DNA of 64,000 nt, taken from contig CANRBG010000005.1 in assembly GCA_947628805.1 (NCBI GenBank), forward strand, positions 1 through 64,000, read 5' to 3'. Each line of letters begins with the position of its first letter. Position 1 is the stretch's first letter. Positions 1 to 64,000 of this stretch are shown here, piece by piece. Source of the stretch: an uncultured Oscillospiraceae bacterium (GTDB lineage: Bacteria; Bacillota; Clostridia; Oscillospirales; Oscillospiraceae). The position numbers and the translations under genes are program-made. The notes beneath the pieces were generated by a model. The model made no database searches, had not been told where the DNA came from, and saw only the letters and a program-made list of their open reading frames with translations.

Positions 1-30
1 GCATACCAGGGCGGCGGGAACGATGAGCCG

Positions 31-510
31 GTGACGGACGAGTATTACAACGCCCTGGAGGCCGTGGAGTATGAGGGTCGCACGGAGAACGACGGCTCAT
101 TCATGTTTCCCAAGGCGGAGACCGCTATGAACTCGCCGACCTTCAGCGGCCCGGCCTATGTGTCCACGCTTTTGGGCTCTGACAATGTGGCCGGCGCGCC
201 CAGCCTGCACTATGTTGTGTTTGAGCCCGGCGTGGTCAACAACTGGCACACCCACGAGGGCGGCCAGATCCTGATCGCCACAGACGGGATCGGTTATCAC
301 CAGATCGAGGGAGAGCCGGTGGAGGTCCTCCATCCTGGGGATGTGGCATTCTGTCCGCCCGGTGTGAAGCACTGGCATGGTGGCAGCGCAGACACGTCCT
401 TTGCACATATCGCAGTCAACACGAACCCGGAGATGACGGGCCTGGAATGGTTCGACCGCATCTCTGACGAGGAATACGCACAGCTCCCGGCAGAAAAGCC
501 GGAAGCGTGA
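31..510 (+). CDS. Cupin-domain protein (probably 5'-truncated by the window edge; frame is open upstream of the GTG at 31)
   Basis: Cupin motif HTHEGGQILIATDGIGYHQIEGEPVEVLHPGDVAFCPPGVKHWHG. Confidence 0.85.
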   Translation: MTDEYYNALEAVEYEGRTENDGSFMFPKAETAMNSPTFSGPAYVSTLLGSDNVAGAPSLHYVVFEPGVVNNWHTHEGGQILIATDGIGYHQIEGEPVEVLHPGDVAFCPPGVKHWHGGSADTSFAHIAVNTNPEMTGLEWFDRISDEEYAQLPAEKPEA

Positions 511-531
511 GAACAACAGGAGGGCACTCAG

Positions 532-1248
532 ATGCAAATGCAGAAAACACGTTTTATCGCCGGGCTTTTGGCGCTGATGATGATGCTGGCCCTGGCGGCC
601 TGCGGGAAGGCCGACGCCGCAGAGGATGAGTCCACCGCCGCGCCCAAGCCCTCTGAAGCGGCGCAGACGGCGGACGAGACAGCGGAAGCGAATGGCAAGG
701 CTGGCGGAAGCAATATCCTGATCGCCTATTTCACTGCGGCGGAAAACAGCGGCGTGGACGCCGTATCCTCCGCCAGCGTGGTCACAGTAGACGACACGGC
801 CAAGGGCGTGTCCCAGGCCGTGGCGGGCATGATCGCGGAGCGGACCGGCGGCGAGCTTTTCTCCATTCAGACCAGCGTGGTATACCCCGCCGATATGGGT
901 GAATTGATCGACTATGCGGCCGAGGAGCAGGACGCCGGCGTACTTCCCGAACTGACCACCCACATCGAGGACCTGGACGAGTATGACACGGTGTTCGTGG
1001 GCTTTCCCATCTGGTGGTACGATATGCCCCAGGTGATGTATTCCTTCTTTGAGGAGTACGACTTTGCGGGCAAGACCATCATCCCCTTCACCGTTCACAA
1101 TGGCAGCCGGCTTTCCGGCACACCGGCCACCATCCAGGAGCTGGAGCCGGAGGCCACGGTGATCCAGGACGGCTTCACCGTCAGCCATCAAAAGGCGGCG
1201 GACGCGGCGGAGGACGTGGCCGCGTGGCTGGCTGACCTGGGCTATTGA
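532..1248 (+). CDS. Flavodoxin-like lipoprotein
   Basis: Lipobox LALAACGK; flavodoxin features NILIAYFTAAENSG and FVGFPIWWYDMPQ. Confidence 0.85.
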   Translation: MQMQKTRFIAGLLALMMMLALAACGKADAAEDESTAAPKPSEAAQTADETAEANGKAGGSNILIAYFTAAENSGVDAVSSASVVTVDDTAKGVSQAVAGMIAERTGGELFSIQTSVVYPADMGELIDYAAEEQDAGVLPELTTHIEDLDEYDTVFVGFPIWWYDMPQVMYSFFEEYDFAGKTIIPFTVHNGSRLSGTPATIQELEPEATVIQDGFTVSHQKAADAAEDVAAWLADLGY

Positions 1249-1250
1249 AG

Positions 1251-2066
1251 ATGAAGCGGAGGCTCATATCCGCAGTGCTGGCAACGGGACTTCTCTGCGC
1301 CTGCGGGTCTCGCGGCAGCGCCGCGGCCGAGGACGGCTATACCACTGGTCAGTTCGTCCGGGGAAACGTGCTGGAGAGCGCAGAGGGCGAGATACATTAC
1401 AGCTATTGGCTGCCAGAAGGCTACGACGGGGAGACGGAATACCCCCTGATGATGACCCTGCCCGGCTACGGCGGGATGTGGTTCGGAAAGGATTCGGAGG
1501 GGACCAACCTGCGGGAGAGGGGCGTATCTGTCTGGACGGAGATCGACGAGCCCATGATCGTGGTCTCGCCCCAGGTCACGGACTGGCACGACACCTCCGC
1601 CCGGCAGACCATCGAGCTGACGGAGTATTTTCTTGAAAACTTCGCCGTGGACAGGACCCGCGTGTACGGCGCGGGCTATTCGGCGGGAGGGGAGACCATG
1701 TCCAGGGTCATGGGGATGCGCCCGGACCTGTTCGCGGCGTATCTGCACGGGGCCTCCCAATGGGACGGAGAATTTGCCCCGGCGGCGGAGAGCAAAACGG
1801 CAGTTTACATCTTCATGGGCGAGCACGACGAATACTACGGCTCATACAGGGCGCGGGAAGCCTACGATGGGCTGCTGGAGGCATACCGCCGGACCGGCCT
1901 TGACGATGGGGAGATAGACGAGCTCCTGCGGCTATGGATACCGGACGACGCATGGTTCGCCGACCGTGGCATCACGAATCAGCACGGTGGCGGGAACGTG
2001 CTGTTTGAGGAAGAGCGCGTCATTTCCTGGCTTTTGGAACAGTCCAGGACGGAGGAACAGCCATGA
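1251..2066 (+). CDS. Secreted lipoprotein alpha/beta hydrolase (PHB depolymerase/esterase-like)
   Basis: Lipobox LLCACGS; nucleophile elbow GAGYSAGG; ATG at 1251 overlaps the preceding stop region. Confidence 0.8.
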   Translation: MKRRLISAVLATGLLCACGSRGSAAAEDGYTTGQFVRGNVLESAEGEIHYSYWLPEGYDGETEYPLMMTLPGYGGMWFGKDSEGTNLRERGVSVWTEIDEPMIVVSPQVTDWHDTSARQTIELTEYFLENFAVDRTRVYGAGYSAGGETMSRVMGMRPDLFAAYLHGASQWDGEFAPAAESKTAVYIFMGEHDEYYGSYRAREAYDGLLEAYRRTGLDDGEIDELLRLWIPDDAWFADRGITNQHGGGNVLFEEERVISWLLEQSRTEEQP

Positions 2067-2731
2067 AGAAAAAGCAGGTCTCGCGGATCGTCACCGATGT
2101 TCTGATGACTGCCGCGCTGGTGCTGCTCATGAGCTACAGCCTGCTGGGAGAGGCAGCCCACGAATGGATCGGCGTCGCCATGTTGGTCCTTTTCGTCACC
2201 CATCATGTGCTCAACAGACGGTGGTTCCGGGGACTTTTCAAGGGCAAATACACGCCGTTTCGCACACTTCAAACAGTTCTTGTGCTGCTGATCTTTGCGG
2301 GCATGATCGGCTCGGCGGTGAGCGGCGCGGTGCTGAGCCGCTATGCGCTGGACTTTCTGCCCATTCGGGGCGGACGGGCCTCGGCGAGAGTAGTCCATAT
2401 GCTCTGTGCCTATTGGGGGGTCGTTCTGATGAGCCTGCACCTGGGCCTTCACTGGAACATGATGCTGGCCAAGGTCCGAAATATAGGAAAGGCGCAGACA
2501 TGGCTGCTGCGGCTCGCGGCGCTGGCGGTGGCCGTGTACGGCATATACGCCTTCGCCAAGCAGGACATTCTGAACTACCTGCTGCTGCGAAATCATTTTG
2601 TGTTCTTCGACTTTGACGCGCCCAGGATCGTGTTTTACCTGGACTACATCGCCATCATGGGCTTATTCATTTTCATCGGACACTATCTGGCCCGCTGGCT
2701 GCGGAGAGGGAAAAAGAGTATGCAACGCTGA
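2063..2731 (+). CDS. DUF4405-like (cytochrome b-like) membrane protein
   Basis: Multiple TM segments with His-containing helices (FVTHHVLNRRWF, VHMLCAYWGVVLMSLHLGLHW). Confidence 0.7.
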   Translation: MKKKQVSRIVTDVLMTAALVLLMSYSLLGEAAHEWIGVAMLVLFVTHHVLNRRWFRGLFKGKYTPFRTLQTVLVLLIFAGMIGSAVSGAVLSRYALDFLPIRGGRASARVVHMLCAYWGVVLMSLHLGLHWNMMLAKVRNIGKAQTWLLRLAALAVAVYGIYAFAKQDILNYLLLRNHFVFFDFDAPRIVFYLDYIAIMGLFIFIGHYLARWLRRGKKSMQR

Positions 2732-2804
2732 TACGACAAATGCAATGCTCACCCAAAAAAACGTTGCATTGTATCAAATAGCGCAATCTTTGCGAATAAC
2801 AGAC

Positions 2805-2833
2805 TTGACAAATGTTCTTTCAGGTGGTAGTCT
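2805..2833 (+). promoter_or_regulatory. Putative sigma-A promoter (TTGACA - 17 nt - TAGTCT) with overlapping GGTAGTCTAACCTAC dyad-like motif
   Basis: Direct reading; no long CDS follows for ~770 bp. Confidence 0.4.
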
Positions 2834-3062
2834 AACCTACTCTTTAGACAAAAGGTGCTGGAAAGCAACAACTGAATAAACCCATAAGGCACCAGCCCTG
2901 ATGATGCTTCAGGGCGAGATATAATGTGCCAGCACTGTTTCAAACGCCATCAGCCCTGCTGGCGAAACAGTGGATGCAGGACCCGACTTTGACTTTCAAA
3001 GCCGATACATCATGATGAACCGAAGCGTTCCCCCCAAGGGGGAGGCCTAACCTTTTTTGAGG

Positions 3063-3108
3063 TCGGTACATCATCGTGATGTATCGGCTTTTTTCTTTTT
3101 TCTTTTTT
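3063..3108 (+). terminator. Rho-independent terminator (TACATCA-TCG-TGATGTA hairpin followed by T-tracts)
   Basis: Perfect stem then CTTTTTTCTTTTTTCTTTTTTC. Confidence 0.7.
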
Positions 3109-3420
3109 CTTCGCGTCCATGATCTCCCTACCGGCTTCGCCCGCTTTCGACAGCGGATAAATGCTAAATTTCAGGTATCCGGGAGATCCCTGCAGAGCTT
3201 TGGAAAAGCCGCCCCGGCACCTTGACAGCCGAATGACCGTGCAGGCGAGATATTTCCGCATTGGAGCAGACGTTCCGGTGAGACTCCGGGACAGGAACCG
3301 CGCCTGGAACAAACGGCAGGTTACTGCCCGAAAAAGCAGCGGCCCAGAGGGTGCCAACTCTGGAACCTTTCCCCATGTCGCGGGGTGCCAACTCTGGCAC
3401 TGCCAAACAAAAAGCGTATT

Positions 3421-3560
3421 ACGGTGCGGGGCATGCCCCGCACCGTAGCAAGCATCGTGTTTTGGGCCCAAAACACAGGCTGCTGGGATGATTCCCAGAC
3501 CCTTTAGAGGTTTCAGGATACGTCCTGAAAGGTGTTTTGTCCCCAAAACACGATGCTTGC
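3421..3560. repeat. Palindrome cluster upstream of parB-like gene
   Basis: 26-bp perfect palindrome ACGGTGCGGGGCATGCCCCGCACCGT (3421-3446); 20-bp palindrome GTGTTTTGGGCCCAAAACAC; 19-bp inverted repeat GCAAGCATCGTGTTTTGGG (3448-3466) / CCCAAAACACGATGCTTGC (3542-3560); smaller hairpins between. Confidence 0.9.
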
Positions 3561-3605
3561 GGGTATATTGCGTTTCAAATCATCACAGAGAAAGGATAAG
3601 ATAAC

Positions 3606-4514
3606 ATGAAATTAGACAGAAAGACTGTGAACGTCTCTATCAAAAACCTGCATCCCTTTGAGAGCAACCCCTATAAAGTCCAGGACGGAGAGGAAATGGA
3701 CAAGCTCATGGAGAGCATCCAGTCCCAAGGTGTCCTCACGCCCCTTGTCGTGCGGCCCATGGCGGACACCGCTATGGGCTACGAGGTCATATCCGGCCAC
3801 CGCCGTCTGGCCGCCTGTCAGAAACTCGGAATGAAGTCCATACCCGTCACTATCCAGCAGATGGATGATGACAAAGCCATGATTGCTGTGGTGGACGCCA
3901 ACCTCCAGCGCGAACACATACTCCCCAGCGAGAAAGCCTTTGCCTTCAAGATGAAACTGGAGGCGCTCAGCCACCAGGGCGTAACTTCTGCTCAAGTTGA
4001 ACAGAAGTTGTCCCGCGACGCCGTTGCCGGAGATGTGGGCATGAGCGGCGCACAGGTCCAGCGGTATATCCGTCTGACCAATCTCATCCCGGAGCTGCTG
4101 GAACTGGTGGATCAAGGAAAGATAGCGTTCACCCCAGCCGTACACCTGTCCTACCTGAACTCCCCGGAGCAGCGGTGGGTGCTGGAGGAAATGGAGAAAA
4201 ATGCCTGTTCTCCCTCCGTGTCCCAGGCGTACCACCTGAAAGAAGAAAGCCAGGCCGGAAGGCTGACGCAGGAACTGACCGCGGAAATGATGGCAAGAGA
4301 GAAGGCCAACCAACGGGAGAAGGTATCGTTCTTCTGCGATGACCTGCGCAAATTCTTCCCCGAATCGTATTCCGCCCAGGACATCCAGAAGGCAATTTTG
4401 AAAATGCTGGAGGACCGGGAGGCCAGCAAAAGGTGGGATGTGTCCGCCACTACCCGCACCGCTGCCAGCCGAGGCGCCAAGCCCCGCGCTACCTCCGACC
4501 GGGACGCCAGATAA
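3606..4514 (+). CDS. ParB/RepB/Spo0J-family protein (mobile-element type)
   Basis: ParB N-terminal domain (SIQSQGVLTPLVVRP...YEVISGHRRLAACQKLG) and HTH (GMSGAQVQRYIRLTNLIPELLELVDQGKIAFTPAVHLSYL). Confidence 0.9.
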   Translation: MKLDRKTVNVSIKNLHPFESNPYKVQDGEEMDKLMESIQSQGVLTPLVVRPMADTAMGYEVISGHRRLAACQKLGMKSIPVTIQQMDDDKAMIAVVDANLQREHILPSEKAFAFKMKLEALSHQGVTSAQVEQKLSRDAVAGDVGMSGAQVQRYIRLTNLIPELLELVDQGKIAFTPAVHLSYLNSPEQRWVLEEMEKNACSPSVSQAYHLKEESQAGRLTQELTAEMMAREKANQREKVSFFCDDLRKFFPESYSAQDIQKAILKMLEDREASKRWDVSATTRTAASRGAKPRATSDRDAR

Positions 4515-4520
4515 GAAGCT

Positions 4521-4790
4521 ATGCAGACAGACAGATTTATCGTGGGCTTTGGCCCCGACACGAACGAGTATGTCATAAACGGCGTCCGATATATCGTTGA
4601 GAGCCGGTATGAACCCACCGACTTCAAGCGTATGGAGAGTAATCGCCGTATCGACCACAGACTTGAAAAATATATCAAAAGCCCTTTGACAGATTTGCCG
4701 CTCTCTTCCGAGGGTGATACACTGAAGGCTGGATATGTGTGTTCGGCTGCCGGAAAGGAGGGCAATCATGCAGCCGAAGAAGAAAACTGA
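4521..4790 (+). CDS. Small hypothetical protein between parB-like and recombinase genes
   Basis: Intact ORF in co-directional cassette; overlaps recombinase start. Confidence 0.65.
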   Translation: MQTDRFIVGFGPDTNEYVINGVRYIVESRYEPTDFKRMESNRRIDHRLEKYIKSPLTDLPLSSEGDTLKAGYVCSAAGKEGNHAAEEEN

Positions 4791-6477
4791 ACAAATCGGG
4801 ATAACAGCGCTATACTGCCGCCTGTCCAGGGATGACGGTACGGAGTGCGACAGCAATTCCATCGCCAATCAAAAGCGTCTGCTTTCGTTGAAGGCAAAGG
4901 AAATGGGGCTGTCCAACACGAAATACTATGTGGATGACGGCTATACGGGGACGAACTTCAATCGACCCGGATTTCAGCAGATGCTCAGCGACATCGACAT
5001 GGGATATGTCTCCGCTGTGATGGTCAAGGACCTCAGCCGTCTGGGACGCGACTATGTTTCCGTTGGTCATTATACGGACAGCTATTTCCCTGACAGAAAT
5101 GTCCGCTTCATCGCCGTGAATGATTCCATCGACAGCGAGGAAGGCGAGAGCGAGATCGCGCCGTTCAAGAACATCCTCAATGAGATGTACGCGCGGGATA
5201 TTTCCAAAAAGGTGCGTTCATCCAACCGTCTGCGCGGAAACGCGGGAGAACCGCTGTCGCCGCCGCCCTATGGATATATGAAGTCCCCGGACGACAAGAA
5301 GAAATGGGTCATTGACCCGGAGGCGGCGGAGGTGGTCAGAAGCATCTTCAAAATGTGCCTTGACGGAAAAGGGAATGAAGCTATCGCAAGAACCCTGCAG
5401 AAACAGAAGGTCATGGTCCCAATGGCGTATTGGCAGAGCAAGGGACTTCCGAGGGGCGGCAAAAAGACGCAGACGAATCCGTACAAATGGTGTATGACCA
5501 CCGTCCAGAAAATCTTGGCGCAGCAGGAATACTGCGGGGACGTCATCAATTTCAGGACCTACTCCAAGTCGTTCAAGAACAAAAAGAGAGTCGAGAACGC
5601 CCCGGAGAATTGGGCGGTGTTCAAGGATGTCCATGAGCCGATTATTGAACGGAGCGTCTTTGAGCAGGTGCAGGCGCTCACAGCCAAGACCAAGCGCCGC
5701 GCTCCAAAGCCGGAAAACGGTGAAAAGAGTGTTTTCAGCGACCTGCTGTATTGCGGCGACTGTCACAGGAAACTGCGGTATCATACGAACACGATCAACA
5801 AGCGCATCCACTTTTTCGTGTGTTCAGATAACGCCATTGACTATCGTGGCAAATGCCCAACGCGCCACTATGTCCGGGCAGATGCCATAGAACAGGTAGT
5901 CTCGCTGGAGTTGCGGCGAATGGCGGTGATGCTGCGGGCCGATGAGGGAGCTTTTGCCGAGATGCTTGCGCAAAAGACCAACAAGGAGCTTGAGAAAGAG
6001 CAAAAACGGAACGAGGGCGAACTGCAAAAGGCGATTACGAGAAATGATACCGTGTCCAGGCTGTATGAGAAGCTGTACGAGGACAATGCCACGGGCAAGG
6101 TGAGCGACGAGTGGTTTATGCAGCTTTCCCATAAATACGAGGTCGAGCGGCTGGAACTGAAAGAAAAGATCGCCGAGCTTCGGAAAAGGCTTGCGGATTC
6201 GGGAAAACAGCAGCGCGGGCGCGAGAGCTTCATGAAAGCGATACGGCAGTTTATGCGGATGGAACGCTTGACCGCGCCTTTGCTCCGGGAACTGATAGAC
6301 CATATCGACGTGTTCGAGACGGAGGGCACAGGCAAGAACCGTACTCAGCGGATCGTAATCTATTATCGCTTCGTGGGCTATGTCGAAATACCGCCGACGC
6401 TGCCTCGCTCCAATTACAAGGCCGATACCCGCAAAGGCGTAGCTGTGGAGTACGTCACCGAACCAGCCGCAAAATAA
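4768..6477 (+). CDS. Large serine recombinase (resolvase/recombinase family)
   Basis: Resolvase N-terminus (ALYCRLSRDDG...DGYTGTNFNRPGFQQML...VKDLSRLGRDY), recombinase domain, zinc-ribbon-like LLYCGDCHRKLRYH, coiled coil, C-terminal RELIDHIDVFE. Confidence 0.95.
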   Translation: MQPKKKTEQIGITALYCRLSRDDGTECDSNSIANQKRLLSLKAKEMGLSNTKYYVDDGYTGTNFNRPGFQQMLSDIDMGYVSAVMVKDLSRLGRDYVSVGHYTDSYFPDRNVRFIAVNDSIDSEEGESEIAPFKNILNEMYARDISKKVRSSNRLRGNAGEPLSPPPYGYMKSPDDKKKWVIDPEAAEVVRSIFKMCLDGKGNEAIARTLQKQKVMVPMAYWQSKGLPRGGKKTQTNPYKWCMTTVQKILAQQEYCGDVINFRTYSKSFKNKKRVENAPENWAVFKDVHEPIIERSVFEQVQALTAKTKRRAPKPENGEKSVFSDLLYCGDCHRKLRYHTNTINKRIHFFVCSDNAIDYRGKCPTRHYVRADAIEQVVSLELRRMAVMLRADEGAFAEMLAQKTNKELEKEQKRNEGELQKAITRNDTVSRLYEKLYEDNATGKVSDEWFMQLSHKYEVERLELKEKIAELRKRLADSGKQQRGRESFMKAIRQFMRMERLTAPLLRELIDHIDVFETEGTGKNRTQRIVIYYRFVGYVEIPPTLPRSNYKADTRKGVAVEYVTEPAAK

Positions 6478-6522
6478 AGGCAAGGCAGGCTGCCGCGCCT
6501 GCCCTGTATAGGATACAGATAT

Positions 6523-6567
6523 AAGAATTCGAGTGTTCATAAAGTGAAATCCCTTATGAACACTCGA
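6523..6567. repeat. 13-bp perfect inverted repeat (CGAGTGTTCATAA / TTATGAACACTCG) beside tRNA 3' end
   Basis: Direct reading; either terminator-like stem or recombination-site dyad. Confidence 0.7.
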
Positions 6568-6569
6568 AA

Positions 6570-6645
6570 TGGTCCGAGTGACTGGACTTGAACCAGCGGC
6601 CTGATGGTCCCAAACCACCCGCGCTACCAACTGCGCTACACCCGG
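6570..6645 (-). tRNA. tRNA-Pro (anticodon TGG), CCA encoded
   Basis: Reverse complement CCGGGTGTAGCGCAGTTGGTAGCGCGGGTGGTTTGGGACCATCAGGCCGCTGGTTCAAGTCCAGTCACTCGGACCA folds as a cloverleaf; loop TTTGGGA. Confidence 0.95.
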
Positions 6646-6730
6646 ATAAAGGGCCGTCGCATATCGCGGCGGCCCTTATACTATATCGTTTCGGGCTTTT
6701 TCTGTCAAGCAAAACCCGCCGGCGGACCGG

Positions 6731-7618
6731 TCAGTTTTCCCGCTTCTTGCCCCAGAAGAACAGAGCCACCGTGCCGGGGCCCGTGTGGCTGCCGATCACC
6801 GTGCCAATGGAGTTGATGAGCACCTTTCCATTCAGCTTGGGGAACCGCTCCTCCACCAGCCGGGCCACCTCCTGGGCGTCCTCCAGACAGGCGGAGTTGG
6901 ACATATACACCTTGCCGTCGTAGTCCAGGCCCCCGTCGGCGCACTGCTCCATCTTATCCACGATGGCCCGGATCACCTTTTTCTTGGTGCGGATCTTCTC
7001 CCGGGGGATCAGCCGGCCCATGTAGTCCACGTTCATCAGCGGGCAGATGTTCAGCACCCCGCCGAAGACCCCGGCGGCCTTGGAGATGCGCCCGCCCCGG
7101 ACGAAGAAGGTCAGGTCCGTGGAGAAGAACCAGTGGTGCAGCCGCAGTTTGTTTTCCTCCGCCCAGTCCCGCAGGCTGTCGATATCTAGCCCTGCGTCCC
7201 GCTTGTCCGCCAGCGCGTCCATCAAAAGTCCATAGCCGGAAGAAGCCGCCAGGGAGTCCACGATGTAGATCTTCCGCTCCGGAAACCGCTCCCGGGCGAT
7301 AGCGGCGGCGTTCTGGGCGGAGTTGAAGGTGCCGGAGATGCCCGAGGACAGGGTCAGATGCAAAATGTCCTTGCCCTGCTCCAGGAAGGGGGTGAAGAAG
7401 TCCAGATACTCGGAAATATTCACCTGGGCGGTACGGGTCATGGCTCCGTCGGTCATGGCCTGATAGAATTTGTCCAGCGGCATGCTCTGGCCCAGGTCGT
7501 CCATGTATTCCTTGTCGTTCAAAAAGTAATGGAAAAACACGCAGGGGATATTGCGCCGCTCCAGATGCTCCCGGGACAGGTCCACGGTGGAGCAGCAGCT
7601 CAGGATATAATCGCTCAT
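6731..7618 (-). CDS. DegV family fatty-acid-binding protein
   Basis: DegV-like: LSSGISGTFNSAQNAA..., VDSLAASSGYGLLM; SD AAGGAGG before ATG at 7618. Confidence 0.9.
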   Translation of the reverse strand: MSDYILSCCSTVDLSREHLERRNIPCVFFHYFLNDKEYMDDLGQSMPLDKFYQAMTDGAMTRTAQVNISEYLDFFTPFLEQGKDILHLTLSSGISGTFNSAQNAAAIARERFPERKIYIVDSLAASSGYGLLMDALADKRDAGLDIDSLRDWAEENKLRLHHWFFSTDLTFFVRGGRISKAAGVFGGVLNICPLMNVDYMGRLIPREKIRTKKKVIRAIVDKMEQCADGGLDYDGKVYMSNSACLEDAQEVARLVEERFPKLNGKVLINSIGTVIGSHTGPGTVALFFWGKKREN

Positions 7619-7720
7619 GGTTTCCTCCTTGCGGGCCGAAAGACCCTGTCGTATGGTCCCATTGTACCGCAGCCGGCCGCCGGACGGCAACCTACCCTGG
7701 CTGGAGATCTCTCTCAAATG

Positions 7721-7757
7721 AAAACCGGGGCATAGAATGCGCTCTACGCCCCGGAAA
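7721..7757 (-). terminator. Terminator after HTH regulator gene
   Basis: CCGGGGC...GCCCCGG stem followed on minus strand by TTTTCATTT. Confidence 0.6.
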
Positions 7758-7790
7758 ACCGATTCTACGATCAGGAGAATCCCGCCTCTG

Positions 7791-8393
7791 TCAGCTCATG
7801 CGCCGGCGGATGTGGAAGCACAGCACCACCAATATCTCCGCCGGGATCAGGATCAAAAATAGCTGCCAGGGCCGCTTGGGAAGCAAGAACAAGAATACCA
7901 ACGTCACCAGCGTGGCTACCAGCAGCATGACGATGATCATGTTGTGCCGGCCCTTGTTCCAGACGGAGTTGAGCACCAGCAGCGTGATCAGCGATACCGG
8001 CACCGCACAGGCGAAGATCAGCCACAGGACCTGGTCCAGCACCAGCCAGCAGGTCACGAACATGATCACCGCCATGGTCCAGATGCCCATGATGGCCACC
8101 ATGGTCACCACCCGGCTGCTGAAGGTGGGGGCGTTGGCCTTTTCCTGGGCCCGGGCCCGCTCCACCGGATCCTGCCACTGATCGTCGCTGTGCAGCAGCT
8201 CGTCCACCGTCAGACCGTAGATCTCCGCCAGCCTCGTCAGGATATAGGCGTCCGGGATGGACTCGCCCCGCTCCCATTTGGAGACGGTCTTGTCGGAGTA
8301 GTTGAGCTTTTCCCCCAGCTCCGCCTGGGTCATGCCCGCCGCCTGACGCAGCTTGATCAGGTTGCTGGCTACGATCAGCTTCAGCTCGTCCAT
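7791..8393 (-). CDS. XRE-family HTH regulator with C-terminal TM segments
   Basis: N-terminal HTH LRQAAGMTQAELGEKLNYSDKTVSKWERGESIPD; hydrophobic C-terminal helices. Confidence 0.9.
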   Translation of the reverse strand: MDELKLIVASNLIKLRQAAGMTQAELGEKLNYSDKTVSKWERGESIPDAYILTRLAEIYGLTVDELLHSDDQWQDPVERARAQEKANAPTFSSRVVTMVAIMGIWTMAVIMFVTCWLVLDQVLWLIFACAVPVSLITLLVLNSVWNKGRHNMIIVMLLVATLVTLVFLFLLPKRPWQLFLILIPAEILVVLCFHIRRRMS

Positions 8394-8427
8394 ACCGCCG
8401 CCTCCTTTCGTCTGGCCTATAGCAGCT

Positions 8428-9327
8428 TTATTTTACCATACCGGCCGCTGTTTCGCAAGCGGCGGCGGCCCGGATGGTCTTGACCGCCCGAAAGCCGGAT
8501 ACCCGGCCCAGGGGCTCCCCGTCCATATTCAGGGACCCGGGGGCCTCGAAACGGACAGAGATGTCGTTTCCGAAGCGCACGTCGCACTGCTTCATCTTCA
8601 CGTGTCCGCCCCAGTAGACCTTGGCAAGATGCAGCAGGACCGTGCCCCGGGTGAGGCTGTGCAGCACCACGCAGCAGAGCTTGCCGCCGGTCCGGTCCTG
8701 GTCCGGGGCCAGCTTCATGCCGCCGCCCACATACCGGCCGTTGAAGGCGGAGGCCACCCACACGTTCTCATAGGTCTTGGCGACCCCGTCCACGGTGACC
8801 GTGGCCTTGGCCGGGTGAAAGTCCCGCAGCACCAGCCGCAGGGCCAGGGCGATATAGTTCACAGGCTGGCCCAGCCGGGCCTTTTCCTGCTCTCCCAGCT
8901 CGCAGACCTGGCCGTCCAGGCCGAAGCTGGCGTTGTTGAGGAAATACTGCCGCTGGCCGCCCGCCGGCTCGGCGGTGGGCAGGTCCCGCAGATACTCGTT
9001 CAGGCGGACCATCTTCTCCCCGGACTTACCCGCCACGTCCCGGAGGAAGTCGTTGCCGGTGCCCATGCGCCACAGATAGACCGGCGCGGCGGGGACCTGA
9101 CCGGCCAGAGCGTTGATGAGGTAGTGCAGCGTGCCGTCGCCGCCGCAGACGATGGCCTCATCCTCCGCGCCCAGGCCCATCAGCAGCGCCGCCTCATCCT
9201 CCTTGGTCACGTCCACCAGCTCCGGGGTCTGGTCCCTGTCCCGGGGTCCCGCGGCGGCCAATACGTCGTCCAGGCCATCCGTGCCATGACCGTTGTTGGC
9301 CAGGGGATTGTACAGGATATATGTCAT
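8428..9327 (-). CDS. Diacylglycerol kinase / lipid kinase family protein
   Basis: YNPLANNG..., GGDGTLHYLINAL, GTGNDFLRD motifs. Confidence 0.9.
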   Translation of the reverse strand: MTYILYNPLANNGHGTDGLDDVLAAAGPRDRDQTPELVDVTKEDEAALLMGLGAEDEAIVCGGDGTLHYLINALAGQVPAAPVYLWRMGTGNDFLRDVAGKSGEKMVRLNEYLRDLPTAEPAGGQRQYFLNNASFGLDGQVCELGEQEKARLGQPVNYIALALRLVLRDFHPAKATVTVDGVAKTYENVWVASAFNGRYVGGGMKLAPDQDRTGGKLCCVVLHSLTRGTVLLHLAKVYWGGHVKMKQCDVRFGNDISVRFEAPGSLNMDGEPLGRVSGFRAVKTIRAAAACETAAGMVK

Positions 9328-9499
9328 GGCGTCTCGTCTCTCTTTCTCGGGCGTCCGCTTTTTGTATCATTATATACGCATCCGCCCGATCCGTAAAGAC
9401 CGTTGGCCGCTGCTGTCCGGTTTATGGGACTGAAAAACCGGTATCCTGATCATGCCGGGCGGGTGAGAAGAGCCCGGACGATAAAAGGAGGCGGCGAAC

Positions 9500-9625
9500 A
9501 TGCGTGGGTATTTTACAGCGGCTGGATTTTACGGACTGGTGGACGGGCGGTACATGCTCTTCGCCGGTGAGGCGGAGTATTACGAGTGGATGGAAACGAA
9601 CGAAAACGAGGCCGACGCCTCTTGA
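9500..9625 (+). CDS. 41-aa small protein (not in supplied ORF track)
   Basis: AAAAGGAGG SD then ATG; MRGYFTAAGFYGLVDGRYMLFAGEAEYYEWMETNENEADAS*. Confidence 0.65.
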   Translation: MRGYFTAAGFYGLVDGRYMLFAGEAEYYEWMETNENEADAS

Positions 9626-9650
9626 CAAAAACACTTTTTTCATTTATAGT
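9622..9650 (+). promoter_or_regulatory. Sigma-A promoter TTGACA-17-TATAGT
   Basis: Direct reading; overlaps stop codon of the 41-aa ORF. Confidence 0.75.
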
Positions 9651-9717
9651 ATGAAAGGTAAATTTCATACAGGTGAAATAGGGATTTCCTCCTGCGGAGG
9701 AGATACCTTTTCGGCAA

Positions 9718-9754
9718 GACAGTTCGTGACCATCCTGTCTTTAAACAAAACTAC
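9718..9754 (+). ncRNA. preQ1-I riboswitch aptamer
   Basis: P1 GACAG/CTGTC, loop TTCGTGACCATC, A-rich tail TTTAAACAAAACTACG; CGTG/TACG can form the pseudoknot; upstream of a queuosine-precursor transporter. Confidence 0.8.
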
Positions 9755-9773
9755 GGCGAGGAAGAGAAGCGTT

Positions 9774-9802
9774 CCGGGGGCGTAGGCCCCCGGTTTTCTT
9801 TT
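9774..9802 (+). terminator. Riboswitch expression-platform terminator
   Basis: CCGGGGGCGTAGGCCCCCGG followed by TTTTCTTTT. Confidence 0.8.
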
Positions 9803-9819
9803 CCGGGAAGGACAATTGC

Positions 9820-10530
9820 ATGAATGAGCTCATTTTGGCCGCCTCGGTGGTATTCATCTTCGGGGCGGTGCTGGTGGCCTATCGTTTCTTCGGGGACGTG
9901 GGCCTGTACGGCATGACGGTGGCGGTGACCATCCTGTCCAACATCGAGGTGCTGATCCTGGTTGTGGCCTACGGCATGGAGCAGACTCTGGGCAACGTGC
10001 TGTTCGCGGCCACGTTCCTCATAACGGACATCCTCAGCGAGAATTCCGGCAAAAAGGCGGCCAATCGGGCGGTGTTTCTGGGTATTGGCGTGTCGGCGTT
10101 TTTCGTGGCGCTGACGTACAGCTGGATGCTGTACGAGCCGTCGGCAAGCGACTGGGCCATGCCCTCCATTCGGGCGATCTTCTCCACCACACCCCGGCTG
10201 GTGCTGGCTAGCATGAGCGTGTACGCGGTCAGCCAGCTGCTGGACGTGTGGCTCTACCACAAGTGGTGGGACTGGTCGGATAAAAAATTCGGGGATCACC
10301 GGCGGTTCCTCTGGCTGCGCAACAACGGCTCCACCCTCATAAGCCAGCTAGTGAACACGGCGCTTTTCAATCTGGGCGCTTTCGCCGGGGTGGAGGGGTA
10401 CGGCCCCCGGCTTCTGACCAGCATCATCCTGTCGGGCTACGCCATCTATGTGGCAACAAGCCTGTTGGATACCCCGGCGGTGTATCTGGCCCGGAAAATA
10501 CATGACAAAAAAGCGGCGGCCGCGGGCTGA
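9820..10530 (+). CDS. yhhQ: Queuosine precursor transporter (VUT/YhhQ family)
   Basis: Multi-TM protein with LITDILSENSGKKAANRAV motif; preQ1-I riboswitch upstream. Confidence 0.85.
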   Translation: MNELILAASVVFIFGAVLVAYRFFGDVGLYGMTVAVTILSNIEVLILVVAYGMEQTLGNVLFAATFLITDILSENSGKKAANRAVFLGIGVSAFFVALTYSWMLYEPSASDWAMPSIRAIFSTTPRLVLASMSVYAVSQLLDVWLYHKWWDWSDKKFGDHRRFLWLRNNGSTLISQLVNTALFNLGAFAGVEGYGPRLLTSIILSGYAIYVATSLLDTPAVYLARKIHDKKAAAAG

Positions 10531-10643
10531 TCGACAGCCGTAGCGCGGCGGCGTCCTGCGGGGCGCGTTTCATCCTCATGCCTTTTTATTGCAGCGGCAA
10601 TAAAAAGAAGCCGCCCAGCCATAGCAGGGCGTGACCGGCGGAG

Positions 10644-10676
10644 CCGGGCAGGGCATTTGGCCCTGCCCGGTTTTTA
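10644..10676 (+). terminator. Rho-independent terminator
   Basis: CCGGGCAGGGC-ATTTG-GCCCTGCCCGG-TTTTT. Confidence 0.8.
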
Positions 10677-10694
10677 CTTTATATGGCCGTCCGC

Positions 10695-11462
10695 TTACCG
10701 AACTGTCTCCCGGGCAGGCAGGTAGACGGCTTTCAGGACCGCCCCCAGGCCCACGCCGCCGAGCATGTTGCCGATGGTGACCGGCAGCAGGTTTTTCAGA
10801 AAGAACGCGCTCCAGGTGAGCCCCTCCGGGGCCCCGCCGTAGCGCATGGCGGCAAAAAGTCCCGCGGGGATGAAAAACATATTGGCTACGCAGTGCTCGA
10901 ATCCGCACAGCACGAAGGCCGCCACCGGCAGATACAGGGCCAGCACCTTGCCCCCCGCGTCCCGGGCAGCCGCGGCCATCCACACCGCCGCGCACACCAG
11001 GATGTTACAGGCCACGCCCCGCAGCAGCGCGTCGGAAAAGGATAGGGCCGTCTTGGCCCCGGCGGTGGCCAGCAGGGTCTCGTAATAGGCCCCAAAGGTC
11101 CCGCCGCCCACCGTCAGCGCGGCGATCAGCACGGCCCCGGCCAGGTTGCCCGCGTACACAACCGCCCAGGCGGTGAAAAGCTGGGCCGGGGTGATGCGCC
11201 TTTCCAGGGCGGAGATGATCATAAGGTTGTTGCCGGTAAAAAGCTCGCTGCCCGCCAGGATCACCATGGCAAGCCCCGCCGGGAAGATGCAGGCCCCCGC
11301 CAGCTTGCCGGCCACCGCCGAGCCCACGGTGGAGGCCGCCCCCGCCAGGGCGATATAGACCCCCGCCAGCACGGCCAGCAGAAACATCCGTCCCTTGGGC
11401 AGGGTGGCCTTGGTATAGCCCAGCTCCACGTAGCTGGACGCTATCTCTTTCGGTGTGTTCAT
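10695..11462 (-). CDS. Formate/nitrite transporter family protein
   Basis: FNT features (AGSELFTGNNLM, GFEHCVANMFFIPAG, NMLGGVGLGAVLK). Confidence 0.9.
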   Translation of the reverse strand: MNTPKEIASSYVELGYTKATLPKGRMFLLAVLAGVYIALAGAASTVGSAVAGKLAGACIFPAGLAMVILAGSELFTGNNLMIISALERRITPAQLFTAWAVVYAGNLAGAVLIAALTVGGGTFGAYYETLLATAGAKTALSFSDALLRGVACNILVCAAVWMAAAARDAGGKVLALYLPVAAFVLCGFEHCVANMFFIPAGLFAAMRYGGAPEGLTWSAFFLKNLLPVTIGNMLGGVGLGAVLKAVYLPARETVR

Positions 11463-11581
11463 ATGGCGCCTCCCGGAAAAACTTGCAATCAGACCCCGCC
11501 TGGGGTAATATGTTGCATATTGGTCTGTGGAGCCAGTATAACATGTCAGGAAGAACCTGTCTATGGAAACGAGGAAGCGCG

Positions 11582-12880
11582 ATGCTGCATCAGACGAATC
11601 TCACGGTGAACGAGGCCGGCCACCTGGCGGTGGGCGGCGTGGATACGCTGGCTCTGGCCCGGGAATACGGCACGCCTTTGTACGTGCTGGACGAGGACAT
11701 GGTCCGGTCCCGGATGCGGGTCTATGTGCAGGCGGTCAAGGCCCACATGCGGGCCGGGAGCCTGCCCCTTTTCGCCAGCAAGGCCCTGTGCTGCAAGGCC
11801 CTGTGCCGGATGGCGAAGGAGGAGGGCATGGGTCTGGACGTGGTGTCCGCCGGGGAGCTGTACACCGCCCTGGCGGCGGAGGTCCCGGCGGAGAACATCT
11901 GCTTTCACGGCAACGCCAAGACGGAAGAGGATATCCGCTATGCTATCGCCTCCGGCGTGGGATATATCGCCGCGGACGGTGAGGAGGAGCTGGAGCGGAT
12001 CGACGCCCTGGCGGCCCGGTCCAGCGTCCGGCAGCGGGTGCTGCTGCGGGTGACCCCGGGCATCGACCCCCACACCTTCGCGGCGGTGAACACCGGGGTG
12101 GTGGACGTGAAATTCGGCGTGCCCATCCCCACGGGCCAGGCGTTGGAGGCCACGGTCCGGGCGTTGGAGATGGAGCACATCGACCTGGCGGGCTTTCACT
12201 GTCACATCGGCTCCCAGATCTTCGACGCGGGGCCTTTCTGCCTGACGGTGGACGTGATGCTGGACTTCCTGGACCAGGTGCGGGGCCGGACCGGGTATAC
12301 GGCGGAGCTGCTGAATCTGGGCGGCGGGTTCGCCGTGGCCTACGAGGAGGGGGAGACCGCCCCGGACTGCGGGGAGATGATCCGGCTGATGGCGGAGCGG
12401 CTGACGGAGCGGTGCGAACAGTACGATTACCCGCTGCCGGCGGTGATGCTGGAGCCGGGCCGGGACATCGTAGGGGCCGCGGGGGTGACGCTGTACACGG
12501 TGCAGAACGTCAAATCCGTCCCCGGCGGCCGGCATTACGTGGCCGTGGACGGGGGCATGGGGGACAATCCCCGGTACGCCCTGTACGGGGCCCGGCATAC
12601 CGCCCTGGTGGCGGATCGGGCCGGGGAGATACCGGACACGTCGGTGGTGCTGGCGGGCCGGTGCTGCGAGAGCGGCGACCTGATCGGCGAGAACGTGCCC
12701 TTGCACAGCCCCCGGCAGGGGGACACGGTGGCGGTGCTTGTGACGGGGGCCTATAACTATTCCATGGCCTCCAACTATAACCGGGTCCCCCGGCCCCCCA
12801 TCGTGGCGCTGAAAGACGGAAAGTCACGGCTGATCGTCCGCCGGGAGACGGTGGAGGATGTGGCCGCGCTGGATCTGTGA
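11582..12880 (+). CDS. lysA: Diaminopimelate decarboxylase
   Basis: PLP-decarboxylase fold: YGTPLYVLDE, FASKALCCKALCR, HCHIGSQI, EPGRDIVG, CCESGDLIGE. Confidence 0.93.
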   Translation: MLHQTNLTVNEAGHLAVGGVDTLALAREYGTPLYVLDEDMVRSRMRVYVQAVKAHMRAGSLPLFASKALCCKALCRMAKEEGMGLDVVSAGELYTALAAEVPAENICFHGNAKTEEDIRYAIASGVGYIAADGEEELERIDALAARSSVRQRVLLRVTPGIDPHTFAAVNTGVVDVKFGVPIPTGQALEATVRALEMEHIDLAGFHCHIGSQIFDAGPFCLTVDVMLDFLDQVRGRTGYTAELLNLGGGFAVAYEEGETAPDCGEMIRLMAERLTERCEQYDYPLPAVMLEPGRDIVGAAGVTLYTVQNVKSVPGGRHYVAVDGGMGDNPRYALYGARHTALVADRAGEIPDTSVVLAGRCCESGDLIGENVPLHSPRQGDTVAVLVTGAYNYSMASNYNRVPRPPIVALKDGKSRLIVRRETVEDVAALDL

Positions 12881-13524
12881 TGAAGACGACGGCGATCCTG
12901 GGCTATGAAGAGCGGGTGACCAACTATGCGGCCGCCCTGGAGGCGGTGGGGCTGCGGCCGGTGGTGACGCTCTCGACCGCAGAGGCGGAAGACTGCGCCG
13001 GTCTGCTGCTGCCGGGCGGCGGGGATATAGACCCGGCCCGGTTCGGCCAGGTCAACGCCGGCTCCCGGGACATCGACCCCCGGCTGGACGAGGCGCAGCT
13101 GAAGATCCTGGAGGTCTTTGTCCGGTCGGGCCGGCCCGTGCTGGGCATCTGCCGGGGCCACCAGGTGGTGAACGTGGGTCTGGGAGGCGACCTTATCCAG
13201 GACCTGCCCACGGCGGCGGACCACGTGGCCTATGACCATGTGGACAGCGTGCACCCGACGGAGAACCGGCCGGGTAGCCTGCTGCATGCGCTGTACGGGG
13301 CAAAGATGACCGTCAACAGCTCCCACCATCAGGGACTGGGGCGTATGGGGACGGGCCTGCGGGCCGTGTCCTTTGCTCCGGACGGGACTGTGGAGGCGGC
13401 GGAGCACAGGAGCCTGCCCATTTTGACGGTCCAATTCCATCCAGAGCGGATGGCGTTCCGCTTCGCCCGGCCGGAGGTAGCCGACGGACAGCGGATATTT
13501 GAGTGGTTCAAGAGTCAATTGTAA
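12880..13524 (+). CDS. Gamma-glutamyl-gamma-aminobutyrate hydrolase family (class I glutamine amidotransferase-like)
   Basis: LLLPGGGDIDPARF, GICRGHQVVNVGLGG, VNSSHHQ, VQFHPE. Confidence 0.9.
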   Translation: MKTTAILGYEERVTNYAAALEAVGLRPVVTLSTAEAEDCAGLLLPGGGDIDPARFGQVNAGSRDIDPRLDEAQLKILEVFVRSGRPVLGICRGHQVVNVGLGGDLIQDLPTAADHVAYDHVDSVHPTENRPGSLLHALYGAKMTVNSSHHQGLGRMGTGLRAVSFAPDGTVEAAEHRSLPILTVQFHPERMAFRFARPEVADGQRIFEWFKSQL

Positions 13525-13531
13525 AATAGAA

Positions 13532-13566
13532 CGGCCAGCGGTCGCAGTACCGCTGGCTGTTTTTTG
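13532..13566 (+). terminator. Rho-independent terminator
   Basis: GGCCAGCGGTCGCAGTACCGCTGGCTGTTTTTT. Confidence 0.8.
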
Positions 13567-13583
13567 CGCTCTATCTGAGTGTC

Positions 13584-13672
13584 GGAGCCAGTCCGAAAGT
13601 ATCCCTCGCCCGCACAGTTTCGCTACGCTCAACACCATGCGGGTCGAGGGACACTTCCGGTCCTGGCTCTCA
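13584..13672. repeat. Long imperfect inverted repeat (~30-nt arms)
   Basis: GAGCCAGTCCGAAAGTATCCCTCGCCCGCA vs reverse complement of right arm GAGCCAGGACCGGAAGTGTCCCTCGACCCGCA. Confidence 0.75.
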
Positions 13673-13706
13673 AACTTTTGGTGCCTGGGCACCCGCTCGA
13701 CAGGGC

Positions 13707-14972
13707 TTACTCCCGTCTCAACGCGTCGATGGGGTTCAGATTGGCGGCCTTGATGGCGGGGATCATGCCGAAGATCACGCCGATGAGCGTGGAGAACAGC
13801 ACCGCCACCGCGATGGCGGGATAGCTGACCGCCGAGGGGGTGCCCATGGCGGAGGCGATGAACCGGCTCAGGCCCACTCCAGCGGCCACCCCCAGCATGC
13901 CGCCGATGCTGGTCAGGGCGGCGGCCTCCGTGAGGAATTGCCACAAAATGCGCCGCTTGCGGGCCCCGATGGCCTTTTTCAGGCCGATCTCCCGGGTGCG
14001 TTCGGTGACGGTCACCAGCATGATGTTCATCACGCCGATGCCGCCCACCAGAAGCGAGATACCCGCGATCCACAGAAGCTGGTTGTTGGTGGCGTTGGAC
14101 AGCTCCTGTATCTTGGCGGCCTGCTCCATCAGATCGTCGCTCTGGTAGGCGAAGCCATTTTGCGCCGCGTCGGCAGATATCTGGCTGGCGGTGAGAAGGT
14201 CCTCCGCCTGCTGGCCGATGCGGGTCATGTCGTCGGTGCTGGCGGCTTTCAGGATCACGCCCTGGGGCTCGTCGAACCGGTAGACGATGGGCCAGTCGGC
14301 CAGGGGGATGAACACCCTGCCGCTGGAGCTATCGCCGTAGTACATCTCATAATCTCGATATGTGTCGATGACGTACTCGCCGGCGGCGGCCCGGTCCGCC
14401 ACGCCCACTATGGTGAAGGGCTCGCCCCGGATCTCCAACATCTCCCCCAGAGGGCTGGCGCCGCCGAACAGGGCGGCGGCCGCCGTTCCGTCCAGGATAG
14501 CCACCTTGCGGAATTTGGCGAAATCCTCCGGCAAAAATCCCCGGCCCGCCGCGCGCCGGTAGCCGGCGGCGGCGAAATAGTTTTCGTCCACTCCGTAGAG
14601 ATAGCCGGACCACGCGGCGTTGCCATAGCACACGGAGCTGTCGTAGATCTGCCGGACGGAGAACAGGCTGGCCGCCACCACGTTGTCCAATCCGGCCAGT
14701 TCTTGCAGCGTCTCGTCGGAGACGGGCGCGACCCCCTCCGGGGCCCCCTGCCAGGACATGTCGTAGGCAGAGCCGTTCTGGCTCAGCTGGACTGTCACCG
14801 CGTTGGTGCCGGAGCCGATCAGGCTCTCTTTGATCTGGTCGTTGGTGCCCTTGATGGTAGACACGATGGTGATGATGGAGGCGATGCCGATGATGATGCC
14901 CAGCATGGTCAGAAACGACCGCAGCTTGTGACCCCAGATGCCCTGGAAAGCCAGGGATATATTTTCAAGCAT
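13707..14972 (-). CDS. ABC transporter permease (MacB/FtsX type)
   Basis: MLENISLAFQGIWGHKLRSFLTMLGIIIGIASIITI; C-terminal FtsX TMs GGIGVMNIMLVTVTERTREIGLKKAIGA. Confidence 0.92.
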   Translation of the reverse strand: MLENISLAFQGIWGHKLRSFLTMLGIIIGIASIITIVSTIKGTNDQIKESLIGSGTNAVTVQLSQNGSAYDMSWQGAPEGVAPVSDETLQELAGLDNVVAASLFSVRQIYDSSVCYGNAAWSGYLYGVDENYFAAAGYRRAAGRGFLPEDFAKFRKVAILDGTAAAALFGGASPLGEMLEIRGEPFTIVGVADRAAAGEYVIDTYRDYEMYYGDSSSGRVFIPLADWPIVYRFDEPQGVILKAASTDDMTRIGQQAEDLLTASQISADAAQNGFAYQSDDLMEQAAKIQELSNATNNQLLWIAGISLLVGGIGVMNIMLVTVTERTREIGLKKAIGARKRRILWQFLTEAAALTSIGGMLGVAAGVGLSRFIASAMGTPSAVSYPAIAVAVLFSTLIGVIFGMIPAIKAANLNPIDALRRE

Positions 14973-14986
14973 ATGCGTCGCCTCCC

Positions 14987-17371
14987 TTAATAGCCGTTGT
15001 ACAAGACCGACACGTCCTCCTGCCGGATCGTGGCCGCGCCGGCTTTCACGCCGCGCCCATAGGGGAAAGCGATATAGTCCGTCTCCGGGTCCAGACCGGC
15101 CTTGATCTCGGTCATGTACCCGCCCCGGCGCTTGCCGGTGGTCACGCACCGCTTTTCCAGCAGCCCGTCCGGCCCGGCCACATATACGTAGCTCCTGCCT
15201 GCCTCGGTCCGCAGGAAGGCGTTGTCCATATAAAAGGCGTTTTCATCGCCCTGCTGCGGGTCCGTGCCGCCGGCGGAGAAGTACACATTGACATAGTACC
15301 CATCCCGTAGGTCCGCGTCCTCGTTGACCGCAACGGTGAAGGGATAGGTGGAGACGTTGCCGTTGGTGCCGCTGGAATAGTAGTCCGGGTACCGCTCGTC
15401 GGAGGGGTAGGGGGATATCTCCTTTATGACGCCCTCCAGGGTCTGGCCGGCCATGTAATTCTCCACCGTGACGGTGTCGCCCACACGCATATGCTGCATG
15501 TCGAATTCACTCATGAGGGGGGTGATGAAATAGCCGCCGCCTCCGGATATCTTCACTACGGGCTCGTCGTTCTGCAGGGCCTCGTCCGGGTCCAGCACGC
15601 TCCGTACCGTGCCTGTGGTGGTAGCCAGCACCTGGCCGTTGGACAGCTCATATTCCACCTGCTTCAGGTCCTGCTGGGCCATCTTCAACTGAATAGTCTT
15701 GGCGTTGATGTCCCGCTGGGTCTCCGCCCGCATCCGGGCGATCTCCGCGGCGGAATAGTACTCGCTGGTGTCAAAATAGGCGTAGCCGCCGTCATCATAG
15801 TCGAAGTCTACCGGCTCGTCCATCTGGGGCATGTACTGGGGGTCCAGCACCCGATAGGCCCAGTAACGCTGCCATTCCAGCTCCTGCAAGGTGAATTCCA
15901 GCTCGAATACCCGCCGGATGTCCCCCTGCATGGAATCGTTGTCCCGCACCTCGAAGACCATATAGTAGGTGACCCCCACGGGAAGAGGCGTGGGCGTGGG
16001 CGTCGGATCGGGGGCCGGATCGCCGGAGGGGGGCTCGTCGGCCTCTTCACCGATGGGCCCGGGGTCCTGAGCCACTGGCTGGGGGTTGGCCGCCCGGATG
16101 GGCTCCGGCGTATCGGTGGGCGCGGCCGTGTCGGAAGGCGCCGGCTCTGTTGTGTCGGTGGGCGCGGACGTATCGGTGGGCGCCGGCTCCGTTGTGTCGG
16201 TGCTCTCTGGTTCCGGCGGATCTGTCGACTCCGACTCCGGCGGGGCCGTGGGGAACGGGTCCGCTACGCCCGCGTCCGTCAGGAGAGTCCGCAGCTGATC
16301 CATCTGCTCAGGGCTCAGCGTGGACTTGACGGTCTGGACGTCGTCCTCGGTCAGGCCCGCGTAAAAGGCGGCCAGTTCCTCCGGCGTCCCGGCCAGGTCC
16401 CGGAACTGCTGCAGGATCGCCTCCGGATCCAGCCCCGCGAACAGCGGGGAGATAGGGCCCGGCTCCCGCAGGACCGTGGCCCGGATCGGGGACAGCAGCC
16501 GGGACAGAGCGCGGCTCTGGCCCGGCTCTACCGGCGCGGGACCCTCCGCCGGCGAAGCGGCGGTCAGGGCAAGTCCGGCGTCCGGATCATCCTCGTCGGT
16601 ACTGCCCGGGTCCAGGGGGGCATCCGGGTCCAAAGGCACGTCCGGGTCCAGAGGCACATCCGGCCCGGTAGTCACCTCGGGCACTTCGTAGCCGTTGGCC
16701 ATGTCCAGCAGATAGTCCACCGTACCGTCTATCAAAGAGGCGTCCTCGTCCCACAAGAACACATAGGGGTCCTCCGCCGTGCCGTGGCCGCCTTGGAAAA
16801 AGGGGACCTGGGTGGGCTCGGGCACGGCGGTGGGGGCGGGAGTGCTCTCCGGCGCGCTGTAGCCGCCGCCCGGGGAGCCGATCTTATAGGTGTCTATCTT
16901 CCGCAGAGTCTCCTGGGCCTCCTGGATGTCCAGATTCAGCTGGTCGATGGCGATCTGCTTGCGGGTCAGCTCCACCTCGTCCAGGGTGGTGTCGAAAGCC
17001 AGGAGGGGGTCCCCCTCCTTGACGTGCTGGCCCTCCTGGACGAAGACCTCCGTGACGGTCTGGGTGGAGGACAGATACACCGCCTGCACCCGGTCCGCCC
17101 GGACCTGGCCGCCGGTGTTCACCCGGTCGAACCAGCCGTCGGAGGAGCCAAGCTGCTGGAGGGGATACACGTTCACGGCCTTGCCGGCCCGGTTTTGCAG
17201 ATAGTGATACCCGCCCCCGCCGGCGGCCCCCAGCAGGATCAGTCCCGCCAAGGTGAAGGCTATGGCCTTGCGGACCTTGGGGTTTTTCGGCTTGGGGGCT
17301 TTCGCGTGCTTTACGGCGGTCGTCTCTTTTTTGGGAGCGGCCGCCGGGGAAGTCATCTCGTGTTTAGCCAT
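14987..17371 (-). CDS. HlyD/RND-type periplasmic adaptor with very large acidic/Pro-Thr-rich insertion
   Basis: N-terminal TM, VFVQEGQHVKEGDPLLAFD biotinyl-lipoyl-like motif, coiled coil, C-terminal adaptor domain; ATG at 17371 overlaps the ATPase gene. Confidence 0.85.
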   Translation of the reverse strand: MAKHEMTSPAAAPKKETTAVKHAKAPKPKNPKVRKAIAFTLAGLILLGAAGGGGYHYLQNRAGKAVNVYPLQQLGSSDGWFDRVNTGGQVRADRVQAVYLSSTQTVTEVFVQEGQHVKEGDPLLAFDTTLDEVELTRKQIAIDQLNLDIQEAQETLRKIDTYKIGSPGGGYSAPESTPAPTAVPEPTQVPFFQGGHGTAEDPYVFLWDEDASLIDGTVDYLLDMANGYEVPEVTTGPDVPLDPDVPLDPDAPLDPGSTDEDDPDAGLALTAASPAEGPAPVEPGQSRALSRLLSPIRATVLREPGPISPLFAGLDPEAILQQFRDLAGTPEELAAFYAGLTEDDVQTVKSTLSPEQMDQLRTLLTDAGVADPFPTAPPESESTDPPEPESTDTTEPAPTDTSAPTDTTEPAPSDTAAPTDTPEPIRAANPQPVAQDPGPIGEEADEPPSGDPAPDPTPTPTPLPVGVTYYMVFEVRDNDSMQGDIRRVFELEFTLQELEWQRYWAYRVLDPQYMPQMDEPVDFDYDDGGYAYFDTSEYYSAAEIARMRAETQRDINAKTIQLKMAQQDLKQVEYELSNGQVLATTTGTVRSVLDPDEALQNDEPVVKISGGGGYFITPLMSEFDMQHMRVGDTVTVENYMAGQTLEGVIKEISPYPSDERYPDYYSSGTNGNVSTYPFTVAVNEDADLRDGYYVNVYFSAGGTDPQQGDENAFYMDNAFLRTEAGRSYVYVAGPDGLLEKRCVTTGKRRGGYMTEIKAGLDPETDYIAFPYGRGVKAGAATIRQEDVSVLYNGY

Positions 17372-18053
17372 CCTGGCCGCCCCCTTCCTCCGGCAGCAGC
17401 ACCCCGTCCAGGATGCGCCGCAGCCGCTTGGCCCGGGCCCCCACCTTGGGCTCATGGGTGATGAGCACGATGGTGGCGCCGTTGTCGTTCAGTTCGTCGA
17501 ACAGGTCCATGACCTGCCGTCCGGAAGCCGTATCCAGCGCGCCGGTGGGCTCGTCCGCCAGAAGCAGCTTGGGCCGGTTGATCATGGCCCGGGCGATGGC
17601 CACCCGCTGCTGCTGGCCGCCGGACAGCTGGTTGGGCATGAAGTCGATCCGCTCGCCCAGCCCCACCATCTGCAGGGCCGCCTCCGCCCGGCGCAGACGC
17701 TCGCGCTTTTTCACCCCCGCATACAGCAGAGGCAGCGCCACGTTCTCCCGGGCCGACAGCTTGGGCAGCAGGTAAAAGCTCTGGAACACGAAGCCCAATG
17801 TGGAATTGCGCACGTCCGCCAGCCGGTTTTCCGACGCCTTGGACACATCCTCCCCGTCCAGCCGGTACGTGCCGCTGGTGGGCACGTCCAGGCAGCCGAT
17901 CAGGTTCATCAGCGTGGTCTTGCCGGAACCGGAGGGGCCCATGATGGCAAGGTAATCCCCCTGGTCGATGGTCAGATCCACGTGCTTCAGGATCTTCACC
18001 ACCTCCCGGCCCTGGGGGTAGTCCTTGCATATGTCGTGCATCTCTAGCAGCAT
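17364..18053 (-). CDS. ABC transporter ATP-binding protein (MacB/LolD type)
   Basis: Walker A GPSGSGKTT, LSGGQQQRVAIARAM, LLADEPTGALD. Confidence 0.95.
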   Translation of the reverse strand: MLLEMHDICKDYPQGREVVKILKHVDLTIDQGDYLAIMGPSGSGKTTLMNLIGCLDVPTSGTYRLDGEDVSKASENRLADVRNSTLGFVFQSFYLLPKLSARENVALPLLYAGVKKRERLRRAEAALQMVGLGERIDFMPNQLSGGQQQRVAIARAMINRPKLLLADEPTGALDTASGRQVMDLFDELNDNGATIVLITHEPKVGARAKRLRRILDGVLLPEEGGGQDG

Positions 18054-18062
18054 GGCGCGCCC

Positions 18063-19337
18063 TCAATAGCCTGCCGCTTCCGCTGCGGCGGGACCGTCGG
18101 CCTCTTCCGCCATGGAGGCGGGGTCGTACTTCTCCGTGGCGCGGCCCTCGGTCAGACCCTCCTCCGGGAAAGCGATATAGTCCGTCAGGGCCAGGCCGCC
18201 CGCGATCTCGTAGGCGTCCATTTCCTCGTCGTGGAAGCCCAGTTCCACGGTCCGCTTTTCCAGCTTCCCGTCCCCGTCGTCGGCCCAGACATAGGGCTCA
18301 CCGTCGTCCTGGACGATGTAGTAGCCGGGCAGCATGGGTCCCGCCGGCTTTTCTTCGCCATCATCGCCGGTATCCGGCTCGATGTACACGTGCTGGCCCA
18401 GCATCAGGCCCTCGGTGGAGTCCAGCTCTATGTAGAACGGGTATTTGCTAGAGGTGGTCATCTCGTCGCCGCTGTCGGAGGACATGTAGACCATGCCATT
18501 TTCGTTATTGTTGTTCTGGACCGGGTTTTCCCAGTCCACCCCGGTCAGGGTCCCGGACCAGGTGTCGGTCTTGTTCAGCCGGGAGTGGACGGTCATAGCC
18601 ATGCCCTCCGTCAGGGCGGAGGCGTTCAGCTCGCTGATGTTGCCCTGTACGCGCATGCTGTCCACGTCGGTGACGGTGATGTAATCGACGCCCTTGCCGG
18701 CGCCGGACTGATCCTCATTGCTGCCGGAATAATAATCGTTCCCGCCAGTCCCGCCTGTCTCGTCCACGCTCATGACCCGCCCGGCGATGGGGGAGTCCAC
18801 CACGGTGTTTTGCAGGGCCGTCTCCATGGCGGCGATGTCCCGGTCGTTGACGGCCATGTTGTACTGGGCCTCCCGGATGTCCGCCCGGCGGGAGTCGATC
18901 TGCAGGGTATAGCTGAGCTTATCCTCGTCCTTGGCCTGGTCCCGCTGGCTCTCCAGCTCGGAGATCTCCCCGTTGGCGGAGGAAACGGTGTTTTCATAGT
19001 CCGCCTTTTTCAGATACAGCTCGTCCAGATCCAGCTGCATCTTCTCCACATCGTAGGCAAAGAGCGGGTCCCCGGCCTTGACCATGTCGCCCTCCTGGAC
19101 GTAGGTCTCCAGCACCACCTTGTCGCTGTCCCGCTTCACCTTGGCGGTCTCCCCGGCCACGACCATGCCCGCGTAGCGGTCCGCCAGGCCCGCGCCGCCA
19201 CCGTTGACGACGGCGGCTACCGCGTCCACGCTCACCGGCTCGCCGCCGGCGCTGTCAGCACTGTCACCGCAGCCCGCCAGCGCGCTCAGCGCCAGCGCGC
19301 AGAGCGCCGTCCATATGATCGCTCTCTTTTTTCTCAT
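18063..19337 (-). CDS. Efflux periplasmic adaptor (HlyD-like) lipoprotein
   Basis: Lipobox LSALAGCGD; TYVQEGDMVKAGDPLFAYD; coiled coil. Confidence 0.88.
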   Translation of the reverse strand: MRKKRAIIWTALCALALSALAGCGDSADSAGGEPVSVDAVAAVVNGGGAGLADRYAGMVVAGETAKVKRDSDKVVLETYVQEGDMVKAGDPLFAYDVEKMQLDLDELYLKKADYENTVSSANGEISELESQRDQAKDEDKLSYTLQIDSRRADIREAQYNMAVNDRDIAAMETALQNTVVDSPIAGRVMSVDETGGTGGNDYYSGSNEDQSGAGKGVDYITVTDVDSMRVQGNISELNASALTEGMAMTVHSRLNKTDTWSGTLTGVDWENPVQNNNNENGMVYMSSDSGDEMTTSSKYPFYIELDSTEGLMLGQHVYIEPDTGDDGEEKPAGPMLPGYYIVQDDGEPYVWADDGDGKLEKRTVELGFHDEEMDAYEIAGGLALTDYIAFPEEGLTEGRATEKYDPASMAEEADGPAAAEAAGY

Positions 19338-19569
19338 AGGACCCTCCCCAGGCCGGGTCTTTTCGGTCCCGGCTCCTACCGTCTATCATAGTACGAATCA
19401 CCGGGAAAGGCAACCGGTCGTTTCTTAAGATTTCATTAAAGGGGCACTGGCAATAATCCCCATCCGGTGCCCGTTCCGGCCCCGCCGGTTTGGGCAGGGG
19501 GCGCATTGACAGGGACGGTCCGGGGGATTATACTTCATTTTCAGACGATCGGAAAAGAGGCTGGCTCGA

Positions 19570-20502
19570 TTGGATATCAGATCCCTGAAAAACCCCGCGC
19601 TGCTGTTGCTGACGGCCTTTATCTGGGGCGTGGCCTTCGTGGCGCAAAAGGACGGCATGGCCTATGTGGGGCCGTTCACCTACAACTGCGTCCGCTCTTT
19701 GGTGGCGGGGGTGTTCCTGCTGGCGGTTCTGCCGCTGATGGACCGGCTCCGGTCCCGGGGCGGGGGCCTTGTCAAGGGGGATAGGAAGACCGTCCTGCTG
19801 GGGGGCGCGGCCTGTGGGCTGTGCTTGTTCGTGGCCAGCAATCTGCAGCAGTACGGCATCGCCCTGCAGGCGGCGGGCACCAACGTGGGCAAGGCCGGGT
19901 TCATCACCGCCTGCTACGTGGTGCTGGTGCCGGTGCTGGGCCTGGCCCTGGGCCGGAAGTCGCCCCCGCTGGTCTGGATCGGGGCGGCGGTGGCCCTGGC
20001 GGGCTTTTTCTGCCTGTGCCTGATGGACGGGCTGCTGTCCGGCCAGGGGCTGGGTCTGGGCCGCAGCGACCTGCTGCTTCTGCTGTGCGCGGTGGCCTTT
20101 TCCGTGCACATTCTGACCATCGACCACTTCTCGCCCCTGGCGGACGGGGTGCGGATCAGCTGTGTGCAGTTTTTCGTGTGCGGGCTGCTGGGCCTGCCCT
20201 GCATGTTCCTGTTCGAGACCCCCGTGTGGGCGGATATCCTGGACTGCGCCGGGCCCATCCTGTATGGGGGCGTGCTGAGCAGCGGCGTGGCCTACACCCT
20301 GCAGATCGTGGCCCAGAAGGGGGTCCATCCGGCGGTGGCGTCGCTGATCCTGAGCCTGGAGAGCGTGTTCTCCGTGCTGGCGGGGTACGTGCTCACGCCG
20401 GCGGCTGGCCTGTCCCGGTGGGAGCTTTTCGGCTGCGGGCTGGTGTTTGCCGCCGTGGTGATGGTCCAGCTGCCCACAAAGGAGCGGGCGAAAAAGAGTT
20501 GA
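19570..20502 (+). CDS. DMT/EamA family transporter (TTG start)
   Basis: Two EamA repeats: LLLTAFIWGVAFVAQK..., ...SLILSLESVFSVLAGYVL. Confidence 0.9.
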   Translation: MDIRSLKNPALLLLTAFIWGVAFVAQKDGMAYVGPFTYNCVRSLVAGVFLLAVLPLMDRLRSRGGGLVKGDRKTVLLGGAACGLCLFVASNLQQYGIALQAAGTNVGKAGFITACYVVLVPVLGLALGRKSPPLVWIGAAVALAGFFCLCLMDGLLSGQGLGLGRSDLLLLLCAVAFSVHILTIDHFSPLADGVRISCVQFFVCGLLGLPCMFLFETPVWADILDCAGPILYGGVLSSGVAYTLQIVAQKGVHPAVASLILSLESVFSVLAGYVLTPAAGLSRWELFGCGLVFAAVVMVQLPTKERAKKS

Positions 20503-20514
20503 TAAATAGAAATA

Positions 20515-20550
20515 AAACAGGGCCTGCCGCGCATGCGGCAGGCCCTGTTT
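20515..20550. terminator. Bidirectional terminator between convergent genes
   Basis: Perfect inverted repeat AAACAGGGCCTGCCGC-GCAT-GCGGCAGGCCCTGTTT. Confidence 0.8.
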
Positions 20551-20563
20551 AGTTGTGTGTTTT

Positions 20564-23035
20564 TCAGGAGGCGGTCGTGACGGTCACGCAGCCAAGATTA
20601 TCTTTGTATGGCTCAGTGCCCAGATCGGCGCTTTTCACCGAAATCAGCAGCCAAGTGCCGTCGGACTGGTGTTCCAGCAGAGCGATGTCGCCGTCGGAGG
20701 TCGGGTGATTGGCCTTCCAATGCGCGCTGACAGCCGTGTTGTTACTGTCCGTCCACTTCCAATCACTTCCCTCTTTTTCAATGCCCAGGAAGAAGTACTT
20801 GTCCGTGGAGCCGCTCAGCGCGTCTGTGATGGCTTTGAATGCTTCGTCCGTCTCGCCGGTGGCCAGCGTACCCTTTGCCTTAGCCTCTTCAAGGCTCGTC
20901 ACGCCCTCAGTATTGACCGCATAGGTGGGTGTGGGCGCAGGCGTATCCGTGGGCGCGGGTGTCGCGGTAGTCTCGGGAGCGGGCGTGGCCGTGGCCTCAG
21001 GGGCGGCGGTAGGGGGCGGCGTGGGAGCCGAGTCGGTCAGGTATTGGCTGTAGACATAGCCGGTATAGCTGCCATACTTCACCTGGGTCCAGCCGCTGGA
21101 TACGGTGCCGGTCCGGGTCAGGGAGTCGCCCTTGTTGACCGCGCCCAGGATGCCGTAGCCGGTGCCGGGGCCCGTACGGACCCGGACCTGGTCGCCGGTC
21201 AGATAGACCGTGCCGCTGGCGGCGCTCACAGAGAAGTTGTTGCTGCTGCCGGAAGAGGAGCCGCCACTGCTGGAGGAACCTCCTGTGTAACCGCCGCCCG
21301 TATAGCCTGTGCCGGTACCATAACCCGCACCGGTCCCGTAGCCTGTGCCGGTCCCGTAGCCCGCACCGGTACCATAGCCTGTGCCGGTACCAGTGCCCGT
21401 ACCAGTTCCAGCGCCCGTACCGGTACCAGTGCCCGTACCGGTACCAGTGCCCGTGCCGGCGCTGAGGCCCACAGCGGTGCCGCCGGCGCCGCTTATGCCG
21501 TTGGCTGCGTCACCCGTGGCCCGGGGTGTAGGCGTGGGCCGCCGGGAGGGGCTGGGCGAGGGCTTAGGGGAGGGGCTGGCGGAAGGACTGGGGGAGGGAG
21601 AGGGCGAGACGATAGCGGGGCCCTCTGTCAGCACGGGGGGAGTAAAGGGCTGGGACGCCGTGGGGACGGCGTGGGGCCGCAAAAACCAGTAGCCCGCGCC
21701 GCCGATCAGAGCCGCCGCCGCGACGCCACAGAGGATGGGAATGGCAGCGGAGGTCTTTTTCCGCCGCTGGGTGGCCGGGATGGCGGACTGGGCCCGGGGC
21801 GTGGCCTCGAAGTCCTTTTGCACTTTATATTGCTTGCCAGTCCGGGCCGGGCTGATGCCATGGATGGGCTTCTCCCCGCTGTCGGACGTCTGCACGTCGG
21901 CCAGGTTCTGCACCCGGCTGTCGGTGGTCTTGGCGTTGGCGGCCTTTTGGCCGCCCTTGGCCTTGGCTTTTTTGCCTTTTCTGGCCTTGCCGCCGGCGGC
22001 TGCCGCCGCGCCCAGTCCGGCCGCTGCTGCTACCGTCGCCGCTGCCGCGGCGGCGCTCCCCTCCGCGTCCTTGGCGCCGGACGCGTCTTCAGGCGCGATC
22101 CCATCCTCCGGGGCGGCTACTTCAATGGGGGCGGCTTCCTCTTGGAAGGCGGCCTCGGGCGCGTCCGGGACAGGTTCGTCCATGACTTGGCCAGCGGGCT
22201 CTTCCATGAACTGGATGGGCTCCTCCGCCGCCAGGGCGGGCTCGTCCGAGGCCAGCATCTCATCCGCCAGGGCCTGGACCTCCTCGTCCGTCAGGCTGAC
22301 CGGCTCCGGCTCCGGGACGGCCTGGAAAGCGTCTTCCACCGCCTCTGCCGCTTCCTCGGCGGCGGGAACGGGATCGACGGCTCCGCCGGCGTCGTCCGCA
22401 ACGACCGCCGCGCCCGCCACTGCCGCGGCAATGGCCGCCGCAGCCGCAGCCGCCGCGCCGCTCTCCGCGTTGGCGGAGGGCAGGGCCTCGTCTGTCCGGC
22501 TCAGCGCCGTCAGAAACTCACGGGAGGTGATATACCGCCCGTCCGGGTCGTAGGTTAGGGCTTTTTCGATGACCTTTTTCAGCTCGTCGCTGACTCCCTC
22601 CGGGGCTTTCACCATCTCGCCTTTCATCCGGCGGCGCAGGGCGTCGGAACGGTCCCTGTCCGTCAGCGCGCCCACTTTAGGCTGGAACGGCAGATAGCCG
22701 CCGTTGCATCCGGCGTAGAGCATCAGACCGACCGAATATACGTCCGCCGCCGCGGAGCCGGCGCCGTCCCAGAAAAACTCCGGAGCCACGTACTCCACCT
22801 GATCCGCCGGACGCTGGTTTGCGGGCGTGGTGAAAGAGGGACCCAGCTGGGCCTTTCCATCCACGTCCAGATCCACGTTTCCCGGCCAGACGCCGCCGTG
22901 GAAGCTGTCAGGATCGGCTTTCAGCTGACTGCAAAGCTCCCGGGCCAGCTTGACCGCCTGGTCCGGGTTCGTCTCTTTCAGGTACCCCGCCAGCACAGCC
23001 GTGGGGTTGAATTCACTGTCTGCCATATCGGTCAC
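20564..23035 (-). CDS. Membrane-anchored protein: N-terminal kinase C-lobe-like (apparent pseudokinase), low-complexity linkers, TM, GT/GY repeat, SH3b domain, C-terminal domain
   Basis: FHGGVWPGNVDLDVDGKAQLGPS...QVEYVAPEFFWDGAGSAAADVYSVGLMLYAGCNG...KALTYDPDGRYITSREFL; TM AAIPILCGVAAAALIGGAGYWFL; SH3b VRVRTGPGTGYGILGAVNKGDSL...WTQVKYGSYTGYVYSQYL. Confidence 0.75.
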   Translation of the reverse strand: MTDMADSEFNPTAVLAGYLKETNPDQAVKLARELCSQLKADPDSFHGGVWPGNVDLDVDGKAQLGPSFTTPANQRPADQVEYVAPEFFWDGAGSAAADVYSVGLMLYAGCNGGYLPFQPKVGALTDRDRSDALRRRMKGEMVKAPEGVSDELKKVIEKALTYDPDGRYITSREFLTALSRTDEALPSANAESGAAAAAAAAIAAAVAGAAVVADDAGGAVDPVPAAEEAAEAVEDAFQAVPEPEPVSLTDEEVQALADEMLASDEPALAAEEPIQFMEEPAGQVMDEPVPDAPEAAFQEEAAPIEVAAPEDGIAPEDASGAKDAEGSAAAAAATVAAAAGLGAAAAAGGKARKGKKAKAKGGQKAANAKTTDSRVQNLADVQTSDSGEKPIHGISPARTGKQYKVQKDFEATPRAQSAIPATQRRKKTSAAIPILCGVAAAALIGGAGYWFLRPHAVPTASQPFTPPVLTEGPAIVSPSPSPSPSASPSPKPSPSPSRRPTPTPRATGDAANGISGAGGTAVGLSAGTGTGTGTGTGTGTGAGTGTGTGTGTGYGTGAGYGTGTGYGTGAGYGTGTGYTGGGYTGGSSSSGGSSSGSSNNFSVSAASGTVYLTGDQVRVRTGPGTGYGILGAVNKGDSLTRTGTVSSGWTQVKYGSYTGYVYSQYLTDSAPTPPPTAAPEATATPAPETTATPAPTDTPAPTPTYAVNTEGVTSLEEAKAKGTLATGETDEAFKAITDALSGSTDKYFFLGIEKEGSDWKWTDSNNTAVSAHWKANHPTSDGDIALLEHQSDGTWLLISVKSADLGTEPYKDNLGCVTVTTAS
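21300..21460. repeat. Coding short tandem repeat (GTGTGTGTG / GYGTGAGYGTGTGYG)
   Basis: Repeated accggtaccagtgcccgt / ccggtcccgtagcc units. Confidence 0.85.
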
Positions 23036-23132
23036 CGAGTTCCTCTCTTCTAAAAAGTTACAATTTGGTTACGATATGGAACAAACTTAACACAAAAATT
23101 TCAAAATGTCAACAGATATTTAAAAATTGGCG

Positions 23133-23160
23133 AAAAAATCCCCCGCCGCCGGCGGGGGAT
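23133..23160 (-). terminator. Terminator after MATE gene
   Basis: ATCCCCCGCCGGCGGCGGGGGATTTTTT on minus strand. Confidence 0.8.
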
Positions 23161-23180
23161 AGATGGTTCTGTAGACTGGC

Positions 23181-24557
23181 TCACTGGGGGGCGGAGAGTT
23201 TCTTTTCCATGTCTTTCAGGGCCAGACGCAGGAAGAATATACTGGCGATCAGGCTCATGAGCTCGGCAATGGGGAAGCTCCACCAGACGTTGTTCACATC
23301 CCCGGTCAGGCTTAGCAGCCAGGCCGCCGGGATCAGGGCCACCACCTGCCGCAGCACCGACACGAAGAAAGAAAACATGCTCTTGTCCAAAGCCTGGCAG
23401 GCGGAGCCGGCCACGATGCAGAAGCCCGCCAGCAAAAAGCTCAGGCTGATGCGCCGCAGGGCGGGCACGCCGATGGCAAGCATGGACTCCGAGGGGGCGA
23501 AGATGCCCAGCAGGGCCTGGGGGAAGACCTGGAAGCAGAACACCCCCAGCAGCATGGCGCAGCTGGCGAAGATCACGCCGTAGCGGATGGTCCGGTAGAT
23601 GCGGTCCTTTTTCCGGGCTCCGTAGTTGTAGCCGATAACGGGGATGATGCCGTTGTTCAGGCCGAACACCGGCATGAAGAAGAAGCTTTGGATCTTGAAG
23701 TAGGCCCCGTATACCGCCACCGCCGTGGAGGTGAAAGCTCCCAAAATGATGTTCATCAGATAGTTGGTCACCGAGCCGATGGCCACCATCAGGATGGAGG
23801 GGAAGCCGATGCGATAGATGTCCCGGACGATGGACCAGGGCAGGCGGATGTCGGCCAGGCGGATGGGCAGCTCCCGGTTTTTCCTGAAGTGGAACGCGTA
23901 GCCCGCCGCCGTGCCGGCGGCCTGACCGATCACCGTGGCGATGGCCGCGCCGGCGGTGCCCATGGCGGGCAGGCCGCACCAGCCGTAGATGAAAAACGGG
24001 TCCAAAATGATGTTGGTCACCGCGCCGATCATCTGGGTCCACATGGACAGCTTGGTCTGGCCCGTGGACTGCAAAAGCCGCTCCACGGTGATCTCCTGGT
24101 ACACGAACAGGGACCCGATGGTAACGATGCGCAGATAGGAGTCGGTGTAAGCCCGGATGCTCTCCACCTGGGTCTGGGAGCGGATGAACCAGTCCGCGGC
24201 GAACAGGCCGAACGCGGCCATCAGCGCCCAGCAGCAAAGCCCCAAGGCCACCGCTGTGCCAGCCACCCGGCTGGCCTGTTTTCCGTCCCGACTGCCCAGT
24301 GCCCGGCTCACCAGGGTGCTCACGCCCACCCCCGTGCCGGTGCCCAGGCCGATCATGATGTTCTGGGCCGGGAATGCCAGGCTCAGCGCCGATAAACAGT
24401 CCTCCGATACCCGGGAGACATAGACGCTGTCCACGATATTATACAGGGCCTGTACCAGCATGGACAGCATCATAGGCACCGCCAGGCTCAGCAGCAGCTT
24501 GCCCTCCGGCATCTCACCCATACGGCTGGAATCGAGTTTCTTTTGTGTCTGCGCCAT
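23181..24557 (-). CDS. MATE family efflux transporter
   Basis: 12-TM MatE fold; MMLSMLVQALYNIVDSVYVSRVSEDCLSALSLAFP. Confidence 0.93.
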   Translation of the reverse strand: MAQTQKKLDSSRMGEMPEGKLLLSLAVPMMLSMLVQALYNIVDSVYVSRVSEDCLSALSLAFPAQNIMIGLGTGTGVGVSTLVSRALGSRDGKQASRVAGTAVALGLCCWALMAAFGLFAADWFIRSQTQVESIRAYTDSYLRIVTIGSLFVYQEITVERLLQSTGQTKLSMWTQMIGAVTNIILDPFFIYGWCGLPAMGTAGAAIATVIGQAAGTAAGYAFHFRKNRELPIRLADIRLPWSIVRDIYRIGFPSILMVAIGSVTNYLMNIILGAFTSTAVAVYGAYFKIQSFFFMPVFGLNNGIIPVIGYNYGARKKDRIYRTIRYGVIFASCAMLLGVFCFQVFPQALLGIFAPSESMLAIGVPALRRISLSFLLAGFCIVAGSACQALDKSMFSFFVSVLRQVVALIPAAWLLSLTGDVNNVWWSFPIAELMSLIASIFFLRLALKDMEKKLSAPQ

Positions 24558-24686
24558 GGTTCGCTCCTTGCTTAAAAGTCTACTTTACCTATTATTATGA
24601 TGGATTATATTTTTCCGCACAAGAGACAAAATCGCCAAACCGCGCCTCCCGATGGAGGCGCGGTTTGGGCGGCGTTGTCAATTGGT

Positions 24687-26090
24687 TCAGGCTCTGTGCC
24701 ACTTGACCCCCTGGGGGGTGTCCTCCAAGATGATCCCGGCGGCTTTCAGCTCGTCCCGGATCCGGTCCGCCTCGGCCCAGTTCTTGGCCTTGCGGGCGGC
24801 CTGCCGGGCGGCGATCTTTTCCTCGATCTCCGCGTCCAGATCCTTTTCCTCCGCCCCAAAGGGGATGCCCAGCACGCCGCACAGCTCCAGGAAGATATCC
24901 CGGCAGGCGGCGGCCAGGGCCTTGGTGGGATCGGCGGCGGGGGAGACGGCGGCGTTCACGTCCCGGACCAGCTCAAAGATCACGCTGACCGCGTCGGCGG
25001 TGTTGAAGTCGTCATCCATGACCTCGACGAACCGCTGGCGGTATTTATCCAGCCCCGCCGCGAAAGCGGCGTCCGCCTCGGTGAGGTCCCCGTCCTTGCC
25101 ATTTTCGGCAAAGAAGTCCAGATTCTCCTTGGCGGTCTTCAGCCGGTCCAGGGCCGCCTGGGCCTGCTCCAGCACGTCGGTGGAGTAGTTCAGGGGGGAA
25201 CGGTAGTGGCTCATGAGCATGAACATGCGGATGCAGTCGTAGCCATACACCGCCGCGGCCTCCCGGACGGTGAAGAAGTTGCCAAGGGATTTGCTCATCT
25301 TCTTGTTGTCCACGTTGATGAAGCCGTTGTGCAGCCAGTAGTGGACGAAGGGCACCCCGTTGGCGGCCTCGGACTGGGCGATCTCGTTCTCGTGGTGGGG
25401 GAAGACCAGGTCCTTGCCGCCGGTGTGGATGTCGATGGTCTTGCCAAGATACCGGTTGCTCATGGCGGAGCACTCGATGTGCCAGCCGGGCCGGCCCATG
25501 CCCCAGGGGGACTCCCAGGCGGGCTCGCCGGGCTTGGCGGCTTTCCACAGGGCGAAGTCCATGGGGTCCTCTTTCACGTCGTTGACCTCCACCCGGGCCC
25601 CGTGCATCAGATCGTCCAGGTTCTGGTGGCTCAGCTTGCCGTAATCCCGGAACTTGGCGGTGCGGTAATACACGTCCCCGCCCGCCTCGTAGGCGTAGCC
25701 CTTGTCGATCAGGGTCTGGACCAGCTCGATGATCTGGGGGATGTTCTCGGTGGCCTTGGGGTGGACGGTGGCCTCCCGGACGCCAAGGGCCTTCACGTCC
25801 TTCCAGTACTCGTCGATGTACTTGGCGGCAATATCGGCGGAAGAGACATGCTCCTCGTTGGCCTTTTTGATGATCTTGTCGTCCACGTCGGTGAAGTTCT
25901 GCACGAACGTCACCTGATAGCCCCGGTATTCCAGATACCGGCGCAGCACGTCGAACATGATGATGGGCCGGGCGTTGCCCACGTGGATGTAGTTGTACAC
26001 CGTGGGGCCGCAGCTGTACATGGAGACCTTGCCCTCTTGGATGGGGACGAAGTCCTCTTTCTGCATGGTCAGATCGTTATAAAAACGCAT
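24687..26090 (-). CDS. cysS: Cysteinyl-tRNA synthetase
   Basis: [34 protein letters not shown]. Confidence 0.97.
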
Positions 26091-26093
26091 AGG

Positions 26094-26759
26094 TCACTTC
26101 TCCTTCGTTGCGGTAACTGCTGTTTCTTCGTGGGCAGCCGTCTGTTCCAGGCGGATGATCCGGCCCCGCAGAGCGCATAGCTCCTGGGATACCGGGTCGG
26201 AGACGCTGATCTGGTCCACCTTTCCGGCGTAATCGACCCGCTGCCCGGCCAGACGCACCACCCGGGCGGGCACGCCCACGGCGGTGGAGTCGGGGGGTAT
26301 CTCGCTGAGCACCACGGCGTTGGAGGCGATGCGGCTGTTGTCCCCCACCTTGAAAGGGCCCAGCACCTTGGCGCCGGAGCCGATCAGCACGTTGTTGCCG
26401 ATGGTGGGGTGGCGTTTGCCGTGGTCTTTGCCGGTGCCCCCCAGGGTCACCCCCTGGTAGATCAGCACGTCGTCCCCGATCTCCGCCGTCTCCCCGATCA
26501 CCACGCCCATGCCGTGGTCGATGACCAGCCGGCGGCCGATGGCGGCCCCGGGATGGATCTCGATGCCGGTGACTTTTCGGGCGTGCTGGGACACGGCCCG
26601 GCCCAGGAATTTCATCCCGTGGGTCCAGTACCAGTGGGCCCGGCGGTATTTCAGCGTGGCCTTCACGCCGGGATAGAGCAGGTATATCTCCAACGCGCTC
26701 CGGGCGGCCGGGTCCCGGGCCTGGTAGGCCCGGATGGTTTCTTTTAGATTATCGAACAT
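26094..26759 (-). CDS. cysE: Serine O-acetyltransferase
   Basis: Hexapeptide acyltransferase: TGIEIHPGAAIGRRLVIDHGMGVVIGETAEIGDDVLIYQGVTLGGTGK. Confidence 0.95.
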   Translation of the reverse strand: MFDNLKETIRAYQARDPAARSALEIYLLYPGVKATLKYRRAHWYWTHGMKFLGRAVSQHARKVTGIEIHPGAAIGRRLVIDHGMGVVIGETAEIGDDVLIYQGVTLGGTGKDHGKRHPTIGNNVLIGSGAKVLGPFKVGDNSRIASNAVVLSEIPPDSTAVGVPARVVRLAGQRVDYAGKVDQISVSDPVSQELCALRGRIIRLEQTAAHEETAVTATKEK

Positions 26760-26780
26760 ATTGGCAGGTCCTTACCCATT

Positions 26781-28085
26781 TTATACTGTATGCCCCGTCA
26801 GGCAGCCGTCCTCCATGCCGTCGATGCGGACCTGAGCAAACGCGCCGGGGACGGCGTCGCCGGTGAAGAGGACCTGTTCGTCCACGTCCGGGGAGTCGGC
26901 ATAGGTTCGGCCGGTCCAGCGGCCGCCCTCGTCCACACCCTCGCACAGCACGGAGAAGGTCCTGCCGATCCGGGCCTGGTCGTACTCGTCCATAATGGCG
27001 TTTTGCAGCTCCGTCACCGTCCGGCGGCGGGCCTCCGCTTCCTCTTCATCGCACCGGTCCGGCATGGCAGCGGCGGGGGTGCCCTCCTGGGGAGAGAAGG
27101 CGAATACCCCGGCCCGGGGCAGCCGCTGTTGCCGCAGAAAGTCCAGAAGCTCCGCAAATTCCGCCTCACCCTCCCCGGGCAGGCCCACGATCAGGCTGGT
27201 CCGCAGGACCGCCTCCGGGATGCGGGCGCGGAGCTTCGCGAACAGGGCCTCGATGGAGGCGCGGGTCTCCGGCCGGCGCATCCGGCGCAATATGGCGTCG
27301 TTCACGTGCTGGATGGGCACGTCCAGGTACTTGACCACCTTGGGCTCGGCGGCGATGGCGTCGATGAGCTCGTCGGTGATCTCGTTGGGGTAGAGGTAGT
27401 GCAGGCGTATCCATTGTATGCCGCCCACCGCTGCCAGGTCCCGCAGCAGCCCCGCCAGGCCGGTCCCGTCCCGGAAGTCCCGGCCATAGGCCGTCACGTC
27501 CTGGGCCACCAGAATGAGTTCTTTCACGCCTGCCGCCGCCAGCTTTTCTGCCTCCGCCAATATAGCGGCTTTGGGCCGGGACCGGTAGCGGCCCCGGATG
27601 GAGGGGATCACGCAGTAGGCGCAGCGGTTGTCGCACCCGTCCGCGATCTTGATATAGGCCCAGCCGGGTCCCGTGGTCACCAGCCGGTCCAGCTCCGGCA
27701 GCGGAGCATTCTTGTCCAGGAACCGGGCGAGATGGGTCTGGCCGGACTCCAGCGCCGCCACGATATCGGGAAAACTGCCTACGCCCAGCACCGCGTCGAT
27801 CTCCGGTATCTCCTGCAAAATGTCCCCCTGGTACCGCTGGGGCAGACAGCCCGTCACCACCAGCCGTTTCAGAGAGCCGGTCTTTTTCAGCTCAGCCAGT
27901 TCCAGGATGGCGTCGATGGCCTCCTGCTGGGCCGCCTCGATGAACGCGCACGTGTTGACCACCGCGGCGTCCGCCTGGGCGGGGTCCGCGGTGATCTGGT
28001 GGCCGGCGGTTTGGATAAGGGCCAGCATTTGTTCGGAGTCAATTAGATTTTTCGCGCATCCGAGCGCAGTGAAATGTACTTTCAT
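26781..28085 (-). CDS. rimO: Ribosomal protein S12 methylthiotransferase
   Basis: GCAKNLIDSE, radical SAM CDNRCAYCVIPSIRG. Confidence 0.94.
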   Translation of the reverse strand: MKVHFTALGCAKNLIDSEQMLALIQTAGHQITADPAQADAAVVNTCAFIEAAQQEAIDAILELAELKKTGSLKRLVVTGCLPQRYQGDILQEIPEIDAVLGVGSFPDIVAALESGQTHLARFLDKNAPLPELDRLVTTGPGWAYIKIADGCDNRCAYCVIPSIRGRYRSRPKAAILAEAEKLAAAGVKELILVAQDVTAYGRDFRDGTGLAGLLRDLAAVGGIQWIRLHYLYPNEITDELIDAIAAEPKVVKYLDVPIQHVNDAILRRMRRPETRASIEALFAKLRARIPEAVLRTSLIVGLPGEGEAEFAELLDFLRQQRLPRAGVFAFSPQEGTPAAAMPDRCDEEEAEARRRTVTELQNAIMDEYDQARIGRTFSVLCEGVDEGGRWTGRTYADSPDVDEQVLFTGDAVPGAFAQVRIDGMEDGCLTGHTV

Positions 28086-28627
28086 TCCTCATCCATATCT
28101 GCCCCATATCGGCGCAGAGCCGAGCGGATATCGTCCCAGCCGTAGCCCCTGCGAAACAGAGCCGCCGCGGCCTTGTCCCGCTCTTTCCGGTCCCGAGGGT
28201 CCTTGCCACGGAGCCTGGCCGCCAGCAGCCGGTCGATGGTCTCCGTGCCCTCCGGCAGCTCCGCCAGGGCTTCGTCCCAGTACTCCGGGGGCACCCCCCG
28301 GCGGCGCAGCTCCGTCCGGACCCGGCCCGGGCCGTAGCCCATGGCGGCGTAGTGCCGGGCGATCTGGCCGGCGTACTCGGCGTCGTTGACGAACCCGTAG
28401 TCGATGCACAGGGCCGTCACCGTGTCGATATCCTCCTGGGAGCAGCCCTTGCCCGCCAGCTTGTCCCGGAGCTCCTTCTCCGAATGGGGCCGGGCCAGGT
28501 AGTCCATGGCCCACTTTTTCGTCCGCTCCAGAGGCTCCTCTGGGGTCCGGCGCTTTTTCGGCGGCTCCAGCTCCCCTGCCGGGTCGTTCATCACCGACCG
28601 GACGGTGTATTTGTACTGCTCGTCCAT
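28082..28627 (-). CDS. recX: Regulatory protein RecX
   Basis: RecX-like helical repeats (ALCIDYGFVNDAEYAGQIARHYAAMGYGPGRVRTELRRRGV); near recA. Confidence 0.88.
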   Translation of the reverse strand: MDEQYKYTVRSVMNDPAGELEPPKKRRTPEEPLERTKKWAMDYLARPHSEKELRDKLAGKGCSQEDIDTVTALCIDYGFVNDAEYAGQIARHYAAMGYGPGRVRTELRRRGVPPEYWDEALAELPEGTETIDRLLAARLRGKDPRDRKERDKAAAALFRRGYGWDDIRSALRRYGADMDEE

Positions 28628-28797
28628 AAAAGCCTCGCAGAGTTCGCGCCCGGGGGCGCGAATGAATTTGGATATGATTTCCGGGGACATGTGCCTCGGA
28701 AATCATTCTCTGCGGCTCACGAAGTGTGCGAGCGCAGCGAGTGCGCGTATGTGAGCCGAAGCCTCTCGTTTGAATGCGATGCATTCAAACGACTTGC
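28628..28797. repeat. Intergenic multi-hairpin repeat, copy A
   Basis: AAAAGCCTCGCAGAGTTCGCGCCCGGGGGCGCGAA...GATTTCCGGGGACATGTGCCTCGGAAATC...GTGCGAGCGCAGCGAGTGCGC...; shared with copies B and C. Confidence 0.85.
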
Positions 28798-29913
28798 TCA
28801 GTCGTCGCCGCCGTCATCGAAATCCTCCGCGGACACGTCCACCGCCCGGCCGGCGGCCTTGGCGGCCTTCAGAGCCTGGGGGCTCATGAGCTTGTGGGCG
28901 TTGGCCCGGATCTGGGCCTCGATCTCGGCGGCCTTGTCGGGGTTCTCCAAAAGGTATTCCCGGACCCCGTCCCGGCCCTGGATACGCTCGCCGCAGACGG
29001 TGAACCAGGCGCCGGCTTTCTCGATGATGTCCAGCTTCACCCCCAGGTCGATGATCTCCCCGGTCTTGGAGATGCCCTCGCCGTAGATGATGTCGAATTG
29101 GGCCTCCTTGAAGGGGGGCGCCACCTTGTTCTTCACGATCTTCACCCGGGTCCGGTTGCCGATCATCTCGTCGCCAGACTTGAGTGTCTCGATCCGCCGC
29201 ACGTCCAGCCGCACGCTGGAATAGTATTTCAAAGCCCGGCCGCCGGGGGTGGTCTCCGGGTTGCCGTACATGACGCCGATCTTCTCCCGGAGCTGGTTGA
29301 TGAACACCACGATGCAGTTGGTCTTGGACACGATGCCCGCCAGCTTCCGCAGGGCCTGGCTCATGAGCCGGGCCAGCACGCCCACGGTGGAGTCGCCCAT
29401 CTCGCCCTCCAGCTCGCTGCGGGGCAGCAGCGCCGCCACCGAGTCCACCACGATCACGTCCAAGGCCCCGGAGCGGACCAGAGCCTCGGTGATCTGCAGG
29501 GCCTGCTCGGCGGTGTCCGGCTGGGAGATGAGCAGATTGTCGATATCCACCCCCAGGGCCCGGGCGTAAGCCGGCTCCAGTGCGTGCTCCACGTCGATGT
29601 AGGCCACCTCGCCGCCGCCCTTCTGGGCGGAGGCCACCAGGTGCAGAGCCAGGGTGGTCTTGCCGCTGGCTTCCGGGCCGTATATTTCCACGATGCGGCC
29701 CCGGGGCACGCCGCCGATGCCCAGCGCCAGATCCAGGCCCAGCGAGCCGGTGGAGATGGCGTCCACGTTCACGGGGATGTCCTCCCCCAGGCGCATGATG
29801 GCGCCCTTGCCGTAATTCTTTTCGATCTGGGCCAGCGCCGTCTCCAGAGCCTTTTTCTTGTCCGCCGCCTGGCCCACCGGGGTCACGGGCGCGGCCGATT
29901 TCTTCGCTGCCAT
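28798..29913 (-). CDS. recA: RecA recombinase
   Basis: [67 protein letters not shown]. Confidence 0.98.
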
Positions 29914-29919
29914 GTGTTT

Positions 29920-30804
29920 TTAGCTCCTCTCTCGTTTATCTTGCCGTTTCAGCCGGCCCGCGATGACCCGCTCCGTGCCGGCTGTGTCCTTCAATGTGCC
30001 CACGCCGGTGAAGCCCGCCTTTTCCAGCAGCGTCTTCACCGCCGGGGCCTGTCCCTCGCCGATCTCCAGCATAAGGACGCCGTTGTCCTTTAAAACGGAC
30101 TTCCACAGCCGGATCACCGGCCGGATGATATCCAGACCGTCCTTGCCCCCGTCCAGAGCCTCCACCGGCTCATAGTCCCGGACGGAGCTGTCCAGCGACG
30201 CCAGCTCCGCCGAGGGGATATAGGGGGCGTTGCAGGTTATCAGATCAAAGCTGCCCAGCAGCATGGGAGGCTTTTCGGTCACGTCTGCCTCCACGCACAT
30301 GACCCGGACCTCCAGGTTGTTCAGGCCGATGTTCTTCCGGCAAAGGCTCAGCGCCCGGGGACTGTTGTCCACCATGACCACCCGGGCCCCGGGCATGTGC
30401 ACGCCCATGGCCACGCCCACGCAGCCGGAACCGGCGCATAGGTCCAATATCCGGGGCCGGCCGTTGCGGCCCGCAAACAGGTCTATGGCCGCCTTGACCA
30501 GCACCTCCGTGTCCGTCCGGGGGATCAGCGCGTCCCGGGTGATGTACAGGGGCACCCCGTAAAACTCCCAGATGCCGGTGATGTACGCAACCGGCTCGCC
30601 CTCGATCCGGCGCTCCACCATCTGCTGTACCCGCCGAGCGAACTCGTCCGAGGCATACAGGGACAGGTCCCGCAGAAATCTCTCCACGGTCTTGCCCGCC
30701 GCCTTGGAGACGATCAGCCGGGCTTCCAGACTGTGGGCCTCGATGCCGGCGTCCTTGAGCCGCTTCCGTGTCTCGATATAGATGTCGTTGTAGGTCTTTG
30801 CCAT
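29920..30804 (-). CDS. prmC: Peptide chain release factor N5-glutamine methyltransferase
   Basis: ILDLCAGSGCVGVAMG, NAPYIPSAEL (NPPY variant). Confidence 0.9.
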   Translation of the reverse strand: MAKTYNDIYIETRKRLKDAGIEAHSLEARLIVSKAAGKTVERFLRDLSLYASDEFARRVQQMVERRIEGEPVAYITGIWEFYGVPLYITRDALIPRTDTEVLVKAAIDLFAGRNGRPRILDLCAGSGCVGVAMGVHMPGARVVMVDNSPRALSLCRKNIGLNNLEVRVMCVEADVTEKPPMLLGSFDLITCNAPYIPSAELASLDSSVRDYEPVEALDGGKDGLDIIRPVIRLWKSVLKDNGVLMLEIGEGQAPAVKTLLEKAGFTGVGTLKDTAGTERVIAGRLKRQDKRERS

Positions 30805-30959
30805 GGCTTGAATCTTCTCTCTGTTTGGGGTTTCGGGCTGATCTGTGCATGGCGTCGTTGTCCTCCTCAACGTGCCGAATGCACGCCTTCGTCGTTCCGC
30901 CTTGCCCTGCGCAGATCATCCTCGAAAGGGTCGTCTTACGCCGCGTTCAAACGATGTTT

Positions 30960-31934
30960 TTACCACACATCCGTGCCTTTTTTGTCCGGGATGACCAGCT
31001 TCAGGGAGGTGATGGCCACCTCCATCATGCCGTCGTCCGGCTCCCGGGTGGTCAGGTGCTGGAGCTGCCGGCCGGGCCAGGACAGGATCTTGGAGATGGT
31101 CAGATCATCGTGCCGGCCAAGCCAGCGGTTCAGCTCGTAGCTGAGACTGACCACCACCGGCAGCAGCAGGATCTTCACCAGCATCCGCAGCAGCACATTG
31201 TCGATGTGCAAAAAGGCGTTGACCACGATGAACACCAATATGCTCAGTATGATCACCACCAGCAAAAAGCTGGTGCCGCAGCGGGGATGGAAGCGGCTCT
31301 CGCCCCGGACGTTGTCCACGGTCAGCTCCTTGCCGTGCTCATAGCAGTAAATGGTCTTGTGCTCCGCGCCGTGGTAGCCCCACATGCGCTTCATCTCTTT
31401 CATCCGGCTCACGGCGGCCATGTAGCCCAGGAAGATGGCCAGCTTCAAAATGCCCTCCAGCAGGGTCCGCAGCCCGTCGTGACCGTGGCGCAGAGGGGGG
31501 ATCAGTCCCACCAGGAACGTGGGCAGCACGATGAACAGCCCCACCGCCAGCGCCAGGCCCAGCACCGCCGCCAGGCCGATGATCAGCTTCTCGGCCTTGT
31601 CGGAGCTGAATTTGGATTCGATCCACTTGTCCAGCTTGCTGGGTTCCTCCTGCTCCTCCTCCGGGAGGAACTGGGCGGAGTAGGTGACGGCCTTCATGCC
31701 CTTGACCATGCTGTCGATGAAGGTCACCACGCCCCGGATCAGGGGCCAGCCGAAGACGGGCCACCGGTCCCGGAGCAGATTCAGCTTCTCCACCTTGGTG
31801 ACCATCTCCCCGTTCTGGTCCCGGATGACGATGGCCTGTTTGTCCACGCCCCGCATCAGGATGCCCTCGATCAGGGCCTGTCCGCCGATGGATGTGCGGA
31901 AAGCGCAGCTATTGTGTTGGTTCTTGCCTGACAT
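30960..31934 (-). CDS. DUF1385 family membrane protein (YqhQ-like)
   Basis: GGQALIEGILMRGVDKQAIVIRD, GAEHKTIYCYEHGKELTVDNVR, HPRCGTSFLL. Confidence 0.9.
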   Translation of the reverse strand: MSGKNQHNSCAFRTSIGGQALIEGILMRGVDKQAIVIRDQNGEMVTKVEKLNLLRDRWPVFGWPLIRGVVTFIDSMVKGMKAVTYSAQFLPEEEQEEPSKLDKWIESKFSSDKAEKLIIGLAAVLGLALAVGLFIVLPTFLVGLIPPLRHGHDGLRTLLEGILKLAIFLGYMAAVSRMKEMKRMWGYHGAEHKTIYCYEHGKELTVDNVRGESRFHPRCGTSFLLVVIILSILVFIVVNAFLHIDNVLLRMLVKILLLPVVVSLSYELNRWLGRHDDLTISKILSWPGRQLQHLTTREPDDGMMEVAITSLKLVIPDKKGTDVW

Positions 31935-31957
31935 TTTACCGCCTTTCTTGGATTTGA

Positions 31958-32126
31958 TAAAAGCCTCGCAGAGTTTGCGCCCGCAGGCGCAAAGAAGGTG
32001 GGATGATTTTTCCGGGGGCATGTACCTCGGAAAAATCTCTTATCGGCCTGCAAACGTGCGCGCTTGCGCGTGCGCTGCAGCAGGCCGCAGCCTTTGGCAA
32101 AGAAAGGGCGTCGCCCTTTCTGCCAG
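31958..32126. repeat. Intergenic multi-hairpin repeat, copy B
   Basis: AAAAGCCTCGCAGAGTTTGCGCCCGCAGGCGCAAA...GATTTTTCCGGGGGCATGTACCTCGGAAAAATC...CGGCCTGCAAACGTGCG... Confidence 0.85.
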
Positions 32127-33578
32127 CTAAATCGTCAGATCTTCTTCTTTCATCACCGGGAGCATGACGGTCACGATCAGGCCGGAGCGGCCGTCGGAGG
32201 CGTTCTCCAGCTCCAGCTTGCCCTTGTGGCGGGTCACGATCTCATCGCAGACCGACAGGCCGATGCCGCTGCCCCGCTCCTTGCCGCTGCCCTTGTAAAA
32301 CTTCTTCTTCACAAAGGGCAGTTCCTCCGGGGGGATGCCGGGGCCGAAGTCCCGGAAGCGGATGATCACCCAGCCGCCGCCGGAGCCGATGGTCACCAGG
32401 ATGCGTCCGGCGGCCCGTCCGTACTTGGCGGCGTTGTCCATGATATTCAAAAACACCTGCTTCAGCCGCTCAGAGTCCCCCAGGATAAAGGGGATGTCCT
32501 TGTCCGGCGGGGTGTACTCGACGTTCATGCCCTCCTGCTTCATCAGGTTGCCGTAGGTGTAGATGGCCTCCTCCAGCTCCCCGGCCACGTCCAGGGTCTC
32601 CACGTTCAGGTTGAACCGACCGTCCTGGATGCGGGTGAATTCCAAAAGCTCCTCCACCATCTTGGTCAGCCGACCGGACTCCTTGGAGATGATGGCGATG
32701 CCCCGCTGGGCGTCATCGGAGATGGTGTCGTCGTAGGTCAGGGTCTCCGCCCAGCCGGTGATGGCGGTCAGGGGCGTGCGCAGCTCATGGGAGACCGTGG
32801 AGATGAACTGGGTCTGGGTCCGCTCCGACTCGCCGATCTTGGCGCTCATCTCGTTGATGGCGTCGGTCAGGTCCCCGATCTCGTCGTCGTATTTCTTCTG
32901 GGCCTGGATGCCGTAGCTTCCCTCGGCGATGCGGTGGGCCAGGGCCGTCAGCTCCACCAGGGGCTCCGTCACCGTGCGGATGAAGTAAAGGTTCGAGATC
33001 ACCACCGCCAGGATGACCAGAAGACCCACGCCCGCGGCCACCGCGGAGGTGGCGGCGATCTGCCGGTTCACCAGCCGCAGGCTGGTCACGTACCGCATGG
33101 CCCCCACCACGGCCCCGTCTGGGCTCACCAGGGGGGCGGATACGGCCATGATCCGCTCGCCGGTGCCGTTGCGCCGGCCGTGCCAGGACTGGGTCCGGTT
33201 CTCCGTCAGGGCGGCGTTCACGTCCGGCGTGCCCGGCGTGGTGCCGGCGGAGATGCCGTAGCTGGACGCCTCCACCACCCCCCGGGCGTTGATGAATTGC
33301 AGCTCCAAAGAGTCCTTGTCTTCAAAGCTCTCCGTGTAGCGGTAGGCGCTCTGGTAATACTGGCTGTAGGTGCGGGACAGGTAGCCGGTGAAAAAGTTGG
33401 TGGCGGACTGGGCCTTGGTGCTCAGACCTGTGCGCACGGCGCTATAGTAGTAGCTGCGCACGCCCAGGGAGAACACCACCGTGAACAGCACCACCACGCC
33501 GACCGTCAGCAGGATGCCCGACTTCAGCCAGCGGCGCTTCAGTCCGCGAAGATGCTTTTTTCCCAGTATCTTGCCCAT
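32127..33578 (-). CDS. Two-component sensor histidine kinase (HAMP, HisKA, HATPase)
   Basis: FISTVSHELRTPLTAITGWAETL, NIMDNAAKYG, DFGPGIPPEELPFV, GSGIGLSVCDEIV. Confidence 0.95.
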   Translation of the reverse strand: MGKILGKKHLRGLKRRWLKSGILLTVGVVVLFTVVFSLGVRSYYYSAVRTGLSTKAQSATNFFTGYLSRTYSQYYQSAYRYTESFEDKDSLELQFINARGVVEASSYGISAGTTPGTPDVNAALTENRTQSWHGRRNGTGERIMAVSAPLVSPDGAVVGAMRYVTSLRLVNRQIAATSAVAAGVGLLVILAVVISNLYFIRTVTEPLVELTALAHRIAEGSYGIQAQKKYDDEIGDLTDAINEMSAKIGESERTQTQFISTVSHELRTPLTAITGWAETLTYDDTISDDAQRGIAIISKESGRLTKMVEELLEFTRIQDGRFNLNVETLDVAGELEEAIYTYGNLMKQEGMNVEYTPPDKDIPFILGDSERLKQVFLNIMDNAAKYGRAAGRILVTIGSGGGWVIIRFRDFGPGIPPEELPFVKKKFYKGSGKERGSGIGLSVCDEIVTRHKGKLELENASDGRSGLIVTVMLPVMKEEDLTI

Positions 33579-33594
33579 AAAAGTTATTTGCCCC

Positions 33595-33756
33595 TAAGCC
33601 TCGCAGAGTTTGCGCCCGCAGGCGCAAATTGATTCAGATATGATTTCCGGCGACATGTGCGTCGGAAATCATACTTTGCGGCCTGCAAACGTGCGAGCGC
33701 AGCGAGTGCGCTGCAGCAGGCCGAAGCCCTCTCGCGGAAATGCTTGCATTTTGGCG
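33595..33756. repeat. Intergenic multi-hairpin repeat, copy C
   Basis: AAGCCTCGCAGAGTTTGCGCCCGCAGGCGCAAA...GATTTCCGGCGACATGTGCGTCGGAAATC...CGGCCTGCAAACGTGCGAGCGCAGCGAGTGCGCTGCAGCAGGCCG. Confidence 0.85.
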
Positions 33757-33758
33757 AC

Positions 33759-34448
33759 TCAGAATCCCCACTTATAGCCGTAGCCCCAGACGGTGGTGAT
33801 GTATGTGGGGATGGTGCTGTTGTCCTCGATCTTGATGCGGAGCCGGCGGATATTCACGTCCACGATCTTCAGCTCCCCGAAGTAGTCCCGGCCCCAGACG
33901 GCGTTGAGGATATCCTCCCGGGATAGGGCCCGGCCCGGGTTATCCATGAACAGCTTCATGATGGAGTATTCGATCTGGGTCAGCTTGATCCGCTCGCCGT
34001 TTTTCTCCAGGGTCCGGTTGCGGGTGTTCAGCCGGAACGGACCGTGGCGCAGTTCGCCCTTGTCCTCCTGGGGGTCCTCCGCCCCGGTGCGCCGGAACAG
34101 CGCGTCGATCCGGGCCGTCAGCTCCGCCGGGGAGAAGGGCTTGGTCACATAGTCGTCCGCGCCGGTCATGAGGCCGGTGACCTTGTCCATCTCCTGGGCC
34201 TTGGCCGTCAGCATGATGATGCCGATCTTCGAATCGGACGCCCGGATGCGCCGGCAGACCTCAAAGCCGTCGATGTCCGGCAGCATCACGTCTAGCAGGG
34301 CCACCTTGATGTCCGGGTTCTGCTTCAGCTGCTCCAGGGCCTGCTCGCCGGTCTCGGCCTCGATGGGCTCATAGCCGGACCGCCGCAGGTTGATCACCAC
34401 GAAGCTGCGAATGCTGGATTCATCCTCCAAAACCAATACTTTCTTCAT
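33759..34448 (-). CDS. OmpR/PhoB-family response regulator
   Basis: Receiver (VLVLEDESSIRSFVV, ALLDVMLPDIDGF, TKPFSPAEL) and winged-helix C-terminus. Confidence 0.95.
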   Translation of the reverse strand: MKKVLVLEDESSIRSFVVINLRRSGYEPIEAETGEQALEQLKQNPDIKVALLDVMLPDIDGFEVCRRIRASDSKIGIIMLTAKAQEMDKVTGLMTGADDYVTKPFSPAELTARIDALFRRTGAEDPQEDKGELRHGPFRLNTRNRTLEKNGERIKLTQIEYSIMKLFMDNPGRALSREDILNAVWGRDYFGELKIVDVNIRRLRIKIEDNSTIPTYITTVWGYGYKWGF

Positions 34449-34466
34449 TGTTCACTGCCTCCCTTA

Positions 34467-35753
34467 TCAAAGGTCGCCCGTTTGCCATTCGGCGTATAGT
34501 AAGTAAAAGTTATCTTTTATGTCCTGCTCCGTGAGCTCGTCGGTGAGAAGCTGGGCCGCGTACACCGCGCTGTCCGTCTGCTGCAGGAGGAACCATCCGC
34601 CGCCTACCCGGTCCATACGGTTGTCGCCGGTGAAGCAGCTGATCACCAGTACGCTGCGCTGAGGCGTGACCTCGTCCCCGGCCAGGGTGAACACCACGGA
34701 GCTCTCCTCCCCGGAGACGCCGCTTCGCTCCGGGATCAGGTCCCCGGTCAGGGTCCCTGTCAGCACCATGTACCAGCCGTCGGCCCGATCGTAGAAAGAG
34801 GCAAGGGCGGGGGTCATGCCCCCGTACGCGTCCAGGCTGTACCACTGCAGGATCTCGCTGTCGCCGCCCATGGGCAGCTCCAGGGCCCCGTCGTCGTTCA
34901 GATCGGCGGCGTAGAGCCCGTCCGGGCGCAGGGTGTTGCTGCGGCCCAGGGGGGTCATGGTGATGTTCTGCAGCTGCCCCTCCGGGGCGGTGAACACGTC
35001 CGTCACCAGTCCCTCGGAGCCCAGCTCGCTCTCCACAAAGACCGCCGCCGTCCCATCCGCCAGACGGCTGGACGCGGACCGGGCCACGGCGGTGATCCCG
35101 GCGGAGAAAGCCGCCGAGGAATAGACCGGTGTCTCCCCGGTCAGATCGTACAGGTCCAGGGTGCTCTGGCCGTCGGACAGGTGCAGATCCATCAGGTCGT
35201 CTACCCCGTCGCCGGTCAGATCGCATACCAGAAAGTCCGTGCAGTCCACGCTGAGCAGCTCCCGCTGATCGGCCTGGTCCGCGCCCCCCAGGGAGTGGAC
35301 CGTCAGCAGCCGGATGTCTCCGGCGCCCTGCCAGACGATGATCAGCTCCGCCGAGCCGTCGCCGGTCAGGTCCGCGTAGTCCACGCTGGCCACCGCCGAG
35401 CCGTAGCCGGTGATGATGACGAAGGGGTAGTAGTTCCCGTTCTCGCCCTGGCGGTACACGCACACCGTGGGGGTGCGGCTCTCGTCCACCAGAAAGGCCA
35501 GAGCCTCCGCCGTGCCGTCGCCGTCCAGGTCCCGCAGCTGCACGCTCTGGCGGTTGCTGCCGCCGGTGGGGGCGGCATAGGCGCTGCCGGCGTCGACGCG
35601 CTCCGCGATCAGATCCTGCAGCTGCATGTATTCCTCCGACACCTGGGGCAGGGAGTACAGTTCGTCCACGCTGGCGGTCATGCAGCCAGTCAGACAGGCG
35701 AATGTGAAAAGGGCCAGAAACAACGCGGCCGCGCGCTTTGCCGGGCTTTTCAT
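34467..35753 (-). CDS. Lipoprotein with FG-GAP/VCBS-like repeats
   Basis: Lipobox LTGCMT; recurring DLDGDGTAE, DLTGDGSAE, DLTGDGVDD, DLNDDGALE. Confidence 0.75.
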   Translation of the reverse strand: MKSPAKRAAALFLALFTFACLTGCMTASVDELYSLPQVSEEYMQLQDLIAERVDAGSAYAAPTGGSNRQSVQLRDLDGDGTAEALAFLVDESRTPTVCVYRQGENGNYYPFVIITGYGSAVASVDYADLTGDGSAELIIVWQGAGDIRLLTVHSLGGADQADQRELLSVDCTDFLVCDLTGDGVDDLMDLHLSDGQSTLDLYDLTGETPVYSSAAFSAGITAVARSASSRLADGTAAVFVESELGSEGLVTDVFTAPEGQLQNITMTPLGRSNTLRPDGLYAADLNDDGALELPMGGDSEILQWYSLDAYGGMTPALASFYDRADGWYMVLTGTLTGDLIPERSGVSGEESSVVFTLAGDEVTPQRSVLVISCFTGDNRMDRVGGGWFLLQQTDSAVYAAQLLTDELTEQDIKDNFYLLYAEWQTGDL

Positions 35754-35945
35754 CCTATCACCTCGCCTGTAACTTTTTGCTCCATCTTTAACATTATATC
35801 ACATTTGTTACCAAAATCCTAGAGAAAAGTTACAAAAACCCCGAGAACTTTTTCCAAAGCCGTCGAAGAGGAAGCTCTTGCGCCCGGTGGGGAAAGGGCG
35901 TATAATCTTCTTACACTGAAATCCACCAGAAAAGGAGTACATATC

Positions 35946-36956
35946 ATGACCATCCTGCTCACCGGCGCGGCCGGATACATCGGCTCCCACACCGCCGTGG
36001 CCCTGGCCCAGGCCGGGTACGACGTGGCTATCGTGGACGATTTCTCCAATTCCAGCCCCGAGGCTGTCCGGCGCTGCGAGGAGCTGACCGGCAAAAAGAT
36101 GCCCCTTTACGAGGCCGACGTGGCCGATAAGGCCGCCATGGCGAAGATCTTTGCCGAGACTAAGCCCGCGGCGGTAATGCACTTCGCCGGTTTCAAGGCG
36201 GTGGGCGAGAGCGTGGCAAAGCCCCTGATGTACTACCGCAACAACCTGGACACCACCCTGACCCTGCTGGAGTGCATGGCGGACGCGGGCTGCAAGCGAT
36301 TCATCTTCTCCTCCTCCGCCACGGTGTACGGGGCCAAGGCCGCCGTGCCCTATACCGAGGACAGCGAGACCGGCGGCTGCACCAACCCTTACGGCTGGAC
36401 CAAATTTATGATCGAGCAGATCGCCTCCGGCGCGGCCAAGGCGGACCCGGCCATGAGCGTGGTGCTGCTGCGCTACTTCAACCCCGTCGGCGCCCATGAG
36501 AGCGGCCGCATCGGCGAGAATCCCTCCGGTATCCCCAATAACCTGATGCCCTACATCACCCAGGTGGCCGTGGGACGGCTGCCCCATCTGAACGTGTTCG
36601 GCGACGACTATGACACCCCCGACGGCACCGGCGTGCGGGACTATATCCACGTGGTGGACCTTGCAAAGGGTCACGTGAAGGCCCTGGAATATGCCCTGGA
36701 CCACACCGGCACGGAGGTATTCAACCTGGGCACCGGCAAGGGCGTCAGCGTGCTGGAACTGGTCCACGCTTTCGAGGCGGCCACCGGTGTGAAGATCCCC
36801 TACGAGATCGCGCCCCGGCGGGCCGGGGACCTGGCCACGGTGTACGCCGACTGCTCCAAGGCGGAGCGGGTGCTGGGCTGGAAGGCGGAAAAATCCGTGG
36901 AGGATATGTGCGCCGACTCCTGGCGGTGGCAGAGCTCCAACCCCAACGGGTATTGA
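35946..36956 (+). CDS. galE: UDP-glucose 4-epimerase
   Basis: [34 protein letters not shown] (Y-x3-K). Confidence 0.95.
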
Positions 36957-36973
36957 TTTTGTCAAATACAGCG

Positions 36974-37002
36974 GCGGACGCGTCTTTCGCGTCCGCTTTT
37001 TT
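36974..37002 (+). terminator. Terminator after galE
   Basis: GCGGACGCG-TCTTT-CGCGTCCGC-TTTTTT. Confidence 0.8.
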
Positions 37003-37095
37003 GTGCCCCGCGACGGTTGCAATGGAGGCGGGAGCGTGATAAAATACCGATTTGTGCCAGAATATATGTATATGTGAAGAAGTGAGCTTTTTACC

Positions 37096-38907
37096 ATGCA
37101 AGAGTTGAGAAACATCGCCATCATCGCCCACGTGGACCACGGCAAGACCACCCTGGTGGACGCCATGCTGCGCCAGTCCGGCGCCTTCCGCATGAACCAG
37201 CAGGTCCAGGAGCGGATCATGGACTCCGGGGACCTGGAGCGGGAGCGGGGCATCACCATCCTGGCCAAGAACACTGCCATCCACTACAAGGACGTGAAGA
37301 TCAACATCGTGGACACCCCGGGCCACGCCGATTTCGGCGGCGAGGTGGAGCGGATATTGAAGATGGTCAACGGCGTGCTGCTGCTGGTGGACGCGGCGGA
37401 GGGCCCCATGCCCCAGACCCGGTTCGTGCTGGAGCACGCCCTGCAGCTGGGCCACAAGGTGATCGTGGTGGTCAACAAGGTGGACCGGCCGGACCAGCGG
37501 GTCTATGAGGTCATCGACGAGGTGTTGGAGCTTCTCATGGACCTGGGCTGCACCGACGAGCAGCTGGACAGCCCCATGCTCTTCGCCTCCGCCCGGCAGG
37601 GCACCTGCTCCGTCAATCCGGACACGGCGGGCCGGGACCTGACGCCCCTTTTTGAGGCCATCGTCAACTATATCCCTGCCCCGGAGCGGCCCGTGGACGA
37701 GCCCTTCCAGATGCTGGTCAGCTCTTTGGATTACAACGAATATGTGGGCCGCATCGCCATCGGCCGTATCGAGCGGGGCCGGGTGGCCCAGAATCAGGAG
37801 ATCGTGGTCTGCGATTACCACAACGAGCGGCCGGTGCGCCGCGCCAAGGCGGTGAGCATGTATGAGTTCGAGCCCCTTGGCCGCCAGCCGGTCACCGAGG
37901 CGGAGGCGGGCAACATCATCGCCATGAGCGGCATCGGCGACGTGACCATCGGGGACACCATCTGCGCCCCGGAGGCCCCGGAGCCACTGCCTTTCGTGAA
38001 GATATCGGCTCCCACCATCGAAATGACCTTCTCCGTCAACGACAGCCCCTACGCCGGCCGGGAGGGCAAGTATGTCACCAGCCGGAACATCCGCCAGCGG
38101 CTGGAGCAGGAGACGTTGAAGGACGTGTCCCTGCGGGTGACGGAGACCGACTCCACCGACGCGTTCAACGTGGCCGGCCGGGGAGAGATGCACCTTTCCA
38201 TCCTGATCGAGACCATGCGCCGGGAGGGGTACGAGTTTTCCGTGTCCCCGGCCCGGGTGCTGTACCGGGAGATCGACGGCAAAAAGTGCGAGCCCATGGA
38301 GCGGGTGGTGCTGGACGTGCCGGCGGAGAGCATGGGCGCGGTCATGGAGAAGCTGGGCCAGCGGAAGGGCGAGTTCGTGCAGATGACGCCGGTGGGAGAC
38401 CGGATGAAGCTGGAATTTCTGGTGCCCACCCGGGGGCTTTTCGGCTACCGGAGCGAATTTCTCACCGACACCCGGGGTGAGGGCATCATGGCCTCGGTGT
38501 TCGACAGCTACGCCCCCGTGAAGGGGGAACTGAAGCGGCGCAACACCGGTTCGCTGATCGCTTTCGAGACCGGCGAGGCGGTGGCCTACGGCCTGTGGAA
38601 CGCCCAGGACCGGGGCGCGCTGTTCATCACGCCGGGCACGGCGGTGTACGCCGGCATGATCGTGGGCGAGTGCCCGAAAAAGGAGGACGTGGTGGTGAAC
38701 GTGTGCCGGTCCAAGCACCTGACCAACACCCGGGCCTCCGGCTCCGACGAGGCCCTGCGTCTGGTGCCGCCCCGGCAGATGAGTTTGGAGCAGTGTCTGG
38801 AATTCATGGCCGACGACGAGCTTTTGGAGGTCACGCCGGAGCACCTGCGCCTGCGTAAACGCATCCTGGACCATGAAAAGCGCATGAAGAGCCAGTTCCG
38901 TAAATAA
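37096..38907 (+). CDS. typA: Translational GTPase TypA/BipA
   Basis: [51 protein letters not shown]; BipA C-terminus. Confidence 0.97.
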
Positions 38908-38910
38908 TTT

Positions 38911-38939
38911 TTGACAAACGGGCCATTGTATGGTATAGT
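38911..38939 (+). promoter_or_regulatory. Sigma-A promoter of rpsO (TTGACA-17-TATAGT)
   Basis: Direct reading; ~80-nt structured leader follows. Confidence 0.75.
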
Positions 38940-39029
38940 ACCAGAGCTTGGGACCCGCGGACTTGGTTTGGGGCGCAGCCCCTTACTCAGACGATGGGAT
39001 TAGTAAAACCGAAAGGAAGGGCAAAGACC

Positions 39030-39296
39030 ATGATCACCAAGGAACAGAAAACCAACATCATCGAAGCCAACAAGACCCATGAGGGCGACACCGGCTCCCC
39101 GGAGGTCCAGATCGCCATCCTCACCGAGCGCATCAACCAGCTCACTGAGCACCTGAAGGTCCACAAAAAGGACAATCACAGCCGCATGGGCCTGTTCAAG
39201 ATGATCGGCAAGCGCCGCCGCCTGCTGGACTATGTGGCCAAGAACGACATCGAGCGTTACCGCGCCATCATCGCCAAGCTGGGCATCCGTAAGTGA
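39030..39296 (+). CDS. rpsO: 30S ribosomal protein S15
   Basis: [53 protein letters not shown]. Confidence 0.98.
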
Positions 39297-39331
39297 CCAT
39301 TCGCTTACACTGAGGGGTATGAAGGTTTTTC

Positions 39332-39368
39332 AGGAGGGACAAGTGCATACTGTCCCTCCTGTCTTTTT
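39332..39368 (+). terminator. Terminator between rpsO and pnp
   Basis: AGGAGGGACA-AGTGCATAC-TGTCCCTCCT-GTCTTTTT. Confidence 0.75.
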
Positions 39369-39433
39369 GCGAAAGTTATCCGCTGCGGCGGATTTCCCGG
39401 ATAGATTTGGTATGGAATGAAAGGAACGAACTA

Positions 39434-41578
39434 ATGATCATCAAACACAAGCAATTTGACAACCTGCACCGCTGGGAGATGGACTTCTGCGGCCGGCCTC
39501 TGAAGATGGAGGTGGGCCGGATGGCGGAGCTGTGCAACGCCTCCGTGCTGGTGCAGTACGGCGAGACCACGGTGCTGTGCACCGTCACCGCCTCCGCCCG
39601 TCCCAAGGACGGCATCGACTACTTCCCTCTTGCCGTGGACTTCAACGAGAAGCTCTACGCCGTGGGCCGTATCCCCGGCTCCTTCCTGCGCCGGGAGGGC
39701 CGGCCCTCTCTGCCCGCCGTGCTGGCAAGCCGCCTCATCGACCGGCCCATGCGGCCCCTGTTCCCCTCCGACCTGCGCAACGACGTGGTCATCGCCTGCG
39801 AGGTCATGAATGTGGATAAGGACTGCTCCCCGGAGATCACCGCCATGATCGGCGCGGCCGCCGCCGTGTCCATCTCCGACGTACCCTTCAACGGCCCCAT
39901 CGCCGGCATCGTGCTGGGCTGGGACGGGGAAAAGTACCTCTTCAACCCCACCCACGCCGAGAAAGAGGTCAACCAGATGACCGTCACCGTGGCCGCCACC
40001 CACAAGAAGATCGTCATGATCGAGGCCGAGGCGAAAGAGATCCCCGACGACGTGATGTACGAGGGCATCGTCCAGGCCCATGCCAAGCTCCAGGGCGTGC
40101 TGGACCTGATCGACCGGATGGTGGCCGAGGTGGGCAAGCCCAAATTCGAGTACGAGCACGCCGCCTTTGACGACGCGCTGTTCGATACCCTGGTAGCCAA
40201 CGAGTTCGAGGGCATGGAATACTGCATGGACACCGACGACAAGAACGTCCGGGAGGCCCGGGTCAACGAGTGGGTCACCGCCATGCAGGAAAAGTACGGC
40301 GAAGAGCATCCCGACATGATGAATTACATGGACGAGATCCTCTACAAGCTGCAGAAAAAGGTCGTCAAGAAGTGGCTGCTGGCCGGCAAGCGCGTGGACG
40401 GCAGGGCCATGAACGAGATCCGTCCTCTGGACAGCCAGATCGACGTGATCCCCGGGGTCCACGGCTCCGCCCTGTTCACCCGTGGCCAGACCCAGGTGCT
40501 TTCCATCACCACCCTGAACACCCTCTCCGCTTCCCAGAAGCTGGACACCATCTGGGAGGAGACCGAGAAGCGGTTCATGCACCACTACAACATGCCCAGC
40601 TACTCCACCGGCGAGGCCCGTGCCAGCCGGTCCGTCAGCCGCCGGGAGCAGGGCCACGGCGCCCTGGTGGAGAAGGCCCTGGAGGCCGTCATCCCGCCCA
40701 TCGAGGAGTTCCCCTACGCCATCCGCGTGGTCAGCGAGGTGCTCTCCTCCAACGGCTCCACCTCCCAGGGCTCCATCTGCGGCACCACCCTGAGCCTGAT
40801 GGCCGCCGGCGTGCCCATCAAGGCCCCCGTGGCCGGCATCAGCTGCGGCCTCATCCAGGACGGCGACGACTTCACCACCTTCATCGACATCCAGGGCGTG
40901 GAGGACTTCCACGGGGAGATGGACTTCAAGGTGGCCGGCACCAAGAAGGGCATCACCGCCATCCAGATGGATCTGAAGAACGACGGCCTGAAGCATGAGA
41001 TCGTGAAAAACGCCCTGGAGATCACCCATGAGGCCCGGCTTCAGATCCTGGACGAGATCATGCTGCCCGTCATCAGCGAGCCCCGCCATGAGCTGGCGGC
41101 CACCGCGCCCAAGATGATCAAGATGACCATCGACCCGGACAAGATCCGTGAGGTCATCGGCTCCGGCGGCAAGGTGATCCAGAAGATCACCGCCGACACC
41201 GGCTGCAAGATCGACATCGAGGACGACGGCACCATCTATATCGCCTCCGAGGACATCGAGGCCTGCCGCGCCGCCAAGAGCACCATCGACGACATCGTGT
41301 TCGTCCCCGAGGTGGGCAAGCTCTACTGGGGCAAGTGCGTGCGCATCATCCCCATCGGCGCGTTCATCGAGCTGGTGCCCGGCAAGGACGGCATGGTCCA
41401 CATCAAGGACCTGGAGTTCAAGCGCACCGAGAAGGTGGAGGACGTGCTGAACGTGGGCGACTGGACCTGGGTCAAGGTCAGCGAGATCGACGACCGGGGC
41501 CGGGTGAACCTGAGCCGCAAGGATGCCATCAAGGAGCGTCAGCAGGCGGGGCTCCCCATCGACCGGGGCGACGAGTAA
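39434..41578 (+). CDS. pnp: Polyribonucleotide nucleotidyltransferase
   Basis: RNase PH duplicates, KH (IREVIGSGGKVIQKIT), S1 domain. Confidence 0.98.
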   Translation: MIIKHKQFDNLHRWEMDFCGRPLKMEVGRMAELCNASVLVQYGETTVLCTVTASARPKDGIDYFPLAVDFNEKLYAVGRIPGSFLRREGRPSLPAVLASRLIDRPMRPLFPSDLRNDVVIACEVMNVDKDCSPEITAMIGAAAAVSISDVPFNGPIAGIVLGWDGEKYLFNPTHAEKEVNQMTVTVAATHKKIVMIEAEAKEIPDDVMYEGIVQAHAKLQGVLDLIDRMVAEVGKPKFEYEHAAFDDALFDTLVANEFEGMEYCMDTDDKNVREARVNEWVTAMQEKYGEEHPDMMNYMDEILYKLQKKVVKKWLLAGKRVDGRAMNEIRPLDSQIDVIPGVHGSALFTRGQTQVLSITTLNTLSASQKLDTIWEETEKRFMHHYNMPSYSTGEARASRSVSRREQGHGALVEKALEAVIPPIEEFPYAIRVVSEVLSSNGSTSQGSICGTTLSLMAAGVPIKAPVAGISCGLIQDGDDFTTFIDIQGVEDFHGEMDFKVAGTKKGITAIQMDLKNDGLKHEIVKNALEITHEARLQILDEIMLPVISEPRHELAATAPKMIKMTIDPDKIREVIGSGGKVIQKITADTGCKIDIEDDGTIYIASEDIEACRAAKSTIDDIVFVPEVGKLYWGKCVRIIPIGAFIELVPGKDGMVHIKDLEFKRTEKVEDVLNVGDWTWVKVSEIDDRGRVNLSRKDAIKERQQAGLPIDRGDE

Positions 41579-41593
41579 AAGCACAAACAGCAA

Positions 41594-41629
41594 ACGGGAC
41601 GGCCGCGAAAGCAGCCGTCCCGTCTTTTT
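41594..41629 (+). terminator. Terminator after pnp
   Basis: ACGGGACGGC...GCCGTCCCGTCTTTTT. Confidence 0.8.
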
Positions 41630-41635
41630 ATGCTG

Positions 41636-43198
41636 TTACCCCAGGCTTGCGATCAGGGACTCGGCGCAGCGAAGGCCGTCCACCGCCGCGCTCATGATCC
41701 CGCCGGCCCAGCCGGCACCCTCTCCACAGGGGTAGAGCCCTGCCACCCCGGGGGACTCAAGACTGTCCGTGCGCGGCATCCGCACCGGACTGGACGACCG
41801 GGTCTCCGGCCCCGTCAGCACCCCGTCCGCCGCCGCGAAGCCCCGCAGCTTCCGGTCGAATCGGGGCAGAGCCCCCGCCAGGGTGTCCGTAATGACCGGG
41901 GGCAGGACGCCGCGCAGGTCACAGACCGTCACCCCGGGCTCATAGGAGGGAGCCACCCGGCCAAAGGCGGGCCTGCCCCCGTGGAGGAAGCTCCCAACGG
42001 TCTGGGCCGGAGCCCGGTAGCCGCCTCCGGCTGCCTCAAAGGCCCGGCGCTCCAGCTCCCGCTGCCATTCCATCCCGCCCAGGACCCCGTCATAGGGGAA
42101 ATCCTCCGGAGCCAGAGCCGTCAGCAGGGCGGCATTGGAGTTTACATAATTTCTTTTGCTGGGGCTGGCGCCGTTTGTGCAGACCATCCCCGGCTCGCTG
42201 GCGGCGGGGACTACCTGGCCCCCGGGGCACATGCAGAAGGTATAGCACCGCCGGCCGTCGGGAAGCTGGCAGGTCAGGGCGTAATCCGCCGGCCCCAGCG
42301 CTGGATGGCCCGTGAAAGGGCCGTACTGGGCCCGGTCAATGTCTGCCTGCAGATGCTCGATGCGCACCCCCATGGCGAAGGGCTTGGGGGCCATGGGAAT
42401 AAGTTTACATAATATTTCAAACGTGTCCCGGGCGCTGTGGCCCACCGCCAGGATCAGCCGGGAGCAGGGGACGGTCTCCCGGGCGGTCACGGCCCCGGTG
42501 AGACGGCCGTTTTCCGTCTCCAGACCCAGCAGGGCCGTGGAAAAACGGACCTGGCCTCCCAGATCCACGATGCGCCGGCGGATGTTGGCGCAGACGCCGG
42601 GCAGCCGGTCCGTGCCGATGTGGGGCTTGGCGTCAAAGGTGATCTCCTCCGGCGCGCCGGCGGCGGCCAGCTGGTCCAGGACCCAGGGGATGCGCCGGTC
42701 CTTGACGCCGGTGGACAGCTTGCCGTCGGAGAAAGCCCCCGCGCCGCCCTCGCCGAACTGGATGTTGCTCTCCGGGTCCAGCGCGCCCTCCCGGCGCAGC
42801 CGCTCCACTGCCTCGGTCCGGGCGGCGGCGTCCTGGCCCCGTTCCAGCACGATGGGCCGCAGGCCCGCCAGAGCCAAGGCAAGTGCCGCGAACATCCCCG
42901 CCGGGCCGAAGCCCACCACCACTGGCCGGTCCGCCGGGATATGGGCCGGTATGGGGGGCGTGTAATCGTTGGCGGGGGCGGGGGCCGCGTCCCGGCATAG
43001 GGCCAGGGCGGAGGCCTCGTCCCGGACGGTCACGTCCAGGGTATAGACGAAGTGCACGTCCGACTTGCGCCGGGCGTCCACCGCCTTTTTGGCGATCCGC
43101 AGGCCGGTCACTTTCGTCTTCAGCGCCTGCCGGGCCCGGTCCCACAGGAGGTTCTCGTCCTCGTCCAGGCCCAGGGGCACGTTCCGCAGCCGGATCAT
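41636..43198 (-). CDS. NAD(P)/FAD-dependent oxidoreductase
   Basis: VVVGFGPAGMFAALALALAG, FGEGGAGAFSDGKLSTG, YPCGEGAGWAGGIMSAAVDG. Confidence 0.88.
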   Translation of the reverse strand: MIRLRNVPLGLDEDENLLWDRARQALKTKVTGLRIAKKAVDARRKSDVHFVYTLDVTVRDEASALALCRDAAPAPANDYTPPIPAHIPADRPVVVGFGPAGMFAALALALAGLRPIVLERGQDAAARTEAVERLRREGALDPESNIQFGEGGAGAFSDGKLSTGVKDRRIPWVLDQLAAAGAPEEITFDAKPHIGTDRLPGVCANIRRRIVDLGGQVRFSTALLGLETENGRLTGAVTARETVPCSRLILAVGHSARDTFEILCKLIPMAPKPFAMGVRIEHLQADIDRAQYGPFTGHPALGPADYALTCQLPDGRRCYTFCMCPGGQVVPAASEPGMVCTNGASPSKRNYVNSNAALLTALAPEDFPYDGVLGGMEWQRELERRAFEAAGGGYRAPAQTVGSFLHGGRPAFGRVAPSYEPGVTVCDLRGVLPPVITDTLAGALPRFDRKLRGFAAADGVLTGPETRSSSPVRMPRTDSLESPGVAGLYPCGEGAGWAGGIMSAAVDGLRCAESLIASLG

Positions 43199-44427
43199 GG
43201 CATGTCCTCCAAAAGACCCCCGGCGGCCAGGCCCGCCAGCCGGCCGCTGGACCAAGCCCACTGCAGATTATAGCCCCCGCAGTCCCCGTCGATGTCCAGC
43301 ACCTCCCCGCAGGCGTAAAGCCCCGGCACCAGCAGGCTCTCCATGGTCTCGGGGTCGAATCCGGCGGTATCCACGCCGCCGGCAGTCACCTGGGCATCCT
43401 CAAAGCCCAGGGTCCCCAGCAGGGGCAGCTCGAACCGGCAAAGGGCCTCCGCGATCTGCTCAAGCGCCCCGTCCGACAACGCCCACAGCCGGGCGTCCTG
43501 GGGGATCTGGGCCCGACGGAGGACCGTGCGGGCGATAGCATTATGTAAAGCACCGTTTAGGAGGTTTTCCGCTTTATAATCGGAGAAATTGTCCCGTTTG
43601 GCGGACATGTATTGGAGTATGTCGATTCTGTCCATCTCCGGCAGCAGCCGCAGGAACACGGTGCAGCCGCTTCCCGCGGCGGAAGCGGTGCGGCTCAGGT
43701 CGTACACGGCGGGGCCGGTCAGGCCGTAGTCGGTGAATTGGACCTCCCCGAAGGCCGCGTCCAGTATGGCCCCGTCCCGCTCCAGGGTCAGGGCGGCCTG
43801 GGTCCGCACGCCCTTCATGGACCGGGTCCAGGCGTTGTCGGTCTTCAGCTGGACCAGAGCCGGGCGCAGCGGGGTGCAGCCGTGGCCGAAGGAGGTAAGG
43901 AGCTCGTATCCGGACCGGCCGCCGCCCAGCCGGGCGCCCGCCGCACCACCGCAGGCCACGATCAGCCTGTCCGCCTCAAAGCTCTCTCCCAGCGGGCCGG
44001 TCAGCAGGAATTTGTCCCCCCGCTTTTCCGCCCGGGCCACGGGCAGGGCGCATTCGATCTGACCGCCCCTAGCCTCCAGGGCCAGGCGCAGCACGTCCAC
44101 CACGCTGCCGGCGCTGTCGGACAGGGGATAGACCCGGCCGTCCGGTTCTGTGCGTGTCACCAGGCCCAGGGCGGCGAACCAGAGCAGGGTGGTCTCCGGG
44201 CCGAAGCGGTACAGGGCGGGACCGGCGAAGGACGGATCGACGCCGTGGTAGTTTTCCAGGGAGACGTTCCGGTTGGTCAGATTGCACCGGCCGTTGCCGG
44301 TGGCCAGAAGCTTCCGGCCCACCCGGTTCTGCCGCTCGAAGACCGTGACGCGGTTTTCCAGGCTCTCCCGGACGGACAGCGCGGCGGCCAGGCCGGACGC
44401 GCCCCCGCCGATGATGGCGATATCCAA
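43195..44427 (-). CDS. NAD(P)/FAD-dependent oxidoreductase (HI0933/YhiN-like; probable TTG start)
   Basis: IAIIGGGASGLAAALS, VGRKLLATGNGRCNLTN, GGVDTAGFDPETMES, CGEVLDIDGDCGGYNLQWAWSSG; AAAGGGGGATCACCA before TTG. Confidence 0.9.
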   Translation of the reverse strand: MDIAIIGGGASGLAAALSVRESLENRVTVFERQNRVGRKLLATGNGRCNLTNRNVSLENYHGVDPSFAGPALYRFGPETTLLWFAALGLVTRTEPDGRVYPLSDSAGSVVDVLRLALEARGGQIECALPVARAEKRGDKFLLTGPLGESFEADRLIVACGGAAGARLGGGRSGYELLTSFGHGCTPLRPALVQLKTDNAWTRSMKGVRTQAALTLERDGAILDAAFGEVQFTDYGLTGPAVYDLSRTASAAGSGCTVFLRLLPEMDRIDILQYMSAKRDNFSDYKAENLLNGALHNAIARTVLRRAQIPQDARLWALSDGALEQIAEALCRFELPLLGTLGFEDAQVTAGGVDTAGFDPETMESLLVPGLYACGEVLDIDGDCGGYNLQWAWSSGRLAGLAAGGLLEDMP

Positions 44428-44446
44428 TGGTGATCCCCCTTTCATG

Positions 44447-44487
44447 TAAAAACGCGGACGAAGGGGGCGCCCTCGTCCGTGTTTGCG
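44447..44487 (-). terminator. Terminator after small ORF
   Basis: AAACACGGACGAGGGCG/CCCTTCGTCCGCGTTTTT on minus strand. Confidence 0.7.
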
Positions 44488-44493
44488 TTTATG

Positions 44494-44697
44494 TTACTGA
44501 CGGCTGTAATACTCGTCCAACTGCTGCTGCTCGTCATTGACCAGCCACCGGGTGGCCAGCAGGTAACGGTCGTTGTAATAGCCGACCCGGACCCGGTGGA
44601 AATACTGCTTTGGGTCGTTGAGGAAGTCGGCTATCTTTTCGCCCCGGACGATCCTTTTCGCATCCACCATGATGCGTTCTCTCGTTTTCAGTGCCAT
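44494..44697 (-). CDS. Small hypothetical protein (67 aa)
   Basis: Intact ORF with own terminator and GGAGGTGA SD-like sequence upstream. Confidence 0.6.
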   Translation of the reverse strand: MALKTRERIMVDAKRIVRGEKIADFLNDPKQYFHRVRVGYYNDRYLLATRWLVNDEQQQLDEYYSRQ

Positions 44698-44766
44698 AGG
44701 CCGTCACCTCCCGAACGGGTCCATGATATCACAGCCGCCCGGCCATTGTCAATGGAATGGGCTTCC

Positions 44767-46143
44767 TTACAGCTTCAGTATCGCCGTGGCGAAGCGGAAG
44801 TAGATCAGCAGGCTCAGCGCGTCCACGATGGTGGTGATGAACGGCGAGCTCATGACCGCCGGGTCGAAGCCCAGCTTCTCCGCCAGCATGGGCAGCGTGC
44901 AGCCCACAAGCTTTGCGCACAGGATGGTGCACACCATGGTCAGGCAGATCACCGCCGCCACGGGCACGGTGATGGCAGCGTTGTGGAAGAGCATCCCGTC
45001 TACCAGCAGCAGTTTCACGAAATTCACCGCCGCCAGGGCCGTGCCACAGACCACCGCTACCCGGATCTCCTTCCATACCACCCGGAAAAAGTCGGAGAAT
45101 TCGATGTCATTCAGACTGATGCCGCGTATGACCGTGACGCTGGCCTGGGAGCCGGAGTTGCCGCCGGTGTCCATCAGCATGGGGATATAGGCCGTCAGCA
45201 CCGTGGCTGCCGCCAGGGCGTTTTCAAAGCTGGCGATGATCTGGCCGGTAAAGGTGGCGGAGATCATCAAAAGCAGCAGCCAGGGGAACCGGGCCTTGAA
45301 GGTCTCCCAGACGGAGGTCTTCAGGTATGGCTTGTCGGTGGGCGTCACGCCGCCCATGATCTCAATGTCCTCGGTGGTCTCCGTCTCCAGAACGTCCAAA
45401 GCGTCGTCAACGGTGATGATGCCCACCAGGCGGTTTTCGTTGTCCACCACCGGCAGGACCGTCAGGTCGTACTTGGCGAACATGGCCGTGGCGTCCTCCT
45501 GGTCCAGCAGGGTGCCCACGGAGATCACGTTGTCCTCCATCACGTCGGAGACGACCTCGTCCTCCTCCGACAGGATCAGGGTCCGGATGGAGACCGTGCC
45601 CAGCAGGTGCCGGCCGTCGTCGATGACGTAGCAGATGTTGATGGTCTCCTTGTCCGTGCCGGTGCGGCGGATGCGCTTGATGGCGTCGGCCACGGTCATG
45701 GTGGGCAGCAGGTCCACGTACTCCGTGGTCATCAGCGACCCGGCGGAGTCGTCCGGGTACTTGAGGATGTTGTTGATGAGCCGCCGGGTCTCCGGATCCG
45801 CCTGCTTCAGGATGCGCCGGACCACGTTGGCGGGCATTTCTTCCACCAGGTCCACCGCGTCGTCCACGTAAAGCTCGTCCACGACCTCCTTCAGCTCACT
45901 GTCCGAAAAGCCTTGGATCAGCAGCTCCTGGCTGTCCGGGTCCATCTCCACGAAGGTCTCCGCCGCCTCGTCCTTGGGCAGCAGCCGAAATAAAAGCGGC
46001 AGCAGATGCTCGTCCAGTTCGTCGAACAGGGCGGCTGTGTCCGCCGGGTTCATGGTCACCAATACGTCCCGCAGAGCGGGATATTTTTTTTGTTCGGCCA
46101 GAGCGACGATGGTGTCCTCCAGCGACAGATTGCGTTCAGCCAT
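44767..46143 (-). CDS. mgtE: Magnesium transporter MgtE
   Basis: MgtE N domain, CBS pair (VSDVMEDNVISVGTLLDQEDATAMF), TM region with MDTGGNSGSQASVTVIRG. Confidence 0.95.
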   Translation of the reverse strand: MAERNLSLEDTIVALAEQKKYPALRDVLVTMNPADTAALFDELDEHLLPLLFRLLPKDEAAETFVEMDPDSQELLIQGFSDSELKEVVDELYVDDAVDLVEEMPANVVRRILKQADPETRRLINNILKYPDDSAGSLMTTEYVDLLPTMTVADAIKRIRRTGTDKETINICYVIDDGRHLLGTVSIRTLILSEEDEVVSDVMEDNVISVGTLLDQEDATAMFAKYDLTVLPVVDNENRLVGIITVDDALDVLETETTEDIEIMGGVTPTDKPYLKTSVWETFKARFPWLLLLMISATFTGQIIASFENALAAATVLTAYIPMLMDTGGNSGSQASVTVIRGISLNDIEFSDFFRVVWKEIRVAVVCGTALAAVNFVKLLLVDGMLFHNAAITVPVAAVICLTMVCTILCAKLVGCTLPMLAEKLGFDPAVMSSPFITTIVDALSLLIYFRFATAILKL

Positions 46144-46176
46144 AGTCGTCCTTCCTCCTTTTTAGGTGTTCGGAAG

Positions 46177-46242
46177 GCACAAAAAGGCCGTCAGGCGCTA
46201 GCGGGCGATGGACGCCCGCCGCATTCGGCCTCGTTTTGTGCC
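46177..46242 (-). promoter_or_regulatory. Long terminator-like hairpin in mgtE 5' leader
   Basis: GGCACAAAACGAGGCCGAATGCGGCGGGCG...CGCCCGCTAGCGCCTGACGGCCTTTTTGTGCC on minus strand. Confidence 0.65.
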
Positions 46243-46301
46243 GGTACTGTTACCAGCGTCCATCGTCTCACTTCCTTTCTGCAGCGGGTCTGTTTCCGCG
46301 A

Positions 46302-46477
46302 TACTTCGTCAGACGGCTTGGAAATACACAAAGTATTCCCCGCGCCGTCTTTCTCGTCTCGCGAAAACATCCCTCGCTGCGGTCTGTGGTACTTCGTCAG
46401 ACGGCTTGGAAATACACAAAGTATTCCCCGCGCCGTCTTTCTCGCCTCACAAAAAACATCCCGCGTTACGGTTTATC
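46302..46477. repeat. 88-bp tandem duplication (2 copies) each containing a hairpin
   Basis: TACTTCGTCAGACGGCTTGGAAATACACAAAGTATTCCCCGCGCCGTCTTTCTCG at 46302 and 46390. Confidence 0.9.
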
Positions 46478-46501
46478 AGATATCCCGGTCAAAGAACCAT
46501 G

Positions 46502-47146
46502 TCAGCCCAGCAGGATGGTGCGCAGATCCTCCACCGTATCGGCGATGAAGTCCGCGCCGGCGGCGGTCAGCTCCTCCCGGCCGCCGTAGCCGTAGCATAC
46601 CCCTATGCAGGGGATGGCGCACTCGTGGGCGCCCGCCACGTCGTACAGCCGGTCGCCCACCATCACGGCCTTCGCCATGTCCGCGCCGCAGGTCCTCTCC
46701 GCATAGCGGATCACATCCGTCTTGGTGTTGTCGCCGCTGGGCTGACTGCCGGAGATGATCTCGAAATAAGGCAGCAGCCCAAACTTTTCCGCGATCCGGG
46801 TGGAAAAGCCCGTGGGCTTGGTGGTGGCCATATAGAGCTTACATCCGGCGGCGCGCAGGTCCCGGAGCAACTCTGGGATGCCGGGGTAGACCTGGTTTTC
46901 AAAAAGGCCAACCGTGCTGAAATACTCCCGGTAGGTGGTCAGAAAACGGGTCGCCGTGTCGTGGTCCATGCCCCAGAATTCCTCATAGCTCTTGGGCATG
47001 GGAGGGCCGATGAACTTATAATAATCCTCATTCCGCCCCGGGTCAAGACCCCACTTTTTCCGGGCGTAGATGATGGAGTTGGTGATGCCCAGGGCGGGGT
47101 CCGTCAAAGTCCCGTCCAGGTCGAAAAAAATGTGTTCGTATTTCAT
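46502..47146 (-). CDS. HAD family hydrolase (phosphoglycolate phosphatase-like)
   Basis: IFFDLDGTLTDPALGI, ATTKPTGF, MVGDRLYDVAGA. Confidence 0.92.
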   Translation of the reverse strand: MKYEHIFFDLDGTLTDPALGITNSIIYARKKWGLDPGRNEDYYKFIGPPMPKSYEEFWGMDHDTATRFLTTYREYFSTVGLFENQVYPGIPELLRDLRAAGCKLYMATTKPTGFSTRIAEKFGLLPYFEIISGSQPSGDNTKTDVIRYAERTCGADMAKAVMVGDRLYDVAGAHECAIPCIGVCYGYGGREELTAAGADFIADTVEDLRTILLG

Positions 47147-48129
47147 TATCGCTCCTCACGGAAGTAGCTCAGCCCAAGGCTTTTCGGCGGCTGCGATTCC
47201 TTGGACCGGCGCAGACTCACCGCCACCAGCACGATGATGGTGACGATATACGGCAGCATCTTGAAAAGCTCGATGCTGGCCCGGCTCAGGCCGGAGATGT
47301 AGTTGTAGGCCCAGTAGAGCACACCGAACAGGTACGCCGACCAGATGGCCCGGGCTGGCCGCCAGGTGGCGAAGATCACCAGGGCCACCGCCAGCCACCC
47401 CAGCGCCTCGATGGTACCGTCGGTGGACCAGGTGCCCTTGATGTAATCCATGGCATAATATAGCCCGCCCAGACCGGATATGCCCGCGCCCACGCAGGTG
47501 GCCAGGTACTTGTAGCGGATCACGTTCACACCCGCCGCGTCGGCTGTGGCCGGGTCCTCGCCCACGGCCCGCAGATTGAGGCCAACCCGGGAGCGGTTCA
47601 AAAACCAGCTGGCCAGCACTGCCAGGATGATGGCCAGATAGGCCATGAAGCCAAAGGAGAACAGCAGCTGTCCCACCTGACCAAGTCCCGACAGGGTGTG
47701 GGAGTAGGCCCGGTAGGCCCGGCTGGTGACCGCCACGCTGATCTGGCCCACGCCGCCGGCCAGGGCGTTCAGGCTGCCGCCGAACAGGTTTGCCAGGCCC
47801 GCCCCGAAGATGGTCAGCGTCAGGCCCGTCACGTTCTGGTTGGCCCGCAGGGTGATGGTCAAAAAGGCGTAGATGAGCCCGCCCAGCATGGAGGCGGCCA
47901 CCGCCGCCAGAAAGCTGATCACAAGACCCACCCAGCCGATGGGCGCCGCCGCGTGCATCTCATAGAAGAACGCCGCCGCCAGGCCGGCGATGCCCCCCAG
48001 GTACATGATGCCGGGCACCCCCAGGTTCAGGTTGCCGGACTTCTCCGTGATGATCTCGCCCAGGGCGCCGTAGAGGATCACCGTGCCGAACACGATGGCG
48101 TTGGTGAGCAGGGAAATGAGCTGTGTCAT
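47146..48129 (-). CDS. ABC transporter permease (nucleoside/BMP type)
   Basis: GEIITEKSGNLNLGVPGIMYLGG; membrane protein in ABC operon. Confidence 0.9.
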   Translation of the reverse strand: MTQLISLLTNAIVFGTVILYGALGEIITEKSGNLNLGVPGIMYLGGIAGLAAAFFYEMHAAAPIGWVGLVISFLAAVAASMLGGLIYAFLTITLRANQNVTGLTLTIFGAGLANLFGGSLNALAGGVGQISVAVTSRAYRAYSHTLSGLGQVGQLLFSFGFMAYLAIILAVLASWFLNRSRVGLNLRAVGEDPATADAAGVNVIRYKYLATCVGAGISGLGGLYYAMDYIKGTWSTDGTIEALGWLAVALVIFATWRPARAIWSAYLFGVLYWAYNYISGLSRASIELFKMLPYIVTIIVLVAVSLRRSKESQPPKSLGLSYFREER

Positions 48130-49232
48130 GCCTGCACCTCCTCATTGTTCCGGCCGTGAGAGCGGAAACGGACGGTGTATTGGATGAAGAACTCGCTTCC
48201 CAGCAGGAAGAAAAGGATGATGCCTGTGACCACGTCGGAGGCGTAGTCGTTCAGGTGGAACTGGGAGGCGATCTGCACGGCTCCCTTTTCCAGGAACACC
48301 AGCAGCAGGGCGATGAGCACCATGACGAAGGTGTTGAACTTTGCCATCCAGGCCACGATGATGGCGGTGAAACCCCGGCCGCCGGCGGTACTGGTGGAGA
48401 TGGTGTGGCTGGCGCCCGCCACGGCGATGAAGCCGGAAAGTCCACATACCGCCCCGGACAGGGCCATGGTGCGCACGATCACCCGCTTGACGGAGATGCC
48501 AGCGTACCGGGCCGTGTTCTCGCTCTCGCCCACAACGGAGATCTCGTAGCCGTGCTTGGTGTATTTCAGGTACAGATACATAGCCACGGTCAGGACCAGC
48601 ACGATGACCACGTTCAGCAGATACTGCTTGCCAAACAGCGCGGGCAGCCACCCGGCCTGGGTCTGTTGGTTGATGACGCCCACGGAGTTGGAGCCCTTGG
48701 GGTTTTCCCACAGGGCCACCAGAAAACAGGTGATCTGGATGGCGATGTAGTTCATCATCAGGGTGAACAGGGTCTCGTTGGTGTTCCACCGGGCCTTGAA
48801 AAGGGCCGGTATCACGCCCCAGAGCGCCCCTGCGGCGACGCTGGCCACCGTGCTGACGAGAAGCAGCTGGAAAGTGGACAGGGCCCCGCCGCCATAGATG
48901 AGCACCGCCGCCGTGGCGCAGCCGCCCATCAGCATCTGGCCCTCCGCGCCCACGTTCCAGAAGCGCATCATGAACGCCGGGGCCAGCCCCACGCCGATGC
49001 ACAGCAGGATGGACGCGTCCCGGGCGGTGACCCAGGCCCGGCGGGGGGAGCCGAAGGCCCCCTCCCACATGGCCGCGTATACCTTTACCGGGTTCAGCTT
49101 CGTAATGGAGTAGATGAACAGCGCGCTGACCAGCAGCGCCAGCACTGCCGCCGCCAGCCGGATACACCAAGCCCGCCACCAGACAAGACCGTCCCGGCGG
49201 GCGATGTGGATAAGAGGTTCGTGATTGGTCAT
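48126..49232 (-). CDS. ABC transporter permease (nucleoside/BMP type)
   Basis: FWNVGAEGQMLMGG; overlaps neighbouring operon genes. Confidence 0.9.
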   Translation of the reverse strand: MTNHEPLIHIARRDGLVWWRAWCIRLAAAVLALLVSALFIYSITKLNPVKVYAAMWEGAFGSPRRAWVTARDASILLCIGVGLAPAFMMRFWNVGAEGQMLMGGCATAAVLIYGGGALSTFQLLLVSTVASVAAGALWGVIPALFKARWNTNETLFTLMMNYIAIQITCFLVALWENPKGSNSVGVINQQTQAGWLPALFGKQYLLNVVIVLVLTVAMYLYLKYTKHGYEISVVGESENTARYAGISVKRVIVRTMALSGAVCGLSGFIAVAGASHTISTSTAGGRGFTAIIVAWMAKFNTFVMVLIALLLVFLEKGAVQIASQFHLNDYASDVVTGIILFFLLGSEFFIQYTVRFRSHGRNNEEVQA

Positions 49233-50770
49233 GCGCCTGCCTCCCTGCGGAAATTGGTCATGAGATAGCCCACCTGCTCCTTGGTGGCGGTCCGGCCGTC
49301 CACGATATCGTTGAGCCGGCCGCCGCACAGTACCGCGATTCGGTCGCATAGCTGCAGCAGCACGTCCAGGTCCTCGCCTACGTAGATGACCGCCACGCCG
49401 GCCTTTTTCTGCTCGTTCAGCAGCCGGTAGATGGTGTAGGAGGTGTTGATGTCCAGGCCCCGGACCGCATAGGCGCTCATGAGCACCGTGGGGTGCAGGG
49501 CGATCTCACGGCCCACCAGGACCTTTTGTACGTTGCCGCCGGACAGCTGGCGAACCGGCGTCTCGATGCTGGGGGTCACCACCTCCAGCTCCCGGACGAT
49601 GTCCCGGGCCATGTCGTAGGGCCGCCGCCGCTCCACCAGCGGGGACTTGCCGGAGCGGTATTCCTTCAGCATCATGTTGCCGGCGATGTTCATGCTGGCC
49701 ACCAGGCCCATGCCCAGCCGGTCCTCCGGCACGAAGGCCAGCCGGATGCCTCGGTCGCTGACGGCCCGGGGTCCCAGGCCCAGGAGCTCCTCCGCCGGAC
49801 CCTCCGGCCCGGTGGGCCGGTACTTGATGCTGGAACCGGACACGGCCGGCTGCAGGCCGGCGATGGCCTCCAAAAGCTCCTTCTGGCCGCAGCCGGAGAT
49901 GCCGGCCACGCCCAGGATCTCCCCGGCGTATACGTCCAGGTTGATGTCGTCCAGGCGGGTGACCCCGTCCTTGTCCCGGACAGTCAGGTTCCGGATCTCC
50001 AGCCGCCGCTGGGGGCTGGCCGGTTCGTCCCGCTGGATGTTCAGCGTCACGGTCCGGCCCACCATCATATCCGTCAGGGCCCGGACGTCCGCCTTGGCGG
50101 TGTCCATGTCGCCGATGTACTCGCCCTTGCGCAGCACCGTCACCCGGTCGGATATCTCCAATACCTCGTTCAGCTTGTGGGTGATGATGATGATGCTCTT
50201 GCCGTCGTCGCGCATGTTGCGCATGACCGCGAAGAGCTTTTCCGTCTCCTGAGGGGTCAGCACCGCGGTGGGCTCGTCCAAAATGAGTATCTCAGCGCCC
50301 CGGTACAGGGTCTTGACGATCTCCAGTGTCTGCTTTTCCGATACGGACATATCGTAGATCTTCTTGTCCGGGTCCACATCAAAGCCATAACGGTCGCAGA
50401 TCTGGCGGACCTTGGCGGCGATGGCCTTGCGGTCCACCATCACGCCCCCGGGCAGGCCCAGGGCGATGTTCTCCGCCGCGGTCAGCACGTCCACCAGCTT
50501 GAAATGCTGGTGCACCATGCCGATGCCCAGCTCGTACGCGTCGTGGGGGGAGGCGATGGTCACCTCCCGGCCGTTGATGTAGATCTGCCCGCTGTCGGGA
50601 AAATAGATGCCGGAGAGCATGTTCATCAGGGTGGTCTTGCCGCTGCCGTTCTCGCCCAGCAGAGACAGGATCTCCCCCTTGCGCAGCTCCAGATACACCT
50701 TGTCGTTGGCCGTCACGTGGCCGAAGGTCTTGGTGACGTTCACCATCCGGACGGCGAATTCCTCTGCCAT
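49229..50770 (-). CDS. ABC transporter ATP-binding protein, two NBDs (nucleoside/sugar type)
   Basis: LLGENGSGKTTLMNMLSGIY, LILDEPTAVLTPQE; second half LSGGNVQKVLVGREI. Confidence 0.93.
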   Translation of the reverse strand: MAEEFAVRMVNVTKTFGHVTANDKVYLELRKGEILSLLGENGSGKTTLMNMLSGIYFPDSGQIYINGREVTIASPHDAYELGIGMVHQHFKLVDVLTAAENIALGLPGGVMVDRKAIAAKVRQICDRYGFDVDPDKKIYDMSVSEKQTLEIVKTLYRGAEILILDEPTAVLTPQETEKLFAVMRNMRDDGKSIIIITHKLNEVLEISDRVTVLRKGEYIGDMDTAKADVRALTDMMVGRTVTLNIQRDEPASPQRRLEIRNLTVRDKDGVTRLDDINLDVYAGEILGVAGISGCGQKELLEAIAGLQPAVSGSSIKYRPTGPEGPAEELLGLGPRAVSDRGIRLAFVPEDRLGMGLVASMNIAGNMMLKEYRSGKSPLVERRRPYDMARDIVRELEVVTPSIETPVRQLSGGNVQKVLVGREIALHPTVLMSAYAVRGLDINTSYTIYRLLNEQKKAGVAVIYVGEDLDVLLQLCDRIAVLCGGRLNDIVDGRTATKEQVGYLMTNFRREAGA

Positions 50771-50848
50771 GGATAAACCTCCTCGGTAGGGTATAAGGAA
50801 AAACAAGGCGCCGCTCTGAAATGGGGCGGCGCCTTGTGTAAAAACGGT

Positions 50849-52090
50849 TTACTCCTCGGTGGTCAGCTCGGTGATGCCGTCGATGCGCAGGGAGAAGTAA
50901 GGCGCGGAGCGCAGCTCGGGATCGGACTCATAGAAGATGCCGTCCTTGATGGCCTCGCCCTCGTCGCCCACGAAGTCGCCGTCAACGTCAAGAGCCAGGA
51001 AGCTGGTGGGATTCTCGCCGTCCACGGTGAAGGTGGAGCAGTCGAACACCTGCAGGCTGCCGTCGGTCAGGCCGGCCTCGATCTGCTCGACCTTCTCAGC
51101 GGTGCCCTCGGCGCAGGCGTCGCCCAGGGGGAAGATGTAGTTGGCGCCCTCGTTGTAGCCCTCGGACCAATCGGTGGGGATCTCGGTGCCGTCGATCATG
51201 CTCTGCAGAGCAAAGGTGTAGTACACGGACCAGTCGTTGCCGGCGGAGGTCAGGGCCACGTCGGGTGCCACCTCCAGCATGCTGATATTGTAGCCCACGC
51301 AGAACACGGTGTGGCCGGCCTCATGATAGGCCTGGACCTCGGCGGGTGCGCCGGTGGAGTCGGCGTGCTGACCGATGATGACGCAGCCGTCGGCCATCAG
51401 GGAGTTGGCGGCGCTGCCCTCGGCGGTGGGATCGAACCAGGAGTTGGTGTAGCGCACGTCCATGTGCACGTTCTCCACGATGGAGCGGATGCCCAGATAG
51501 AAAGCGGTGTAGCCGCTGACCACCTCGGCGTAGGGATAGGCGCCCACGTAGCCCAGCTTCACGTTGCCGTCGGCGTCGTAGTTGTCGTCGGTCAGTTCGT
51601 CGTTTTCAATGAGCTCGGCCAGCTTCATGCCGGCCACCACGCCGGAGACGTAGCGGGACTCAAAGGTGTGGTTAAAGGCGTTCTTCAGGTTGTCCAGGCC
51701 GGAAGCGGCGGCCAAGTCGCCGGTCATGGCGCAGAAGGTGATGTCGGGATACTCGCTGGCCACCTGCTGGGTGTAGGTCTGATGGCCGTAGGAGTCGGTG
51801 AAGATGATCTGGCAGCCGTTGTCGGCCAGGTCATAGCAGGCGTCGGCGGCCTCTTCGTTCTCGCCCACGTTGTACTTGTAGGTGACGTTCTCGGCGGGCA
51901 CGCCCAGGGCCTCCATGGCCTTCTCCAGGCCGGTGATGTGGGCGATGTCATAGCCGGAGTTGTTGTCGCCGATGCAGACCATGCCGATCTTCAGGTCCTC
52001 GGGAGCGATGCCGCCCTCGTCGGCGAAGGCGCACACGCCCAGGCTCAGGACCAGGCACAGGGCCAGCAGCAGGGAAGAGAACTTTTTCAT
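50849..52090 (-). CDS. BMP family ABC transporter substrate-binding protein
   Basis: Signal peptide; KIGMVCIGDNNSGYD..., IIFTDSYGHQTYTQQVASEYPDITF, CVIIGQHADSTG. Confidence 0.92.
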   Translation of the reverse strand: MKKFSSLLLALCLVLSLGVCAFADEGGIAPEDLKIGMVCIGDNNSGYDIAHITGLEKAMEALGVPAENVTYKYNVGENEEAADACYDLADNGCQIIFTDSYGHQTYTQQVASEYPDITFCAMTGDLAAASGLDNLKNAFNHTFESRYVSGVVAGMKLAELIENDELTDDNYDADGNVKLGYVGAYPYAEVVSGYTAFYLGIRSIVENVHMDVRYTNSWFDPTAEGSAANSLMADGCVIIGQHADSTGAPAEVQAYHEAGHTVFCVGYNISMLEVAPDVALTSAGNDWSVYYTFALQSMIDGTEIPTDWSEGYNEGANYIFPLGDACAEGTAEKVEQIEAGLTDGSLQVFDCSTFTVDGENPTSFLALDVDGDFVGDEGEAIKDGIFYESDPELRSAPYFSLRIDGITELTTEE

Positions 52091-52158
52091 TTGTTGCCTC
52101 CTAAAAAATGTTTTTCTGGAAAGAAATAAACGGGCGGCCCGTGGGGCAGGCCGATCCG

Positions 52159-52731
52159 TCAATGGATAAAGGTAAGGCCGTCGTCGGACATGGACCCGAT
52201 CCGGGCCAGGGACTCGATACGCAGGCCCTCCGCCCGCAGACGGGCCCCGCCGGGCTGGAACGTCTTCTCCACCGCGATGCCCGCGCCCACCAGCGTGGCC
52301 CCCGCCTGACGCACCAGGTCGCACAGACCCTCCAGCGCCGCGCCGTTGGCCAAAAAGTCGTCGATCAGCAGCACCCGGTCCGTGGGCAGCAGATATTCCT
52401 TCGCCACGATCACGTCGTAGATGTTGCCGTGGGTGTAGCTCTCCACCCGGGTGGTGTAGACCGAGCCGTCGATGTTTTTGGTTTTTGTCTTTTTAGCGAA
52501 TAAAACAGGGCGCCCGAACTCCTGGGCCGCAATGCACGCGAGCCCGATGCCGGATGCCTCGATGGTCAGTATTTTATTGACGTTGTCGTCCTGAAACGCG
52601 GTGTGCCATGCCTTGGCAAGCTGGGCGAACAGCTCCACGTCCATCTGGTGGTTCAGAAAGCCGTCTACCTTCAGGATGCCGCCCGCGCGCACTTTCCCGT
52701 CCCGCAGGATACGCTCCTCCAGCAGTCGCAT
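52159..52731 (-). CDS. xpt: Xanthine phosphoribosyltransferase
   Basis: PRTase motif VLLIDDFLANGAALEGL; MRLLEERILRDGKV...LKVDGFLNHQMD. Confidence 0.93.
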   Translation of the reverse strand: MRLLEERILRDGKVRAGGILKVDGFLNHQMDVELFAQLAKAWHTAFQDDNVNKILTIEASGIGLACIAAQEFGRPVLFAKKTKTKNIDGSVYTTRVESYTHGNIYDVIVAKEYLLPTDRVLLIDDFLANGAALEGLCDLVRQAGATLVGAGIAVEKTFQPGGARLRAEGLRIESLARIGSMSDDGLTFIH

Positions 52732-52897
52732 GGGAAACCCCACCTCCAACGGCCATCGGCCTTCGATAATTCATTCTACTACGGCGCCGGACAGGTTTTC
52801 AATTGACAGATACTTAGAGCTTTTTCCATTTTTCAACCAAATTTTATGCACTTCCACAAGCCCTAGGAATTATGTAAATCCACCGCCGCAAGATATG

Positions 52898-52931
52898 GAA
52901 AATGACGCCCTCACCAGGGCGTCATTTTATC
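52898..52931. terminator. Hairpin terminator overlapping HAD gene 3' end
   Basis: AAAATGACGCCCT-CACC-AGGGCGTCATTTT. Confidence 0.7.
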
Positions 52932-53456
52932 CTTTTTTACCAGCCAGGCACGCTTCGCCAGCCGGGCCAGGGGATCGTCGGACCGGGAGTCGGACCAGAA
53001 GCCCTCGATGGGCGTATCCCCATACCGCTGGCGGTACCGGCGGACCTTTTCCTGGCCGTGGCAGTTCTCGCCCTGATAGACGCCGGTATCCTGGTCCACG
53101 GGGGAGGCCATCAGCGCGAAGCCCAGCGCGTTCGATACCGGCCGCAGGAGAAATTCCGGGGAGGCGGAGATCACCAGATCGTCCGGCCGCTGTTGGGCCA
53201 GATACCAGGGGCAGACATCGCCTATGTGCTCACGCCAGAAGGTCTCCGGCGCGGCGGCGGGCACATGGCGCAAAAAATGGTAAAATATCTGCTTGCACCG
53301 GGTCTTGGGCTTGATCTTCAATCCCAGGCAGGTGAATGCCCAGATGGTGCAGGGCAGAGTGAGCCAGGCGGCCGGGTACCGCCGCAGGCACCAGAGGTAA
53401 AACTGGGCGGTGCTGTCCCGGGGATAGATGGTTTTGTCGAAGTCGTATACGTTCAT
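52911..53456 (-). CDS. HAD-IB family phosphatase
   Basis: MNVYDFDKTIYPRDST, VISASPEFLLRPV, GFWSDSRSDDPLA. Confidence 0.85.
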   Translation of the reverse strand: MNVYDFDKTIYPRDSTAQFYLWCLRRYPAAWLTLPCTIWAFTCLGLKIKPKTRCKQIFYHFLRHVPAAAPETFWREHIGDVCPWYLAQQRPDDLVISASPEFLLRPVSNALGFALMASPVDQDTGVYQGENCHGQEKVRRYRQRYGDTPIEGFWSDSRSDDPLARLAKRAWLVKKDKMTPW

Positions 53457-54250
53457 TTGAGGGTCTTGGTCTTTTCCACCGCGTCGATGATGGCGTCGGA
53501 GGCGGCGGCCCGGAAAGCGGACCGCTCCAGGGTCAGGACCCCCTGGATAGTGGTGCCCCCGGGGGAGCAGACCGCGTCTTTCAGCGCGCCGGGGTGGCGG
53601 CCGTCCTGCCGGGCCAGAGCCCCGGCCCCCTCCACCGCCGCGGCGGCGTATAGGAGCGCCCGGGCCCGGGGCATCCCGCAGGCCACGGCCCCGTCCGCCA
53701 GGGCCTCGATGAACATGTAGGCGAAAGCGGGGGTGCACCCGCCGATGGTGCCGGCGATGTCCATCTGGTCCTCCGGGCAGGCGTCCCAGATCCCGGCCGC
53801 CCCCAGGGCGGCGATGAGCCTGTCGGTCTCCGCCGGCTCCACGTCTTTGGCGCACCAGGCGATCAGGCCCCGGCCCACGCCCACCGGCGTGTTGGGGCAC
53901 AGGCGGATCACCGGATAGTTTTTGCCGGCCATGGCCTGGATGGAGGCGGTGTCCAGTCCCGCGGCGATGGACACCAGCACGAACCGGTCCTGCCGGGCCT
54001 CCAGGACCGGGGCGATCTGGGCAAGGCACCCGGCCATGTCCTTGGGCTTTACCCCCAGAAAGACGTACCTGGCCGCGCCGGCCACCGTATCCGCCGTGGC
54101 GGGTATGGCGCCCAGCTCCGTAGCCAGGGCCACCGCCTTGTCCGCCGTGCGGTTGGCCAAAAGGATCTGTTTCGGGTCGGTCTTCACCGCCGCGGCCCGG
54201 GCCAGCGCGCCGCCCATGTTCCCTGTGCCGATGAATCCCAAAAGATACAT
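53453..54250 (-). CDS. proC: Pyrroline-5-carboxylate reductase
   Basis: LGFIGTGNMGGALARA, VIRLCPNTPVGVGRG, C-terminal P5CR helix. Confidence 0.93.
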   Translation of the reverse strand: MYLLGFIGTGNMGGALARAAAVKTDPKQILLANRTADKAVALATELGAIPATADTVAGAARYVFLGVKPKDMAGCLAQIAPVLEARQDRFVLVSIAAGLDTASIQAMAGKNYPVIRLCPNTPVGVGRGLIAWCAKDVEPAETDRLIAALGAAGIWDACPEDQMDIAGTIGGCTPAFAYMFIEALADGAVACGMPRARALLYAAAAVEGAGALARQDGRHPGALKDAVCSPGGTTIQGVLTLERSAFRAAASDAIIDAVEKTKTLK

Positions 54251-54336
54251 ATTCTCTCTGTCCTCCTGTCTCTGTTGTCCCTTTCATGGGACAGTTCCGG
54301 TTGCGGAAAGGCTCCGCGTATGGTATACTCTTCCTG

Positions 54337-55047
54337 TTACCAAGGGCCCGACACGGTGGGCTCCCCGCCGGCGGCCCTGATTGCCGCCAGGGCCAGGGCC
54401 CGGGTGGCGTCCAGACAGTCCGCCAGCAGACCCAGCTCCTCGAAGGCCAGGGGAAGCTCCGTGCAGGCCAGCACGAATTTTTCCGCGCCCCGGTCCCGCA
54501 GGTCCCGCAAGATGTCCCGGACCGGAATGGACGAGAGCGGGACGGCCCGGGCTTTCACGCCCTGGTAGATGAGGCGCATGACCTGCTCCTGCATGGCCGG
54601 CGAGGGATACACGGCCCGGACGCCCGCCTGGGCCAGGGCCTTTTCGTAGACCCCGCTTTGGACGGTGCCGTCCGTGGCCAGGACCCCGGCGGTCTTCACG
54701 CCGGCGGCTTTCAGCGCGGCGGCGGCCTCACGGGGCATGTGCAGTACCGGTACGGATACGGACGCGGCCACCGCGTCGTAGAAATAATGGGCGGTGTTGC
54801 AGGGCATGATGAGTATTTCCGCCCCCGCCGCCTCCAGCTGCCGGGCGGTCTTAATGAGCTCCGGCGTGGGGTCCGCGCCCCCGTGGAGGATAGCGGCGGT
54901 CCGGTCCGGGATGGCGGTGTTGCAGTCGGCGATCACGTGCAGGTGGTCCTGGTCGCAGGCGGCCCTGGTGAGCTCCGTCAGCTTCGCCGTCAGGTCCCAT
55001 GTGGCCGCCGGGCCCATGCCGCCGATCACCCCGATCGTCTTTTTCAT
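54337..55047 (-). CDS. Aspartate/glutamate racemase family protein
   Basis: IGVIGGMGPAATWDLTAKL, LIMPCNTAHYF, FVLACTELPLAFEEL. Confidence 0.9.
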   Translation of the reverse strand: MKKTIGVIGGMGPAATWDLTAKLTELTRAACDQDHLHVIADCNTAIPDRTAAILHGGADPTPELIKTARQLEAAGAEILIMPCNTAHYFYDAVAASVSVPVLHMPREAAAALKAAGVKTAGVLATDGTVQSGVYEKALAQAGVRAVYPSPAMQEQVMRLIYQGVKARAVPLSSIPVRDILRDLRDRGAEKFVLACTELPLAFEELGLLADCLDATRALALAAIRAAGGEPTVSGPW

Positions 55048-55126
55048 GCCGCGCCTCCTTCCGGTTTGATCTTATTTTAGGGCAGGCGGTGGCCCCCGTC
55101 AAGCACGATTTGAAAGGATCGAATTT

Positions 55127-55936
55127 ATGGATACAAGACCCATTGGCATTTTCGACTCTGGCCTGGGGGGCCTCACCGCCGTGCGGGCCCTGGTCCGAAC
55201 GGCCCCTGGGGAGAGCTTCGTATATCTGGGGGATACGAAAAACGCCCCCTACGGGGACAGGTCCCGGGACCAGATCCAGGCCCTGTCCCGGCAGAACGTA
55301 CGTTTTTTGCAGGGCCGGGGCGTGAAAGCCCTGCTGGTGGCCTGCAATACCTCCACCGCCAACGCCATGGACGTCATGCGCGCCCAGGCGGGGACCCTGC
55401 CGGTGGCGGGGGTCATCGAGCCCGCCGCGGCGGCGGCCGTGGCGGTGACCGGAACGGGCCGGATCGGCGTGCTTGCCACGGCGGCCACGGTGGCCAGCGG
55501 GGCCTATGAGAGAGCGGTGCGGGATCTGGCTCCAAATGCCCGGGTCACGGCGGTGGCCTGTCCCCGGCTGGTGCCCCTGGTGGAGAGCGGCAGGACGGAC
55601 CCGGCGGACCCGGAGCTGACGGAGGCGGTAGAGGCATATTGCGCGCCGCTGCTGGCGGCGGGGGTGGACACGGCGGTGCTGGGCTGCACCCACTATCCCC
55701 TCATCCTGCCGGCCATCCGCCGGGCTCTGGGGCCGGAGGTGGCCCTGATCGACTCCGGCGCGGCCAGCGTGGGCGCGCTGCTGGGGGAATTGGAAAAGCG
55801 GGACGCTCTGGCCGGCGGGGAAAAAGAGGGCCGCCGTCAGTTCGTATGCACCGGCGGCATGGAGCGGTTCGCGTTCCTGGGCTCCGCGTTCCTGGGCTGG
55901 GACATCCGCCCGGCCACGGAACAGGTATCTCTTTGA
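55127..55936 (+). CDS. murI: Glutamate racemase
   Basis: PIGIFDSGLGGLTAVRAL, LVACNTSTA, VLGCTHYPLI. Confidence 0.95.
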   Translation: MDTRPIGIFDSGLGGLTAVRALVRTAPGESFVYLGDTKNAPYGDRSRDQIQALSRQNVRFLQGRGVKALLVACNTSTANAMDVMRAQAGTLPVAGVIEPAAAAAVAVTGTGRIGVLATAATVASGAYERAVRDLAPNARVTAVACPRLVPLVESGRTDPADPELTEAVEAYCAPLLAAGVDTAVLGCTHYPLILPAIRRALGPEVALIDSGAASVGALLGELEKRDALAGGEKEGRRQFVCTGGMERFAFLGSAFLGWDIRPATEQVSL

Positions 55937-55947
55937 GGTGACGGGCT

Positions 55948-56937
55948 ATGGCGAGAACGGCGAATCAAAAATTGAAGCTTCTGTATCTGTGCCGATACCT
56001 GCTGCGCCGGTCCGACGAGGAACACCCGGTGACGGTGGCGCAGATGATCGACTACCTGGCCCGGCAGGACATCGCCGCCGAGCGCAAGAGCGTCTATGAC
56101 GATATGGAGGCTCTGCGGCTGTTCGGACTGGACGTGCAGACCGTGCGGGTGGGCTCCGCCACCGGCTATTTCATCGGGGAGCGGGAATTCCAGCTGCCGG
56201 AGCTGAAACTGCTGGTGGACAGCGTCCAGTCCTCCCGGTTCATCACCGAGAAGAAATCCCTGGAGCTCATCTGCAAGCTGGAGGGGCTTGCCAGCGAACA
56301 CCAGGCCCGGGAGCTGAACCGGCAGGTCTATGTCCGGGGCCGAATCAAGACCATGAACGAGTCCATTTATTATAATGTGGACGAGATCCACGCCGCCATC
56401 GACTCCGACCGGTCCGTCACGTTCCGGTACTTCGCCTGGAGCGTGGACAAAAAGCGGGTCTGGCGGCGGGACGGCGCCCGGTACGAGGTGAGCCCCTGGG
56501 CCCTGATGTGGGACAACGAGAACTACTACCTGGTGGCCTACGACCACGCCGCCGGGGCCATCAAGCACTACCGGGTGGACAAGATGGCCTCCATCGCCCA
56601 GACGGACCGGTCCCGGCAGGGGGCCGGGGCCTTCGCCAAGTTCGACATGGCCGCCTACTCCAACACCCATTTCGGCATGTTCTCCGGAGACGTGCAGCCG
56701 GTGCGGCTGGCCTTTGAAAACGAGCTGGCCGGACCGGTCATAGACCAGTTCGGCCAGGACGTGAGCTTGGTGCCCTTGGATCAGGGCCATTTTTCCGTCA
56801 CGGTGAACGTGGCGGTGAACGTGCAGTTTTTCGGCTGGCTCAGCGGCTTCGGCACCCGGGCCCGTATCCTGGCCCCGGCGGCCGCCGCGGAGGAGATGCG
56901 CCGGCACCTGCTGACCCTTGCGGAGTTGTATGATTAA
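55948..56937 (+). CDS. WYL-domain transcriptional regulator
   Basis: N-terminal wHTH; WYL region WALMWDNENYYLVAYDHAAGAIKHYRVDKM. Confidence 0.9.
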   Translation: MARTANQKLKLLYLCRYLLRRSDEEHPVTVAQMIDYLARQDIAAERKSVYDDMEALRLFGLDVQTVRVGSATGYFIGEREFQLPELKLLVDSVQSSRFITEKKSLELICKLEGLASEHQARELNRQVYVRGRIKTMNESIYYNVDEIHAAIDSDRSVTFRYFAWSVDKKRVWRRDGARYEVSPWALMWDNENYYLVAYDHAAGAIKHYRVDKMASIAQTDRSRQGAGAFAKFDMAAYSNTHFGMFSGDVQPVRLAFENELAGPVIDQFGQDVSLVPLDQGHFSVTVNVAVNVQFFGWLSGFGTRARILAPAAAAEEMRRHLLTLAELYD

Positions 56938-57041
56938 AAGATGACCTTGCAGATCAGGTCCATCCAGCCCTCCGCCGTCACAGCCAGGCACACCACCCCC
57001 CAGAACACCACATGATCCAGCACTTTCTTTTTCTTCGACAT
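56934..57041 (-). CDS. 35-aa small membrane protein (not in supplied ORF track)
   Basis: MSKKKKVLDHVVFWGVVCLAVTAEGWMDLICKVIF*; SD-like AAAGGACGG upstream. Confidence 0.5.
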   Translation of the reverse strand: MSKKKKVLDHVVFWGVVCLAVTAEGWMDLICKVIF

Positions 57042-57133
57042 GAGATAAACCGTCCTTTCTGTCTTGTTTGACAAAAGGATACCCGATCGGCTGCCCCAAA
57101 AAACGGACAGCCGGGCGGATGGAGGATCAATTT

Positions 57134-58018
57134 ATGGACAATATGCAGACGGAAAACGGCTATGGGGTCCTGTTCATCGTGGCCACGCCCATCGGCAACG
57201 CCCGGGACATGTCCCCCCGGGGGACGGACATCCTGGAGCGGGTGGACGTGATCGCCGCGGAGGATACCCGCCGGAGCGTGGTGCTTTTGAACAAGCTGGG
57301 CATCCGCAATAAGCTGGCTTCCAACCACAAATTCAACGAGCACGGCAAGGCCCGGTATTTCATCGACCTTTTGAAGGCGGGCCAGAGCGTGGCGGTGATC
57401 ACCGACGCGGGCACCCCCTGCATCTCCGACCCGGGCAACGAGCTGATCCGGTCCGCGGTGGCCGAGGGCGTGAAGGTGGTGGGCGTGCCGGGGCCCTGCG
57501 CGGCGGTGACGGCCCTGTCCGTCAGCGGGTTCGACCTGAGCGCGTTCGTGTTCCGGGGCTTCTTCCCCCGGGAGAACGCGGATCGGGGCCGGCTGCTGGA
57601 CCAGATGCGCCGGGGCAGCGTGCGGACATACGTGTTTTATGAGTCCCCCAAGCGGGTCATGGACGCGGTGGAGTACTTCGCCCGGGAGGCGCCGTCCTGT
57701 CGGATGTGCCTGTGCAACGACCTGACCAAGCTCCACGAGGCCGCCTTTCGGGGCGCGCCGTCGGAGGTCCGGGACCAGCTGCTGGCAAAGGGAAACTATG
57801 AAAAGGGCGAGTTCTGCCTGGTGGTGGAGCTGACAGAGGACTTTCTCGCTCCCCGGCAGGAGCATGTGGTCTCCGCCGAGGCATTGCTGGTGGACGCCAT
57901 GGTCCGGGAGGGCTGCCGGGCGAAGGACGCCATCAAGATCGTGCTGGCCGACGCGGCAAACACCTACAGCAAGAACGAGCTCTACGCCGCCAGCCTGCGG
58001 CTGAAAGAGCTGTTTTAG
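57134..58018 (+). CDS. rsmI: 16S rRNA (cytidine(1402)-2'-O)-methyltransferase
   Basis: FIVATPIGNARDMSPRGTDIL, AEDTRRSVVLLNKLGI, ITDAGTPCISDPG. Confidence 0.95.
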   Translation: MDNMQTENGYGVLFIVATPIGNARDMSPRGTDILERVDVIAAEDTRRSVVLLNKLGIRNKLASNHKFNEHGKARYFIDLLKAGQSVAVITDAGTPCISDPGNELIRSAVAEGVKVVGVPGPCAAVTALSVSGFDLSAFVFRGFFPRENADRGRLLDQMRRGSVRTYVFYESPKRVMDAVEYFAREAPSCRMCLCNDLTKLHEAAFRGAPSEVRDQLLAKGNYEKGEFCLVVELTEDFLAPRQEHVVSAEALLVDAMVREGCRAKDAIKIVLADAANTYSKNELYAASLRLKELF

Positions 58019-58024
58019 ACAGCA

Positions 58025-58066
58025 AAAAATACCGCCCGCCGGATTTTCCGGTGGGCGGTATTTTTG
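58025..58066. terminator. Terminator between convergent genes
   Basis: AAAATACCGCCCGCCGG-ATTTT-CCGGTGGGCGGTATTTTT. Confidence 0.8.
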
Positions 58067-58076
58067 TCGTGAATGC

Positions 58077-59096
58077 TTAAAGTATTGTTACATTGTCCTT
58101 GCCGATGTCGGCCAGGGTGGGGGTCCCGCACATGGTCATGGCGTCTTTCAGCTCCGCCACGATCTTGTCCAGGTAGATCTTCAGCCCCTCCGCGCCGGCG
58201 GCGTAGATAAACGGCACCACCGGCCGGCCGATCAGCACCGCGTCCGCCCCCAGGGCCAGGGCCCGGTACACGTCCACGCCCGTGCGGATGCCGCCGTCCA
58301 CCAGCACCGGTATCCGGCCGTCCACTGCCTTGGCGATGGCGGGCAGCACCTCCGCCGTGGCGGGCACGCCCCCCAGCACCCGGCCCCCGTGGTTGGACAC
58401 CACGATGGCCGCCGCGCCGCCCTCCACGGCTTTTTCCGCGCCCTTGGGCGTCATGATGCCTTTCACGATGAAGGGCATTTTCGCGTAGGCGGTGATCTCT
58501 TTCAGCTCCGGGACGGACTTGCTGCCCGCGTTGGGGTTATACTGCTTCAGGAAAGGCAGGCCGGCCCCGTCCACGTCCATGGCCGCGGCGTAGATGCCCT
58601 TGGCGTTCAGGATGTCCAGTTTCTCGAACACGGCCTCCTTGTTCCAGGGCTTGATGGTGGGAATACCGATGCCCTGGACCTTTTCCATGTCACGGACGGA
58701 GCTCTTCATGATCTCCGGGTCCATGCCGTCGCCGGTGAAGGCGGCCACGCCGTACTCCGCCGCCGCGGGCACCAGGATGCTGTTGTAGGCAAAGTCGTCG
58801 TACTTCTCGCCGTAGTGGAGCTTCAGCCCGCCCAGAGGCGCGATGAAGATGGGGGCCTTGAAGTTCCAGCCGAACATCCGGAAGGAGACGTCCACGGGCC
58901 TGTTCTCGCAGAGGGTGTCCATGTTCAGCAGCACCTCCTGCCACTTGGCGTAGTTGCGGGCGGCGGTGTTGTTGGGGGCTTTGCAGCCGGGACCGGGGAT
59001 GGTATTGCCGCAGGCCTTGCCGTCGCACACCGGGCAGGCCTTGCACGCCGGGCCGACCTGCCCACGGGCGGCGGCCAGAACTTCGTTGTAAGTCAT
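58077..59096 (-). CDS. FMN-dependent alpha-hydroxy-acid oxidizing protein
   Basis: FIAPLGGLKLHYGEKY, VVSNHGGRVLGG, VLVDGGIRTGVDVYRALALGADAVLIGRP. Confidence 0.9.
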   Translation of the reverse strand: MTYNEVLAAARGQVGPACKACPVCDGKACGNTIPGPGCKAPNNTAARNYAKWQEVLLNMDTLCENRPVDVSFRMFGWNFKAPIFIAPLGGLKLHYGEKYDDFAYNSILVPAAAEYGVAAFTGDGMDPEIMKSSVRDMEKVQGIGIPTIKPWNKEAVFEKLDILNAKGIYAAAMDVDGAGLPFLKQYNPNAGSKSVPELKEITAYAKMPFIVKGIMTPKGAEKAVEGGAAAIVVSNHGGRVLGGVPATAEVLPAIAKAVDGRIPVLVDGGIRTGVDVYRALALGADAVLIGRPVVPFIYAAGAEGLKIYLDKIVAELKDAMTMCGTPTLADIGKDNVTIL

Positions 59097-59306
59097 AGTC
59101 ACGGGCTCCTTTTGTATGTATTTTATACATTTTATTATAGCCCCCGCCGGGGAAAAGTCAATGCAAACGCGCCGGCGGGCTCCGTCCCGGGCCGGGAGCG
59201 GCCGCAAGCTTTGTACAGGTTGCCGAAAATCCGGCGGCAGGTCCGGAAAGAACTGGGTAATTGTCATGATTTTGAAATTTTCGACGCATCAACTTTCATT
59301 TCGACC

Positions 59307-59335
59307 TTGATATTTTAAAGCGATGCAGGTATAAT
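59307..59335 (+). promoter_or_regulatory. Sigma-A promoter TTGATA-17-TATAAT upstream of TAXI binding protein
   Basis: Direct reading. Confidence 0.7.
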
Positions 59336-59405
59336 AGCGATATCTTGCAGAATCGAAAACAAAATTTTGCAAAGAAATGAAAAAATAGCATTGGAGGACG
59401 AAACC

Positions 59406-60506
59406 ATGAAAAAGTTTCTTGCGCTGCTTCTCGCGCTGCTGATGGTCATGAGCCTGGCGGCCTGCGGCGGTTCCAAGACGGAGGAAGCTCCCGCCGAGGA
59501 AGAGGCCACGGAGGCCCCCGCTGAAGAGGAAGCTACCGAGACCCCCGCTGAAGAGGAGGCCACGGAGGCCCCCGCTGAGGACGCTGCCGAGGCTGCCGAC
59601 GACGCCGACGCGGCTCTGGCTCCCAAGGACGGCGGCACGTCTTTGAACTTCACCACCGGCGGCGACCAGGGCACCTACTACGGCTTTGGCGGCGTCATGG
59701 CCCAGAAGATCGGCGAGGTCACCAGCACCAAGGTCACGGCCATCACGTCCGGCGGCTCCCAGGCCAACATCGAGGCCATGGAGGCCGGCGACGCGGAGCT
59801 GGGCTTTGTCCAGTCCGACGTCATGGCTTACGCCTATAAGGGCGAGCGGCTGTTCGACGAGCCTGTGACCAGCTTCTCCACCGTGGGCGCGCTCTATATG
59901 GAGCAGGTCCAGATCGTCACCCTGGATCCCGAGATCAAGACCGTGGCAGACCTGGAGGGCAAGCGCGTTTCCATCGGCGCGGCCGGTTCCGGCGTTTACT
60001 TCAACGCCATCGACATCCTGGGCGCCTATGGCCTGACCGAGGATGACATCACCCCCACCTACCAGTCCTTCGGCGATTCCACCGAGGCTCTGCAGGATAA
60101 GCAGATCGACGCCGCCTTCGTGGTGGCCGGCGCGCCTACCACCGCCGTCACCTCCCTGGCCGCTACCCAGGATGTGTACCTGGTGAGCCTGGACGACGAG
60201 CACATCGAGGCCCTGCAGGAGACCTCCCCCTACTACAGCAAGAACGTCATCTCCAAGGACGCCTACGGCACGGATGAGGACGTGACCACCGTTGCCATCG
60301 GCGCGGTCGTCATCGCCAATGACGATGTGTCCGACGCGGATGTGTACAACTTCCTGTACGGCGTGTTCGAGAACCTGGACAACCTGAGCCACGACAAGGC
60401 CAAGGAGCTGAGCCTGGAGTTCGCCACCTCCGTCACGGATGTGCCCTATCACCCCGGCGCTGCCGCCTACTTTGCGGACAAGGGGATCGAAGTCCCCACC
60501 AAGTGA
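59406..60506 (+). CDS. TAXI-family TRAP transporter solute-binding lipoprotein
   Basis: Lipobox MSLAACGG; APAEEEATE tandem repeats; FTTGGDQGTYYGFGGVMAQKI, SGGSQANIEAM. Confidence 0.93.
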   Translation: MKKFLALLLALLMVMSLAACGGSKTEEAPAEEEATEAPAEEEATETPAEEEATEAPAEDAAEAADDADAALAPKDGGTSLNFTTGGDQGTYYGFGGVMAQKIGEVTSTKVTAITSGGSQANIEAMEAGDAELGFVQSDVMAYAYKGERLFDEPVTSFSTVGALYMEQVQIVTLDPEIKTVADLEGKRVSIGAAGSGVYFNAIDILGAYGLTEDDITPTYQSFGDSTEALQDKQIDAAFVVAGAPTTAVTSLAATQDVYLVSLDDEHIEALQETSPYYSKNVISKDAYGTDEDVTTVAIGAVVIANDDVSDADVYNFLYGVFENLDNLSHDKAKELSLEFATSVTDVPYHPGAAAYFADKGIEVPTK

Positions 60507-60656
60507 TCAAAACGATCATACACTGACAGTTTGCGGACGCCGCGGCGGGCTTGCCTGCCGCGGCGCCTGTGAAAAACACCCTATCGCGGGACAGATGGAC
60601 GCGCATCGGCCCGACGCGCATCCATGTGTTCCGCCGGAGAAAGAAAGGAGACGCCC

Positions 60657-62648
60657 ATGGCAGAAGAGAAAAAACCGATCGACGCTGTCCCGGAGACCGA
60701 TACTTCCACCGGCACCGCCGCCGATGTGGAAGAGGTCATGAAAAAATATGACCGGGAGTCCAATGTCCGGGTCTGGGAAGGCGTGCCCCGGCAGATCATG
60801 CGGGTGCTCGCCGCGGCCTTTTCGGTCTACTGCATCGTGGCGACTCTGTTTCTGACCATGATGCCCGAGGAAAAGCTGAACATATTCCTGGGCCTGATCC
60901 TGATCCTGGGCTACCTGCACTATCCCATCAAAAAGGGCCATGTGAAAGTCAACTCCATGCCTTGGTATGATATCGTCATCATGGTGGCAGGGGCGTTCCC
61001 GTTTTTCTACTTCGCCGCCAACGCCCACAGCATCATCCGCCTGGCCACCAAGGTGACCAACGATCCCAAGATGGTGGTCATGGCCATCGTGTCCATCCTG
61101 GCGTTCATGGAGCTGTGCCGGCGGTGCGTGGGGATCCCCATTTTGTGCGTGGTGGGCGCGCTGTTCATCTATACGTTCTCCAATGTCCGGTTCGGCAAGG
61201 TCATATATGACCTCTTTTACACCACCACCGGTATGATGAACACCCCCATCAACGTCTGCTCCAAGTACATCGTGGTGTTCATCATCTTCGGCGCGTTTTT
61301 GGAACGAACAGGCATATCCACGTTCTTTATCAATCTTGCCAACTGCGTGGCGGGGGCCTCCTCCGGGGGGCCGGCCAAGGTGGCGGTCATCTCCTCCGCC
61401 CTGTGCGGCATGGTGTCCGGCTCCTCCGTGGGCAACACCGTCACCACCGGCTCCGTCACCATCCCCATGATGAAGCGGACCGGCTACAAGGGCGAGTTTG
61501 CCGGGGCCGTGGAGGCGGCCGCCTCCACCGGCGGGCAGATCATGCCCCCCATCATGGGCGCGGCGGCGTTCCTCATGAGCGAGTATATGGGCATCCCCTA
61601 TGGCCAGGTGGCCCTGAAGGCCATTTTGCCGGCGGTGCTCTACTTTACCGGCATCTACATCGTGGTGCACCTGGAGGCCAAAAAGCTGGGTCTGCGGGGC
61701 ATCCCCCGGGAGGAACTGCCCCGGTTTTTGAAGCTGCTGCCCAAGATCTATCTGCTGCTGCCGCTGGTCATCCTGGTGTGGCTGGTGTCTACCAACACCC
61801 GGACCATGCAGTTCTCTGCAGCCATCGCCATCATGGTCACCATCGGCGTGGGTCTTGTCAACAACGTGATCACCAGGCTCACCAAGAGCGATGATACCTC
61901 CGACAACCTGACTTTCGGCAAATTCGTCGACGCCCTGGAGGCCGGCGCGAAAAGCTGCATCACCGTGGCCGTGGCCTGCGCCATGGCCGGCCTGGTGGCC
62001 GGGTGCATCACCTCTACGGGCCTCGCCTCCAAGCTGATCACCGCCGTGGTGGCCATCTCCGGCGGCCGGGCCATCATCGCGCTGTTTCTCACCATGCTGT
62101 GCTGCATCGTGCTGGGCATGGGCGTGCCCACCACCGCCAACTACTGCATCATGGCCTCCACCTGCGCCCCCATCCTCATGAGTCCTGCCATCGGCATCGC
62201 CCCGGTGGCGGCCCACTTCTTCGTGTTCTACTTCGGCATCGTGGCCGATATCACCCCGCCGGTGGCCCTGGCGGCCTATGCCGGCTCCGCCATCGCCAAG
62301 GCGCCTCCCATGAAGACCGCCCTCAACGCTACCAAGCTGGCTATCGCCGCTTTCGTGGTGCCTTACATCTTCGCTCTGAACCCGGCTATGTTGCTGGTGG
62401 ACACCACCGCCTTCCAGGTGGCGCAGGTGGTCATCACCTCCATTCTGGGTATCCTGGCCCTGGGCGTGGGCCTGGAGGGCTACTTCAAGGGGAACGTGCC
62501 CTGGGTGCTGCGGATCATCGCGCTGGCCGCGGGCCTGTTTTTGATCTACCCGGGCACCGTCAGCGACGTGGTGGGCCTGGCCGTGGTGGCCGGCATCTAT
62601 GCGTTCCAGACTCTGGTCCACAAAAAGGAAACGCCTGCCGGGGCTTGA
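60657..62648 (+). CDS. TRAP transporter permease, fused DctQ/DctM type
   Basis: GAFLERTGISTFFINLANCVAG, GSVTIPMMKRTGY, GQIMPPIMGAAAFLMSEY. Confidence 0.93.
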   Translation: MAEEKKPIDAVPETDTSTGTAADVEEVMKKYDRESNVRVWEGVPRQIMRVLAAAFSVYCIVATLFLTMMPEEKLNIFLGLILILGYLHYPIKKGHVKVNSMPWYDIVIMVAGAFPFFYFAANAHSIIRLATKVTNDPKMVVMAIVSILAFMELCRRCVGIPILCVVGALFIYTFSNVRFGKVIYDLFYTTTGMMNTPINVCSKYIVVFIIFGAFLERTGISTFFINLANCVAGASSGGPAKVAVISSALCGMVSGSSVGNTVTTGSVTIPMMKRTGYKGEFAGAVEAAASTGGQIMPPIMGAAAFLMSEYMGIPYGQVALKAILPAVLYFTGIYIVVHLEAKKLGLRGIPREELPRFLKLLPKIYLLLPLVILVWLVSTNTRTMQFSAAIAIMVTIGVGLVNNVITRLTKSDDTSDNLTFGKFVDALEAGAKSCITVAVACAMAGLVAGCITSTGLASKLITAVVAISGGRAIIALFLTMLCCIVLGMGVPTTANYCIMASTCAPILMSPAIGIAPVAAHFFVFYFGIVADITPPVALAAYAGSAIAKAPPMKTALNATKLAIAAFVVPYIFALNPAMLLVDTTAFQVAQVVITSILGILALGVGLEGYFKGNVPWVLRIIALAAGLFLIYPGTVSDVVGLAVVAGIYAFQTLVHKKETPAGA

Positions 62649-62702
62649 CTTGGCCGGCGTCCATAACGGACAGATCGGTTTTTGGAAAATTAAATGATTT
62701 TT

Positions 62703-62735
62703 GGGCGGACCGCTCCAGCGGTCCGCCCTCTTTTT
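62703..62735 (+). terminator. Terminator after TRAP permease
   Basis: GGGCGGACCGCT-CCA-GCGGTCCGCCCTCTTTTT. Confidence 0.8.
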
Positions 62736-62943
62736 CGCAGAATTTGCCATGCTATTTTTTCATCCCGGGGACACGATAATATCGATGTGAGCCAGATCGA
62801 TATGCCAAATTTTCTCTTTGACCGGGACCGGCCCGCCGGCGGGACTTTCTGGGCCGGTGGAAGCAAAGAGATATTTTAGCGCGGTTTCGTGCCCCGCTTT
62901 CTCGCATACTGAATGGGCCGGCAGAAAGACGGGAGGATGAAAA

Positions 62944-63942
62944 ATGGGTAAACGATGGTTTTTGCGGCTGCAAACAGCCGTGATCATATGGGTCATGACG
63001 GCCGTGTGCGCGGTGACGGCCTTCGCGGACGGCGCGCTGATCCCCGTGGGGGAGACGGTGGGTATCTCCATTCAAATGAAAGGCGTTCTGGTGGCGGGCG
63101 TGACCCAGGTGAAGACAGGCCGTGGCACGGTGTGCCCGGCGAAAGAGGCCGGGATCCAGCCCGGCGACGTGATCCTGGCGGTGGAGGATAAGGCGGTGGA
63201 GACCGCCGGAGAGCTCATCGCCGCCGTGGAGGCGCTGGATGGCAGCTCGGTCCGTATGACTGTGCAGCGGTCCGGAGGGACCTGCACCGTCTGTGTGACC
63301 CCGGCCCGGGAGGAGAGCGGTGCGCTCCGGCTGGGGCTCTGGCTGCGGGACGGCGTGGCCGGGATCGGTACGGTGACCTATATAGATCCGGACACCGGGG
63401 CGTTTGGCGCGCTGGGCCACGGGGTGAACGACGTGGATACGGGCGTGCTGCTGCCGGTGGCCAGCGGCGCGGTGTGCCACGCCCAGATCGTGGATGTGAA
63501 GCGGGGCGCGTCCGGAACGCCGGGGGAGCTGGCCGGCAGCTTTGATCCCAGCGACGTAGTGGGGTGCATCACCCGCAACACGCTCTGCGGCATTTTCGGC
63601 ACCATTACCGGCGATCTGGGTGCACTGCGGCCGGCAATGCCCGTGTGCGCCCCTGGGGAGGTCCAGAAAGGCGAGGCCACCATCCTGGCCTGCGTGGCGG
63701 GGCAGGAGACCCGGGAGTACGAGGTGGAGATCGCCCGCAGCGGCATGGCCGCCGGCAGCGGCCGGGACCTGACCGTGCATGTGACGGACCCGGAGCTGCT
63801 GGAGCAGACCGGCGGCATCGTCCAGGGCATGAGCGGCAGCCCCATCATCCAAAACGGTAAGCTCGTTGGCGCGGTGACCCACGTGTGTGTCATCGCCTTC
63901 ATGCCAACAGGGGACTACTGTTTCATGGGTATCTTCGGATAG
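62944..63942 (+). pseudogene. spoIVB: SpoIVB peptidase, C-terminally interrupted: homologous through ~63885, then foreign 19-residue tail
   Basis: PDZ (AKEAGIQPGDVILAVEDKAV), SpoIVB core GALGHGVNDVDTG, catalytic Ser GGIVQGMSGSPIIQNGKLVGAVTHV then CVIAFMPTGDYCFMGIFG*. Confidence 0.8.
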
Positions 63943-64000
63943 ATGTCGATCTCCAGCGCGCCGTCATGGTCCTTGCGGTACTCGATGCGGTAGAGTATCT
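63886..64000. mobile_element. Putative left end of an element inserted into spoIVB (continues past window)
   Basis: Loss of SpoIVB homology after GAVTHV, coincident with 3' end of an ORF on the opposite strand. Confidence 0.55.
63915..64000 (-). CDS. 3' end of convergent ORF running off the window (candidate recombinase C-terminus)
   Basis: Minus strand reads ...ILYRIEYRKDHDGALEIDIYPKIPMKQ*; too short for a firm family call. Confidence 0.4.
   Translation of the reverse strand, partial: ILYRIEYRKDHDGALEIDIYPKIPMKQ

Follow-up and report, generated by a model that had tools for sequence, protein, structure and literature searches.

Avila et al. are said to have described in 1996 two functional oriTs on the one element R6K, as is proposed here for the locus under study, although R6K is reportedly a self-transmissible plasmid and the present locus is an island. 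In the Lactococcus plasmid pRS01, a single oriT lies beside its own relaxase, LtrB, for which nicking is experimental; the oligonucleotide used to map the LtrB nick in vitro reads GTAAGATGCTATCATCTTAC-T-ATGCTTGC (PMC4256276). The oriT mimics of the pWBG749 type in S. aureus are served by a relaxase in trans, with several oriTs per element. Plasmids with two oriTs never have both on the same strand, and the first 17 residues of the ribbon-helix-helix (RHH) protein SmpO set oriT specificity (PMC4652767, PMC8136818). Relaxase-less IMEs, MGIs and iOriT elements are integrated islands that carry an integrase and an ICE-like oriT, and MGIs are best studied in Gammaproteobacteria (PMC5704250, PMC11389934).

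We analysed a stretch of 64,000 nucleotides (the window) from an uncultured Oscillospiraceae bacterium, in which a dense palindrome cluster lies upstream of a ParB-like gene. Taking together sequence homology, position, compensatory changes, recurrence and one matching pair of ICEs, we consider it likely that this cluster is an opposed pair of oriTs in a probably relaxase-less mobilizable island of the iOriT/MGI type. The locus shares with pRS01 a 20-nt inverted repeat (IR), one nucleotide and then ATGCTTGC, but the IR sequence is unrelated and, unlike pRS01, the window has no single oriT beside its own relaxase. With the pWBG749-type mimics it shares the presence of more than one oriT per element, on opposite strands, and, in our model, a relaxase acting in trans and an RHH protein that sets IR specificity. 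Those mimics, however, are on plasmids, have the core CTTATGCTCTT and are not described as one compact conserved cassette. The window differs from the best-studied MGIs in belonging to Oscillospiraceae-type Clostridia and in having two opposed oriTs.

All the palindromes named in the preliminary description were found where it had placed them, far beyond chance, and we agree that the cluster contains no convincing coding region. Two of the palindromes proved longer than described: the 26-bp palindrome at 3421–3446 extends to 28 bp (3420–3447), and the 19-bp inverted repeat is one of 29 bp at 93% (3448–3476 and 3532–3560). The 20-bp palindrome (3457–3476), CTGGGA-TGAT-TCCCAG (3483–3498), TTTCAGGA-TACG-TCCTGAAA (3511–3530) and the twice repeated GGTGCCAACTCTGG (at 3350 and 3384) were present as described. 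A further hairpin, GTGTTTTG-TCCC-CAAAACAC at 3532–3551, had been overlooked. Because this segment is itself a hairpin, the block consists of two inverted copies of one unit, in which GATGCTTGC comes after a hairpin of 20 nt. Each unit also has an accessory hairpin in the space between the two copies, and the whole is thus an outward-facing cassette of 113 bp with the order nic-IR-hairpin-hairpin-IR-nic. The features of the locus are as follows.

3350–3401, + strand: two copies of the near-palindromic GGTGCCAACTCTGGCACC, a possible protein-binding site; the closest relative (L009) has two, one diverged, and L012 has one
3420–3447: perfect palindrome of 28 bp immediately beyond the left nic, possibly a terminator or protein site; at the same position, imperfect, in L009 and L012
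3448–3560: putative dual-oriT cassette, in which two hairpin-IR-nic units stand back to back and face outward
3448–3476, − strand: putative left oriT core, IR GTGTTTTG-GGCC-CAAAACAC (3457–3476), then GATGCTTGC; nic predicted between 3449 and 3448, by analogy with pRS01 and from a homology breakpoint
3483–3498, − strand: accessory hairpin of the left oriT; equivalent hairpins occur in single oriTs
3511–3530, + strand: accessory hairpin of the right oriT
3532–3560, + strand: putative right oriT core, IR (3532–3551) and GATGCTTGC; nic predicted between 3559 and 3560
3606–4514, + strand: ParB-like gene, in relatives directly downstream of mobC-relaxase
4521–4790, + strand: 89-aa ORF without a Pfam family
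4735–6477, + strand: large serine recombinase with Resolvase, Recombinase, Zn ribbon and DUF4368 domains, the predicted excision and integration enzyme of the island
6528–6566: terminal inverted repeat at the right end of the island, TTCGAGTGTTCATAA...TTATGAACACTCGAA, adjoining tRNA-Pro (6570–6645)

The locus is an integrated island with ParB, a full-length serine recombinase and a right terminal inverted repeat. The left end matching 6528–6566 falls beyond the start of the contig, which begins inside the island. No relaxase was found on this contig, but one may lie further left, where the island is unassembled; the genome is 82% complete.

Counting perfect hairpins with arms of at least 8 and loops of at most 6, 82 bases in 3285–3605 were involved, compared with at most 43 in any of 1261 other intervals of equal size, making this the densest region of the window. 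As RNA, the region gave fold z-scores of −7.9 and −8.9 on the two strands, both far better than shuffles. The strong fold had suggested a structured-RNA leader for parB, a reading dropped because the two strands fold equally well and because the unit is also present away from parB and upstream of mobC in ICEs. An Rfam search gave no family at the palindrome locus, and BLASTN against plasmids and phages gave no informative match. Separately, the non-coding stretch 2880–3105 is also strongly structured, with long inverted repeats (e.g. GCCGATACATCATGATG / CATCGTGATGTATCGGC) and then T-runs; it is conserved in L009 and L012 and has no Rfam family.

A search of 401 family genomes for the unit pattern, allowing up to two mismatches, gave 17 places in 11 genomes, and the reversed control gave none. 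At seven loci it lies just upstream of genes for a NikA-like MobC and a PF03432 relaxase, and at two of these seven (the L087/L131 type) a VirD4-type coupling protein and then a TraG/VirB4-like ATPase are present as well. The mobC-relaxase pair seen in these seven relatives is absent at the window locus. Both sides of the window cassette read IR, G and ATGCTTGC, with the spacing of pRS01, and the nic core of the cassette units is GATGCTTG. Across 11 distinct sites the IR was always fully paired (100%). Compensatory double changes in the IR, in which the covarying outer pairs had been left free in the search pattern, numbered 11 cells, with 0 of 500 shuffles. Since the unit adjoins mobC-relaxase, has an architecture like that of pRS01 and keeps its IR paired by compensation, we take it, on sequence grounds, to be an oriT core of the MOBP type.

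The preliminary description had offered an oriT, a parS-like centromere for the adjacent ParB or a replication origin. The first of these is strongly supported by the mobC-relaxase position in relatives, the nic match with pRS01 and the compensatory changes, though the presence of two opposed oriTs and the missing relaxase had escaped it. As for a replication origin, no Rep gene was seen adjoining the cluster. That the cluster serves as a centromere or operator for ParB is very improbable. ParB is adjacent and the palindromes lie upstream of its gene, and there is precedent in the ParB of plasmid NAH7, which acts in conjugation control, and in the KorA-like ParR of that plasmid, which binds the oriT region (PMC12421886). 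Against this, the 64 kb of the window contain no canonical 16-bp parS-like site within three mismatches, no ParA was seen beside parB, the cassette also turns up in islands that yielded no related parB, and parB also occurs without the cassette. In relatives, parB is merely the gene after the relaxase. The palindrome at 3420–3447 or the GGTGCCAACTCTGG repeats could still be candidate ParB sites. Relatives of this parB were absent from the viral contigs.

A parB of this type directly follows the relaxase in L009, L010, L011, L013–L018 and L020. The window element therefore belongs to a mobC-relaxase-parB-recombinase type from which mobC and relaxase are missing, with the dual cassette in their place. 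The closest relative with an intact operon is L009, whose ParB is 93% identical. Its homology to the window runs from 2754 to ∼3450, stopping at the left nic, and is followed by mobC and relaxase and then by parB; L009 bears an oriT different from that of the window. Such a break is what would be expected if a relaxase had mediated recombination between oriTs. In the ancestor of the window locus, the cassette would have taken the place of the lost mobC and relaxase, probably by recombination at nic. The preliminary description had proposed that its reading would fall if the segment were absent from other copies of the parB-recombinase module. The cassette is indeed absent from L009–L011, which carry mobC and relaxase, and present at the orthologous locus L012 (taken as contig C14 of genome G295), where the right IR shows a compensatory change. 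On that contig, both ends of an island of ∼27 kb are visible, marked by a 20-bp inverted repeat, and its right end is the same as 6528–6566 of the window. At L012, also seen as L089 8568–10145, a deletion has fused parB in frame to the recombinase (525-aa ORF), which suggests decay of that copy.

This fusion, the truncated recombinase of L009 and the decay seen in much of the family raise the question of whether the window cassette is a genuine oriT sequence left behind by a decaying element and no longer used, a reading to which the missing mobC and relaxase also lend weight. We regard it as unlikely, since the IRs are kept fully paired by compensatory changes, the nic core is invariant and the dual arrangement recurs in unrelated tyrosine-integrase islands and in other families.

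Of 35 genomes of the genus, 4 contain the dual pattern, at five loci of which four lie beyond the window locus; it was also found in three genomes of other families among 396 genomes of the order (controls, 0 in both searches). Seven other loci of the order thus carry the dual cassette. Three of the loci in the genus have it flanked by a tnpV gene on one side and a tyrosine integrase on the other; one of these (L129) also has a NikA-like gene, and two have type I restriction genes. Queries with relaxases found none in the island regions with a dual cassette, or on the dual-cassette contigs of the genus; the PF03432 relaxases of these genomes are on other contigs. A single copy of the motif accompanies an integrase, again without relaxase, at L094, together with what by eye appear to be type III restriction genes. 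In viral contigs, 17 exact matches to the dual pattern were put down to chance, all of them being without hairpins.

Dual and single oriT-like motifs were also observed between RHS/YD-repeat C-terminal modules and modules presumed to confer immunity, in positions that seem to mark their limits. The dual cassettes there are at L135 9932–10042, L136 118–230 and L137 154–267, with single copies nearby. PF03432 was undetected in two of the three genomes concerned (G655, G560 and G764) and gave a weak match in the third. One of them, G560, also has a dispersed intergenic repeat of ∼130–230 bp containing an IR and CGATGCTTG, with the same IR-nic core as the cassette. It is present in about six copies (L144, L150, L156, L160, L162 and L165) plus fragments at contig ends, and could form one end of some longer repeat. 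The RHS and G560 copies show that the cassette sequence also spreads or is kept where no relaxase is close by. They could also be read as a small, oriT-derived palindromic repeat of MITE or REP type that inserts between genes, near parB and among RHS modules as well as elsewhere. For the window this is quite improbable, given that its genome has a single such locus, that motif-bearing genomes of the genus have only 2–5 exact matches each, and that single copies adjoin mobC in seven ICE/IME loci.

Two SPECIFICITIES, the ICE-like loci C16 and C55 of genome G217, encode near-identical 509-aa relaxases, and over the aligned mobC-oriT stretch the two match completely or almost completely outside a block of ∼160 bp. 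This block comprises the first ∼26 MobC codons, the leader, the hairpin and the IR, and ends at the nic core CACGATGCTTG. G217 also has a relaxase-less cassette (C22), whose two IRs match those of C16 and C55 exactly, one each. At the few loci compared, by inspection, the IR type corresponds to the MobC N-terminal strand: IEIKVRL is found with TCCC/GGGA loops, and other strands with other IRs. This co-variation parallels the S. aureus system. In the window, the right IR with GATGCTTG is identical to the oriT of the ICE-like loci L087 and L088, both in one genome of the same genus; no matching helper was seen in the window's own genome (82% complete). The two window IRs differ in the loop alone, GGCC on the left and TCCC on the right, and this makes the two-helper reading weaker here than for G217. 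The two oriTs probably differ in helper specificity, and the island, which seems to have lost its own relaxase, could probably spread with the enzymes of two different helper elements.

We infer nicking, mobilization, the reading of the IR by MobC and the mechanism of origin in the following scheme. Each half would present a hairpin and then an IR read by the MobC/NikA-like RHH protein of the helper, after which a MOBP-type relaxase would cut the nic core. The recombinase would excise the island in circular form; a co-resident ICE would supply the MobC and relaxase that nick whichever oriT matches, and one strand would be exported via the T4SS of that ICE. The two halves face in opposite directions and carry different IRs; the opposed orientation would avoid the relaxase-mediated deletion suffered by same-strand oriT pairs. 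A broader proposal, which we advance only tentatively and hold to be somewhat doubtful, is that a cassette of ∼113 bp is standard in clostridial genomic islands, its two opposed oriTs differing in MobC specificity. It would be a dedicated device with which one relaxase-less island can ride helper ICEs of two incompatible families, and relaxases would exchange the cassette itself at nic, carrying it into RHS toxin loci as well.

Since the oriTs of most Clostridia are unknown, integrated elements that lack a relaxase are difficult to detect. The motif provides a searchable signature and a sequence link from islands to their candidate helper ICEs, and it predicts that the MobC N-terminal strand and the IR form a specificity code. 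It also suggests a possible route of movement for gut islands with restriction systems.

The window's own genome contains, on contig C58 (L101), a relaxase with a MobC-like gene and the oriT GCCGTTTG-TGCTAC-CAAACGGC plus ATACTTGC. Both the IR and the core (ATACTTGC) of this readable oriT differ from those of the cassette. Finally, comparison of L087 7273–7684 with L166 9550–9965 revealed a natural swap of the MobC N-terminus together with the oriT IR, between ICE regions of one genome that are otherwise near-identical.
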